Positions 1 to 33,025 of a DNA stretch of 33,025 bases are shown one piece after another; position 1 is the stretch's first letter, and each line of letters opens with the position of its first letter. This DNA comes from an uncultured Lachnospiraceae bacterium. Lineage in GTDB: Bacteria > Bacillota > Clostridia > Lachnospirales > Lachnospiraceae. Location of the stretch: positions 1 through 33,025 of the forward strand of contig CANQBX010000042.1 of NCBI GenBank assembly GCA_947589095.1. The letters are read 5' to 3'. The position numbers and the translations under genes are program-made. The notes beneath the pieces were generated by a model. It was not told where the DNA came from. It did no database searches and worked only from the letters and a program-made list of their open reading frames with translations.

Positions 1-4
1 TGAC

Positions 5-77
5 GGAGGCATAGCTCAGCTGGGAGAGCACATGCATCACACGCATGGGGTCGCAGGTTCGAGCCCTGTTGTCTCCA
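5..77 (+). tRNA. tRNA-Val (anticodon CAC)
   Basis: The 73 nt fold into a full cloverleaf. The acceptor stem pairs 5-11 with 70-76, the D stem is GCTC/GAGC, the anticodon stem is CATGC/GCATG around a 7-nt loop with CAC in the anticodon position, and the T arm contains TTCGAGC. CAC reads GUG, so the tRNA carries valine. The 3' CCA is not encoded (A77 is followed by GAG) and must be added by the nucleotidyltransferase. Its promoter lies outside the window. Confidence 0.93.
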
Positions 78-80
78 GAG

Positions 81-110
81 ACGGAAGCCCTCAGGATTGA
101 GGGCTTCCGT
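81..110 (+). terminator. Rho-independent terminator of the tRNA gene
   Basis: A perfect 13-bp stem (ACGGAAGCCCTCA pairing with TGAGGGCTTCCGT) encloses a 4-nt loop, three bases after the tRNA. The tail (TATTACG) is only weakly T-rich, but position and stem strength fit termination of the tRNA transcript. Confidence 0.75.
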
Positions 111-130
111 TATTACGTCAATATGTAAAA

Positions 131-142
131 AGCGCCGGCGCT
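131..142. promoter_or_regulatory. 12-bp perfect palindrome before the tmcAL ribosome binding site
   Basis: AGCGCCGGCGCT is a perfect palindrome directly before the AAGAAGGA Shine-Dalgarno (144-151) of tmcAL. It could be an operator half-site pair or simply chance in GC-rich DNA. No -10 box is evident between the tRNA terminator and the gene. Confidence 0.25.
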
Positions 143-161
143 GAAGAAGGATGACCAGACC

Positions 162-1481
162 ATGAAAACTGTCGGAATCATCGCGGAATATAACCCGTTC
201 CACAACGGCCATGCCTGTCAGATCCGCCGGGCGAAGGAACTGACCGGCGCGGATTACTGCGTCGTGGCAATGAGCGGGGATTTCGTCCAGCGGGGAGCGC
301 CCGCCGTCTTTGACAAATATACCCGCACCCGCATGGCCCTCTCGTCGGGAGCCGACCTGGTTCTCGAGATTCCCCCTATCTTCGCTGCGGGAAGCGCCGA
401 GGACTTCGCCGCCTGCGGCGCGGCGCTTCTGGACCGTCTGAGCGTGACGGACGCGCTCTGCTTCGGAAGCGAATGCGGACAGATCGAACCGATGCTGGCG
501 ATCGCCAGGATCCTGTGCGAAGAACCGGAAGCCTACAGAAAGGAGCTGTCCGGCGGCCTGAAGAACGGCCTGACGTTCCCGCAGGCGCGGCAGAAGGCGC
601 TGGAGGCGTATCTGGAAGGCAGCGGCAGCGCGGCAGGCAGAAAGCCGTCAGCCGCGCCGACCGTCTCCTCTCTCCTCTCCCGGCCGAACAATATACTGGG
701 CATTGAGTACTGCAAGGCCCTGCTGCGGCGGGGCAGCCGGATGGAAGCGGTGACGGTCCTGCGGCAGGGAAACGGATACCACGACACATGCCTGCGGGAC
801 GACCGGTCCGCTAAGCCGGCGGCAGACGGCCTCCTGTACCCGTCCGCGGCCGCCATCCGCGAGATCCTGAAAAACCATCCCGAACAAAGCGGCGGCATCC
901 GCCCGCACTTCACCGCTCTTTCCCAGAGCGTGCCCGCGCCGGTGCTGACCCTGATCCGCGACGCGTATCCGCTGACGGAAGAAGATTTTTCCGCTCTTCT
1001 TGCGCAGCGGCTCCTTAAGATTCAGCTTACGGACCGGCCGCTGACGGATTTCTACGATATCCCTGAGGACCTGGCCGCCCGGATCAGTAAGCGGACGCTG
1101 GAATTCGCCGGTTTTTCCGACCGCTGCGCCGCGCTGAAAACCAAACAGTACACCTACACCCGCATCTGCCGGGCCCTGATCCATATCATGCTGGATATGA
1201 CAGCGCAGGACGCAGGCGTCCGCAAGGAGCACGACTTTATTTCCTATGCCCGCGTTCTCGGCTTCCGCACGGAGGCCGGGCCGCTTCTGTCCGCCATATC
1301 CAGGCATACGGCTCTGCCGCTGATCACACGGACGGCCGACGCCGCTTCGCTTCTGGATGAATCTTCGCTGGCGGAATTCCGCCGCGACCTGTACTGCTCC
1401 CATCTCTACCAGGCCGTTCTGGCGGCCAAAAGCGGCCGCCGGATCGCCAATGAGTACACGACGGGGCTGATCGTGATGTAA
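162..1481 (+). CDS. tmcAL: tRNA(Met) cytidine acetate ligase TmcAL
   Basis: The 439-residue protein belongs to the YlbM/TmcAL family, which in Bacillus uses ATP and acetate to form N4-acetylcytidine at the wobble base of elongator tRNA-Met. The N-terminus reads GIIAEYNPFHNGH, with the nucleotidyltransferase (H/T)xGH motif at residues 14-17. The conserved GDFVQRG and the following K-Y-R region of the fold come next, and the family C-terminal half is intact. The ATG at 162 has an AAGAAGGA Shine-Dalgarno about 10 nt upstream. The length is normal for the family. It is a cytoplasmic tRNA modification enzyme standing alone between a tRNA gene and a convergent antiporter gene. The function assignment is by family; the activity itself cannot be read from the sequence. 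Confidence 0.93.
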   Translation: MKTVGIIAEYNPFHNGHACQIRRAKELTGADYCVVAMSGDFVQRGAPAVFDKYTRTRMALSSGADLVLEIPPIFAAGSAEDFAACGAALLDRLSVTDALCFGSECGQIEPMLAIARILCEEPEAYRKELSGGLKNGLTFPQARQKALEAYLEGSGSAAGRKPSAAPTVSSLLSRPNNILGIEYCKALLRRGSRMEAVTVLRQGNGYHDTCLRDDRSAKPAADGLLYPSAAAIREILKNHPEQSGGIRPHFTALSQSVPAPVLTLIRDAYPLTEEDFSALLAQRLLKIQLTDRPLTDFYDIPEDLAARISKRTLEFAGFSDRCAALKTKQYTYTRICRALIHIMLDMTAQDAGVRKEHDFISYARVLGFRTEAGPLLSAISRHTALPLITRTADAASLLDESSLAEFRRDLYCSHLYQAVLAAKSGRRIANEYTTGLIVM

Positions 1482-1500
1482 TCTCACCCAATCAGCCCCG
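1462..1500. terminator. Hairpin between convergent tmcAL and antiporter genes, likely bidirectional terminator
   Basis: CGGGGCTGAT (1462-1471) pairs with ATCAGCCCCG (1491-1500), and an inner GTGA/TCAC stem extends it. The tmcAL stop codon sits in the loop. It lies between two convergent genes, as expected for a shared terminator, but neither side has a strong T tract (ATCATTTCTT on the plus side). Confidence 0.5.
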
Positions 1501-1551
1501 ATCATTTCTTCCAGCCGACACTCTTCTACTGCCCTTAAGCCGCCGTTCCGT

Positions 1552-2835
1552 TCAGTGCCCTCCCAGGTGCACCGGCGCCACCGGTTTGTTCCTGCGCCGC
1601 GCGTCGGTCCGGCCTTCTACCCGGATCTCGCCGGCCGCCAGCAGGGCGTGCTTTGTCAGCGCGGGTCCTACCAGCTCATATACCAGAACCGAGAACAGGA
1701 CTACGCTGCGGATCGTCGCACCGTCCTGCAGCTGCTGCGCGGTCAGCGCCATCCCCAGGGAGACGCCCGCCTGCGGCAGCAGCGTGATACCCAGGTATCT
1801 GGTGATCGATTCGCTGCATTTCGTTAAGGAACAGCTGCTGTACGCGCCGAAGATCTTGCCCGCGGAACGGAACACGATATACACGGCGCCGATGAGCAGC
1901 ACCAGCGGATTCGACAGGATCTTAAGATCCAGCTCTGCGCCGGATATCACGAAAAATAGCACGAACAGCGGCGCCGTCCAGTCGTCGATGTGCTCCATCA
2001 GGCTCTCGGAGAAATCGCAGATGTTGCAGAATACGGTTCCCGCCATCATGCACACCAGAAGCAGGCTGAAGCCGATATGGATGCCGCCCGCCTCAAATTT
2101 CAGCATAGATACCCCTACGGTAAACAGCACGCAGGAAATGGACAGGCAGAGCCTCTTGCTTCCGGAATGGAAATATTTCTCCATCACATGCAGCACGACC
2201 CCTGCCAGACTTCCCAGCGCCAGGGAAAGCACGATCTCCAGCACCGGCTCCAGCAGCACGCTCGTCAGGCTGATCACGCCGCTCTCCAGGGCATTCGCGA
2301 CCCCGAAGGATGCCGCGAACAGAACCAGGCCCACCGCGTCGTCGATGGCCACCACAAGAAGAAGCAGCTTGGTCATGGGACCGTTGGCCTTGTACTGCCG
2401 CACCACCATCAGCGTCGCCGCCGGCGCCGTAGCCGCGGCGATGGCTCCCAGCGTGATCGCCGAAGAGACAGAGATCACCTGCGGGAAGATAAAATGCAGC
2501 GCCACCAGGCTGATATCCACGATGGCCGTAGTAACTACCGCCTGCAGGATACCCACCGTGATCGCCTGCCGCCCCATGTGCTTTAACTGCTCCAGCCGGA
2601 ATTCGTTTCCGATCGTAAATGCGATAAATCCGAGCGCCACCTGCGAGATCAGATCCAAGCCCTCCACCTCCTGTGGGGTCCTGAATACGATTCCCAGCCT
2701 TCCCAGACAAAACGGCCCCAGCAGCACGCCCATCACCAGATACGCGGTGACGGCGGGAAGCTTCAGCATTTTCGCAAGCCTGGTCATTAAAAGGCCGCCG
2801 AACATGGCGGCCGACAACTGCATCAAAATAAGCAT
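1552..2835 (-). CDS. Cation/proton antiporter, CPA2 (Na+/H+ exchanger) family
   Basis: This is an integral membrane protein of 427 residues from the chosen start, with about 12 hydrophobic segments in the Na+/H+ exchanger fold. The paired aspartates of electrogenic antiporters are visible in AIDDAVG (residues 165-166), preceded by the unwound-helix stretch ATAPAATL (about 136-143). There is no C-terminal RCK/TrkA-N domain, so it is the short NapA-like form rather than full KefB. ATG 2835 was chosen because GGAGGT (2844-2849) lies 8 nt away; the ATG at 2841 is only 2 nt from it and the one at 2853 lies before it. The likely role is Na+ or K+ efflux coupled to proton entry; the ion cannot be told from sequence. 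A strong leader hairpin precedes it. Confidence 0.85.
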   Translation of the reverse strand: MLILMQLSAAMFGGLLMTRLAKMLKLPAVTAYLVMGVLLGPFCLGRLGIVFRTPQEVEGLDLISQVALGFIAFTIGNEFRLEQLKHMGRQAITVGILQAVVTTAIVDISLVALHFIFPQVISVSSAITLGAIAAATAPAATLMVVRQYKANGPMTKLLLLVVAIDDAVGLVLFAASFGVANALESGVISLTSVLLEPVLEIVLSLALGSLAGVVLHVMEKYFHSGSKRLCLSISCVLFTVGVSMLKFEAGGIHIGFSLLLVCMMAGTVFCNICDFSESLMEHIDDWTAPLFVLFFVISGAELDLKILSNPLVLLIGAVYIVFRSAGKIFGAYSSCSLTKCSESITRYLGITLLPQAGVSLGMALTAQQLQDGATIRSVVLFSVLVYELVGPALTKHALLAAGEIRVEGRTDARRRNKPVAPVHLGGH

Positions 2836-2854
2836 ATCCATGCACCTCCGCAAC

Positions 2855-2887
2855 GGAAAGGCCGCAGAAAAACCGGCGGCCGTTTCC
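2855..2887 (-). promoter_or_regulatory. Leader hairpin of the antiporter gene
   Basis: On the minus strand GGAAA-C-GGCCGC pairs with GCGGCC-TTTCC around a 10-nt loop containing TTTTT, giving 11 bp with one bulged C. It ends 5 nt before the GGAGGT ribosome binding site of the antiporter. It may stabilise the transcript or gate ribosome access. No T tract follows, so it is not an ordinary terminator. Confidence 0.45.
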
Positions 2888-3007
2888 TTCTCTATTCAGT
2901 CCGCATGTAATATAGTCCCGAATTGTGAACAAAATGTATCTTATATATAAACAAACTGTAAACATATCTGTGTTCTCAACCTGACGGACCGCATCTCGCT
3001 ATGGTGT

Positions 3008-3150
3008 TTATCTCCTGTAATGCGATGCGAAAAGAACGGCAGCCGCGCTTAAAAGATTCTGAATAACAATGGGAGCACCAGCTTCGTGATCTGCCGGTAG
3101 AAACGGGCGCTCTTCTCCCGACTCTCCAAAGGGGAGTGTTTTCGGTCCAT
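3008..3150 (-). pseudogene. Frameshifted, truncated N-terminal remnant of a MATE-family efflux gene
   Basis: From an ATG at 3150, with an AGAGG ribosome binding site upstream, the minus strand encodes about 33 residues including FYRQITKLVLPLLF and then hits a stop. In the next frame the text continues as QNLLSAAAVLFASHYRR and stops at 3008. Joined (one C appears lost at the F/Q junction) this reads KLVLPLLFQNLLSAA, the characteristic first helix of MATE multidrug transporters; the rest of the roughly 450-codon gene is missing. The intact MATE gene at 24-26 kb belongs to a different sequence subgroup. The 2836-3191 gap otherwise holds only the leader hairpin and AT-rich DNA with no convincing promoter. 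Confidence 0.6.
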
Positions 3151-3191
3151 AGCTTTTTTCCTCTCAACAGTCCGATTCCGGTACGCCCGGG

Positions 3192-4571
3192 TTAACGCGA
3201 CAAAACCACGACAGCCTCGCAGTGCTCCGTGTGGGGAAACAGATCATACGGCCAGCATTCTCCCGCCCGGTAGCCGAACTGCTTAAACACCTTCAGATCC
3301 CTGGCCAGCGTCTCCGGATTGCAGGAAATATATACCACCCGCGACGGCTTCAGCGCCGCCGCGGCGCGGATAAATTCCTCCGTGCTGCCGCTTCTGGGCG
3401 GATCCATGAAGATCACGTCCGCGCGCTCCCCCTGGGCCGCCATGCCGGTCATAAATGCCGTCGCGTCGTTCTGATAGAACTGGATATTCTCCGTCCGGTT
3501 GCGCTTCGCGTTGGCGGCGGCGTCCCGCACCGCGTCCGGATTCAGTTCCACGCCGATCACCCGGCCCGCCTTCGCGGCGGCGATGATGCCTATGGTTCCC
3601 GTCCCGCAGTAGGCGTCGATCACCGTCTCCTGTCCGGTCAGTCCGGCCAGCTCCATAGCCTTTCCGTAAAGCTTCTCCGTCTGCACCGGATTCACCTGGT
3701 AGAAGGACTTGCCGGAAATACGGAACCGGCAGCCGCACAGTTCGTCCTCGATATAGCCTTTGCCGTAAAGCACCCTTTCTTTATCCCCCAGCACCATGCT
3801 GGTGGAGCGGTCGTTCTGATTCTGGATGACCGTGGTGATCTCCGGATGACGGTCCCGCAGCGCCTTTACGAAATGGTTGCGGGAAGGAAATACCGGCGAA
3901 GCCGTCACCAGCACCACCATGATCTCCCCGGTGGCGAAGCCCCGCTTCACCAGCACATGGCGAAGAAGGCCGAAGCCGGTATCCTCATCGTAGGTCCTGA
4001 TCTTAAAGGATTTCGCCAGCTCCCGCACGGTTCCGATGATCTCGTCCGCCTTCTCATCCTCGATCATGCAGGACTTCACCGGCACGATCCGATGGCTCCC
4101 CTCCTGATATACGCCGGAAATGATTTCGCCCTTCTGAAATCCGAATACGGCGTGTACCTTATTCCGATAATGGAACGGTATCTCCATCCCGGTCACCGGC
4201 TGCACTTTGCAGGCGCCGCTCAGAAGACGCTCCACATTGCGCTGCTTGCGCTTCAGCTGCTCGTCGTAAGGAATGTCCAGCATCTGGCAGCCGCCGCATT
4301 TTCCGAAGGCGGGGCAAATTGCTTTTCGCCCGTTAGCCTCCTGTTTTTCCGTTGTTTCCTGCGCTGATATGGCCCCTTGTCGTGATCCAGATTCACCAAG
4401 ATGTTGAGATTTCTTTGATCTCTGAGACACGCCTGTCTTTTGCGGCATCTTTGTCCTCTGCGGTTCTTCTGCCTTCTGCGGTCCTGCTGCTTTCCGCTGC
4501 GTTTCTGCTTTCCGCGACGCCGCATCCTGCGCCGACTTCCTATCTGACTTTCTTTTATTCCTGCTGTCCAT
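3192..4571 (-). CDS. rlmD: 23S rRNA (uracil-5-)-methyltransferase RlmD/RumA family
   Basis: This SAM-dependent RNA m5U methyltransferase has 459 residues from ATG 4571, where GGGGA lies 6 nt upstream; an upstream in-frame TTG at 4589 is less likely. The iron-sulfur ligands are present as CPAFGKCGGC (C86, C92, C95) plus C168 in VKSCMIED. The C-terminal half has the SAM motif DAYCGTGTIGI, the DPPRSG motif and the catalytic cysteine in YISCNPETLARD. The TRAM domain usual at the N-terminus is not visible. Instead residues 1-85 are a low-complexity Lys/Gln/Ser-rich tail with KA..PQ/RT..PQ-like imperfect repeats. It may modify 23S rRNA, but Firmicutes paralogues differ in target position, so the exact uridine is uncertain. 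It is divergent from proX. Confidence 0.88.
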   Translation of the reverse strand: MDSRNKRKSDRKSAQDAASRKAETQRKAAGPQKAEEPQRTKMPQKTGVSQRSKKSQHLGESGSRQGAISAQETTEKQEANGRKAICPAFGKCGGCQMLDIPYDEQLKRKQRNVERLLSGACKVQPVTGMEIPFHYRNKVHAVFGFQKGEIISGVYQEGSHRIVPVKSCMIEDEKADEIIGTVRELAKSFKIRTYDEDTGFGLLRHVLVKRGFATGEIMVVLVTASPVFPSRNHFVKALRDRHPEITTVIQNQNDRSTSMVLGDKERVLYGKGYIEDELCGCRFRISGKSFYQVNPVQTEKLYGKAMELAGLTGQETVIDAYCGTGTIGIIAAAKAGRVIGVELNPDAVRDAAANAKRNRTENIQFYQNDATAFMTGMAAQGERADVIFMDPPRSGSTEEFIRAAAALKPSRVVYISCNPETLARDLKVFKQFGYRAGECWPYDLFPHTEHCEAVVVLSR

Positions 4572-4664
4572 TGATGATCCCCATAACAAACCAATATCTC
4601 TTCAAAACATGCCGTCAAACCAACAAACACCAATTAACCGCATACTAATTATTGAATATCACCG

Positions 4665-4692
4665 TTGCATTTTCTGATCTTTTTTGTATAAT
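4665..4692 (+). promoter_or_regulatory. Sigma-A promoter of proX
   Basis: TTGCAT (4665-4670), a 16-nt spacer and a perfect TATAAT (4687-4692). The predicted start near 4699 places the CGCTGCCG hairpin at the very 5' end of the transcript and leaves a leader of about 120 nt. Confidence 0.75.
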
Positions 4693-4701
4693 AATCTCGT
4701 G

Positions 4702-4726
4702 CGCTGCCGCTGCATTATCGGCAGCG
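4702..4726 (+). promoter_or_regulatory. 5'-terminal leader hairpin of proX mRNA
   Basis: CGCTGCCG (4702-4709) and CGGCAGCG (4719-4726) form a perfect 8-bp stem with a 9-nt loop. It begins within a few bases of the predicted transcription start, so it may protect the 5' end or act as an operator-like inverted repeat. Confidence 0.45.
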
Positions 4727-4821
4727 ATTTCCAAAGCATTCACCGGACAGATAGCTCCGCCAGACAGATACCGCACACGGCAGAACAAATAGCAAATCCA
4801 TTTCAAGACAAGGAGAAACAA

Positions 4822-5379
4822 ATGGAAGAATTCTACATAGACCCGACTCTCTACACCGGCCGTCCCGCGGACGTATCCGGCCGTCTCCCGCGCGAGGTCC
4901 GCACCTACGATCTTCTGGACCGGCTGGGCATTCCCTACGAGCGGCTGGATCACACCGCCACCTACACCATCGACGCCTGCCACGATATCGACAAACGGCT
5001 GGGCATCGAGATCTGCAAGAATCTTTTCCTCTGCAACGCCCAGAGAACCAGCTTCTATCTTCTGATGATGCCGGGAGAGAAGAAGTTCCGCACCGCCGTT
5101 CTCTCCAAAGAGATCGGCAGCGCCCGCCTGTCCTTCGCCTCCGCCGAATACATGGAGGAATTTCTAGACATCACGCCCGGCTCCGTAAGCGTCCTGGGTC
5201 TGATGAACGACCATGACCGCCGGGTACGGCTGCTGATCGACGAGGACGTGATCAACGGCCACGAGTACATCGGCTGCCATCCCTGCGTCAATACCTCCAG
5301 CCTGCGGATCAAAACCACGGATATTCTGGAGAAATTCCTGCCGTATGTAGAGCATCCGTATACGGTGGTAAAGCTGTAA
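4822..5379 (+). CDS. proX: Prolyl-tRNA editing protein ProX (YbaK/Cys-tRNA(Pro)-Ala-tRNA(Pro) deacylase family)
   Basis: The 185-residue protein is made of a single YbaK/EbsC aminoacyl-tRNA deacylase domain of the ProX/PrdX type. These free-standing enzymes hydrolyse mischarged Ala-tRNA-Pro in trans. Visible family features are the N-terminal LLDRLGIPYERLDH, the CKNLFLCN strand with the following lysine-rich turn (PGEKKFR), the substrate loop GSVSVLGLMND and the C-terminal EYIGCHPCVNTSSLRI. ATG 4822 has AGGAG at 4811-4815 with good spacing; the reading frame is open further upstream but lacks a ribosome site there. It is monocistronic from its own TATAAT promoter and divergent from rlmD, so both neighbours act in RNA or translation quality. 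Confidence 0.88.
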   Translation: MEEFYIDPTLYTGRPADVSGRLPREVRTYDLLDRLGIPYERLDHTATYTIDACHDIDKRLGIEICKNLFLCNAQRTSFYLLMMPGEKKFRTAVLSKEIGSARLSFASAEYMEEFLDITPGSVSVLGLMNDHDRRVRLLIDEDVINGHEYIGCHPCVNTSSLRIKTTDILEKFLPYVEHPYTVVKL

Positions 5380-5471
5380 AATTACGTCAGAAGCAGCTAT
5401 ATCAGTTCCGGCAAAGAGTGAATTCCTGCGTGTAACTGCATCCTGTCGAATGCCAGGCAATTTCGAAACCC

Positions 5472-5531
5472 ACGGCAGATGCCGATTCTCTTCCGCATGA
5501 TTATGCGTTTTAAAGAAATCGCATCTGCCGT
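5472..5531. repeat. 60-bp nested inverted repeat in the proX/pepP intergenic gap
   Basis: ACGGCAGATGC (5472-5482) is repeated perfectly inverted at 5521-5531, enclosing 38 nt that hold a second hairpin, CGCAT-GATT-ATGCG (5494-5507), followed by TTTTAAAG. It lies between convergent proX and pepP, so the inner hairpin plus TTTT could terminate proX. The 11-bp outer arms are more than a terminator needs and resemble a palindromic intergenic unit. The rest of the 301-nt gap (5380-5680) shows only a 33-codon minus-strand ORF that I do not recognise. Confidence 0.5.
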
Positions 5532-5680
5532 ACCGCAATTTTCATTTCTTCCATCTGTCTTTCGCAGTCGACCACCATAGCGCTTTGATGCTTACTGGCA
5601 CAATATCCAGCCACATCTGTTCGCTGGCTCCGTTTCCCGTCATCTGGTCCGGTTCCCTGCCGGGTCGGTCAGGCCGCATC

Positions 5681-7465
5681 TCAGATTTCCCGCGTAGCTT
5701 CCTTAAGCCACGCCTTCTCATCCTCATCCAGATACGGCGCGATCTTCTCATAGACCTGCTTATGATATTCGTTCAGATACGCAATGTCCCGCTTCTCCAT
5801 CAGCGACACATCCAGCGCGTCCAGATCGATCGGCACATAGGTCAGATACTCGAATTCCATGAACTGGCCGTACTCGTTCTTCTCCGCCTTTTTGCACACC
5901 AGGAGATTCTCCGTGCGGACGCCGTGGCTTCCCTCGATATAGACGCCCGGCTCGTCGGAGCAGACCATGCCTTCCTCGAAGGCGGCCCATTCCGTCCGCT
6001 CCGGAACCGCCTTCCAGCGGAATCCCACCGGCGCCTCGTGGACGTTCAGCAGATATCCGACGCCGTGCCCGGTGCCGTGGTTGAAATTCAGTCCCCGGCT
6101 CCAGAACGGCTCGCGGGCCACATAATCCAGCGTCATGCCGCTGCTGCCGTAGAGGAATTTCACATGGCCCAGACGCAGCATGCTCATGGCCACCAGCGTG
6201 AAATGCTCCCGCTCCTCGTCGGTAATCGGCCCCATGGCGATGGTTCGGGTGATATCCGTGGTGCCCTCGTAGTACTGACCGCCGGAATCCACCAGATACA
6301 GTCCCTTCGGCTCGATCACCGTGTCCGATTCCGGCGTGGCCGAATAATGGCACATGGCCGCGTTGGGTCCGTAGGCGGAGATCGTATCGAAGCTCAGGCC
6401 CAGATTGCCGTCCTGCTGCCTGCGCAGCTCCTCCAGATAGTCGGAGACGCTGATCTCGGTCATCGGGATCTTGCCGATATTCTTCTTCATCCAGCAAATA
6501 AATTTCGTCACCGCCACGCCGTCCTTGATATGGGCGCGGCGCATGTTCTCCACCTCGGTCGGATTCTTCACCGCCTTGGCAAGCGTGGCCGGATTCGTCT
6601 TGTCGATGATCCTATTGCTTTCGTCCAGATTGCTGACCAGCGCGTAATTGGTCTTGGCCAGCTGCAGCAGTACGCTCTCATTTCTAAAGGATTTCACAAA
6701 CTCATAGATGTCGTTGTAGGGCTTTACGGTCACGCCGATCTCCTGCAGATAGTCCCGCACCCTGCCGTCTAACGTCTTCCCGTTAATGAACAGATACAGC
6801 TCGTCCTCTGTCACGACCGCGTAGGACAGCACCACCGGATTGCAGGGCACGTCGTTCCCGCGGATATTGAGGAGCCAGACGATATCGTCCATGCTGGTCA
6901 GGATATGGACCGTGGCCTTCAGCTCCTTCATCTTCCCCCGCAGATTGCTGATCTTATCGGCGGCGGACCTGCCGGTGTATCGCTCGTCCAGGATCCACAC
7001 CGGCTCGGCGGACAGCGCGGGACGGTCCGTCCAGATCTCTCCCACCAGATCCAGCTCATAGGAAAATGTGATCCTCTTCTCTTCCAGCTTCTTCGCGAGC
7101 TTCTTCCCCTCCTGGCTGCTGACCACACGGCCGTCGAAACCAAGGACGCCGCCTTCAGGCAGCGCGTCCGCCAGATAATCCTCGATCTCCGGCACGCCTT
7201 CCTCCCCCATCTTCATCAGGGTGAAGCCGCTGCCCGCCAGTTCCTTCGCCGCCTGGACAAAATACCTTCCGTCGGTCCACAGGCAGGCTTCCTTCGCCGT
7301 CACGACGGCGGTTCCGGCGGACCCGGTAAAGCCGGTCAGGAAGCGGCGGCATTTAAAGTAACCGTCCACATATTCGGACAGATGGAAATCCGACGTCGGC
7401 ACCATATAGGCGTCCACGCCCCGCTCTGCCATCAAACCGCGAAGCTTCTGAAGATTCTCGTTCAT
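5681..7465 (-). CDS. Xaa-Pro aminopeptidase (aminopeptidase P, M24B)
   Basis: This cytoplasmic di-metal peptidase removes an N-terminal residue that precedes proline. At 594 residues it is the long three-domain form related to eukaryotic XPNPEP1, with two creatinase-like N-terminal domains (about 1-310), the pita-bread catalytic domain (about 310-535) and the M24 C-terminal segment. All five metal ligands are visible: D393 (LVDSGGQ), D404 (TTDITR), H467 (NHGTGHGVG), E505 (SDEPGVYIEG) and E519 (RTENL); the catalytic H463 is also there. ATG 7465 has AAGGAG about 8-9 nt upstream. A 199-nt gap separates it from the HAD gene upstream; I see no convincing promoter in it. It lies at the 3' end of the minus-strand gene run. 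Confidence 0.93.
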   Translation of the reverse strand: MNENLQKLRGLMAERGVDAYMVPTSDFHLSEYVDGYFKCRRFLTGFTGSAGTAVVTAKEACLWTDGRYFVQAAKELAGSGFTLMKMGEEGVPEIEDYLADALPEGGVLGFDGRVVSSQEGKKLAKKLEEKRITFSYELDLVGEIWTDRPALSAEPVWILDERYTGRSAADKISNLRGKMKELKATVHILTSMDDIVWLLNIRGNDVPCNPVVLSYAVVTEDELYLFINGKTLDGRVRDYLQEIGVTVKPYNDIYEFVKSFRNESVLLQLAKTNYALVSNLDESNRIIDKTNPATLAKAVKNPTEVENMRRAHIKDGVAVTKFICWMKKNIGKIPMTEISVSDYLEELRRQQDGNLGLSFDTISAYGPNAAMCHYSATPESDTVIEPKGLYLVDSGGQYYEGTTDITRTIAMGPITDEEREHFTLVAMSMLRLGHVKFLYGSSGMTLDYVAREPFWSRGLNFNHGTGHGVGYLLNVHEAPVGFRWKAVPERTEWAAFEEGMVCSDEPGVYIEGSHGVRTENLLVCKKAEKNEYGQFMEFEYLTYVPIDLDALDVSLMEKRDIAYLNEYHKQVYEKIAPYLDEDEKAWLKEATREI

Positions 7466-7664
7466 AGTCTGTATTCTCCTTTTCCTGCGAGAAGCGCGCT
7501 GATTTCGGTCTGTACATACGTATTTTCTGTGACCGGACGAATGCCGGCGCGCTTTCGCGATATTCTTCTATTTTTGTCCGGCTCAGCCAAATGCCCTCTG
7601 TTCAAATGCCATTCCAAAGCAGAACGAACAGACGCTTGCTGAAACATCCGGATCTTTCCCGGCA

Positions 7665-8453
7665 TTATGCTCCCTCAATCAGCCCCAGCGCCACGCACGC
7701 CTTATACACGCCGTCGTCGGCGATATCGGCGGTCACGTAGTCGGCCACCGCCTTTAGCTCATCCGGCGCGTTTCCCATGGCGACGCCGCAGCCAACTTCC
7801 TGAAGGATCGCGTAGTCGTTCATACTGTCCCCGAAAGCGTAGCATTTGCTGATATCCACTCCCAGATAATCGCAGAGACGCTTAAGCCCGACCGCTTTGG
7901 ATTTCTCCCTCTCCATGAGATCGGCGCCCAGCCGCGACGCGATCAGCGGACAGTCCAGCTCCGGGAACGCCCCGGCGATCCTGGCCGCCCCTTCTTCCCG
8001 GCCTATGTAGATCATGGTCCGCACCGGATAATCCAGCGCCTCCCACGGATCCTTAAAGTTCCTCCTGCTCTCGCCCCAGCGCAGGATATCGATCTCCACC
8101 ACCTTGTCAGGATGGGTAAAATAATCCTCCGTGCCTGTGAGCCAGCCGATAGCCAGATCCTCCTTCTCGCCGAATTCCAGAAGTCTTCGGATCAGGTCCT
8201 TCGGCATAAATGTCTCATAGATCCGCTTATCGCCCACCGTGATCTTCGTTCCGTCGTTATGGACGATCGCGTCCGGACGGATGATGTCCCGGTAAACGCT
8301 GCTGTTCGGCGCATCCATATCCCGCGCTGTTCCCAGCACAATACAGTAATTCTCACGCAGCTTATCAAGCGCCGCAATGGCGCTGTCCGGAATGGTCATT
8401 GTCGCGTGATTTAGTAGTGTCATATCCAGATCAAAGCTGATGATCGGTTTCAT
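7665..8453 (-). CDS. HAD-superfamily (Cof-like) hydrolase
   Basis: The 262-residue phosphatase-type protein is of the Cof/IIB branch of the HAD superfamily. Motif I is FDLDMTLL (D8 nucleophile, D10), motif II lies in VLGTARD, motif III is K186 (SKAVGL), and motif IV is GDSMND at 208-213. The alpha/beta cap lies between residues about 85 and 180, as in type IIB caps. The substrate is probably a sugar phosphate or similar small phosphate ester, but it cannot be predicted. ATG 8453 is preceded by AAAGGAG with good spacing. It follows engB by 104 nt with no obvious terminator, so it may be read from the tig-engB transcript. Confidence 0.85.
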   Translation of the reverse strand: MKPIISFDLDMTLLNHATMTIPDSAIAALDKLRENYCIVLGTARDMDAPNSSVYRDIIRPDAIVHNDGTKITVGDKRIYETFMPKDLIRRLLEFGEKEDLAIGWLTGTEDYFTHPDKVVEIDILRWGESRRNFKDPWEALDYPVRTMIYIGREEGAARIAGAFPELDCPLIASRLGADLMEREKSKAVGLKRLCDYLGVDISKCYAFGDSMNDYAILQEVGCGVAMGNAPDELKAVADYVTADIADDGVYKACVALGLIEGA

Positions 8454-8557
8454 CCAAACTCCTTTCGCGTAATCTCTTACTCAAACAGTTAATTTTCATC
8501 TTATCCGCACTTTTATTTCCATCTCCCGGACACACCCGGATTCTATACCCAGCCGTT

Positions 8558-9169
8558 CTAAACATTCTCCGTTTCCCCATCTTCCGGCTGCATCAGGGAC
8601 TCCACATACGTCCAGATCTCCTCGCGCCCCTGCTTGCTCATCGCGGAAAACGGCAGAAGCACATCGTCCTTTTCCATCCCCAGGCCTTCCCGGATCATTC
8701 TCACCTGCTTTGCCGTCTGGCTGCGGTTGAGCTTGTCCAGCTTGGTGGCGATGACCACCGGCCTAAAGCCGTTATAGACGATCCAGTCGTACATGGTCTT
8801 ATCGTTGGCCGACGGCTCGTGGCGGATATCCACCAGCAGGAACACGCAGAGCAGCGATTTCGAACGATGAAGATAATCCTCGATCATCTTCCCCCAGGAC
8901 TGCTTGACGGCCACGGCGATCTTCGTGTAGCCGTAGCCGGGAAGATCCACATAGTAAAACGCGTCGTTGACATGATAGAAATTTACGGTCTGCGTCTTGC
9001 CCGGCTGGGACGAGGTGCGGGCCAGCGACTTCCGGTTCATCAGCGCGTTGATCAGGGAGGATTTCCCCACATTGGATTTGCCGGCAAAGGCAAATTCCGG
9101 CTGGTCATGAATCGGGAACCGGCTGGTGACGCCGCAGACGGTCTCCAGTTCGGCATTCTTAATAATCAT
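8558..9169 (-). CDS. engB: Ribosome biogenesis GTP-binding protein EngB/YsxC
   Basis: This TRAFAC-class GTPase is needed for assembly of the 50S ribosomal subunit. The protein is 203 residues from ATG 9169. All G motifs are present: G1 GKSNVGKSSLIN, G2 in the SQPGKTQT loop, G3 DLPGYGYTK, G4 TKLDK and G5 in PFSAMSKQG. ATG 9169 was chosen because homologous sequence begins at MIIKNAE and AAGGA lies about 10 nt upstream; an ATG 60 nt further up falls inside the lon 3' end. It starts 25 nt after the lon stop, the usual Firmicutes order lon-ysxC, so it is very likely co-transcribed. Confidence 0.95.
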   Translation of the reverse strand: MIIKNAELETVCGVTSRFPIHDQPEFAFAGKSNVGKSSLINALMNRKSLARTSSQPGKTQTVNFYHVNDAFYYVDLPGYGYTKIAVAVKQSWGKMIEDYLHRSKSLLCVFLLVDIRHEPSANDKTMYDWIVYNGFRPVVIATKLDKLNRSQTAKQVRMIREGLGMEKDDVLLPFSAMSKQGREEIWTYVESLMQPEDGETENV

Positions 9170-9194
9170 AAAGCTTCCGTCCTTTCCGGTGCTG

Positions 9195-11606
9195 TCATGC
9201 TGACACATTCCTGTTTCCGCCGCCGGCAAACGCTTCCGCGATCACTTCTTCCATATCCTTCACATAAAGGATGCTCAGTCCCCGCGTGATCTCCCTGGAC
9301 AGCTCCGCGATATCCGGCCGGTTCTTCTCAGGCACCAGGACGCGGCGGATGTGGGCCATCTTGGCCGCCAGGATCTTCTCCTTTAATCCGCCGATGGGCA
9401 GGACGCGGCCGCGGAGCGTGATCTCCCCGGTCATGGCCAGCTTACAGTCCACGGCACGGCCGGTGACGGCGGACAGCATGGCCGTAGCCATGGTGATTCC
9501 GGCGGACGGCCCGTCCTTGGGCACGGCGCCTTCGGGAATATGGATATGCAGATTATGCTTCTCAAAATACTCGTCGTCCACCCCGTACCGCGGGCAGACG
9601 GAACGGACATAGGTCATGGCGATCTGGGCGGATTCCTTCATCACATCGCCCATCTGGCCGGTCATCTTAAGCTCCCCCTTGCCCGGCATAGTGTTGACCT
9701 CGATCTGGAGCGTATCGCCGCCCACGCTGGTCCAGGCCAGGCCGCGGACGATGCCCACCTGGTCCTCCTCGTTGGCGTCCTCAAAGGAGACCCGCTCCTT
9801 GCCAAGATATTTCTCCAGGTTGGCCTCGGTTACGCGAACCTTATGCGGCGCCGCCTTCCGATGCTCCGCGGCCGTCTGATTGCCGGCGGTTCCGGCGTTT
9901 TCGGCAGCTTTGCGGCCCTGACTCTCCAGATACTCCCTCGCCGCCTTCCGGCAGATATCGCCGATACGCCGCTCCAGATTCCTGACGCCCGCCTCCCGGG
10001 TGTAATTATGGATGATCTTCTTTAACGCGCCGTCGCTGATGGTAAGCTGCTCCCCGGTCAGGCCGTTGCGCTCCAGCTGCTTTCCCACCAGATAATCCCG
10101 GCCGATATGGAATTTCTCATTCTCCGTATAGCTGTTGACTTCAATAACCTCCATACGGTCCAGAAGCGGCCTCGGGATCGTCTGGGTCGTGTTGGCCGTG
10201 GCGATAAAAAGCACCTGAGACAGATCGATGGGCGTCTCCACATAGTGATCGCGGAAGCGCACGTTCTGCTCGCCGTCCAGCACCTCCAGAAGGGCAGAGG
10301 ACGTGTCCCCCTTATAATCGCTTCCCACCTTGTCGATTTCGTCCAGAAGCATGAGCGGATTGCAGACTCCGGCCTGTCTCAGGCCCTCCACCAGACGTCC
10401 CGGCATGGCGCCCACATAGGTCTTGCGGTGCCCGCGTATCTCCGCTTCATCCCGGACGCCGCCCAGGCTGATGCGGACATATTTCTTGTTCAGGGCCCTG
10501 GCCACCGAACGGGCGATCGACGTCTTGCCGGTACCCGGCGGTCCCACCAGACAGAGGATCGGGCCGTTGCCCTTCCTGGTCAGCGTGCGCACAGCCAGAT
10601 ATTCCAGCACCCTCTCCTTCACCTTCTCCAGACCGTAATGGTCCTCATTCAGGATCTCCTCGGCGTGGACAATATCGTTGTTGTCCCGGGACGCCTTCTT
10701 CCACGGAAGCTCTAAAAGCGTTTCGATATACATGCGGAGCACATTGGCCTCCTGGCTGGACGCGGGCATGCTCTCAAAGCGGGCGATCTCCTTCTGAAGC
10801 TTCTCCTTCGTCTCCTTATCCGCCTTAAGCTCCCCCAGCTGCCGCCGATACTCATCCGCCTCCGTGGACGGATTGTCCTCTCCAAGCTCCTCCCGGATCA
10901 GGCGCATCTGCTCCCGCAGGATATAGTCCTTCTGGTTCTTGTTGATGGAATTCTTCACCTTCTCCGAGAATTCCTGCTTGATACGGGCCACCTCCACCTC
11001 ATTCATCAGATGGCGCGCCAGCACCTCGTAGCGGCTCCCGGAAAAGATCGCCTCCAGGTACTCCTGACGGACCGTATAATCCCAGGGCACCTGTACGGCG
11101 ATCTGAAGCATCAGATCGTCAAGATCCTGAATCGAGAGCAGATTCGGGATCACGTCGTGTCCGAATTTGGGATTCTCCTGTCCGTATTCCCGAAGCTTGT
11201 CCTTCAGGATCCGCGCCATAGCCTCCCGCGAGGCGTAATCCGCCTCCGCCCCCTTCACGTAAGGCAGATGCGCGATCTCCCCCGTCAGCATGGTCTCCGT
11301 CTCATCCAGGCAGAGAAGCTCCGCCATCTGAAGGCCTTCCACCATGACGCGGACGATATTGCCCGGCATCTTCACCAGCTGCTTCACCTCGGAAATGGTC
11401 CCGATATGGAACAGATCCGCCTGCTCCGGCTCGGACACATCCGGCGAGCGCTGGGTCAGCAGAAAAATCTTCTGATCGCTGACCATCGCCTTCTCCACAG
11501 CCGTGACCGATTTCCTGCGGCTGATATCAAAATGAACCATCATCGTCGGCAGGACCGTCAGGCCCCGCAGCGCGATGACAGGCATTGTCATAACCGTATC
11601 TTCCAT
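9195..11606 (-). CDS. lon: ATP-dependent protease Lon (LonA type)
   Basis: The 803-residue LonA protease has a LON substrate-binding domain (about 5-200), a coiled region, the AAA+ module with Walker A GPPGTGKT (355-362) and Walker B MLLDEIDK, and a C-terminal peptidase with the Ser-Lys dyad S701 (PKDGPSAG) and K744 (GGLKEK). It degrades misfolded and regulatory proteins in the cytoplasm. ATG 11606 has GGAGG 8 nt upstream. Between the AAA+ and protease domains (about 559-587) lies a 25-30 residue Ala/Gln/Glu-rich insertion. It follows clpX after 146 nt containing a strong hairpin. Confidence 0.96.
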
Positions 11607-11702
11607 TGCTGTTCCTCCATGCGGGATACCCGCTGCGCGCGGCATTCCGGCCACGGCTACAGAGCCCTCATGCCGGCCGCTTCTCCCGCGCGTACTGTCA
11701 GG

Positions 11703-11734
11703 AAAGGGTGGGAACTCTTGCGCCCCACCCCTTT
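11703..11734 (-). terminator. Hairpin between clpX and lon
   Basis: On the minus strand AAAGGGGTGGG pairs with CCCACCCTTT with one bulged G. The 3' tail (TTTCCTGAC) is poor in T, so it would terminate weakly or act as a partial attenuator or RNA-processing stem that sets clpX and lon levels apart. The opposite strand has the better T tract but no known transcript there. Confidence 0.4.
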
Positions 11735-11752
11735 TCTCTTCTTAAGCCGGCC

Positions 11753-13054
11753 CTACGCGATCTCTCCCGGCTTATCCTTCTTAAACTTTCTGGCAAATGA
11801 CATCTTCGGCACTTCCGTGTCCCGGCGCACGATATCCGCCTCGCCGGTTCCGTCGATCACGTCCTTTGTGATCGTACAGATACCCACGGTCCCGTCCGAC
11901 GGGATCTCATACATCAGATCCATCATCGCCTTCTCCATGATCGAGCGCAGGCCTCTGGCACCGGTCTTGTGCTCCATGGCCAGGCGCGCCACCTCCAAAA
12001 GGGCCTCGTCCGTGAATTCCAGCTTTACGTCGTCCAGCTCGAACAGCTTCTGGTACTGCTTCACGAGCGCGTCCTTCGGTTCCTTTAAGATCCGCAGAAG
12101 CGCCTCCTCCGTCAGAAGCTCCAGCGCCACCGTGATCGGCATACGTCCGATAAACTCCGGAATCAGGCCGAATTTGATCAGATCCGCCGCCTGCACCTGC
12201 TTGAGAAGCTTGTCGATATCCGAATTGTTCCGATCCACGATCTCGGAATTAAATCCGATGGATCCGGTATTTAAGCGGTTCTCGATGATCTTCTCCAGGC
12301 CGTCGAAGGCTCCGCCGCAGATGAACAGGATATTGGTCGTATCGATCTGCAGCACCTCCTGATGGGGATGCTTGCGGCCGCCCTGAGGCGGGACATTGGC
12401 CACGGTTCCCTCCAGGATCTTCAGAAGAGCCTGCTGCACGCCCTCGCCGGATACATCCCGGGTGATGGACACATTCTCCGATTTCTTGCCGATCTTGTCG
12501 ATCTCATCCACATAGATGATACCGTACTCCGCGCGGTGGATATCATAATCCGCCGCCTGTATCAGCTTCAGAAGAATATTCTCCACATCCTCGCCTACAT
12601 AGCCGGCTTCGGTCAGCGCCGTAGCGTCCGCGATGGCAAAGGGAACGTTCAGTATCTTCGCCAGCGTCTGGGCCAGATAGGTCTTGCCGCTTCCGGTAGG
12701 CCCCAGCATCAGGATATTGCTCTTCTGTACGTTCACTTCCGTGTTCTTCATGGAAGTAACTCTCTTGTAATGATTGTATACCGCTACAGAAAGAACCTTC
12801 TTGGCGTCGTCCTGTCCGATCACATATTCGTCCAGAAACGCCTTGATCTCCTTGGGCTTCAGTAAATTAATGTCGTTCAGATCCGCGCTGTTCTGATCCT
12901 GATCCTCCAGTTCCTCGTCGAGGATCTCGGCGCACAGATCGATGCACTCGTCGCAGATGAACACATTGTTCGTGCCTGCGATCAGCTTGCGTACCTGGTC
13001 CTGGGTCTTCCCGCAGAAGGAGCAGCGGATCTTGTCATCCATTCTTCCCGGCAT
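11753..13054 (-). CDS. clpX: ATP-dependent Clp protease ATP-binding subunit ClpX
   Basis: The AAA+ unfoldase of the ClpXP protease, 433 residues. The N-terminal zinc-binding domain has four cysteines (C11, C14, C34, C37). Walker A is GPTGSGKT (118-125), Walker B is in IIYVDEIDK, and the ClpP-docking IGF loop is visible in [10 protein letters not shown]. The start at 13054 has GAGGTGA upstream; an in-frame ATG four codons later is possible. It follows clpP by 51 nt in the same direction, as in many Firmicutes, and supplies unfolded substrates to that peptidase. The window also holds HsdR, a known ClpXP substrate in enterobacteria. Confidence 0.97.
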
Positions 13055-13105
13055 ACTATCACCTCGCTTTCCTTAAATAGAACCCCTCTTTCCATTTCCC
13101 CCAAA

Positions 13106-13687
13106 TCAGTGCTTTGCGATGACCGCGTCGATCAGTCCGTAGGCTTTGGCCTCCTCCGCCGTCATGTAATTATCGCGCTCCGTGTCCCGTTCGATGACCT
13201 CGATGGGCTGGCCGGTATTGGCCGCCAGAAGCTCGTTCATCTTCTTCTTGGTCTTCATGATCTGCTCCGCCACGATGCCGATATCCGTAGCCTGTCCCTG
13301 GGCGCCGCCGGAGGGCTGATGGATCATGACCTCGGCGTTGGGCAGAGCGTAGCGCTTGCCCTTGGTGCCGCCGGCCAGAAGGAAGGCGCCCATACTGGCC
13401 GCCATGCCGATGCAGACGGTGGAAACGTCGCACTTGATGTAATTCATCGTATCGTAGATCGCCATTCCCGCGGTGATCACGCCGCCGGGACTGTTGATGT
13501 AAAGGTTGATGTCCTTGGTCGGATCCTCCGACTCCAGGAACAGAAGCTGGGCCACCACAAGGCTGGCCGTCACCTCATTGACCTCTTCCCCCAGGAAGAT
13601 GATGCGGTCCTCCAGCAGGCGGGAGTAGATGTCATAGGAACGCTCGCCGCGGCTGGTAGCCTTAACTACATAAGGAACTAAACTCAT
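13106..13687 (-). CDS. clpP: ATP-dependent Clp protease proteolytic subunit ClpP
   Basis: This serine peptidase forms the barrel of ClpXP. It is 193 residues, a normal length, with the complete triad S98 (GMAASMGA), H123 (MIHQPSGG) and D172 (DTERDNYM). The ribosome site is CGGAGG about 9 nt before ATG 13687. It lies 56 nt downstream of tig and 51 nt upstream of clpX. No CtsR-type heptad repeats (GGTCAAA) are seen upstream of clpP or tig, so heat-shock control by CtsR is not supported here. Confidence 0.97.
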
Positions 13688-13743
13688 AAATGTTTACCTC
13701 CGTTATTCTATATTACTTCAACTCCACAGTACGCGCAGGGTAC

Positions 13744-15030
13744 TCAGACCAGCTTGGCCTCCGCCACCACGAAATCGATGGCTTCCTGCACCGCCAGGTC
13801 TTCCTTCAGCTGCTTAAGACCATTCTCGCCCAGCTGCGTCTTCACCTGATCAGCTTCCATCTTGTAGTTGGCGGCCATGGCGTTGATCTCGCGCTCTACC
13901 GCCTCATCGTCCGGCTCGATGTTCTCCGCCTTCACGACGGCTTCCATAACCAGTCTGGTACGGATCCGCTGCTCGGCCTGCGGCTTAAGCTGCTCCATAA
14001 ACTGCTCGACCGTCATGCCGGTGTACTTCAGATACTGGTCGAAGGCCAGTCCCTGGCTCTGCATACGGTAAGCGTAATCATTGACCATATTGCGGCTCTC
14101 GGTCTCGATCATAGCTTCCGGGATCTCCAAGGTCGCGTTCTCCACTACCTTCGCTACGACACGGTTCTCATTCTCCGCGGCAGCCTGGCGGCCCTTGGTC
14201 TCGGCAAGCTTCGCCCTGACGTCCTTCTTGTAATCCTCCAGAGTCTCAAACTCGGAAACCTCACCGGCGAACTCGTCGTCCAGTTCCGGAAGCTCCTTCA
14301 CTTTGATCTCCTTGATCTTCACTTTGAACAGAGCGGGCTTGCCGGCCAGCTCCTTGACCTGATAATTCTCCGGGAAGGTCACGTTGACCTCGCACTCGTC
14401 GCCGATATTCCTGCCGATCAGCTGCTCCTCGAAGTTGTCGATGAAGGAGTGGGAACCGATGGTCAGCGGGTAATCCTCTCCCTTGCCGCCTTCGAACGTC
14501 TCGCCGTCCACAAAGCCCTCGAAATCGATCACGGCCTGGTCGCCGTCAGCCACCGGCCGATCCTCCACCGTCACCAGGCGGGAATTCTGATCCTGCACAC
14601 GCTTAAGCTCCGCGTCCACATCCTCATCGGATACATCCGCGCCGGCCTTCTCCACTTCCACGCCCTTGTACTCGCCCAGGGTCACTTCCGGCTTCACGGC
14701 CACGGTTGCGGTATAAATGAAAGGCTTGCCCTTCTCGATCTGCACCACGTCCACATCCGGGCGGGACACGATCTCAAGGCCGCTCTCTTCCACGGCGTTC
14801 GCGTAGGTTTCATCCATCGCGATATTAGCGGCGTCCTCAAAAAGAACCTCCACGCCGTACATCTTCTCCACCATCTGCAGCGGCGCCTTGCCCCTGCGGA
14901 AGCCCGGGATATTGAAACGGTTCCTGTTCCTGTCAAATGCGGTCTTGATCGCCGCGTCAAACTGCTCCGCCGGCACCTCGATGGTCAGCTTCGCCATGTT
15001 CTTCTTCAGATTTTCTACCTGTAAACTCAT
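13744..15030 (-). CDS. tig: Trigger factor, ribosome-associated chaperone and peptidyl-prolyl isomerase
   Basis: The 428-residue protein binds the ribosome exit tunnel and folds nascent chains. The ribosome-docking signature GFRRGKAP is at residues 43-50. An FKBP-type isomerase domain follows at about 150-245 (ADGDQAVIDFEGFVDGETFEGGKG), then the helical C-terminal cradle. Two Shine-Dalgarno-like sites, AGGAGG and AGGAG, precede ATG 15030; the nearer one is about 2 nt away, so the AGGAGG probably serves. It is the first gene of the tig-clpP-clpX-lon-engB run and has a strong promoter at 15113-15141. Confidence 0.96.
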   Translation of the reverse strand: MSLQVENLKKNMAKLTIEVPAEQFDAAIKTAFDRNRNRFNIPGFRRGKAPLQMVEKMYGVEVLFEDAANIAMDETYANAVEESGLEIVSRPDVDVVQIEKGKPFIYTATVAVKPEVTLGEYKGVEVEKAGADVSDEDVDAELKRVQDQNSRLVTVEDRPVADGDQAVIDFEGFVDGETFEGGKGEDYPLTIGSHSFIDNFEEQLIGRNIGDECEVNVTFPENYQVKELAGKPALFKVKIKEIKVKELPELDDEFAGEVSEFETLEDYKKDVRAKLAETKGRQAAAENENRVVAKVVENATLEIPEAMIETESRNMVNDYAYRMQSQGLAFDQYLKYTGMTVEQFMEQLKPQAEQRIRTRLVMEAVVKAENIEPDDEAVEREINAMAANYKMEADQVKTQLGENGLKQLKEDLAVQEAIDFVVAEAKLV

Positions 15031-15112
15031 GCTCCTAATGTTCCTCCTTAAACTAAACGTGAATCATGTATGTGAATCGCCGTTCCAGATGGGCGCGTCA
15101 CTTCAAATTAGC

Positions 15113-15141
15113 ATTATAGCATAGGTCTTTCGCAAATACAA
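15113..15141 (-). promoter_or_regulatory. Sigma-A promoter of the tig-clpP-clpX-lon-engB operon
   Basis: On the minus strand, TTGTAT (15136-15141), a 17-nt spacer and a perfect TATAAT (15113-15118). The -35 box begins 18 nt after the stop codon of the last gene of the restriction island, and no hairpin lies between them. Confidence 0.85.
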
Positions 15142-15159
15142 GGAAATTTCTTCGATATT

Positions 15160-15960
15160 CTAAATGTTATTGATTTCAGCAAAAACAGCATCAAAACCTT
15201 CAAAATTGGATATGCAGCCGAGCAGCCCGACTTCAATCAGGCGGTATTTAACAGACCCGCGAGGCACAATGAAAAAGGTACTCAAATCCTCAATCAATGT
15301 GTCGCAGGACGGAATAATATCGTTCTTCGGATTCTGATAGCTGTCAATCAGTTCCAGGGCTTTCTTCTTAAACATCGCAAACGGCATCAGCACTCGCGGA
15401 GCCAGTCTGTGCGCCTGCCATTCAAGCCACTTTACTTCGTTTTCTCTTGTCTTTTTTCCTTCCGGCGGCTCGTAGAATATTTCGGACTGACGGCACATAA
15501 TCGGATACAGTTTTTCGGATGCCGCTGCGTTCTTCACTGCAAGTATTTCAAAATATGTTTTATCCTTTTCCCAGTGGAGAGCCTCATGGATAAGCGCGTT
15601 TCGCTTTGCGCCTTCTCCGTATGCTGCCTCGGAATCCGGATCAATCAGAACTGTTCCCGCCGGAAAAAATATGGTTTGCGATGCGCCGTATTCGCGATCG
15701 TATATCTCTACCTCACCATCGCGAAGCAGACAGCACCCGAAAATGTCCAGATTGCGGGACAGAGACACTTCCTTGACTGTGAGATTTGCTTTCTGCAATA
15801 TTTCATCAACCGGTAACGGCACCGGCGCTTCAAGAGCCCTTTTACAATGCTTTGTCAGATATTTGGCCGCATAATCATCAAGGCGGTTCTTCCCAAGAAT
15901 CAAAGCTCCCGTTTTCTTGTTTATATCAAAGATATCGCTCGATGTCGGTTTGTTCGTCAT
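15160..15960 (-). CDS. ImmA/IrrE-family metallopeptidase-like protein, last gene of the restriction operon
   Basis: The 266-residue protein has a zinc-peptidase motif HEALH at 125-129 within RNALIHEALHWEKD, and a likely third ligand E180 in EWQAHRLAPRVLMP, the pattern of the ImmA/IrrE family. Members of that family cut phage or stress repressors, typically HTH proteins. The N-terminal 110 residues are not of a type I recognise, and there is no HTH of its own. ATG 15960 is inside the end of the upstream peptidase gene (35-nt overlap), which implies translational coupling; GGAG lies somewhat far upstream. Base composition is AT-richer than the tig side. The substrate is unknown; the island's own HTH protein and HsdR are candidates by inference only. 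Confidence 0.75.
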   Translation of the reverse strand: MTNKPTSSDIFDINKKTGALILGKNRLDDYAAKYLTKHCKRALEAPVPLPVDEILQKANLTVKEVSLSRNLDIFGCCLLRDGEVEIYDREYGASQTIFFPAGTVLIDPDSEAAYGEGAKRNALIHEALHWEKDKTYFEILAVKNAAASEKLYPIMCRQSEIFYEPPEGKKTRENEVKWLEWQAHRLAPRVLMPFAMFKKKALELIDSYQNPKNDIIPSCDTLIEDLSTFFIVPRGSVKYRLIEVGLLGCISNFEGFDAVFAEINNI

Positions 15961-16690
15961 CCGTATCCGTCTCTCCTTTTTCCATGTAGTCCAGCGGCAT
16001 GGCTGCAAGCAGCTTCTTTGCTTCACTCCACATCGGACAATATTCCGCAACAAGCGCATGGAATCTATGCGTATGGTTCTTTTCCAGCAGATGTACCAGT
16101 TCGTGTATCACCACATATTCGAGACATTCCATCGGCTTCTTGGCAAGCTGAAGATTGATCCATATTCTCCGTTTTTCAATATTGCAGGTTCCCCATCTGG
16201 TCTTCATGTTTTTTATTCGGAACTCATCCGCATGAACGCCCGTTTTTTTCTCACATCCAACAATTACGGAATCAAGCACACGCTTTAATTCCTGTCTGTA
16301 CCATTCGGTAAACAGCCTTTCTCTTTCCCTGGCATCCGTACCATCCGGCACAGTCATAATAATTTTTGCCGGAGACTTTACTATTTTATGATGCGATCCT
16401 TCATAAATGACCTGCAGGCGGTAGGGCTTTCCCCATAGGTAGTGGGACTCGCCGGACACATATTCCCGCCTGCTCTGCCTCTCCTGCGAGAGCATTCTGT
16501 CCCTGACCTTTAGGATTTCCGGGAGTTTCTTAAGGACAAAAAGTTTAATGTCCTCGTTTGATAACTCTATCGGAGCACTTACAGTTACATTTCCTTCGGG
16601 CGGATTCACTCTGATATAGAGATTTTTCAGGTTCTTCTTCCGAAGCACCTCTATCGGCAATCCACCGATACGCATTTCGTCATTATGCAT
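15926..16690 (-). CDS. YgjP-like (M48/DUF45) metallopeptidase linked to hsdR
   Basis: The 254-residue protein is of the YgjP/DUF45 metallopeptidase family. The zinc motif HELVHLLEKNH starts at residue 196 (H196, E197, H200, H206), preceded by the family block MKTRWGTCN. There is no signal peptide or membrane segment, so it acts in the cytoplasm. ATG 16690 overlaps the hsdR stop by 8 nt (ATGCATAA), with AGGAAG upstream, so its translation is coupled to hsdR. Members of this family are often found next to type I restriction genes, but their role there is not established as far as I know. A second ATG five codons on is possible. Confidence 0.85.
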   Translation of the reverse strand: MHNDEMRIGGLPIEVLRKKNLKNLYIRVNPPEGNVTVSAPIELSNEDIKLFVLKKLPEILKVRDRMLSQERQSRREYVSGESHYLWGKPYRLQVIYEGSHHKIVKSPAKIIMTVPDGTDARERERLFTEWYRQELKRVLDSVIVGCEKKTGVHADEFRIKNMKTRWGTCNIEKRRIWINLQLAKKPMECLEYVVIHELVHLLEKNHTHRFHALVAEYCPMWSEAKKLLAAMPLDYMEKGETDTDDEQTDIERYL

Positions 16691-19600
16691 CGTATTCTTC
16701 CTGCCTTTGTACAATATCGAAGACGTTATTGGTTTCTTCAGTGGCTCTGTCTTCGGTATACATATGAACCAATAACTTTGTATAAATAGCAAATTTTATA
16801 CGCTGCTGTTTTTGAAAATTTCTCCTCCAATCCGGTTGTATTGAAACGCGGATCGCAGTGTCCACATCAACCGTTAATTCGGCATTTTCTTCAAAATAAT
16901 CGTAGAGTGCGCGTCTTGCCGCACTGTCCTTGATTTCGTCAGGATAACTGCCGCTTTCTTCCGGATGAAGGATTGCCTCAGCCAGTTCCACGACCTGTCG
17001 CAGGTATTCCTCATAGCTCATCGCTTCGATCTTACGCTGCATAATGACTTTTTTTAGCATCTCGGACAGCTTGCCATAATACACGCTGTTGGAACTCATC
17101 TTTTTTACAATCTCATGCTGCAGGTTATTGTCAATCATCTCAGCCTTCGCCTCATCATTACCCGGCAGGTCTTTTACCAGATCGACAGGCGTAGTTGTCT
17201 TTCCCTGGAGGAGCAGTTCAACGATGGACATATTGCCAAGTTCGCTGACAACCCTTGTATCCTCGGCGCGGATATATGTGTCGAGAATATAGCGCATATC
17301 TGCCTCGTAAGGCTTGAGATCAATATAGTCGCAGCTTGCCAGCTTTATCATTTCCTTTATTTTATTATAGCCGGAAATCTCGCTGCGCAGATGATTGACA
17401 TCCTCCTCGGAATAACCGTAATCCGCTGCCAGGCGGTCACAGCAGTTTGCAAAAGAACGCGAAAGAGACGCCGTGAGCGCGTAGAGAGTATCCCGCCGCG
17501 CAGTCTTTTCATCATCCTCGCTGTTCTCACCGCAGAAGTATTCGATAAAATCGGTGTCCTCCTTCGAAGCGGGTACATTTTCAATCAGCGCCTCAAGCGA
17601 AATAAGCGTTCCTTCCAGTTCAGATTTTGCCTCGTCATACCGGTTCTTGATAAGACCCTCGACATCTTCTTTGTCGTAGCCGTCAAACGCCCCGGAAGTA
17701 TAGTCGGCAACGGCAAGCTGAACATTGCGGAACAAGTCCATGTAGTCCACGATATATCCGTAATCCTTATCTTCGCCGTCCGGTCTGTTGACGCGGCAGA
17801 TCGCCTGGAACAGATCATGGTCTCGCATGGATTTGTCAATATACAAATATGTCGCGCTCGGAGCGTCAAAGCCGGTCAGCAGTTTATCCACCACGATCAG
17901 CAGCTTCATCTGCGTCGGCTCATCCTTAAATTGCTCTTTGACACGCTTCTCAAATTCAGCGAGTTTCTCACCTCCGAGCATCCGCTCGTAGATTTTCTTC
18001 TTGTATTCTTCTTCGCTTTCCTGCGACGGATCGGACGTGGCCGTTCTGACGCTCTGTGTAGTCGGCTCATAGGAAGTCACGATGGCGCATTTGGTGAAGC
18101 TCATACTCATGAAAATTTCCCAATACCTGCAGGCCTCATAGATGCTGCCCGCCACAAGCATAGCCGTACCGCGGTCATCCTTAAGTCTCGGTTTCAGACT
18201 CATGTCAAACACGATATCGGACGCAATTTTCTCCAATCTCTGTTTTGAACTGTACAGCTTATTGATGGATGTCCAACTTTGCTTCAACTGAAGTTTCGCC
18301 CGCTCGGTCAAGCCCTGCGTTTTCTGATTAAACCATAAATCGACTTTGTCCTGGCTGGACAAATCCTGGTCAACATCCCTCGCTTCATAGCGAAGGTCGA
18401 GAACTACGCCGTCATCCACTCCTTCGTCAAACTTATAAGTGTGGATGTAAGTGCCGAAGGTTTCGATGCTGGATTTCTTGTCGGTTTTCAGCAGCGGAGT
18501 CCCGGTAAAGCCAATCAGGATAGCGTCTGGCATCAGCGCCTTTACCGCCTCATGCAGCTTGCCGGAATTGGTACGGTGGCATTCATCAATAAAGGCGATG
18601 ATGTTGCCCTTCGCCTTGAAGTCCTTTGGCAGGTCTTTCAGCAGCTCCCTGCGGTACTGGTCGATATCCGACTGCCTTCCGGCATTATGGCCGTACTTGT
18701 GAATGAGGGAACAAACAATGGCATCCTCGTTTTTATCCAGAATGGAGCGCAGATCAGCACAGCTTTTCGCCCTGCGCACATTTTCTTTCACATCGATAAA
18801 AAGGCTCTCGATCTGATCATCCAATTCGTCACGGTCAGTGATAATGACCACGCGACTGTCCGTGATATTCTCGATAATCCATTTGGTGAGCCATACCATT
18901 ATGAGCGACTTGCCGGAGCCCTGCGTGTTCCAGATGATGCCGCCCTCGCCATCCCGGATACGCTTTCGGGCAGCGATGTTCGCAAAATACTGATTATGAC
19001 GAGCAACTTTTTTGGTGCCTGCGTCATAAATCACAAAGTCGTGTATGAGAGAAAGGAATCTCTCCTTATGACAGAGTGATACCACACCGTCACGCAGGCG
19101 GTTGACCTCTTTAACCTGCAGCAGCTTGATTCCAGCCGAAAGGTCATCGGTCGCTTTCTTGTCCTCTTTCCATTTAAGATAATATTTTTCCGGCGTATTA
19201 ATCGCGCCGTAAAACAGACCTTCCGATTCATTACCGGCAAAAAGGAACTGCGCCGTACTGAAGAAGTTCAGGATATTTTCACGCTTCTGATTCTGCAAAA
19301 GCTGGCGGATGCCCTTACCCGCACTGACACAGGAACTCTTCAGTTCGAACACGCCAAGAGCAATTCCGTTGATGTAAAGCACCACATCGGGGCGCTTTCT
19401 TGTAACCTTATCGAAGCGCAGGACAGACACCTCCTCCGCGACAAAAAAGTCATTTTTATCGATGTCATCCCAAGCGATATAATGAACGGTCTGCCGACGG
19501 CCATTCGCATCCTTTGTCCCCTGTCTGCCATAGCGGAGCAGGGAATACACGCTGCGGTTAATCTGATAGAGCGTATCGGACTGATTGCTGATCTTACCCA

Positions 19601-19796
19601 CAAGTTCGCTGATTGCGGTCTTGATCTGGTCATCCGTATATCCGCGTTTTTTCAGATTTGCCTTCAGCAGTTCCTCCTTGACAGGCGTATTATCGACGTC
19701 CTCCAGGTTGCCGAGATAAGTATAGCCCAGATCGTCGACAAGCCAATGCAGAACTCTGTTCTGTAATTTCCTTTCAGCATCTACCGTTGCCATCAT
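16683..19796 (-). CDS. hsdR: Type I restriction endonuclease, motor/nuclease subunit HsdR
   Basis: The 1037-residue subunit translocates and cuts unmodified DNA as part of the HsdR-M-S complex. The PD-(D/E)xK nuclease is near the N-terminus, with D137 (RPDVVL) and E151-x-K153 (VFELKSS). The SF2 motor follows: Walker A NTQGSGKS (about 290-297), DECH at 404-407, GFTGTP at about 432-437 and the helicase motif ICRVNRP. The C-terminal 250 residues are helical. ATG 19796 or the adjacent ATG 19793 starts it, with GAGGTG (19799-19804) lying in the last codons of the small ORF upstream. All catalytic motifs are intact, so it should be active. Confidence 0.95.
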   Translation of the reverse strand: MMATVDAERKLQNRVLHWLVDDLGYTYLGNLEDVDNTPVKEELLKANLKKRGYTDDQIKTAISELVGKISNQSDTLYQINRSVYSLLRYGRQGTKDANGRRQTVHYIAWDDIDKNDFFVAEEVSVLRFDKVTRKRPDVVLYINGIALGVFELKSSCVSAGKGIRQLLQNQKRENILNFFSTAQFLFAGNESEGLFYGAINTPEKYYLKWKEDKKATDDLSAGIKLLQVKEVNRLRDGVVSLCHKERFLSLIHDFVIYDAGTKKVARHNQYFANIAARKRIRDGEGGIIWNTQGSGKSLIMVWLTKWIIENITDSRVVIITDRDELDDQIESLFIDVKENVRRAKSCADLRSILDKNEDAIVCSLIHKYGHNAGRQSDIDQYRRELLKDLPKDFKAKGNIIAFIDECHRTNSGKLHEAVKALMPDAILIGFTGTPLLKTDKKSSIETFGTYIHTYKFDEGVDDGVVLDLRYEARDVDQDLSSQDKVDLWFNQKTQGLTERAKLQLKQSWTSINKLYSSKQRLEKIASDIVFDMSLKPRLKDDRGTAMLVAGSIYEACRYWEIFMSMSFTKCAIVTSYEPTTQSVRTATSDPSQESEEEYKKKIYERMLGGEKLAEFEKRVKEQFKDEPTQMKLLIVVDKLLTGFDAPSATYLYIDKSMRDHDLFQAICRVNRPDGEDKDYGYIVDYMDLFRNVQLAVADYTSGAFDGYDKEDVEGLIKNRYDEAKSELEGTLISLEALIENVPASKEDTDFIEYFCGENSEDDEKTARRDTLYALTASLSRSFANCCDRLAADYGYSEEDVNHLRSEISGYNKIKEMIKLASCDYIDLKPYEADMRYILDTYIRAEDTRVVSELGNMSIVELLLQGKTTTPVDLVKDLPGNDEAKAEMIDNNLQHEIVKKMSSNSVYYGKLSEMLKKVIMQRKIEAMSYEEYLRQVVELAEAILHPEESGSYPDEIKDSAARRALYDYFEENAELTVDVDTAIRVSIQPDWRRNFQKQQRIKFAIYTKLLVHMYTEDRATEETNNVFDIVQRQEEYDA

Positions 19797-19915
19797 AACA
19801 CCTCTTTCTCTTTCGCTTTCTTACGTGCGGTTTTTTCCATATCTTTTATCGTCTGCAGACAGGCTTCTTCACCAAATGCCCTGGCCGGCGTCAATCGGAT
19901 CCATCTTTTTGTCAA
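19793..19915 (-). CDS. Possible 40-residue protein between hsdS and hsdR
   Basis: From a TTG at 19915 a 40-codon frame runs to a TGA that overlaps the hsdR start (ATGA), the arrangement of a translationally coupled gene. It begins 7 nt after the hsdS stop. The peptide has the protein-like middle RLTPARAFGEEACLQTIKDM and a highly charged Lys/Glu-rich helical tail. GGAGGTG (19926-19932), formed by the last hsdS codons, is 10 nt upstream. The same site fits better (6 nt) to an ATG at 19919 in another frame, which gives only 16 codons ending at 19869; a one-base frameshift relationship between the two is possible. I recognise no family. It may be a real small protein or a device that couples hsdS to hsdR translation. 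Confidence 0.5.
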   Translation of the reverse strand: MTKRWIRLTPARAFGEEACLQTIKDMEKTARKKAKEKEVL

Positions 19916-19922
19916 CCATAAT

Positions 19923-21113
19923 TTACACCTCCCGCAGCGGCAGGCGGACGCGGCCCGTCAGCAGGTCATCCATTGCGCCTTCTCTGATTTGGATCATTTT
20001 ATTCCTCTCAATTTCCAGTGCCTCGATTTCTTCATCCATTGCGGCTAATATAGCAGAGATTGCACGTTGTTCATGCTTATTAAGCGTAATTTTTAATTTG
20101 AGTTTTTTTAATGCCCCAAGATATATTCCGCCTTGTGCGCTTGCATTTACCATTCTCATTATTTGTTCTTGTGTTTTATGGCTTTGCATAACATATAAGA
20201 GGTATTGCCTGTATATGCCTTTTGATCTAATAAAAGCTACGCTGCGCTGGAATGCGATACCGTCTTCTTTTAGTAAGCAGCACCGGCCTATTGTACCAAC
20301 ACAGCTTAGTAAAATATCTCCTTTTTGCGGAAAACCGTTTGCTGTGATTTTTTCATAATCTCTTTCAGATATTCTGCTTTCATCATTGCCTATGATCATT
20401 CTGTTATTAAAAATATTTTTAGCACTTAATAAATAATGTCCTAAAACAGTTCTATGAAATGTTCCATGAGTACCGTCTTGTATATCGGCAATCTGGCATA
20501 ACTCTGTTTCAGTATAGCTGCTATCAAAACCGGATATCCGCGTTCTCCCGCTTATCAAATCTTCCAACGCTCCATCACGGATGTTGCGCTTTTTCTCAAT
20601 CAGTTCAGCGAGGTTATCGATGTAGGTATCGAACTGCGAAAGTGTCTTTGCAATTTCTTCTTGTTCCGGCTTTTCAGGCAAGTGTATTTCTGTTTTCAGG
20701 AGAATGCTGTTATACAGTCTTTGTATTGTCGTTCCTTCTAACGCTGCCCAGGGGTATGAGCGATAGAACCACCAGAGGAATTTGCTGTCAATCGCATTCC
20801 TGTCTGCTTTCAGCCACACGATATTAGAATCTTGAAAATAAGAGTCTCTACCGTCAAAAATAATAGTTTTACCAACTGTGCCGGCAGCGGAAATCAGTAC
20901 ATCGCCCTTTTCTGGATATGGATACAAGGATTTGTACCGTTCATATAACTCCTGCGAAATATATGCATCTGCTTTACCGCCAAATGTGCTTATTTTATAA
21001 AATGGAATTACCCCATATGTTTTTGTCTGACTTTGAAAGATTCGGCGGCACATTTGGATGTACCCCAGATCTTTCAATTGCATTGGTGTCCAATCTTCAG
21101 GATAAGTTACCAT
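19923..21113 (-). CDS. hsdS: Type I restriction-modification specificity subunit HsdS
   Basis: The 396-residue DNA-recognition subunit has two target recognition domains (about 1-145 and 205-350), each followed by a conserved helical spacer. The spacers are recognisable as an internal repeat: EQEEIAKTLSQFDTYID...RDGALEDLISGRTRI and HEQRAISAILAAMDEEIE...REGAMDDLLTGRVRLP. This gives a bipartite target, but the bases cannot be read from the protein. The DNA is the most AT-rich of the island, as expected for horizontally exchanged recognition domains. ATG 21113 lies inside the end of hsdM (7-nt overlap). There is no second hsdS or inverted partial copy in the window, so no sign of shufflon-type switching. 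Confidence 0.94.
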   Translation of the reverse strand: MVTYPEDWTPMQLKDLGYIQMCRRIFQSQTKTYGVIPFYKISTFGGKADAYISQELYERYKSLYPYPEKGDVLISAAGTVGKTIIFDGRDSYFQDSNIVWLKADRNAIDSKFLWWFYRSYPWAALEGTTIQRLYNSILLKTEIHLPEKPEQEEIAKTLSQFDTYIDNLAELIEKKRNIRDGALEDLISGRTRISGFDSSYTETELCQIADIQDGTHGTFHRTVLGHYLLSAKNIFNNRMIIGNDESRISERDYEKITANGFPQKGDILLSCVGTIGRCCLLKEDGIAFQRSVAFIRSKGIYRQYLLYVMQSHKTQEQIMRMVNASAQGGIYLGALKKLKLKITLNKHEQRAISAILAAMDEEIEALEIERNKMIQIREGAMDDLLTGRVRLPLREV

Positions 21114-23797
21114 TTGTATCCCATCCTCTCCAGAGCCGCCATGACCGCCGCTCTTGATTTTGCAGTTCTGTCCTCGATCTCGCCAAGTGTATGCTCATAC
21201 CGCTTGGCAATAAGCAGAACCTTAGATGACAAGTCATTCAGCACTTGCTCGATTTCATCACGGATATCTGCCTCCAACTCTGCCATCCACTTCCTGTCAA
21301 AAAGGAGATGTTTGATCTCATCCACAGTCAGTTCGCCATACTTTGCCTCGACCTCATCGTCCAGGGCTTTGCGGGCTTCTTTCCACGCTTTGTCCGCTTC
21401 GTCCTTTTCTGCGGATTTTGCCGCGTATGCTGTCAGCGCATCATACTCATCCTTATAAATCTCCGGCACAACTGCGGAAGCAGCCGCTGCCTTAAGCGCC
21501 GCATTAAGCTTTGCCCTTCCAAATGTACCGTTCTTATTGCGGATATCAAACTCGGCCAGTTCCGGCACCTTGCGGATGATCGTCTCCATCTCATCGGTCT
21601 TTCCCTCGTCAAAGAGTGCAACGAGCCGTGCCATAGCCTCCATGACAACGGACGTCTTTTTAGCCTCCAGCTCTTTGAGCCGCTTATTGAGATTTGCCTT
21701 CGGAACGCTGTCCCCCTTATCGTTCAATACCTCCTTCAGCAAGCCCTCATCGCCGGATTCCTCCTCGCGCATCTCGTCAAGTTCTGCTTCGAGAGCCGCC
21801 GACCGTTCCATCAATTCATTGATTGCAGCAAGCTCGTCCGCAAAATATACCGTTTCGATAATCCCTTTCGGAATAAGCGCACCCTCGAAGGCCTTCACCT
21901 TGGAGATATCGTCCACGAAGATCGTCTCGCCATTTTCGTCCTTCTCCTTCTTCTGCGCATACTCGTATTCGATTTCCCGACCGATTTCATAACCGCTGGC
22001 TCTGATGGCGTAAACATCATCCTGCAGCTTTGCGTTCCAGTAATTCAGCAGACAGTCGTACACATCATAGTTGTCAAGAAGCCGAGCAGCTTCATACGCC
22101 CTGAGGATTCTGACCGCAATCGTTCGGATCAGTTCCTTCGGATTTGTCTCGGGCTCAATACCAAGCAGGATATCCTTTACTGAATCCTGCCACTGTACAA
22201 ATATTGTATTGATTTCTTTCTGCTTTTCAGAAAGGATACTGGCATCCTGTCCGATCATACCCTCGATCTCACCGGACGGAAGAATGAGTTTATATACATC
22301 GTGTGTCTCATCCACACAAGTAAATATTTTCTGTTTCAAAACGGAAGAGATATCCCACAGACTCTTCAGCGACTCAATATCCGCGCCTGGAATGCCTCCC
22401 TTCAAATGGGCCGCGATATTTTGCGGCAATGTATCATCAATTTTCTGTATGTAGCGCGGCACATTCAGATTGCCTGCATTCTGGTCAAGAATATCCGTAT
22501 ACTTTACAAAACGGGAATACCCCTTGATAGTTTTGCCATTGATAAAAGTCTGTACAATCTTCTCAATGTCCTGCTCACGCAGTCTGTTCTTGTTGCCGTC
22601 TTTCTTGAACCCCCGACTGGCATCAATCAGGAAGATGCCCTCCCGGGTCTCTGCATATTCTTTATCAATGATAACGATGCAGGCGGGAATGCCTGTTCCG
22701 TAAAACAAATTTGCGGGAAGACTCACGATGCCTTTGATATATCTTTTCTTCAGCACCGCGATACGGATGGTTTCCTCTGCATTGCCTCTGAACAGAACAC
22801 CGTGCGGCATGATAATGCCTGCCTTGCCGTTGCTGTTCAGAGATTTCAGAACATGAAGGAACCAGGCATAGTCCCCGTTCTTTTCGGGAGGAATGCCGTA
22901 GCCGTCAAAACGCTTGTATTTATCCTCGGATGTCTTTATGCCATCGCTCCAGGATTTATCGGAGAACGGCGGATTCATGACGATGAAATCAAACTTCTTT
23001 AACTCGCCGAAATCATCCGTAAAGGCAGGATCGGCCAACGTATTTCCGCGTCTGATTTCGCCTGTGCCTTTCTGATGGAGGATAAGATTCATCTTTGCCA
23101 AGCCCGCAGTGGCATAGTCTTTTTCCTGGCCAAATATAGTCACGATGGAATCGCCGTTCTCATCCACGGGAGCTTCATCCGCCGCCCTAATGAGAAGGCT
23201 TCCACTGCCTGCAGCCGGATCGTACAGAGTCCACCTCTTGGTCGGCATCTGCCGGATGCTGCCAATGCCGATCAGTCGTGCGATGATACGGGACACCTCG
23301 CTCGGCGTGTAGAATTGTCCCTTGCTCTTGCCGGACTCTTGTGCAAACTTCATCATGAAATACTCATAAGCATCACCGATGATATCATCGCCGCTGGCAC
23401 GGTTGTTTTTGAAGTCAATCGCCGGATTCTGGAATACGGCAATCAGACCGGATACCTTATCGACCAGTTCCTTGCCAGAGCCAAGTTCATCCGGATTGTT
23501 GAAGCTGACATCAGGAAGGGAACCCTGGAGTCGGTTGTCTTCAAGGAACTTCTGGATAATCTTATCTACCCGCTCACCGACATCGCTCTTTCCCTTGGCA
23601 GCAATCAAGTCCTCAAAGGACGCTCCTTTGCTAATGGTAAACTCAGCAAAAGGCTGGCCCTTGTACTTGTCAGACACATATTTGAAAAAAAGCAGAACAA
23701 GGACATAATCCTTGTACCTTGCCGGTTCTACACCACCTCTCAGTTTATTACAAGCTTCCCAAAGAAGAGAATATATTTCGGATTTTTTCACAGCCAT
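21107..23797 (-). CDS. hsdM: Type I restriction-modification adenine methyltransferase subunit HsdM, long form
   Basis: The protein makes N6-methyladenine on the HsdS target and is part of the restriction complex. The N-terminal HsdM helical domain (about 5-130) is followed by the methyltransferase with SAM motif DPAAGSGSLL (193-202) and catalytic NPPF (275-278). Classical HsdM is about 500-550 residues, whereas this one has 896. Residues about 470-896 form a charged, largely helical extension with probable coiled coil at 655-720 (Glu/Lys/Leu-rich) and again near 795-870. ATG 23797 has AGAGAG close by and GGAG further up. It is 53 nt downstream of the HTH gene. Confidence 0.95.
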   Translation of the reverse strand: MAVKKSEIYSLLWEACNKLRGGVEPARYKDYVLVLLFFKYVSDKYKGQPFAEFTISKGASFEDLIAAKGKSDVGERVDKIIQKFLEDNRLQGSLPDVSFNNPDELGSGKELVDKVSGLIAVFQNPAIDFKNNRASGDDIIGDAYEYFMMKFAQESGKSKGQFYTPSEVSRIIARLIGIGSIRQMPTKRWTLYDPAAGSGSLLIRAADEAPVDENGDSIVTIFGQEKDYATAGLAKMNLILHQKGTGEIRRGNTLADPAFTDDFGELKKFDFIVMNPPFSDKSWSDGIKTSEDKYKRFDGYGIPPEKNGDYAWFLHVLKSLNSNGKAGIIMPHGVLFRGNAEETIRIAVLKKRYIKGIVSLPANLFYGTGIPACIVIIDKEYAETREGIFLIDASRGFKKDGNKNRLREQDIEKIVQTFINGKTIKGYSRFVKYTDILDQNAGNLNVPRYIQKIDDTLPQNIAAHLKGGIPGADIESLKSLWDISSVLKQKIFTCVDETHDVYKLILPSGEIEGMIGQDASILSEKQKEINTIFVQWQDSVKDILLGIEPETNPKELIRTIAVRILRAYEAARLLDNYDVYDCLLNYWNAKLQDDVYAIRASGYEIGREIEYEYAQKKEKDENGETIFVDDISKVKAFEGALIPKGIIETVYFADELAAINELMERSAALEAELDEMREEESGDEGLLKEVLNDKGDSVPKANLNKRLKELEAKKTSVVMEAMARLVALFDEGKTDEMETIIRKVPELAEFDIRNKNGTFGRAKLNAALKAAAASAVVPEIYKDEYDALTAYAAKSAEKDEADKAWKEARKALDDEVEAKYGELTVDEIKHLLFDRKWMAELEADIRDEIEQVLNDLSSKVLLIAKRYEHTLGEIEDRTAKSRAAVMAALERMGYKW

Positions 23798-23850
23798 AAC
23801 TCTCTTTAATCTCCATTCTTGTCTTAATCATTACCGCCGACATACGTTCT

Positions 23851-24045
23851 TCATTCCATTGCACTTTTTCCGCTTGCAACCCACTCATCCAGTTCGGAGC
23901 ATTTGAATTTCCATTGCTTTCCTATCTTGTGACAGGGAATGCCTTTATCCTTCCGGATCCAATCACGAATGGTTCCGGGCTTGACCCCCAGATATTCCGC
24001 AGTCTCATCAATGTTTATCCATTTATCGTTAGCAGCAGCTGCCAT
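23851..24045 (-). CDS. Small excisionase-family HTH DNA-binding protein, first gene of the restriction operon
   Basis: The 64-residue protein is a single MerR/excisionase-like winged helix. The text WINIDETAEYLGVKPGTIRDWIRKDKGIPCHKIGKQWKFKCSELDEW (quoted here in pieces: ETAEYLGVKPGTIRDW and KIGKQWKFKCSELDEW) is the typical HTH_17 pattern. ATG 24045 is preceded by GGAGGTG with 6-nt spacing; an ATG at 24072 lies before that site. Being promoter-proximal to hsdM, it may regulate the operon as a controller-type protein. It could equally be a former excisionase from a mobile element, but no integrase is present. Confidence 0.83.
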   Translation of the reverse strand: MAAAANDKWINIDETAEYLGVKPGTIRDWIRKDKGIPCHKIGKQWKFKCSELDEWVASGKSAME

Positions 24046-24087
24046 TTCTGCACCTCCAAACAAATTTCTCATAATAAACCCTTTTAT

Positions 24088-24116
24088 ATTTTAGCAAATA
24101 TAGGCACATTTTTCAA
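24088..24116 (-). promoter_or_regulatory. Sigma-A promoter of the restriction-modification operon
   Basis: On the minus strand TTGAAA (24111-24116), a 17-nt spacer and TAAAAT (24088-24093), 43 nt before the HTH start codon. This is the only clear promoter I see in the island, consistent with one transcript for all seven genes. Confidence 0.75.
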
Positions 24117-24120
24117 TAGG

Positions 24121-24136
24121 TTTGATATTATTTGAT
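24121..24136. promoter_or_regulatory. Direct repeats next to the -35 box, candidate operator
   Basis: TTTGAT-ATTA-TTTGAT places two identical 6-mers one helical turn (10 bp) apart, 5 bp upstream of the -35 box. Winged-helix excisionase-type proteins often bind phased direct repeats, so this may be the site of the island's HTH protein. AT-rich DNA makes chance repeats common. Confidence 0.4.
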
Positions 24137-24225
24137 GTTGTTTCTTGCTATTTTCAATCAATACACGCCCCTATAGCGAACGATTCTGTAAATCCTGCCG
24201 CCTTGCTTCTGATTCTGGCCGCAGT

Positions 24226-25767
24226 TTAAATCTTGCCGTTTGATACCGGCCTCTCGCGAGCCTCTCGTTTCTCCGCATGGATCGTATTCTTCACGCTGAT
24301 CTGCTTCCATTTTCCGGAATGGTACCGCATTCCCATCAGCACCGTGCGCATGCACTGATCCGCGACCAGGGCGATCCACGCGCCCCAGAGGCCCAGATGG
24401 AAGACGCTGATCAGCGCGATGCAGACCAGGGAGCGCACGCCCAGCACCGTGATCGCCGTCACGACCGCGGTATAGCGGGTGTCCCCCGCGCCGCGCAGGC
24501 CGCCGGAGACAATGAACTGGTCCGCCTGGAAGGGCTGGCTGGCCGCCAGAAGGAGCAGGATCGGAGCGCCCAACGCGATGACCTCCGCCGAATCCTTGAA
24601 GAGGCCGATGATCTCTTCATTAAAGAAAACCATCAGGGCCATTAAAACAAATGACGCCGCGATGCCTAAGTTTCTCGTCAGACGCATATAGACCGCCGAC
24701 ATGTCGTAGCGGCGCTTGCCGATGGACTGGCCCATCAGCGTCGTAGCCGCGTTGGCGAAGGCTTGGCCCATCATAAATGTCATGGACTGGATGCTCATGC
24801 ACACCTGATGAGTCGCATAGATCAGGTCGCCGAGGCCGGTGACCTGGCGGGTGTAAATGATGATGCCGGCCCGCATGAACAGCTGCTCCATCATGGATGG
24901 AATGCCGATGCCGACCACGCGGCCCATCAGGTCCGTGTCGAAGCGGAATTTCTCCTTAAAGTCCAGATAAACGTAATGCTTCTTCCCGAAGGACACCCAC
25001 ATGGCGATGCCGAAGGCCACCGTCTGGCCGATGATCGTCGCCCACGAGGCGCCTGCCACGCCCATTTTCGGAACGCCGAAATGGCCGTAGATCATGATGT
25101 AGTTGAAAAGCAGGTTCACCACGTTGGCGATGGTGTTGTAGATCATCGGCGTCCTGGTGTCGCCGATGCCCCGCAGGGCCGCCGTCACGGTGATGGCGAG
25201 GCACAGGGGGATAAATCCGTAGAGCTGGATCCGCAGATAATCGTCGCCCAGCTTCAGCGTCTCCTCGCTGATGCCGGTGCCGCCCATGAAACGGATCAGC
25301 TGCTCGCAGAAGACCAGCCCCAGCGCCATGAACAAAAGCGACATGAACAGATTCAGGATCATGGCGTGCTTAAAGACCAGATTGGAGCGTTCCCGGTTCT
25401 GCTGTCCGCGGAAGCGGGCGATCATAGCCGTGGCGCCTACGTTCAGCGCCTGGATCATCGTCATCAGAAGAAATTTGGGCTGGGCCGCCAGACCCACGGC
25501 CGCCAGCGCGTTGATCCCCTCCTGCCCGGGGAGCCGCCCGACCATGATCTGATCGGCGATACTGGTCAGCTGGGTCAGCACCAGCTCCACCAGGCTGGGC
25601 CAGGCGATAAGGATGATGTCCCGGTAGATCCGCTCCTTTCGGACGCCATCCGGGATGCGGATCCGGCCGATGGGGCCGCCTATCTCCTGCTCCGACGCAT
25701 GTCCGTAGGGCAGATCGTCCAGAACGACGCGGACGGTCTTTTCTTCTGTTTCTCTGTCGCGGTTCAT
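24226..25767 (-). CDS. MATE-family multidrug/cation efflux transporter
   Basis: The 513-residue membrane protein has twelve hydrophobic helices in two related halves, the MATE fold. The first helix reads IAWPSLVELVLTQLTSIADQIMVG, here noted by its core LVELVLTQLTSIADQ, followed by the usual GLAAQPKFLL. A hydrophilic N-terminal tail of about 55 residues precedes helix 1. ATG 25767 has AAGGA about 9 nt upstream; an ATG at 25881 would lie upstream of the predicted transcription start. The substrate is unknown; typical candidates are cationic drugs or dyes exchanged for Na+ or H+. Its predicted promoter faces that of the divergent CYTH gene. Confidence 0.9.
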   Translation of the reverse strand: MNRDRETEEKTVRVVLDDLPYGHASEQEIGGPIGRIRIPDGVRKERIYRDIILIAWPSLVELVLTQLTSIADQIMVGRLPGQEGINALAAVGLAAQPKFLLMTMIQALNVGATAMIARFRGQQNRERSNLVFKHAMILNLFMSLLFMALGLVFCEQLIRFMGGTGISEETLKLGDDYLRIQLYGFIPLCLAITVTAALRGIGDTRTPMIYNTIANVVNLLFNYIMIYGHFGVPKMGVAGASWATIIGQTVAFGIAMWVSFGKKHYVYLDFKEKFRFDTDLMGRVVGIGIPSMMEQLFMRAGIIIYTRQVTGLGDLIYATHQVCMSIQSMTFMMGQAFANAATTLMGQSIGKRRYDMSAVYMRLTRNLGIAASFVLMALMVFFNEEIIGLFKDSAEVIALGAPILLLLAASQPFQADQFIVSGGLRGAGDTRYTAVVTAITVLGVRSLVCIALISVFHLGLWGAWIALVADQCMRTVLMGMRYHSGKWKQISVKNTIHAEKREARERPVSNGKI

Positions 25768-25818
25768 TTGCGGATTCCTTCTTTCTGATTTCTCATAGGT
25801 ATACGATGGTATTTTCTT

Positions 25819-25846
25819 TTGCAAATAGCCATGGATATGATATAAT
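25819..25846 (+). promoter_or_regulatory. Sigma-A promoter of the CYTH gene
   Basis: TTGCAA (25819-25824), a 16-nt spacer and TATAAT (25841-25846). The start near 25853 leaves a leader of about 64 nt before ATG 25917. Confidence 0.75.
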
Positions 25847-25853
25847 TTCGATA

Positions 25854-25881
25854 GATATACCCGCGCCGATTCGGGAGTCAA
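25854..25881 (-). promoter_or_regulatory. Candidate promoter of the MATE gene
   Basis: On the minus strand TTGACT (25876-25881), a 16-nt spacer and TATATC (25854-25859). Its start would fall near 25847, inside the CYTH promoter, so the two polymerases would face each other over the same DNA. Confidence 0.5.
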
Positions 25882-25916
25882 ACAATCATTGTCCGGTATG
25901 GAAGGAGGTTTCTTCT

Positions 25917-26474
25917 ATGGAAATTGAACGCAAATATCTTATCGACACACCGCCCGAAGACTACCGCAGCTGGCCGTTCCATCAGATCGAACAGGCCTAT
26001 CTGTGTACCGCGCCGACAGTGCGCGTCCGGCGGGAGGACGATACCTATTACATGACCTATAAAGGCGGCGGGCTTCTGGCCCGCGAGGAATATAACCTTC
26101 CTCTGACGAGGGAAGCTTACGCGCATCTGCTTGCGAAAGCGGACGGAAGGATTCTTACAAAGAAGCGGTATCTGCTTCCGCTGCAGAAAGCTTACAGCGC
26201 GATGCGTAACGCGGATCCAGGCGCTGTGGCTGATGATGCGGATGACCTGGCCGACGCCGCGGGCCATGGTGCTGTATCTGACGCCGCGGATCTTACCGTC
26301 GAAATGGACGTCTTCGAAGGCGCATATAAAGGCCTGATCCTGGCTGAGGTGGAATTTCCAACCGAAGCAGCGGCCCTCGCCTTCACGCCGCCGGACTGGT
26401 TCGGCCGGGATGTAACATTTACCGGCGAATACTCCAACAGCCGGCTGGCGACGGCGTCACCGGCTGAGCCCTAA
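25917..26474 (+). CDS. CYTH-domain protein (triphosphate tunnel metalloenzyme family)
   Basis: The 185-residue CYTH protein starts MEIERKYL, the ExExK signature (E2, E4, K6) of triphosphate tunnel enzymes, which bind inorganic triphosphate, nucleotides or thiamine triphosphate with Mg2+ or Mn2+. Other tunnel residues are visible in TVRVRRED, YMTYKGGG, KKRYLLPL, LTVEMDVFEG and LAEVEFPTE. ATG 25917 has AAGGAGG 7 nt upstream. Between RYLLPL and LTVEMDV there is an Ala/Asp-rich insertion of about 35-40 residues (about 93-126) that would lie in a strand-connecting loop. Most bacterial homologues are probably triphosphatases; the substrate is not predictable. Confidence 0.85.
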   Translation: MEIERKYLIDTPPEDYRSWPFHQIEQAYLCTAPTVRVRREDDTYYMTYKGGGLLAREEYNLPLTREAYAHLLAKADGRILTKKRYLLPLQKAYSAMRNADPGAVADDADDLADAAGHGAVSDAADLTVEMDVFEGAYKGLILAEVEFPTEAAALAFTPPDWFGRDVTFTGEYSNSRLATASPAEP

Positions 26475-26578
26475 GGTTAGGGCGGCCGCCCAAGCAACAG
26501 TCCGTTCCGGACCATTTTGTCCGGTCTGCCACCTGAAACAATCCGCCGGAAAGCAAATACGAATCTGTCTCAGAAAAC

Positions 26579-26611
26579 GGGCTGATATGATCCTGTTCGT
26601 CATATCAGCCC
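26579..26611 (-). terminator. Rho-independent terminator of the DUF1292 gene
   Basis: A perfect 12-bp stem (GGGCTGATATGA with TCATATCAGCCC) around a 9-nt loop. On the minus strand it is followed by GTTTTCT. It lies 140 nt after the DUF1292 stop. The rest of the 26475-26750 gap shows nothing clear; the GCCCTAA/TTAGGGC palindrome over the CYTH stop lacks a T tract. Confidence 0.75.
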
Positions 26612-26750
26612 CCTACTGATCTTGAATTACACTTAGATTATCCGGCATTTTATTTCCCAAATCCGTTTCGCCGGCTTCCACGGAACTTTTCCCTGAATCT
26701 GCAGCTGCCCCGAAGTTTCTCCACTCCGGTTTGTGACGCTTTCTGTTCGG

Positions 26751-27071
26751 CTACTCAAGCTCGTCCAGCTCATCCTCGCCGATCAGTTCGTCAAACTCCT
26801 CGTCATCCAGCAGTTCATCGAACGCGTCCGCGACGATCTCGTACTCGTCGTCGTCCTCGATATTGTCCAGCTCCGGCTGTCCGTCCGTCTCCGAATAACG
26901 GTACAGATAGACCTCGCCGGTATCCGCGTCTTCGCCCTCCGTGGGCAGCAGCGCGATATAATCCCGGCCGCCCGCCTCGAATATGGTCAGCACAACGCAT
27001 TCCAGCTCCGTGTTGTCATCCAGCGTGAGCGTCACGGTCATCTCTTCTCTCTCTTCATTCTCCATCGCCAT
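26751..27071 (-). CDS. DUF1292-domain protein (YrzB-like), acidic
   Basis: This is a small cytoplasmic protein of 106 residues from the chosen start. The DUF1292 core is visible as MTVTLTLDDNTELECVVLTIFE followed by RDYIALLP and VYLYRY (each quoted in part), a beta-rich domain common in Firmicutes with no settled function. The C-terminal 35 residues are almost all Asp, Glu, Leu and Phe. ATG 27071 is placed 7 nt after AGAGG; the ATGs at 27077 and 27107 are too close to or before that site, and the one at 27065 is possible. It has its own candidate promoter and a strong terminator, so it is monocistronic here. Confidence 0.8.
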   Translation of the reverse strand: MAMENEEREEMTVTLTLDDNTELECVVLTIFEAGGRDYIALLPTEGEDADTGEVYLYRYSETDGQPELDNIEDDDEYEIVADAFDELLDDEEFDELIGEDELDELE

Positions 27072-27136
27072 AATCATTCCTCTCTGCCGCCTCTGCGGCT
27101 CTTCCATGCTGCGGTTACCTGATCCCCTGCATCTTC

Positions 27137-27165
27137 ACTCTATCAGACAGACTGAAGAAACGCAA
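27137..27165 (-). promoter_or_regulatory. Candidate promoter of the DUF1292 gene
   Basis: On the minus strand TTGCGT (27160-27165), a 17-nt spacer and TAGAGT (27137-27142). The match is moderate. It lies between the gene and the 41-bp repeat array, which starts 33 nt further upstream. Confidence 0.4.
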
Positions 27166-27197
27166 GGACTTTTTATACATTCCGGATATTTTCACGG

Positions 27198-27455
27198 CAT
27201 TACCGCCGCCCACGAATCAATTGCGGACATTTGCCGCATCACCGACGCCTCACAAACCAGCCGCGGGCTTTTCCCGGCATCACCGACGCCTCACGAACCA
27301 GCCGCGGGCTTTTCCCGGCATCACCGACGCCTCACGAACCAGCCGCGGGCTTTTCCCGGCATCACCGACGCCTCACGAACCAGCCGCGGGCATTTGCCGA
27401 CATCACCGACGCCTCACAAACCAGCCGCGGGCTTTTCCCGGCACCGCCGCGCAGC
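27198..27455. repeat. Tandem array of 41-bp units (minisatellite)
   Basis: Five full units start at 27237, 27278, 27319, 27360 and 27401, flanked by a degenerate 39-nt unit (27198-27236) and a partial one after 27442. Each begins CATCACCGACGCCTCAC and ends with CCGCGGGCTTTTCCCGG, a short hairpin (CGGG-CTTTT-CCCG). Units 2 and 3 are identical. Units 1 and 5 share ACAAACC in place of ACGAACC; unit 4 and the degenerate unit share CATTTGCCG at the end. Forty-one is not a multiple of three, so the unit is open in all plus frames without being protein-coding. The array lies between the GH30 stop and the DUF1292 promoter. Confidence 0.93.
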
Positions 27456-27488
27456 CCCCGCGCGGGCAGAACCGCCGCGCCGCGGCAC

Positions 27489-28994
27489 TCATCCTGCGAA
27501 TTCTACCACAGACAATGTGCGCGCCGGCAGCGTTACCTGGCACAGATGCCCGCTTAGCCGGACCGCCGCCTTCCGGTCCTCATCCGTCCGGTTCAGAAGC
27601 AGAAGCCCGATGGTTCCGTCCGGCCGCAGTACTGCCGCCGCCTCCGCCTGTCCGGACCATACACTGACGCCAAGCCTGCGGCTTCCCGCGGGAATTGTCC
27701 GGGCGATCTGCAGCAGATACTCGTAAGACACCGTCCGGGTATATCCGCCGTCGTCCTCCGCGATGATGGGCGCCGCAAATCCCCCCGGCACATGGCGGGG
27801 ACCGCCGTTTCGGTCTACACAAAGGTTCCAGTCGATGAAGCGGTTCATGCCGTGGTTCAGATCGCCGATAATGTCATGGGCATAAGCCGCCGCGTCCCGG
27901 TAATCCATCTCAAGCGGGGATATCTCCGCCGCTTTCCTGACCGTCTCCGGCAGATCCTCAAGCACCGCGTCCGTAATATCAAAGGACAGGGCTTTTCCCG
28001 GCATATGGAGCCCGCAGCTTTCCGAGTGCATCAGCACCTTATCCGGATAGCGCCCATGCAGCATGGACAGAGCCTCGAAATGATCCCCGCTGTACCAATG
28101 ATAGGCGAAGCCTTCCACCAGTCCGGCGATCCCGTTTTCCATCATCGAGCCGATGTGCTCCACCATGCGCTCCTTATTATGATCCCAGATATAGATCCCG
28201 ACCCGCCCGGCAAGCCCGGCGGCTTTCATCTCCGGATAAAGGAAATCCCGCAGAAAGCGGCTTTCCTCCTCGCCGGACCACAGGCAGCTGTCCCAGGACG
28301 TAGCGGCGCTGGCCTCGTTCTGCACGGAAAGCATGGTCACGTTGATCCCCTCTTCCAGATAGGCCAGGATGTATTTGACAAGATATCTGGCCCAGGAACC
28401 GTAGAACTCCGGTTTTAAGCGGCCGCCGAAGCATCTCCCCGGCTTCGTAAAGTCAACCTCCAGGCCCTGTCCGCCATAAACCGCCGCGTCATTCTGGCTG
28501 ATCTCCGGCGGCGTCTTCCAGGCCGCCGGCGGCGACCAGGGACTCAAAAGAACGCTCAGCTCGTGCCCGGCCAGCGCCATGGCTTCCTTCACCACCGGAA
28601 GAATGTACTGCCTGTCCCTTTTGATGGAAAATGTGGCCAGCTCCGGATCCGCGGCCGGATCCTCCACCGCCTGATACTCGCTCAGCGCGTAATCGCAGCT
28701 GTCGATGGGGATACGGATGAACCTGGCGTCCATACCCTTTGCGCCGAACCAGCACTCCAGCGCCTCCCTGCGCGTCTGCGGCGTCATCTTCGACAGCAGC
28801 CAGCAGGCGCTCTCTGTCATTGCACAGCCGAAGCCTTCCATGGTCTGATAGATATAATCGGGATAAATGCCCACCACATTCGATTCCACCTGGCGGGTAA
28901 GCGTGGATTCGTCCACCACCCCGGGCGTTCTCTCCTCGAACGTCACCCGGCCGGAGGCACAGTCGTAATACGTGATCTTCTGTCTGGCTTCCAT
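27489..28994 (-). CDS. Glycoside hydrolase family 30 (glucosylceramidase-like)
   Basis: The 501-residue enzyme has a (beta/alpha)8 catalytic barrel and a C-terminal beta domain that includes the last 80 residues. The acid/base is E227 in MLSVQNEASA and the nucleophile is E325 in LMHSESCG, at the ends of strands 4 and 7 as in GH30. The FEGFG-like N-terminal motif is MEGFGCAMTES. There is no signal peptide, so it should act in the cytoplasm on imported beta-linked glycosides; substrates in the family include glucosylceramide, beta-glucosides and beta-xylosides and cannot be distinguished here. AGGAGG lies 8 nt before ATG 28994. No sugar transporter is next to it. Confidence 0.88.
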   Translation of the reverse strand: MEARQKITYYDCASGRVTFEERTPGVVDESTLTRQVESNVVGIYPDYIYQTMEGFGCAMTESACWLLSKMTPQTRREALECWFGAKGMDARFIRIPIDSCDYALSEYQAVEDPAADPELATFSIKRDRQYILPVVKEAMALAGHELSVLLSPWSPPAAWKTPPEISQNDAAVYGGQGLEVDFTKPGRCFGGRLKPEFYGSWARYLVKYILAYLEEGINVTMLSVQNEASAATSWDSCLWSGEEESRFLRDFLYPEMKAAGLAGRVGIYIWDHNKERMVEHIGSMMENGIAGLVEGFAYHWYSGDHFEALSMLHGRYPDKVLMHSESCGLHMPGKALSFDITDAVLEDLPETVRKAAEISPLEMDYRDAAAYAHDIIGDLNHGMNRFIDWNLCVDRNGGPRHVPGGFAAPIIAEDDGGYTRTVSYEYLLQIARTIPAGSRRLGVSVWSGQAEAAAVLRPDGTIGLLLLNRTDEDRKAAVRLSGHLCQVTLPARTLSVVEFAG

Positions 28995-29134
28995 AAATTG
29001 ATCCTCCTGATTGTATTTACTGGCGTTTTATTTCATGCGGTTTCCGTACCGCGGCGCACGGCGGCATTCCGCCCGATACGCCTGTGCGGACCCGCCGCGC
29101 ACCGCTTACGCACGAATCAGCAGCCGGTCTCTCC

Positions 29135-29163
29135 GGCGCCGCCCGAACCTGCCGGGCGACGCC
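29135..29163 (-). terminator. Very GC-rich hairpin downstream of the helicase gene
   Basis: On the minus strand GGCGTCGCCCG pairs with CGGGCGGCGCC (11 bp, one G-U) around a 7-nt loop, 40 nt after the helicase stop. No T tract follows, so it may be a transcript-end stabilising stem rather than an intrinsic terminator. A smaller GGCGG/CCGCC hairpin is at 29060-29073. No promoter is clear in this 208-nt gap before GH30. Confidence 0.35.
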
Positions 29164-29202
29164 GTCACCCCAATCCCCGGGCGAACTGACTCACCCCTGC
29201 GG

Positions 29203-31035
29203 TTAAAGATACTCTTCCACGAACCGGGACACTTCCTGCTTCTTGCCGTAACGCTTTTTCGCCCAGCAGACATGGAGCCGGTCTTTCGCCCGCGTCATGG
29301 CCACGTAGAACATTCGCCTCTCCTCCTCCAGATCCGCGTCCAGCACCGCCTTTCGGTGAGGCGTAACGCCCTCGTTGGCATCCAGGATATAGACCACGGA
29401 AAATTCCAGTCCCTTCGAGCCGTGCATCGTCATTAACGATACGCCCTCATGGGCGGCCCGCTGGGCCTGCGCCTGCTCCTGGAGTCTCTTTCTGTAATCC
29501 TCCATGTGGTCGAACCAGGCCTCCATCGTCTTATAATTCGCCGCGCTCTCCTGCAGCTGGTCCAGCGTTTCCGCAAGCTCCTCCGGCTTTAAACGCCGGT
29601 AAAGAGCGTATTCCTTAATGTAATTGTCATAGCCGACTGCCTTGCGGATATAGTTGACCGCGGCCGCAGGCGGCATGGTCTTAAGCATCATCAGATCGTA
29701 GCGCAGCTGTTCGATCCGCTCTATCATCCAGCGCTTATCCTGGTAGAAAGACTCTACCCGATCCCAGGACACCGCCGCGTCCTCCAGCGCGTCCCGGCTG
29801 ATATAGCGGTTGGGGCGATTGATGATCTGCAAAATGTTGCCGCGGCTTAAGTCTCCCCGGGCCGCGTTTATGTAAGCGAGCACATTTTTGGAGATCCAGT
29901 GGTCGTAGAGATTCGGCAGGCTGTCCTTCATCGTAAACGGAATATTGAATTCCATCAGCTTCTCGATCATCAGCCTTGGATTTAAGTTTGTCCGGTAAAG
30001 GATCGCGATGTCCTCCAGCCGGTACCCGGCCTGCACATAGCCCTGGATCTCATCCACGATCCGCAGCGTCTCCGCCTGGGCGTCGGCGCTTGCGCAGGTA
30101 ACGACCGGGCGGCCGTGACCGCGGGCCGCTTCCAGCTTCTTATCGTAGCGTTTCTGATTATGGCGGATCAGGCGGGAGGCGGTCTCCACGATCTCGACCG
30201 TAGAGCGGTAATTGACGCCCAGCAGCACGGTCTTCGCCTCCGGATAATCCTTCGGGAACCCCAGCATGATCTCCGGCCTGGAACCGCGGAACCGGTACAC
30301 CGACTGGTCGTCGTCGCCGACAATGAACAGGTTGTCCTCCGGTTTTGCCAGCATTCGCACGATCTCGTACTGGATCTTATTAATATCTTGGAACTCATCA
30401 ATCATCACGTATGTGTACTTGTGCCGCCAGGCCGCCAGAATGTCGGGCCGCTTCGTGAAAAGCTCGTAGCACATGACCAGCATGTCGTCGAAATCCAGAA
30501 GATTCGCCCGCCGCATCCGTTCCTCATAACCGGCGTAAATCTCCTTAAACATCTCCTCGGAACAGTTCTGGGAATAGTAATGGCGCAGATCCACCATCTC
30601 GCTTTTGACGAAGCTGATCTCCCCCAGCACCGCGGAAATAAAATCGTGCTCGTCCTCGATCTCCAGCTTTAACTTCTCCACCATCTCCCGCACGAAGCGG
30701 GTTTGCTGTTCCTCGCGGACGATGTTGGACGCCTGATAGCGGTAGGCGTATTTAAGGATCGTAAAGAAAATAGAATGGAAGGTGCCGAAGCTGACGCGGG
30801 ATGCCGCCGTTTCCTCCTCCATCAGCTTCTCAAACCGCTCCTGCATCTCCCGGGCAGCCGCCCGGGTAAACGTGATCACCAGAATGGACGCCGGATCCAC
30901 ACCACATTCTTCTACCAGATACTTCACCCGGTGGGTGATCACCGTGGTCTTGCCGGAGCCTGGCCCCGCCAGAACCATCATCGGCCCGTCCTTATGCGTA
31001 ATCGCCTCTTTCTGAGACGGATGAAATTCCCGCAA
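29203..31035 (-). CDS. UvrD/PcrA-like superfamily 1 DNA helicase
   Basis: The 610-residue 3'-5' DNA helicase shows all main SF1A motifs: Q motif/N-term FHPSQKEAI, Walker A AGPGSGKTT, motif Ia ITFTRAAA, motif II MIDEFQD, motif III GDDDQSVYRFRG, motif IV NYRST, motif V MTMHGSKGLEF and motif VI FYVAMTRAKD. It is shorter than PcrA (about 740) and lacks the long C-terminal tail that binds RNA polymerase. The start is taken as TTG 31035, because GGGAGG lies 8 nt upstream and homology begins there; the frame extends to an ATG at 31137 with no ribosome site and no similarity. It lies 157 nt downstream of the UvrA-like gene. Confidence 0.9.
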   Translation of the reverse strand: MREFHPSQKEAITHKDGPMMVLAGPGSGKTTVITHRVKYLVEECGVDPASILVITFTRAAAREMQERFEKLMEEETAASRVSFGTFHSIFFTILKYAYRYQASNIVREEQQTRFVREMVEKLKLEIEDEHDFISAVLGEISFVKSEMVDLRHYYSQNCSEEMFKEIYAGYEERMRRANLLDFDDMLVMCYELFTKRPDILAAWRHKYTYVMIDEFQDINKIQYEIVRMLAKPEDNLFIVGDDDQSVYRFRGSRPEIMLGFPKDYPEAKTVLLGVNYRSTVEIVETASRLIRHNQKRYDKKLEAARGHGRPVVTCASADAQAETLRIVDEIQGYVQAGYRLEDIAILYRTNLNPRLMIEKLMEFNIPFTMKDSLPNLYDHWISKNVLAYINAARGDLSRGNILQIINRPNRYISRDALEDAAVSWDRVESFYQDKRWMIERIEQLRYDLMMLKTMPPAAAVNYIRKAVGYDNYIKEYALYRRLKPEELAETLDQLQESAANYKTMEAWFDHMEDYRKRLQEQAQAQRAAHEGVSLMTMHGSKGLEFSVVYILDANEGVTPHRKAVLDADLEEERRMFYVAMTRAKDRLHVCWAKKRYGKKQEVSRFVEEYL

Positions 31036-31192
31036 TAATCTTTCCTCCCTGAAACCGCCGGTTGTCTGACACAGGCTTGCCACGGCGCTGTTCCTTTTTC
31101 CGAGGCAATCCGCGCCGATCCCCACCATTTCCGCCACGACGATCCGCGTCGGTTTTCTGCTGCCGCTTACCGTCGCAAACGCAGGTTCTCTT

Positions 31193-33025
31193 TCACAGAT
31201 ATTTCCCCGTAACGCTCTCCGGATTCTCCCGGATCTCCTCCGGCGTCCCGCAGGCTACAATCCGGCCGCCGTGTACGCCGCCTCCCGGCCCCATATCGAT
31301 GCAGTAATCCGAGTTCCGGATCATATCCAGGTCGTGCTCGATGACGATCACCGTCGCGCCGCTCTCCGTAAGACGACGGAACACCTTAAGAAGCGTCAGC
31401 ACATCTAACGGATGCAGCCCGATGGTCGGCTCGTCGAAGACAAATACCGCATCCTCCTGGCCCCGTCCCATCTCGCTGGCCAGCTTCAGCCTCTGGGCTT
31501 CCCCGCCGGAAAGCCCGGGCGTCTCCTCACCCAGAGTCAGATATCCCAGTCCCAGATCATGCAGAACCTGAAGCTTTCGAAAGACATTGGGCAGATCCCG
31601 GCAGACCTCCATCGCCTCGTCCACGCTCCTGTCCATCAGCTCCGGAAGCGACAGCGGCCGGCCCGCACCCTTCTTCGGAATCCGGCGGATGCGGTACGCT
31701 TCCTTCGAATACCGGCTTCCGCGGCACTCCGGACAGGGGATATCCACATCCGGCAGAAACTGTACGTCCAGGCTGATCGATCCGGTTCCGTCGCAGACCG
31801 GGCAGCGCAGGTTCCCGGTATTATAGGAGAAATCCCCCGCCTTATACCCTCCGCGCTTCGCGGCCTCCGTCCTGGCGTAGACCTTGCGCAGTTCGTCGTG
31901 AACGTCGGCGTAGGTGGCCACCGTGGACCGGACGTTGATGCCGATCGGCGCGGCGTCGATCAGCTTGACGCTGCGGATTCCCTCCGCGGAAACCGACCGT
32001 ATATGTTCCGGAAAATGCTCCCCGCCCGCCATGCACTGCAGCGCCGGGATCAGGCTTTCCAGCACCATCGTAGTCTTCCCCGAACCGGACACGCCGGTGA
32101 CGGCGATCAGCCGCCCCTTCGGGAAAGCCACTTCCAGCGGCTGCACCGTATGGATCGGACCGGTGGAGAGATGGATCCGCCCCAGCGCAAAGATCTCATC
32201 CGGGCGAAGTTCGCGGCGCAGCCGGACGGCCGACCGTCCGGACAGAAAACCACCGATCTTCGAAGCCGGATCCTTTTCGATCTGCGCGGTCTCTCCCTCC
32301 GCGATCACAGTTCCTCCGCCGGCGCCGGCTTCCGGTCCCAGCTCGATCAGCCAGTCCGCGTGGGAAAGGATCGTGGTGTCGTGGTCTACCAGAATCACCG
32401 AATTGCCGTCTGCCACCAGATCGTCCATCACGCCGGTGACGCCCTCGATATTTTGCGGATGCAGACCGATGGACGGCTCATCCAGCACATACAGAACGCC
32501 GGTGGTGCGGTTGCGGACGGCCCGCGCCAGCTGCATCCGCTGGCGCTCCCCGGTGGAGAGCGTGGAAGCCTCCCGGTCCAGGGTCAGATAGGACAGCCCC
32601 AGATCCATGAGCCGCTTCGCGGCGTGCAGGAAGGATTCGCAGATGCTCTCCGCCATGGGCCGCATTTCCACCGGCAGGGAAGCCGGAACGCCTTCCACCC
32701 ACGCGATCAGATCCGAAAGCGTCATCCGGCACGCCTCCGCAAGCGAGATCCCGCGAAGCCGCGGCGCCCTGGCCGCGTCCGACAGACGGCTTCCGCCGCA
32801 GTCCGGGCAGGGACCGATCTTCAGGAATTTCTCCACGCGCTTCATGCCCTTCTCATCCTTCACATGGGAAAGCGCGTTCTCCACCGTATAGATCGCGTTA
32901 AAATACGTAAAATCCATTTCTCCGGCGGTATTGGTTTTCTCGTTATGGTAAAGCAGATGGTATTTCTTCGCCGGGCCGTGGAACACCAGATCCTTCTCCC
33001 GCTCCGTCAGATCCCGAAACGGCAC
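31193..33025 (-). CDS. UvrA-like excinuclease ATPase, 5' end outside the window
   Basis: The last 610 codons of a UvrA-family ABC ATPase. Visible in order are a zinc module CPDCGGSRL, ABC signature 1 LSTGERQRMQLARAV, Walker B YVLDEPSIGLHP, Walker A of the second cassette GVSGSGKTT, a second zinc finger (CPVCDGTG and CPECRGSR), signature 2 LSGGEAQRLKLA and Walker B FVFDEPTIGLHP. The first Walker A lies beyond the window. The altered first signature (LSTGE for LSGGE) and compact spacing suggest the UvrA2-like branch linked to drug tolerance, rather than housekeeping uvrA, which is usually beside uvrB; uvrB is not here. The reading frame runs to the window edge, so the GTG at 33025 need not be the start. 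Confidence 0.88.
   Translation of the reverse strand: MPFRDLTEREKDLVFHGPAKKYHLLYHNEKTNTAGEMDFTYFNAIYTVENALSHVKDEKGMKRVEKFLKIGPCPDCGGSRLSDAARAPRLRGISLAEACRMTLSDLIAWVEGVPASLPVEMRPMAESICESFLHAAKRLMDLGLSYLTLDREASTLSTGERQRMQLARAVRNRTTGVLYVLDEPSIGLHPQNIEGVTGVMDDLVADGNSVILVDHDTTILSHADWLIELGPEAGAGGGTVIAEGETAQIEKDPASKIGGFLSGRSAVRLRRELRPDEIFALGRIHLSTGPIHTVQPLEVAFPKGRLIAVTGVSGSGKTTMVLESLIPALQCMAGGEHFPEHIRSVSAEGIRSVKLIDAAPIGINVRSTVATYADVHDELRKVYARTEAAKRGGYKAGDFSYNTGNLRCPVCDGTGSISLDVQFLPDVDIPCPECRGSRYSKEAYRIRRIPKKGAGRPLSLPELMDRSVDEAMEVCRDLPNVFRKLQVLHDLGLGYLTLGEETPGLSGGEAQRLKLASEMGRGQEDAVFVFDEPTIGLHPLDVLTLLKVFRRLTESGATVIVIEHDLDMIRNSDYCIDMGPGGGVHGGRIVACGTPEEIRENPESVTGKYL

Follow-up and report, generated by a model that had tools for sequence, protein, structure and literature searches.

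The analysed DNA, called the window here, is a stretch of 33,025 nucleotides from an uncultured Lachnospiraceae bacterium. It holds a type I restriction-modification operon, in which hsdM, hsdS and hsdR stand together with family-level matches, headed by a small regulator gene and followed by genes for a YgjP-like and an ImmA/IrrE-like metallopeptidase (Table 1). HsdM scored 242.2 bits against TIGR00497, just short of the cutoff of 242.75, the first-gene protein scored 60.8 bits against the MAD1 model NF047737, under its cutoff of 80, and hsdS and hsdR are 126 nt apart. The region 23850-24300 contained one promoter-like site (shuffled sequences averaged 1.1) and one terminator-like site (shuffles 0.5). 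Neither peptidase was matched when PADLOC was run on the window. Both gene overlaps and both HExxH motifs reported in the initial annotation were recovered in the open frames, the overlaps of 8 and 35 nt assuming internal ATGs at 16690 and 15960, with a longer, earlier start also present in each frame; an AAGGAG-type ribosome site was read by eye just 5' of the ImmA ATG. Elsewhere in the window, a 41-bp unit forms an array of 6.3 copies with 88% matches at 27189-27443, flanked by a short gene and a gene judged by eye to be GH30-like.

Table 1. Features of the restriction island and their positions in the window.
Feature	Position	Strand	Basis
Inserted island regulator-hsdM-hsdS-hsdR-YgjP-ImmA (truncated), between tig and a MATE-type gene (named by eye)	15151..24267		
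First gene, small HTH_17 (excisionase/MAD1-like) regulator	23851..24072	-	HTH_17 59.2 bits, cutoff 27
hsdM, N6-adenine methyltransferase, 896 aa	21107..23797	-	N6_Mtase 324.3 bits; PDLC03027 full length
hsdS, specificity subunit, two Methylase_S stretches	19923..21113	-	
hsdR, type I restriction subunit R, 1037 aa	16683..19796	-	TIGR00348 496.8 bits, cutoff 284.55; PDLC03044
hsdR/YgjP gene overlap, 8 nt, ATGCATAA	16683..16690	-	
YgjP-like metallopeptidase, 254 aa, intact	15926..16690	-	PF01863 205.1 bits, cutoff 26
HELVH motif of YgjP-like peptidase, residues 196-200	16091..16105	-	
YgjP/ImmA gene overlap, 35 nt	15926..15960	-	
ImmA/IrrE-like (M78-type) peptidase domain only, 266 aa	15160..15960	-	Open frame, alignment with relatives
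HEALH motif of ImmA-like peptidase, residues 125-129	15574..15588	-	

In three genomes of the same genus (L144-L146), alignment to the window breaks off at 15149-15150 and picks up at 24268-24274, and just 8-80 nt separate the two aligned parts; the six genes thus form a 9.1-kb insertion. A direct repeat was sought at the island ends, where just an 8-base match was seen in a comparison made without a control. The neighbouring clpP-clpX-lon genes (named by eye) were considered as a meaningful setting and set aside, since the island is missing at that place from the three same-genus genomes and sits among other genes in the near relative L031; the location is treated as a coincidence.

The YgjP-like protein belongs to PF01863 by its score, its HExxH motif and a further conserved histidine, and H196, E197, H200 and H206 are invariant in two alignments of 31 and 40 rows. 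Structure comparison of its predicted model gave a minigluzincin/SPRTN-like catalytic fold, which it shares, according to this model, with DNA-protein crosslink proteases of the SPRTN/Wss1 type. In the ImmA-like protein, H125, E126 and H129 are invariant in an alignment with 15 relatives and in one of 49 rows; in the latter E180 is invariant as well, and the window has EWQA downstream of HEALH. The window frame scored 15.2 bits against PF06114, below the gathering cutoff of 22, as did the relatives L034 (16.3 bits) and L067 (21.9 bits), and by sequence it is to be called M78-like and not a PF06114 member. It has the structural marks of M78 peptidases, HExxH with a downstream glutamate and the IrrE/CapP fold, the fold being taken from a model of L034. 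CapP and IrrE head the structure matches of the full-length L034 model, and the predicted chain ends in a Cro/C1-type HTH domain; that full-length ImmA carries an HTH of its own had escaped the initial annotation.

The window ImmA gene is not complete, a point missed in the initial annotation: it encodes 266 aa, against 523-544 aa (from the start of the match) in 30 of the 36 close relatives described below, and only some 10 nt separate its stop from the edge of the island at 15150. In the other six, the gene runs off the contig (L033, L062), has a premature stop with the C-terminal DNA still there (L044, L051, L064) or encodes 263 aa (L063). DNA homology to the full-length relatives ends near 15170, and the missing C-terminal part of 266 (about 265) aa is absent from the window. 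A relocation of this part elsewhere in the genome was considered and rejected after a genome search gave no match, an empty answer that alone shows nothing. Judged against its relatives, the window ImmA is a truncation that lacks their sensor-like region and HTH. The L063 gene (L063:8001-8792) ends in frame at about the peptidase/sensor border of the window gene, with no recognisable continuation within the 94 nt left after its stop; the two are distant copies that end at the same domain border, and the short L063 protein is perhaps a form with a use of its own. The ratio dN/dS for ImmA was 0.05-0.11 in three computable window pairs (three others gave no value, dS being saturated) and, in the least saturated pair, window-L033, slightly above that for YgjP (0.105 versus 0.071), so that these values demonstrate neither constraint nor decay after the loss of the C-terminal part. 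Whether the window fragment is a decaying remnant without function has to be weighed at this point. Such a remnant, compatible with our main reading of the family, is a real possibility to which we give somewhat less than an even chance: the sensor-like region and HTH are gone at the island edge, L044, L051 and L064 show other breaks and the ratio exceeds that of YgjP, but all ImmA ratios are far below 1, as they would also be after a recent loss, and L063 stops at the same border.

To see how widely the arrangement occurs, we scanned 84,980 species genomes with the ImmA alignment; 321 stretches matched, 280 of them with a relative, and the best 80 divide into 36 loci (L033-L068) with 51-87% identity and 44 with 27-35%. 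HsdR, YgjP and ImmA are contiguous on one strand in all 36 close loci among the best 80 and in one phage record (L163), several of these rows being near-copies. Contiguity in 37 of 37 loci, together with HExxH in both enzymes in 36 of 36, rules out a chance juxtaposition. Genes for hsdM and hsdS are also in view in 31 of the 37; in the others, contig ends cut the locus short or, in L060, part of it is deleted. Split frames affect hsdR in L033 (two frames) and hsdM in L055 and L065. In 34 of the 36 loci the YgjP and ImmA genes share 8-35 nt, with the ImmA gene measured from where its match begins; in the other two a gap of 3 nt separates them. The pair of peptidases proposed in the initial annotation as partners of hsdR is thus not confined to this strain or its close relatives but adjoins hsdR in 36 species-level loci and a phage, and by record title the carriers are Clostridia, Bacilli, Erysipelothrix, a Corynebacterium and a Synergistaceae bacterium. 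One locus, L049, is on a contig labelled Candidatus Micrarchaeota and resembles the Bacillota copies; it is probably mis-binned and was left out of any claim of archaeal spread.

From hsdR to ImmA, the Hespellia and Erysipelothrix copies of the block share 97.2% identity, and the Hespellia and phage copies 95.6%; therefore, the block moves between classes, plausibly carried by phage. The phage record (L163, PV036457.1:1-16196), from a 64-kb gut phage, has the whole hsdM-hsdS-hsdR-YgjP-ImmA block with all five genes annotated as hypothetical proteins, and its ImmA shows 69.8% identity. The ImmA search found 43 phage records, one of them above 60%, and 8 plasmid records at 27-28% identity. In a family-level survey ImmA was present in 30 and YgjP in 286 of 397 genomes. 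Among the 30 ImmA loci, viewed with flanks of about 1.5 kb unless the contig ended sooner, YgjP and HsdR accompany ImmA only at the window, L002 and L010; among 30 YgjP loci (L113-L142), all three genes were found only in L113, L114 and L123, and HsdR without ImmA in the flank in L116, L117, L118, L140 and L141.

A scan started from ImmA cannot reveal how often ImmA is absent, and viral contigs were therefore searched with the YgjP alignment, which gave 25 loci. Full-length ImmA adjoins in nine of nine loci where the viral YgjP is at least 60% identical to that of the window (two are near-copies of each other); HsdR is in view in seven of them and the other two start at the contig edge. The remaining 16 comprise 12 with YgjP and no ImmA in the visible DNA (11 with HsdR upstream, one at the contig edge), two short fragments and two fusions (L186, L189), in each of which hsdR is followed directly by an 857-codon open frame with a YgjP match and, after it, a match to the ImmA profile. 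A YgjP-ImmA fusion of 851 aa is likewise found straight after hsdR in a genome of the same family (L032:11878-14433), with Pfam matches to YgjP, M78 and HTH_3, of which M78 and HTH_3 fall slightly short of the cutoff. Searching viral contigs with HsdR gave four loci, all with ImmA and on the same contigs as in the YgjP search. HsdR-YgjP pairs without ImmA were also found in one plasmid region and in L195-L197, and SprT-type genes lay under the match on further plasmids. Counter to the pattern, L194 (YgjP 62%, with an internal stop) has neither HsdR nor ImmA. Within one clade ImmA thus looks like a constant partner; elsewhere it is an occasional one.

The 44 distant ImmA relatives (27-35% identity, among the best 80) have open frames mostly of 590-670 aa. 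DNA-modifying genes lie near at least 12 of the 44, with 68 neighbours having been scanned for family totals and ten of these singly; HsdR- or HsdM-like genes, recognised by similarity and some a gene or two away, were seen at L076, L080, L091, L097, L098, L104 and L106, a LlaJI endonuclease at L070, L090 and L107 and a C5 methylase at L087 and L099. Other neighbours were GHKL (L074), HNH (L093) and HTH-M78 (L094), and those of L084 and L096 had no Pfam family. At L094 (6285-7493), a classical HTH and Peptidase_M78 gene is directly upstream of the distant ImmA-like gene, placing two such peptidases side by side. Another ImmA relative (L005:778-2667, minus strand), beside a restriction-type gene named by eye, has GGDEF (PF00990, 78.6 bits) in place of the C-terminal HTH. 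In an ImmA tree of 50 rows, 24 ImmAs of the trio are on one side of a 100/100 branch, L076 and L104 are elsewhere and apart from each other, and the fusion L010 is on a long branch outside the trio, its placement unsure. Most simply, this reads as repeated encounters between ImmA-like proteins and type I hsdR; a single old ImmA-hsdR link with later losses could also give this picture.

Pairwise protein distances were compared in 12 non-redundant rows, drawn from the 15 of 39 (window included) in which each of the five genes was covered at 85% and free of stops. HsdM, HsdR, YgjP and ImmA distances correlate at r 0.94-0.99, a level reached in 0 of 2000 permutations for any of the six pairs, whereas HsdS gave r 0.04-0.06 with the other four (759-853 of 2000 permutations as high). 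Such correlation reflects shared inheritance, not contact; with the spread of the trio, it supports the initial annotation in so far as the peptidases are long-term partners of this hsdR, and it shows them to be co-inherited with HsdR and HsdM. The first gene, classed by eye in 29 related loci, was HTH_17-like in 8, Phd/YefM-like in 16, Cro/C1-like in 3 and not classed in 2, that of L033 being classed by its tblastn match. In a Pfam check of first genes, one Phd-like protein scored 24.6 bits, under the cutoff of 29.8, and one Cro/C1-like protein (HTH_26) 56.4, over the cutoff of 22. The Phd-like first gene of the phage (L163:4058-4270) has no gene annotated between it and hsdM, and hence no toxin gene there. 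The co-divergence of HsdM, HsdR, YgjP and ImmA, not shared by HsdS, and the changing type of the first gene place the peptidases with HsdR and HsdM. Both HsdS and the first-gene regulator behave as cassettes that can be exchanged, and each is disfavoured as the conserved partner.

The two remaining substrates suggested in the initial annotation besides HsdR have accordingly lost ground, mainly because the peptidases go with HsdR and HsdM: HsdS varies independently, and the first gene is Phd/YefM-like or Cro/C1-like in 19 of 29 relatives. ImmA cuts ImmR, and one or both peptidases might cut the first-gene HTH regulator of the island in the same manner. A small HTH gene does open the window operon and IrrE/PprI cleaves DdrO (PMC10904395), but we hold this to be very improbable, with the first gene being swapped among types in 29 related loci while the peptidases stay. 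A further account has YgjP as the only working partner, clearing HsdR stuck on DNA in a Spartan-like manner, and the ImmA-HTH protein as an unrelated regulator riding along. HsdR-YgjP without ImmA is indeed common (12 of the 25 viral YgjP loci and plasmid systems), and an M48 gene is described after hsdR in EPEC (PMC12255303). We nevertheless consider it unlikely, as ImmA co-diverges with HsdR as tightly as YgjP does, is fused to YgjP in L032, L186 and L189, and seems to have joined type I hsdR operons repeatedly.

Our leading reading, for which we put the chance at close to but under even, is that the operon encodes its own damage-responsive control of restriction, combining a CapP/PprI-like peptidase-HTH switch with trimming of HsdR on DNA by YgjP. 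The complete last gene would encode a one-chain switch in which a CapP/PprI-like zinc peptidase is joined to a sensor-like region and a DNA-binding domain of the Cro/C1 type. DNA damage, probably in the form of single-stranded DNA as for PprI and CapP, would activate the peptidase, which might then cut either the HTH domain of its own chain or a partner that bears an HTH, and so change expression of the restriction operon; we propose this switch because of the likeness to CapP/PprI and the built-in HTH. YgjP, Spartan/selecase-like and made in step with HsdR, would trim HsdR or the HsdR-HsdM complex on DNA, a role suggested by its fold and tight linkage, and HsdR is the favoured post-translational target. 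The net effect would be a self-encoded control of restriction analogous to the ClpXP-mediated alleviation of EcoKI. The window ImmA, a peptidase domain alone, should lack damage sensing and DNA binding. The peptidases might instead be an extra effector that attacks cell or phage proteins when phage DNA is detected or restriction is blocked, in an abortive or additive fashion. Linkage to a defence system, carriage by the phage record and viral contigs and conservation of both active sites speak for such a role, yet the modelled folds match regulators and repair or self-cleaving proteases and PADLOC recognised neither enzyme, and we regard it as distinctly unlikely, though less so than cleavage of the first-gene regulator.

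Returning to self-encoded control, we more tentatively suggest, with greater doubt than for the control itself or for decay of the window fragment, that a mobile two-protease unit, consisting of an ssDNA-responsive CapP/CapH-like protease-repressor and a Spartan-like HsdR protease, is moved by phage between classes and wires restriction, damage sensing and alleviation into one operon. If true, a mobile restriction-modification operon with proteases of its own would help to explain establishment in distant hosts, as with the 97% identical copies in Hespellia and Erysipelothrix, and the damage-switch logic of CapP/PprI would extend to restriction systems.

In titles and the starts of abstracts of open-licence PMC papers we found no description of ImmA-like and YgjP-like peptidases together with hsdR, nor did the open-licence PMC literature yield the two-peptidase set, the YgjP-ImmA fusion or the CapP-like one-chain switch. 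CapP performs ssDNA-activated cleavage of the HTH protein CapH. In CapH-CapP of CBASS and related operons, a separate capH repressor gene lies beside and upstream of capP; here the HTH is fused behind the peptidase in the same chain (L034) or absent (window copy), the gene is last and not first, and the operon is of type I restriction-modification. The repressor is also separate in PprI/IrrE-DdrO of Deinococcus. The window ImmA resembles a PprI truncation without the GAF-like domain, described as keeping cleavage without ssDNA and losing ssDNA binding and stimulation (PMC10904395). That a zinc metallopeptidase can accompany type I operons is already in print: the RptR-RMS-DarTG-M48 island of EPEC likewise has a type I hsd operon that opens with a small regulator gene and has a zinc metallopeptidase downstream (PMC12255303). 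It differs in carrying DarTG2 between hsdS and hsdR, where the window has only the short gap, and in having no ImmA-like gene among its seven ORFs as described; at its 7 mentions in that text, M48 is part of the cloned island or of a neighbourhood map, its role never separately assayed (PMC12255303). The HsdR-YgjP (SprT-family) type I systems of plasmids and phages also have YgjP directly after hsdR, but their HsdR is 31-50% identical to that of the window and ImmA is lacking in the viral loci and one plasmid region. ArdC of plasmid R388 has an IrrE/Spartan-like metalloprotease domain and acts against type I restriction, but it is a plasmid anti-restriction protein that does not need its protease site (PMC7213743). 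Proteolytic control of HsdR itself is established for EcoKI, where ClpXP removes HsdR during translocation and so spares the host (PMC4231737); there the protease is host-encoded and not a gene of the restriction-modification operon.
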